Shown here: positions 1 to 6,100 of the stretch, one piece after another
Numbering within the stretch: the stretch's first letter is position 1
Layout: every line of letters begins with the position of its first letter
Assembly: GCA_011390435.1 (NCBI GenBank)
Contig: JAABSK010000175.1
Span: forward strand, 1-6,100
DNA length: 6,100 nt
Direction of reading: 5' to 3'
Source: Desulfobacteraceae bacterium
GTDB taxonomy: Bacteria > Desulfobacterota > Desulfobacteria > Desulfobacterales > Desulfobacteraceae
Translations under genes and position numbers: made by a program
Notes under the pieces: generated by a model
Told to the model about the DNA's origin: nothing
The model's input: only the letters and a program-made list of their open reading frames with translations
The model's database searches: none

Positions 1-1415
1 CCCCACCACACCCCTGCCTGATAGGAAAGCTGCTCCAGTGAAAAGAAGAAAAGAAAGGGTATGGGGTTCATGCAGGCTTTTTTTATGCAATATTCAGCAA
101 CACCCGCTGTCAGGTGCATACAAATAATAACAGCAGTCAACTTGGGGAAAAATGGCAGAAGCAGAAGGCCTGGTATCAGATAGTACCGGGATACAAAGCT
201 GGACAAGTGATATGCAAAGCTGAGATAACTGCGGATTACAGCCTGGCAGATTGTGACAAAACTGATAGGTACCTTCCTTTTTTGCAGTTTTGAGTACCGG
301 TTCACCGTGTCTGATGCAAAGATGACGGTACACAGGATGAATACGGAAATGGATTTAAAAAATAGAGATAAGCACAGAAGCGACCAGAAAAATGATTCAT
401 GGGGCGGAAGGAACAGCTTTTTTATCCTGTCGGGGTGGCGTTTTTGCAGCAAAGGTTCAGACGTTCCGTAATCAAACCGCCGGGAACAGAAGGTAAACGG
501 ACGGTTCCTGTGTTTGTGAAATACCCGGCCGACTGGCCTGTATTCCAGCATTGCTCCGCTATCTTGTAACCGCCAGCAGAAATCCACATCCTCCCCTACA
601 TGAAGTTCTTCCCGGAGACCATCCAATTTGAAGAACAGCTCACGTCTTACCAGGAAATTACAGAAGGGCAGGTAGAAAAATCGCTCCTTTTTTGTAGATC
701 TTTTATACCAGGAAGCGATTTTTAGAGCAGACCTGGCTGTTTCATACTGATCCAGGCTTTTTTTATTATAATATGAGTCCACTAATCCGCCCATGGCGCC
801 AAGGGATTTGTCCCGGAATGCCGGGACAAGTTCCCTGAGCCAGGAGGGATCTGCTGTACAATCGGAATCTATGAATGCGAGAATATCCCCTTTTGCAGAT
901 TCAGCCGCACGATTCCGGCAAAAGGAAACCTGGCTGTTTTCGGTGAGGGCGATGAGACCCGCTTCGGGGAAGTTTCGTACTGTTTCAGGTGTATTATCAT
1001 CTGATGCATCATCGACAACAATGATTTCTTTTTTTTGTTTTGGGTAATCAAGTTGTCCCAGTGATGTAAGGCAGGCAGATATGTCTTTGGACCTGTTTCT
1101 TACCGGTATGATAATTGAAACAAAGGGCAGGTCGTCATCCTCCATGAAAGTAAAGCCTTTTAATTCAAAAAATCCCTTGCGCGTGAGGTCGTTCAGAAAG
1201 AATTCTATCTGCCGGATACTGATTTCAGGGCAGGTTTGAGCGATATGATCAAGAAAGAGATAATCATACGTCTTAAAGCAGTTCAGTACAGGCTTCCAGA
1301 AGGGGGCGATATAAATCGCCTTAAGCGGATAGGCCAGGATAAGCACGGGTTGATCATCGGACAGAAGTTTAAACTGCACCGATGACCTCAGCCTGTATTC
1401 AGGATATCTACTCAT
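1..1415 (-). CDS. mftF: Mycofactocin-type family 2 glycosyltransferase (MftF), C-terminus just cut by window edge
   Basis: An uninterrupted frame of 471 codons runs from ATG 1415 to the left edge. Residues 1-90 form a small N-terminal domain. From about 97 comes a GT-A fold of glycosyltransferase family 2: FVSIIIPVRNR (98-108), EIIVVDDASDDNT (130-142), the metal-binding DSD in AFIDSDCTADPSW (180-192), GEDVDFCWRL (274-283) with the catalytic-type ED, and FHKHR (299-303). The C-terminal part has hydrophobic segments (about 341-367 and 411-440) and ends LEQLSYQAGVWW. The small N-terminal domain before the GT-A core, the membrane-associated C-terminus, the closing YQAGVW pattern and the length near 470 match MftF, which adds glucose units to mycofactocin. 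The FadH/OYE gene upstream supports this. The start overlaps the etfB stop by 8 bases; an in-frame ATG at 1445 would add ten residues. Neither has a clear ribosome binding site, so translation is probably coupled to etfB. If not MftF, it is another membrane-bound GT2 enzyme. Confidence 0.8.
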   Translation of the reverse strand, partial: MSRYPEYRLRSSVQFKLLSDDQPVLILAYPLKAIYIAPFWKPVLNCFKTYDYLFLDHIAQTCPEISIRQIEFFLNDLTRKGFFELKGFTFMEDDDLPFVSIIIPVRNRSKDISACLTSLGQLDYPKQKKEIIVVDDASDDNTPETVRNFPEAGLIALTENSQVSFCRNRAAESAKGDILAFIDSDCTADPSWLRELVPAFRDKSLGAMGGLVDSYYNKKSLDQYETARSALKIASWYKRSTKKERFFYLPFCNFLVRRELFFKLDGLREELHVGEDVDFCWRLQDSGAMLEYRPVGRVFHKHRNRPFTFCSRRFDYGTSEPLLQKRHPDRIKKLFLPPHESFFWSLLCLSLFFKSISVFILCTVIFASDTVNRYSKLQKRKVPISFVTICQAVIRSYLSFAYHLSSFVSRYYLIPGLLLLPFFPKLTAVIICMHLTAGVAEYCIKKACMNPIPFLFFFSLEQLSYQAGVWW

Positions 1416-2298
1416 TTTTTTTGATTTTTGATTCAATAAACTCATTTTTTTTTAAAAAGCTGATAATGCCTTCAACCTGTGATTCTGTGCTGCCGGTCAG
1501 CATTTCCCCTTTTTTTTGGACACGGCTCCCTGCCAGTAATTGGAGAATGCGGTCAAACGCATTCAGGGCGCTGTCAGGAGTCTGGATAAGACGGGGTCTC
1601 GGCTTCGGTTGAAAAATATCCTGGCAAATACTCTTTGCAGGGATTGTCTCTGCAATGATATCTGGTGTGAGGATATCATAGGCATCGGCCAGTTTTCTTT
1701 TTTCAATGGTCGGCAACCGGAGTTCTGCACCCAGATCAACGCTGAATACGGCAGGAAGGGGGGATTCTATCATCTCCCGGACCCCACGTCCTGCGCTCCT
1801 TAGTACGCTAACCATACCCGTTTCTTTATCAAATGAAAGATCTGTAATGGCCGATACAAAAGGCCATTGCAACTGCTGGGCCACAAGCGCACCAACCTGA
1901 CCGCTTGCTCTGTCCAGGGACTTTTTTCCGCAAAGAACCAGATCGGCACCAAGGGATTTTGCGGTTTGTGCGATAAGGTCAGCCTTAACCCATGGATCCG
2001 GTTGGGAAAAAGGATCTGTATCCTTGTGCTCCATAAAGTCCATCTGGTAAAGATACTCCGGTCCTGTGGCCAGACACCGCCTGAGCTGAACCTCTGAAAT
2101 CATCTCTCCCAGGGTCAGAAGGCTGACCCTGATGTTCCCGGCAATTTCTTTCACGCGTAAAGCAAGCTCTGTGGCTGCTTCATCATACGGATTGATACGG
2201 AATATAGAATCTTCAGGATTGATATACTTTGTGTCAGGATTCTTTCCGGTTCTGGCATATGTATGACAAATCTGTTTAACACAAACGATGATGTTCAT
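1408..2298 (-). CDS. etfB: Electron transfer flavoprotein beta subunit (EtfB), with C-terminal extension
   Basis: A 296-residue EtfB. Recognisable parts are the N-terminal strand with CVKQ (6-9), NPYDEAATELALRVKE (36-51), the GADLVLCGKKSLDRASGQVG segment (117-136) of the nucleotide-binding region, and GVREMIESPLPAVFSVD (172-188) followed by LRLPTIEK, where the family usually has a PRYP-like motif. EtfB binds AMP in ordinary ETFs, or a second FAD in bifurcating ones, and pairs with EtfA; I cannot decide the type by eye. The usual length is about 250-265 residues. This one continues for roughly 50 more (about 243-296), with an amphipathic helix-like stretch and a lysine-rich end in which KKNE occurs twice. 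I recall similar tails in EtfB proteins of anaerobes, but have not checked. The ATG has GAGGA 4 bases upstream. The stop overlaps the mftF start (ATGAGTAG), indicating coupled translation. etfB is separated from etfA by two genes, an unusual order. Confidence 0.94.
   Translation of the reverse strand: MNIIVCVKQICHTYARTGKNPDTKYINPEDSIFRINPYDEAATELALRVKEIAGNIRVSLLTLGEMISEVQLRRCLATGPEYLYQMDFMEHKDTDPFSQPDPWVKADLIAQTAKSLGADLVLCGKKSLDRASGQVGALVAQQLQWPFVSAITDLSFDKETGMVSVLRSAGRGVREMIESPLPAVFSVDLGAELRLPTIEKRKLADAYDILTPDIIAETIPAKSICQDIFQPKPRPRLIQTPDSALNAFDRILQLLAGSRVQKKGEMLTGSTESQVEGIISFLKKNEFIESKIKKNE
1410..1452 (-). repeat. Duplicated A-rich motif at the etfB/mftF junction
   Basis: The 13-base plus-strand sequence ACTCATTTTTTTT occurs at 1410-1422 and again at 1440-1452, exactly 30 bases apart. 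On the coding strand each copy is an A8 or A9 run followed by TGAGT. It encodes the repeated KKNE at the end of EtfB and places two ATG codons (1445 and 1415) in the mftF frame. Confidence 0.7.
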
Positions 2299-2302
2299 TT
2301 TA

Positions 2303-2307
2303 TCCTC
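2303..2307 (-). promoter_or_regulatory. Ribosome binding site of etfB
   Basis: GAGGA lies 4 bases before the etfB ATG at 2298, in the only sizeable intergenic gap of the window (2299-2362, 64 bases). I see no promoter or stable hairpin in the rest of that gap. Confidence 0.65.
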
Positions 2308-2362
2308 ATGGTAGTGTTGTGCGGTGTGTCAGGTGAATTATTACCGACTAATGGGCCATGGT

Positions 2363-4267
2363 TCATTTGATTGCCTTGGCCACAATATCGATAATATCCG
2401 CCACCTTTGGTATTTTTTCTCCCTCCAGGGATTTTACCCCGTCGTCCAGCATTATCAGACAATAGGGGCAGGCGGTTCCAATGATATCAATGTCAGCATT
2501 TGCAAGCTCTTCAGCCCGAACCACATTGATATTTTGTCCAGTGTTCTCATGGAGCCACATCCTTCCGCCGCCGCCGCCACAGCAGAAACCATTTTCTTTG
2601 CTTCGCAAAAGTTCTGTCAATTGCGTTCCGGGAACGGCTTTACAAATGTCTCTCGGGGGCTGGTACACCTCATTATACCGCCCAAGGTAGCAGGCATCGT
2701 GAACCGCTATTTTTGGCGCTACGGGATATTTTGGCGTGATCTTTTTTTCGCTGATCAGATCCATTACAAACTGGGTTGCATGAACCACCGGGATATTGCA
2801 ACCCAGTTCAGGGTACTCGTTTTTCAAAGTATTGAGGCAATGGGGACAGAGGGTAACTATTTTTTTTATCCGATGTTGCAAAAACCGGTCGATATTCTGC
2901 TTTGCAAGGGTTTGGTACAGCATCTCATCCCCTAGTCTTCTGGCCGGGTCTCCACAGCAGAGTTCCTCTTGGGCCAGAATGCCGAAACTGATGCCGGCAG
3001 CGTTCAGGATTTTGGTAAATGCCTGTGCGGTTTCTTTGTTCCGGGGATGGAAAGCACCTGAACAGCCGACCCAGAACAGAACCTCGGCATCTTCAACACT
3101 GCTTATCTGTGGAACATCCCGGTGCATGGCCCAGTCTGCCCGATGAGCCGCGCCTTTACCCTGGACATCACCATAAAGCTCAAGATCCCGAATCATGGGG
3201 CGTGCCTCGGCCGGCAGATTGCCTTTCCCCATTACCTGGTAACGCCGTATGTCCACTATTTTGTCCATTGCTTCGACAAATACAGGGCAATGCTCTACAC
3301 AAGCCATGCATGTGGTGCAGGCCCAGATCTCGTCGTTGGATATGATGTCTTCAAGAAGAGACTGTGCTGAAGGTTTAAACAAACGGCTTTGACAACCAGC
3401 CGCAGTTTGGGCCTGTTCAAGAATCTTTCGGATAACCTTTCTCGGAGACAGGGGTTTTCCGGAGATTGCAGCCGGGCAATTCTCTTCACACCTGCCGCAG
3501 GATACACAGCTTTCAGTTTCAAGTAATTGTTTCCAGGAAAAATCTTCTGCTGTTTTAGCACCGATTTCACCCGTTTCCAGTGTAATCTGTCTCAAAGCTG
3601 CCCTGGGGCCTTGTTTTTTATAGAAAATATTCAGGGGAGCGGTTGCCAGGTGGCGCATAAAGGTAAAAGGAATAACAGCAATAAAAAGCAGTACGGCAAA
3701 AAAATGGAGACGGATCATACACTGCAAGAACAAAGGCGAAGAAGGTATGCCAAAGGACATTATCCAGCCGATTGGAGACGCCCAAGCAGCGTTAGTTCCG
3801 GTTATGCTCAGGCGTGATGCTTCGGCCAGGAAACCTGACACCAGAATAATCAGCAGGATGAACATGGGAATAATCGTTCGTTCAGGGCCATCGGTTTCCC
3901 CTGACTGAATCCGGCGAAAGAATAGATACAGGATACCTGCCAGCATGGCTATTCCTATCGTGTCTTGTAAAAGCGATAAAACAAGGGCCGGAGCATCGGG
4001 TATGGAAAAACCGAACTGTGCAGCGATAATGATCGCAAGGGGAAGAAAAAAGCCCCAGAATACAGCCATATGGGCTGTGCCCAGGGCGGGACGTTTGCGG
4101 ATTTCAGTGTGTTTGACAAGATAGTGGATTACCCTGCGTAAGCTTCCGGAAAATTTTTTGTCTTTTTTCTTTTTCCATAAGGCCCAGCGCCGGGAAACGC
4201 CGTTTATCATGATGATGAAGGCAGTAATGATGAGTAATGTATCAAATGATGTTATTAAAGGTTTCAA
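2363..4267 (-). CDS. EtfD-like membrane iron-sulfur oxidoreductase (NarI-like cytochrome b domain, two 4Fe-4S clusters, two CCG domains)
   Basis: A 634-residue protein (646 if the TTG at 4303 is used). Counting from 4267, about residues 5-210 hold five membrane helices like nitrate reductase gamma (NarI), with H66, H188 and H206 as possible heme b ligands. Two 4Fe-4S motifs follow: CVSCGRCEENCP (254-265) and CTTCMACVEHCP (317-328). The C-terminal half has two heterodisulfide-reductase-type CCG domains fitting CX(31-39)CCX(35-36)CxxC: C402, C437/C438, C474/C477, and C526, C562/C563, C600/C603. This architecture is that of EtfD, the ETF:(methyl)menaquinone oxidoreductase of mycobacteria and syntrophs, which takes electrons from EtfAB and reduces membrane quinone. 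Its place between etfA and etfB supports that role. The shorter start is preferred for its AAGAG motif, and because the basic KIIKAKK stretch of the longer form would sit on the same side as the predicted periplasmic N-terminus; KKKK after helix 1 marks the cytoplasmic side. Confidence 0.9.
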   Translation of the reverse strand: MKPLITSFDTLLIITAFIIMINGVSRRWALWKKKKDKKFSGSLRRVIHYLVKHTEIRKRPALGTAHMAVFWGFFLPLAIIIAAQFGFSIPDAPALVLSLLQDTIGIAMLAGILYLFFRRIQSGETDGPERTIIPMFILLIILVSGFLAEASRLSITGTNAAWASPIGWIMSFGIPSSPLFLQCMIRLHFFAVLLFIAVIPFTFMRHLATAPLNIFYKKQGPRAALRQITLETGEIGAKTAEDFSWKQLLETESCVSCGRCEENCPAAISGKPLSPRKVIRKILEQAQTAAGCQSRLFKPSAQSLLEDIISNDEIWACTTCMACVEHCPVFVEAMDKIVDIRRYQVMGKGNLPAEARPMIRDLELYGDVQGKGAAHRADWAMHRDVPQISSVEDAEVLFWVGCSGAFHPRNKETAQAFTKILNAAGISFGILAQEELCCGDPARRLGDEMLYQTLAKQNIDRFLQHRIKKIVTLCPHCLNTLKNEYPELGCNIPVVHATQFVMDLISEKKITPKYPVAPKIAVHDACYLGRYNEVYQPPRDICKAVPGTQLTELLRSKENGFCCGGGGGRMWLHENTGQNINVVRAEELANADIDIIGTACPYCLIMLDDGVKSLEGEKIPKVADIIDIVAKAIK

Positions 4268-4274
4268 GGCGTAT

Positions 4275-4279
4275 CTCTT
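4275..4279 (-). promoter_or_regulatory. Probable ribosome binding site of the EtfD-like gene, deciding its start
   Basis: AAGAG lies 7 bases before a TTG at 4265-4267 and just after the TAA of the cytochrome gene (4281-4283). The alternative in-frame TTG at 4303 has no purine-rich motif at a suitable distance, so this weak site favours the shorter protein. Confidence 0.45.
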
Positions 4280-4280
4280 T

Positions 4281-4940
4281 TTAGCTTTTATTATTTTTAC
4301 CAAGGAAATCGTTAAAAACAGGCATCAGGAACCGTCCAAATAATGCAACCAGGATAAATATGGAAAAACAGGTCTGCATAAGGATAACAGCTACTGTTTT
4401 GTCCTTTGTCTCCGGGTGCATATATCCCCACATGGCAGCTTTGAGATTTGGATCATGGCATTTGTAACAGTCCTGCTCGTTTATCGGCTCTGTCTCGCCA
4501 TGGGCTCCTGTTCCCTGGTGGCATCCCAGGCAGTTATCCATTTTATAATTGGTTGAGAAATTTGCTTTTTTGTGGGAGGCTATCCGGGAAGATGAAAAAA
4601 TTGAAAACAGACCGGTTTTGCCGGTTTCCATTTCATGACACCCGCTGCAATTCACCCGGGCAACACCTTCGCCGCTCATATGGTCTTCACCGGTTATCCC
4701 TGTATGGCATTCCAGGCAGGTGACGGACCGGCCGTGAGCGGAATCGTCAAAATTTTCAATCGAAATCTGAAGAAAGCTTTCACCACTTCCTGAGCTGTGA
4801 CATTCCATACAATCATCTGCCGTGTATCCTTGAGCATCCTGGGAAGCAGTTGCCAGGGCAAAGATTCCAGTCAAAAAGAACAGTCCAAAAAAACAATATC
4901 CAATCATAGGCAGTTTTATAGGCAGTTTTCTATTTTTCAT
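4281..4940 (-). CDS. Membrane-anchored pentaheme c-type cytochrome
   Basis: A 219-residue protein with five CxxCH heme c sites: CMECH (44-48), CLECH (75-79), CSGCH (98-102), CLGCH (137-141) and CYKCH (158-162). The N-terminus has basic residues, a hydrophobic stretch (about 11-32) and a plausible cleavage site after ATA at 30-32, so the heme domain should be exported to the periplasm. A second hydrophobic segment (about 182-209) anchors the C-terminus in the membrane. The protein has exactly ten histidines: five in the CxxCH motifs and five others (69, 87, 123, 147, 175), the number needed for five bis-histidine hemes. It overlaps etfA by 11 bases and ends 13 bases before the likely start of the EtfD-like gene. 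Its partner is therefore probably that NarI-like membrane protein, by analogy with other cytochrome b/cytochrome c modules. I cannot place it in a named cytochrome family; role as electron acceptor or donor at the periplasmic face is inferred. Confidence 0.9.
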   Translation of the reverse strand: MKNRKLPIKLPMIGYCFFGLFFLTGIFALATASQDAQGYTADDCMECHSSGSGESFLQISIENFDDSAHGRSVTCLECHTGITGEDHMSGEGVARVNCSGCHEMETGKTGLFSIFSSSRIASHKKANFSTNYKMDNCLGCHQGTGAHGETEPINEQDCYKCHDPNLKAAMWGYMHPETKDKTVAVILMQTCFSIFILVALFGRFLMPVFNDFLGKNNKS

Positions 4941-5928
4941 TTTGTAGTTCCTTTATCTGCGCTATCAACAGCGGAAGGATTTCATGGATATCACCGACCA
5001 CTCCCAGGTCGGCAAATCTGAAAATTCTTGCCTTTGGGTTCTGGTCAATGGCTATTATCCACTGTGATTTTTCGATTCCGGCAGTGTATTCATTGGCACC
5101 GGAAATACCGCAGTTTATAATCAGCCGGGAAGCAACGGTTTTGCCGGTCTGGCCGATCTGCCTTTCATAGGGCAGGGTTCCCCAGTCAATAATGGGGCGG
5201 GTTGCTCCTACGGTTCCGCCGATGGCCCGGGCCAGCCGGTGAATAATATCGAATGCTTCATCCTTTCCCGCACCCCGGCCCCCGGCCACTACAATATCAG
5301 CCTCTTCCAGGTCCAAATGTTCAGGATCAGCCTTAATGATTTTTGTTGTCTTTGTTTTGAGGGCATCTGTTGAAATCTCCGGTGCCAGTGTCATTACTGT
5401 GGCACCTGTTTTTTTATCCGGTTGTGTATCAAACAGCACAGCCGGCAAAAAAGAAACCACAGGCAAAACTTCCTTCGCAAGTATGATCTCCTCGAACAGA
5501 TACCCGTTTGCAAGAGGACGAACGGCTCTTGCCCCTGAAGCCGAATCCATGTGAAAATCCATTGCACGTGTCACAAGATTTGCTTTCAAAAGAGCAGCTA
5601 CACGAGGCAAGAGATCATCAACCTCGGCAGTCTGGGCCGCAAGCAGACAGGTCGGTGCTTCTTTTCTAACTGCATTGAACAATACATGGGAAAAGTATTC
5701 TCCCTGATAATGCTTCATTTGGTCTCCGGTTATATTCAGAACCCGGCTTACGCCATAGGAGCCCAGAGCTGTCAGTTCCGCCTTTGAAACAGCTCCAAAA
5801 GCAACGGCAGTCACGATGCCGTCTCCCCCAAGTTCGGTGATCAACCGTCGGGCTTCAGCCGTCAGGCCGAAGGTAGGCGCTTCAATGCTTCCTTCTCGTT
5901 GTTGGACCAGTATCCAGATGTCAAACAT
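4930..5928 (-). CDS. etfA: Electron transfer flavoprotein alpha subunit (EtfA)
   Basis: A 332-residue protein of normal EtfA length. Residues 1 to about 195 form the N-terminal alpha/beta domain. Residues from about 209 are the FAD-binding domain, with VVAGGRGAG (213-221), GATRP (241-245), RQIGQTGKT (256-264), GISGANEY (274-281) and ADLGVVGDIHEILP (306-319). EtfA carries the redox-active FAD of the EtfAB heterodimer, which takes electrons from flavoprotein dehydrogenases and delivers them to a membrane quinone reductase. Here that reductase is probably the EtfD-like protein two genes downstream. The start is an ATG with AGGAG 5 bases upstream. The TAG stop overlaps the start of the cytochrome gene by 11 bases. 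Two points are unusual: etfB is not adjacent but follows two other genes, and the flavin-site motif usually written GISGA-QH is NEY here, so the conserved histidine is replaced by tyrosine. No signal peptide is seen, so it should be cytoplasmic. Confidence 0.95.
   Translation of the reverse strand: MFDIWILVQQREGSIEAPTFGLTAEARRLITELGGDGIVTAVAFGAVSKAELTALGSYGVSRVLNITGDQMKHYQGEYFSHVLFNAVRKEAPTCLLAAQTAEVDDLLPRVAALLKANLVTRAMDFHMDSASGARAVRPLANGYLFEEIILAKEVLPVVSFLPAVLFDTQPDKKTGATVMTLAPEISTDALKTKTTKIIKADPEHLDLEEADIVVAGGRGAGKDEAFDIIHRLARAIGGTVGATRPIIDWGTLPYERQIGQTGKTVASRLIINCGISGANEYTAGIEKSQWIIAIDQNPKARIFRFADLGVVGDIHEILPLLIAQIKELQNEK
4949..4953 (-). promoter_or_regulatory. Ribosome binding site of the pentaheme cytochrome gene
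   Basis: AAGGA lies 8 bases before the cytochrome ATG, inside the last codons of etfA. It supports the ATG at 4940, which overlaps the etfA stop and is followed by a recognisable signal sequence. Confidence 0.6.
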
Positions 5929-5933
5929 GGGCT

Positions 5934-5938
5934 CTCCT
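5934..5938 (-). promoter_or_regulatory. Ribosome binding site of etfA
   Basis: An AGGAG motif lies 5 bases before the etfA ATG and overlaps the TAG stop of the upstream oxidoreductase gene. It fixes the etfA start and suggests translational coupling of the two genes. Confidence 0.75.
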
Positions 5939-6100
5939 ATATCCTTCTTCCGATACGATGGCCTTCAATAATGGCCATGTCGGTTTTTCTCGGGGCCACA
6001 CAGTCGCCAACCCGGTATATTTCTTTAACCTTGCCCTTAAGCGCAAAGTAAAGACTGTCTTCTGCTACATTACCGGCTGCAAGGACTACGGTATCATATC
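5937..6100 (-). CDS. C-terminal end of a FadH/Old Yellow Enzyme family flavin/iron-sulfur oxidoreductase (5' end outside window)
   Basis: Only the last 53 residues are visible, ending at a TAG at 5937-5939. They read YDTVVLAAGN, then a stretch with YRVGDCVAPRKTDMAI and a final EGHRIGRRI. The hydrophobic strand ending in AAGN and the later VGDC are the closing part of the Rossmann-like NAD(P)H/FAD domain found at the C-terminus of 2,4-dienoyl-CoA reductase (FadH) and related OYE enzymes; the aspartate of GDC normally contacts the flavin. The GDCVAPR followed by an A-I-EG-R-GR tail is what I recall from the FadH/OYE proteins that accompany mycofactocin clusters, which fits the MftF-like gene further downstream. 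Such enzymes use an N-terminal FMN/4Fe-4S TIM barrel plus this FAD domain to pass hydride to unsaturated substrates; that part lies outside the window. The stop is 8 bases from the etfA start, so the two are probably co-transcribed. The fold family is well supported, the mycofactocin subclass only moderately. Confidence 0.8.
   Translation of the reverse strand, partial: YDTVVLAAGNVAEDSLYFALKGKVKEIYRVGDCVAPRKTDMAIIEGHRIGRRI

Follow-up and report, generated by a model that had tools for sequence, protein, structure and literature searches.

An electron transfer flavoprotein module beside mycofactocin genes in relatives of Desulfonema: a candidate route from mycofactocin to menaquinone

Mycofactocin is a cofactor of alcohol oxidation. 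In mycobacteria, the electrons of reduced mycofactocin reach the respiratory chain through MftG, a GMC-type mycofactocin dehydrogenase, according to passages of the MftG paper (eLife, 2025). By the same passages, about 25% of the genomes with MftC lack MftG, and the substitute is left open. For anaerobes, the locus described here contains a candidate answer, which would connect a peptide-derived cofactor with anaerobic respiration. The window (the whole 6,100-nucleotide stretch of DNA that was analysed) carries six closely packed genes on the minus strand in the order OYE2 C-terminus, EtfA, pentaheme cytochrome, EtfD, EtfB and MftF.

5940..6098, minus strand: mycofactocin OYE2 (FadH/OYE family), C-terminal 53 residues (TIGR03997), remainder outside the window
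5937-5939, minus strand: OYE2 stop codon
4930..5928, minus strand: etfA, electron transfer flavoprotein alpha subunit, 332 aa, ETF and ETF_alpha domains
4281..4940, minus strand: pentaheme c-type cytochrome, 219 aa, five CXXCH motifs
2363..4303, minus strand: etfD-like, predicted ETF:menaquinone oxidoreductase, 646 aa from TTG 4303, match to 9ojn
1408..2298, minus strand: etfB, electron transfer flavoprotein beta subunit, 296 aa, ETF domain
3..1445, minus strand: mftF, mycofactocin glycosyltransferase, TIGR03965 and GT2 domain, running off the low end of the window

The gaps between the open reading frames as called are 8, −11, −23, 64 and −38 bases in this order. The open reading frames and the NCBIfam and Pfam matches bear out the arrangement given in a preliminary description of this DNA, with all six genes on the minus strand and MftF and the FadH/OYE tail bracketing etfA, the cytochrome, EtfD and etfB. 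The name 'mycofactocin operon' used there is supported by MftF, the OYE2 tail and the genomes of relatives, but the window by itself has no mftA, mftB or mftC; linkage to mftABC was judged from the genomes of relatives rather than from the window's own contig. The window is best read as the half of a mycofactocin regulon that handles redox output, from a member of the Desulfobacterota that is close to Desulfonema and related to sulfate-reducing bacteria.

MftF scores 296.1 bits against TIGR03965 (NCBIfam cut-off 280) and has a GT2 domain in Pfam. The OYE2 tail scores 65.4 bits against TIGR03997 (mycofact_OYE_2), covering profile positions 593–645 of 645, and this is the sole NCBIfam family listed for it at E ≤ 0.01. 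The tail is 88.7% identical to the end of the full-length OYE2b of Desulfonema limicola, which scores 889 against the TIGR03997 cut-off of 793. Trimethylamine dehydrogenase (TMADH) is an enzyme of the OYE type with FMN and a 4Fe-4S cluster, and ETF is its partner (the chains of both are found in one solved entry, 1o94). It is homologous to OYE2: its alignment with OYE2b spans 535 residues and brings four cysteines into register. The substrates of the two enzymes differ, and OYE2b does not have a Cys at the position of the FMN-linking Cys of TMADH, where the aligned chain 1djq shows Ala.

The search for mft genes in relatives was successful. In D. limicola (G118), the closest complete relative, MftC (TIGR03962, 374.9 bits; cut-off 265), MftB (45.5; cut-off 33), a mycofactocin-coupled SDR (NF040490, 542.7; cut-off 385) and OYE2b all pass their cut-offs, and mftA was read directly; D. 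limicola is a named species, and its complete genome contains the module. In G052 the anticipated union of mftABC with the ETF/EtfD genes is found as a single same-strand cluster (mftA, mftB, mftC, OYE2a, OYE2b, etfA, cytochrome, etfD, etfB, mftF). The distance of 15 kb within which mft genes had been expected is exceeded in D. limicola, in which mftABC is ∼31 kb from mftF in a split regulon, though mftF stays beside the ETF genes. G458 and G396 have the same-strand cluster from mftA-B-C through mftF as in G052. In G275 it could be followed as far as the examined stretch reaches, into mftF, and in G101 as far as the cytochrome, behind which the contig ends. Extra genes occur inside the clusters: a GlpC-like gene after OYE2b (G052 and G275) and, before mftF, a radical SAM gene in G396 and an SDR in G275. 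Genes resembling ADH, AOR and acyl-CoA ligase lie upstream of mftA in G052 and G275. In G055 mftABC is ∼2.6 Mb from the ETF module; this genome also has an EtfA–cytochrome–EtfD–EtfB set with no mft reference gene in 9 kb.

MftC exceeds the TIGR03962 cut-off in 15 of the 194 genomes of the order. The MftC-like L116 and L117 (216 and 215 bits, below the cut-off) showed no accompanying MftB and were excluded from the mft counts. No protein in 16 genomes passes the MftE cut-off of 172 (the best scores are 170, 162 and 160 bits in G055, G168 and G052, and D. limicola has no match) or the MftD cut-off of 470.85 (best 174 bits, 116 bits in D. limicola). Neither MftD nor MftE is universal in mycofactocin clusters, as stated in passages of Haft (2011).

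Does the module follow mycofactocin through the order? With limits of E ≤ 1e-50 for MftC and E ≤ 1e-150 for EtfD, the latter picked after viewing the list, 16 of the 194 genomes have MftC, 12 have a close EtfD and nine have both (Fisher p = 2.6e-9, in a test that ignores kinship and scores the best candidates per genome). At a looser EtfD limit of 1e-130 EtfD is found in 16 genomes and both in nine (p = 1.2e-7). Five of the 16 MftC-positive genomes have no ETF module, which is therefore not indispensable, and in none of these five is OYE2 over its cut-off. OYE2 above the TIGR03997 cut-off is found in 12 of the 194 genomes, nine of them MftC-positive. The module is present with no MftC at E ≤ 1e-50 in G007, G165 (where the contig ends at MrpORP) and G039; G152 has OYE2 over the cut-off, yet neither MftC nor the module was found in it.

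The slot between etfA and etfB is informative. In eight genomes FixC and FixX replace the cytochrome and EtfD, and because the two pairs alternate in one slot the quinone looks like their common destination. This alternation strengthens the earlier proposal that ETF and EtfD drain mycofactocin into the quinone pool, a direction of electron flow that we infer. The EtfABCX/FixABCX systems likewise combine an ETF with a quinone-directed partner, for which the window has EtfD and the cytochrome instead. Desulfobacteraceae are described, in passages of the literature, as coding dedicated pairs of ETF and ETF:quinone oxidoreductase inside pathway modules.

A mycofactocin pathway joined to a cytochrome-bearing ETF module had been put forward as a distinct arrangement. 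The association of ETF with mycofactocin as such is not wholly new, as NCBIfam already has models for mycofactocin-associated alpha and beta subunits (NF038209, mft_etfA; TIGR04503, mft_etfB), but the window's proteins fall below both cut-offs (EtfA 119.8 bits against 240, EtfB 77.6 bits against 200). The five nearest solved chains to EtfA by sequence are 5ol2, 6fah, 7qh2, 7koe and 4kpu. For EtfB, with weak matches (63 bits), the three nearest are 6fah, 4kpu and 5ol2 and the fourth is 1o94, the partner ETF of TMADH.

Pfam recognises Nitrate_red_gam, Fer4 domains and two stretches of CCG in EtfD, which matches M. smegmatis EtfD (9ojn) with E = 2.5e-101. It retains all of the heme b and Fe–S ligands named in passages on the mycobacterial protein (EMBO J., 2026), and both proteins have heme b in the membrane and two domains each of the Fer4 and CCG kinds; unlike the mycobacterial protein, the window's EtfD has mft genes and a pentaheme cytochrome as neighbours. 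Its Cys450 stands where M. smegmatis EtfD has Thr539, a residue that the same paper connects with the contrast to the noncubane cluster of the Hdr type. As the closest relatives are 634 aa long, EtfD probably starts at TTG 4267 (634 aa), leaving 13 bases after the cytochrome. From its sequence, EtfD is predicted to reduce menaquinone with ETF. In a tree, a branch with a support of 94/95 separates the module's EtfD from ten paralogues. The cytochrome has five CXXCH motifs and five other invariant His residues in an alignment of 30 proteins (the window's protein and 29 of 36 homology matches). Its hydropathy peaks at ∼10–34 and 180–210 place hydrophobic segments close to both ends, and its solved relatives are weak (best 1gws, E = 0.0015).

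We consider it likely that electrons run from mycofactocinol through OYE2, ETF and EtfD to menaquinone, with the cytochrome as a periplasmic branch. Reduced mycofactocin would come from the oxidation of alcohols by nicotinoprotein dehydrogenases that depend on this cofactor and have their genes elsewhere in the regulon. OYE2, predicted to contain FMN, a 4Fe–4S cluster and a nucleotide-binding domain in a build like that of TMADH, which gives electrons to ETF, would re-oxidise the cofactor and pass the electrons to EtfAB as a mycofactocinol:ETF oxidoreductase. From ETF they would enter EtfD, whose Fe–S chain and heme b would pass them on to menaquinone, and the membrane-anchored pentaheme cytochrome may form a second, periplasmic link to the cytochrome c pool. 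Such a route to menaquinone would mean that the module replaces the mycobacterial MftG. Unlike the single MftG, the route proposed for the relatives needs OYE2, ETF and EtfD or FixCX, at least three proteins. None of the 15 GMC_oxred_C matches in 19 genomes, most of which are drafts of unstated completeness, exceeds an MftG cut-off; the matches are spread over 11 of the 19, and the eight with none include D. limicola. Four matches fit choline dehydrogenase (G023, G122 and G165 over its cut-off, G146 partial) and those in G102 and G052 are cholesterol-oxidase-like rather than MftG; the remaining nine reach at most 52 bits against MftG, where the cut-off is 400. Two of the matches are pieces of 81 and 97 aa, too short to judge, and in draft genomes an MftG may therefore have been overlooked.

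The ETF and EtfD might instead serve acyl-CoA oxidation of fatty or branched acids and adjoin the mft genes since alcohols that end as acyl-CoA induce both. The homology of EtfD to a mycobacterial protein described, in passages, as serving β-oxidation, the acyl-CoA ligase-like genes in the G052 and G275 clusters and the occurrence of ETF/EtfD paralogues in other contexts agree with this. We nevertheless regard it as unlikely: the ETF set sits between OYE2 and mftF, the module's EtfD is separate from the paralogues in the tree, and no acyl-CoA dehydrogenase is among the scanned or matched genes of the D. limicola and G052 clusters, where some neighbours were unscanned. Flow in the reverse direction, with quinol or a periplasmic cytochrome supplying ETF and OYE2 for the reduction of mycofactocin or of an enone substrate, would give the multiheme cytochrome a role as entry point and suit the similarity of OYE2 to dienoyl-CoA and bile-acid enoate reductases. 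The downhill direction, however, is from a cofactor at −255 mV to a quinone at −74 mV (values from literature passages), and the alcohol dehydrogenase-like and AOR genes in the clusters suit oxidation; we regard reverse flow as improbable.

A bifurcating ETF, with mycofactocinol (or NADH) as the donor to ferredoxin as well as, by way of EtfD or FixCX, to menaquinone, is also improbable, if slightly less so. Passages of the literature describe as bifurcating the kinds of ETF to which the five nearest solved EtfA chains (5ol2, 6fah, 7qh2, 7koe and 4kpu) and the nearest three for EtfB belong. FixCX takes the same slot in eight genomes, and mycofactocin, at −255 mV, is near the mean of ferredoxin (−450 mV) and menaquinone (−74 mV), again from such passages. 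That scheme would be energetically only break-even, and it has against it the weakness of the EtfB matches and the TMADH partner as the fourth chain; the literature passages searched gave no bifurcation signature for EtfB. The route from mycofactocinol through OYE2, ETF and EtfD to menaquinone thus stays the preferred reading.

A wider proposal, which is tentative and in our view somewhat doubtful, is a distinct anaerobic mycofactocin branch in sulfate reducers and other Desulfobacterota, with an Ile-Tyr cofactor in many members, no recognisable MftD or MftE, a tie to the nickel-pincer nucleotide, OYE2–ETF re-oxidation and an exchangeable exit replacing MftG. The exchangeable membrane exit would be EtfD with the multiheme cytochrome, or FixCX; the Ile-Tyr form would be the ethyl/methyl homologue of the Val-Tyr cofactor; and the nickel-pincer nucleotide synthesis would be that of LarBCE together with LarA-related DUF362 proteins. 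Full-text literature, in which subscription papers are mostly uncovered, gave no match for mycofactocin with electron transfer flavoprotein or with nickel-pincer. The MftA peptide could be read at all 34 mftABC loci of relatives: 21 end in CGVY and, unexpectedly, 13 in CGIY, the ending also read in G001 and G118, to which the window is most closely related. Wherever the contig extends far enough, an MftA ending in Ile-Tyr adjoins nickel-pincer genes.

The window is a real module, and the gene set and the link to mycofactocin proposed for it in the preliminary description were read correctly. On the minus strand lie, in order, the end of an OYE2 gene (encoding the C-terminus), etfA, the gene for a pentaheme cytochrome, an etfD-like gene for a membrane protein, etfB and mftF, with gene-to-gene gaps of −38 to 64 bases. 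With the NCBIfam models, as that description suggested, MftF scores over the cut-off of TIGR03965. The OYE2 tail is short and has 88.7% identity to the tail of the Desulfonema limicola OYE2 protein, which is full-length and scores over the cut-off of TIGR03997. A related Desulfobacteraceae MAG (locus L001) has the gene order of the window, with EtfD 91 to 95% identical; these genes are followed by homologues of a nickel-responsive PF14026 protein of D. limicola, an iron alcohol dehydrogenase-like protein and a sensor kinase, and a second contig of this genome holds genes for an SDR, mftA, mftB, mftC, larE, larB and larC. Frame breaks, perhaps assembly errors, split EtfD, MftF and MftC of this MAG (L001 and L029).

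The EtfD of the window matches M. smegmatis EtfD, for which a structure has been solved, with E = 2.5e-101. Placing the ligands named in the available text of the EMBO J 2026 paper on the alignment of the two proteins showed that the two histidines for heme and the cluster ligands listed there are kept. According to the same text, M. smegmatis EtfD has a Thr in place of an Hdr Cys and hence a linear 3Fe-4S cluster; as Cys450 of the window protein occupies the position of this residue (Thr539), an Hdr-like noncubane cluster is expected from the alignment. The cytochrome has five CXXCH motifs and five further His residues that are invariant when it is aligned with 29 of the 36 relatives found in the database, a pattern that would suit five hemes with bis-His ligation and a role in electron transfer alone; at the other loci the cytochrome carries five or seven CXXCH motifs. 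No close solved relative of the cytochrome was found, the best being a high-molecular-weight cytochrome c (E = 0.0015). In a 27-row EtfD tree (several long branches flagged; the 247-residue piece from G240 dropped as too short), 17 module-type rows lie on one side of a branch with support of 94/95, three of them (G007, G165 and G039, genomes with no MftC match) assigned to this type from their gene order. The nearest paralogue (G055, L118) belongs to an EtfA–cytochrome–EtfD–EtfB set with no mft reference genes in the 9 kb read around it.

MftC is found at E ≤ 1e-50 in 16 of the 194 genomes of the order, 15 of them over the cut-off. The ETF module is present, whole or in part, in 11 of the 16 (G001, G052, G055, G094, G097, G101, G118, G142, G146, G160 and G168) and was not found in the other five (G023, G044, G102, G113 and G122), FixCX-type ETF lying outside that search. 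The comparison of gene order across relatives advocated in the preliminary description supports the link: the mft and ETF genes form a single contiguous same-strand cluster in G052 and, as far as the contig end, in G101. D. limicola carries the two halves on the same strand of one chromosome, ∼31 kb separating mftF from mftA; in G055 they are ∼2.6 Mb apart, and in the remaining seven of the 11 they are on separate contigs, with both OYE2 genes on the mftABC contig in G097. The module of G165 adjoins genes for ErcA, a PAS kinase, NtrC, DUF362 proteins and MrpORP, which in other genomes lie beside SDR-mftABC. Often beside the cluster are an ErcA-like iron alcohol dehydrogenase (L045:15090-16250; 462.6, below the cut-off of 550), a PAS kinase and an NtrC regulator, which suggests alcohol-sensing control. 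In D. limicola, the region separating etfB from mftF contains short pieces with 83–89% identity to mftF (L046:5916-6053 and 7383-7487), as from insertion or duplication.

EtfD (E ≤ 1e-150) occurs in 12 of the 194 genomes, nine of which have MftC (Fisher p = 2.6e-9, with the threshold picked after the list was seen); at E ≤ 1e-130 it occurs in 16, again nine with MftC (p = 1.2e-7), and both tests ignore kinship. OYE2 is over the cut-off in 12 genomes, nine with MftC, and in none of the five MftC genomes without the module. One OYE2 over the cut-off (G152:C1:955616-957460) comes from a genome that has neither an MftC match nor a module-type EtfD match.

Across the phylum, MftC is over the cut-off in 17 of 395 genomes. 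ETF genes accompany the mft genes within the fetched stretch in 13 and are on another contig in G097 (14 of 17 in total); they were not seen near the mft genes in G304 and G332 (short contigs) or G560 (20 kb read). The slot flanked by etfA and etfB, or in G240 and G438 the stretch that follows etfA up to the end of the contig, holds either the cytochrome with EtfD (five of 13: G240, G396, G458, G438 and G275) or FixC with FixX (eight of 13: G445, G507, G410, G524, G469, G215, G219 and G488). FixC of G445 matches FixC-family models below the cut-off and the ETF-QO ubiquinone-binding model weakly (25.3 versus 27.7); the other seven were identified by similarity to it (50–52% identity). Two more radical SAM proteins adjoin mftF (L056:3433-5750 and L049:12527-16104); the best model for one (L056:3433-4572) is MftC, far under the cut-off (113 versus 265), and the second has a SPASM domain.

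Mycofactocinol may be oxidized by OYE2, which would pass electrons to ETF. Homologues of OYE2b are dienoyl-CoA reductase, trimethylamine dehydrogenase and histamine dehydrogenase; PDB entry 1o94 holds trimethylamine dehydrogenase together with ETF and is therefore a structural precedent for the second step, a homologue of OYE2b being paired there with ETF. Genes for ADH, AOR and an acyl-CoA ligase-like protein before mftA in G052 and G275 suit alcohol oxidation.

The ETF module is likely to stand in place of MftG, the mycobacterial GMC-type dehydrogenase proposed to drain reduced mycofactocin into the respiratory chain. GMC_oxred_C gave 15 matches (two of them short pieces) in 11 of 19 genomes, most of them drafts, and none in the other eight, including D. 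limicola; MftG was not recognized among the 15, all of which were scanned against the models. The proteins of G023 and G122 and one of G165 are over the choline dehydrogenase cut-off, and a partial protein of G146 also fits that model best; those of G102 and G052 are cholesterol-oxidase-like. The remaining nine score ≤52 bits with any MftG model (cut-offs 300 to 400), although the best match for two of them is an MftG model (G146, 51 bits; G055, 27 bits). The association of ETF with mycofactocin is already named in NCBIfam; the literature searched did not contain the exit through EtfD and a multiheme cytochrome, its exchange for FixCX or the part that it probably plays instead of MftG.

Biosynthesis also varies. 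Neither MftD nor MftE is over the cut-off in any of the 16 MftC genomes of the order, with near-misses for MftE in three. Each of 34 mftABC loci gave one MftA peptide, with the ending CGVY in 21 and CGIY in 13 (L029:1977-2138 and others, including L030, L042, L103 and L105); CGVY is termed invariant in the available text of Haft (2011), and a CGIY ending would give a different core. All 13 CGIY peptides are in clusters with SDR3 and, contig permitting, Lar or DUF362 genes. SDR3 accompanies CGVY in G102, G410, G215 and G488, and SDR3 clusters are thus not always of the CGIY type; both types occur in G240, with one cluster each. In 12 of the 16 genomes the stretch with mftC includes Lar genes, with DUF362 genes upstream wherever the contig extends that far. 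DUF362 belongs to the same Pfam clan as the LarA domain, which makes the DUF362 proteins candidates for nickel-pincer enzymes. In D. limicola, larE, larB and larC (nickel-pincer nucleotide synthesis) immediately follow mftC (L042:7005-9908), with LarB at 290.5 versus 175, LarE at 317 versus 150 and LarC recognized by PF01969.
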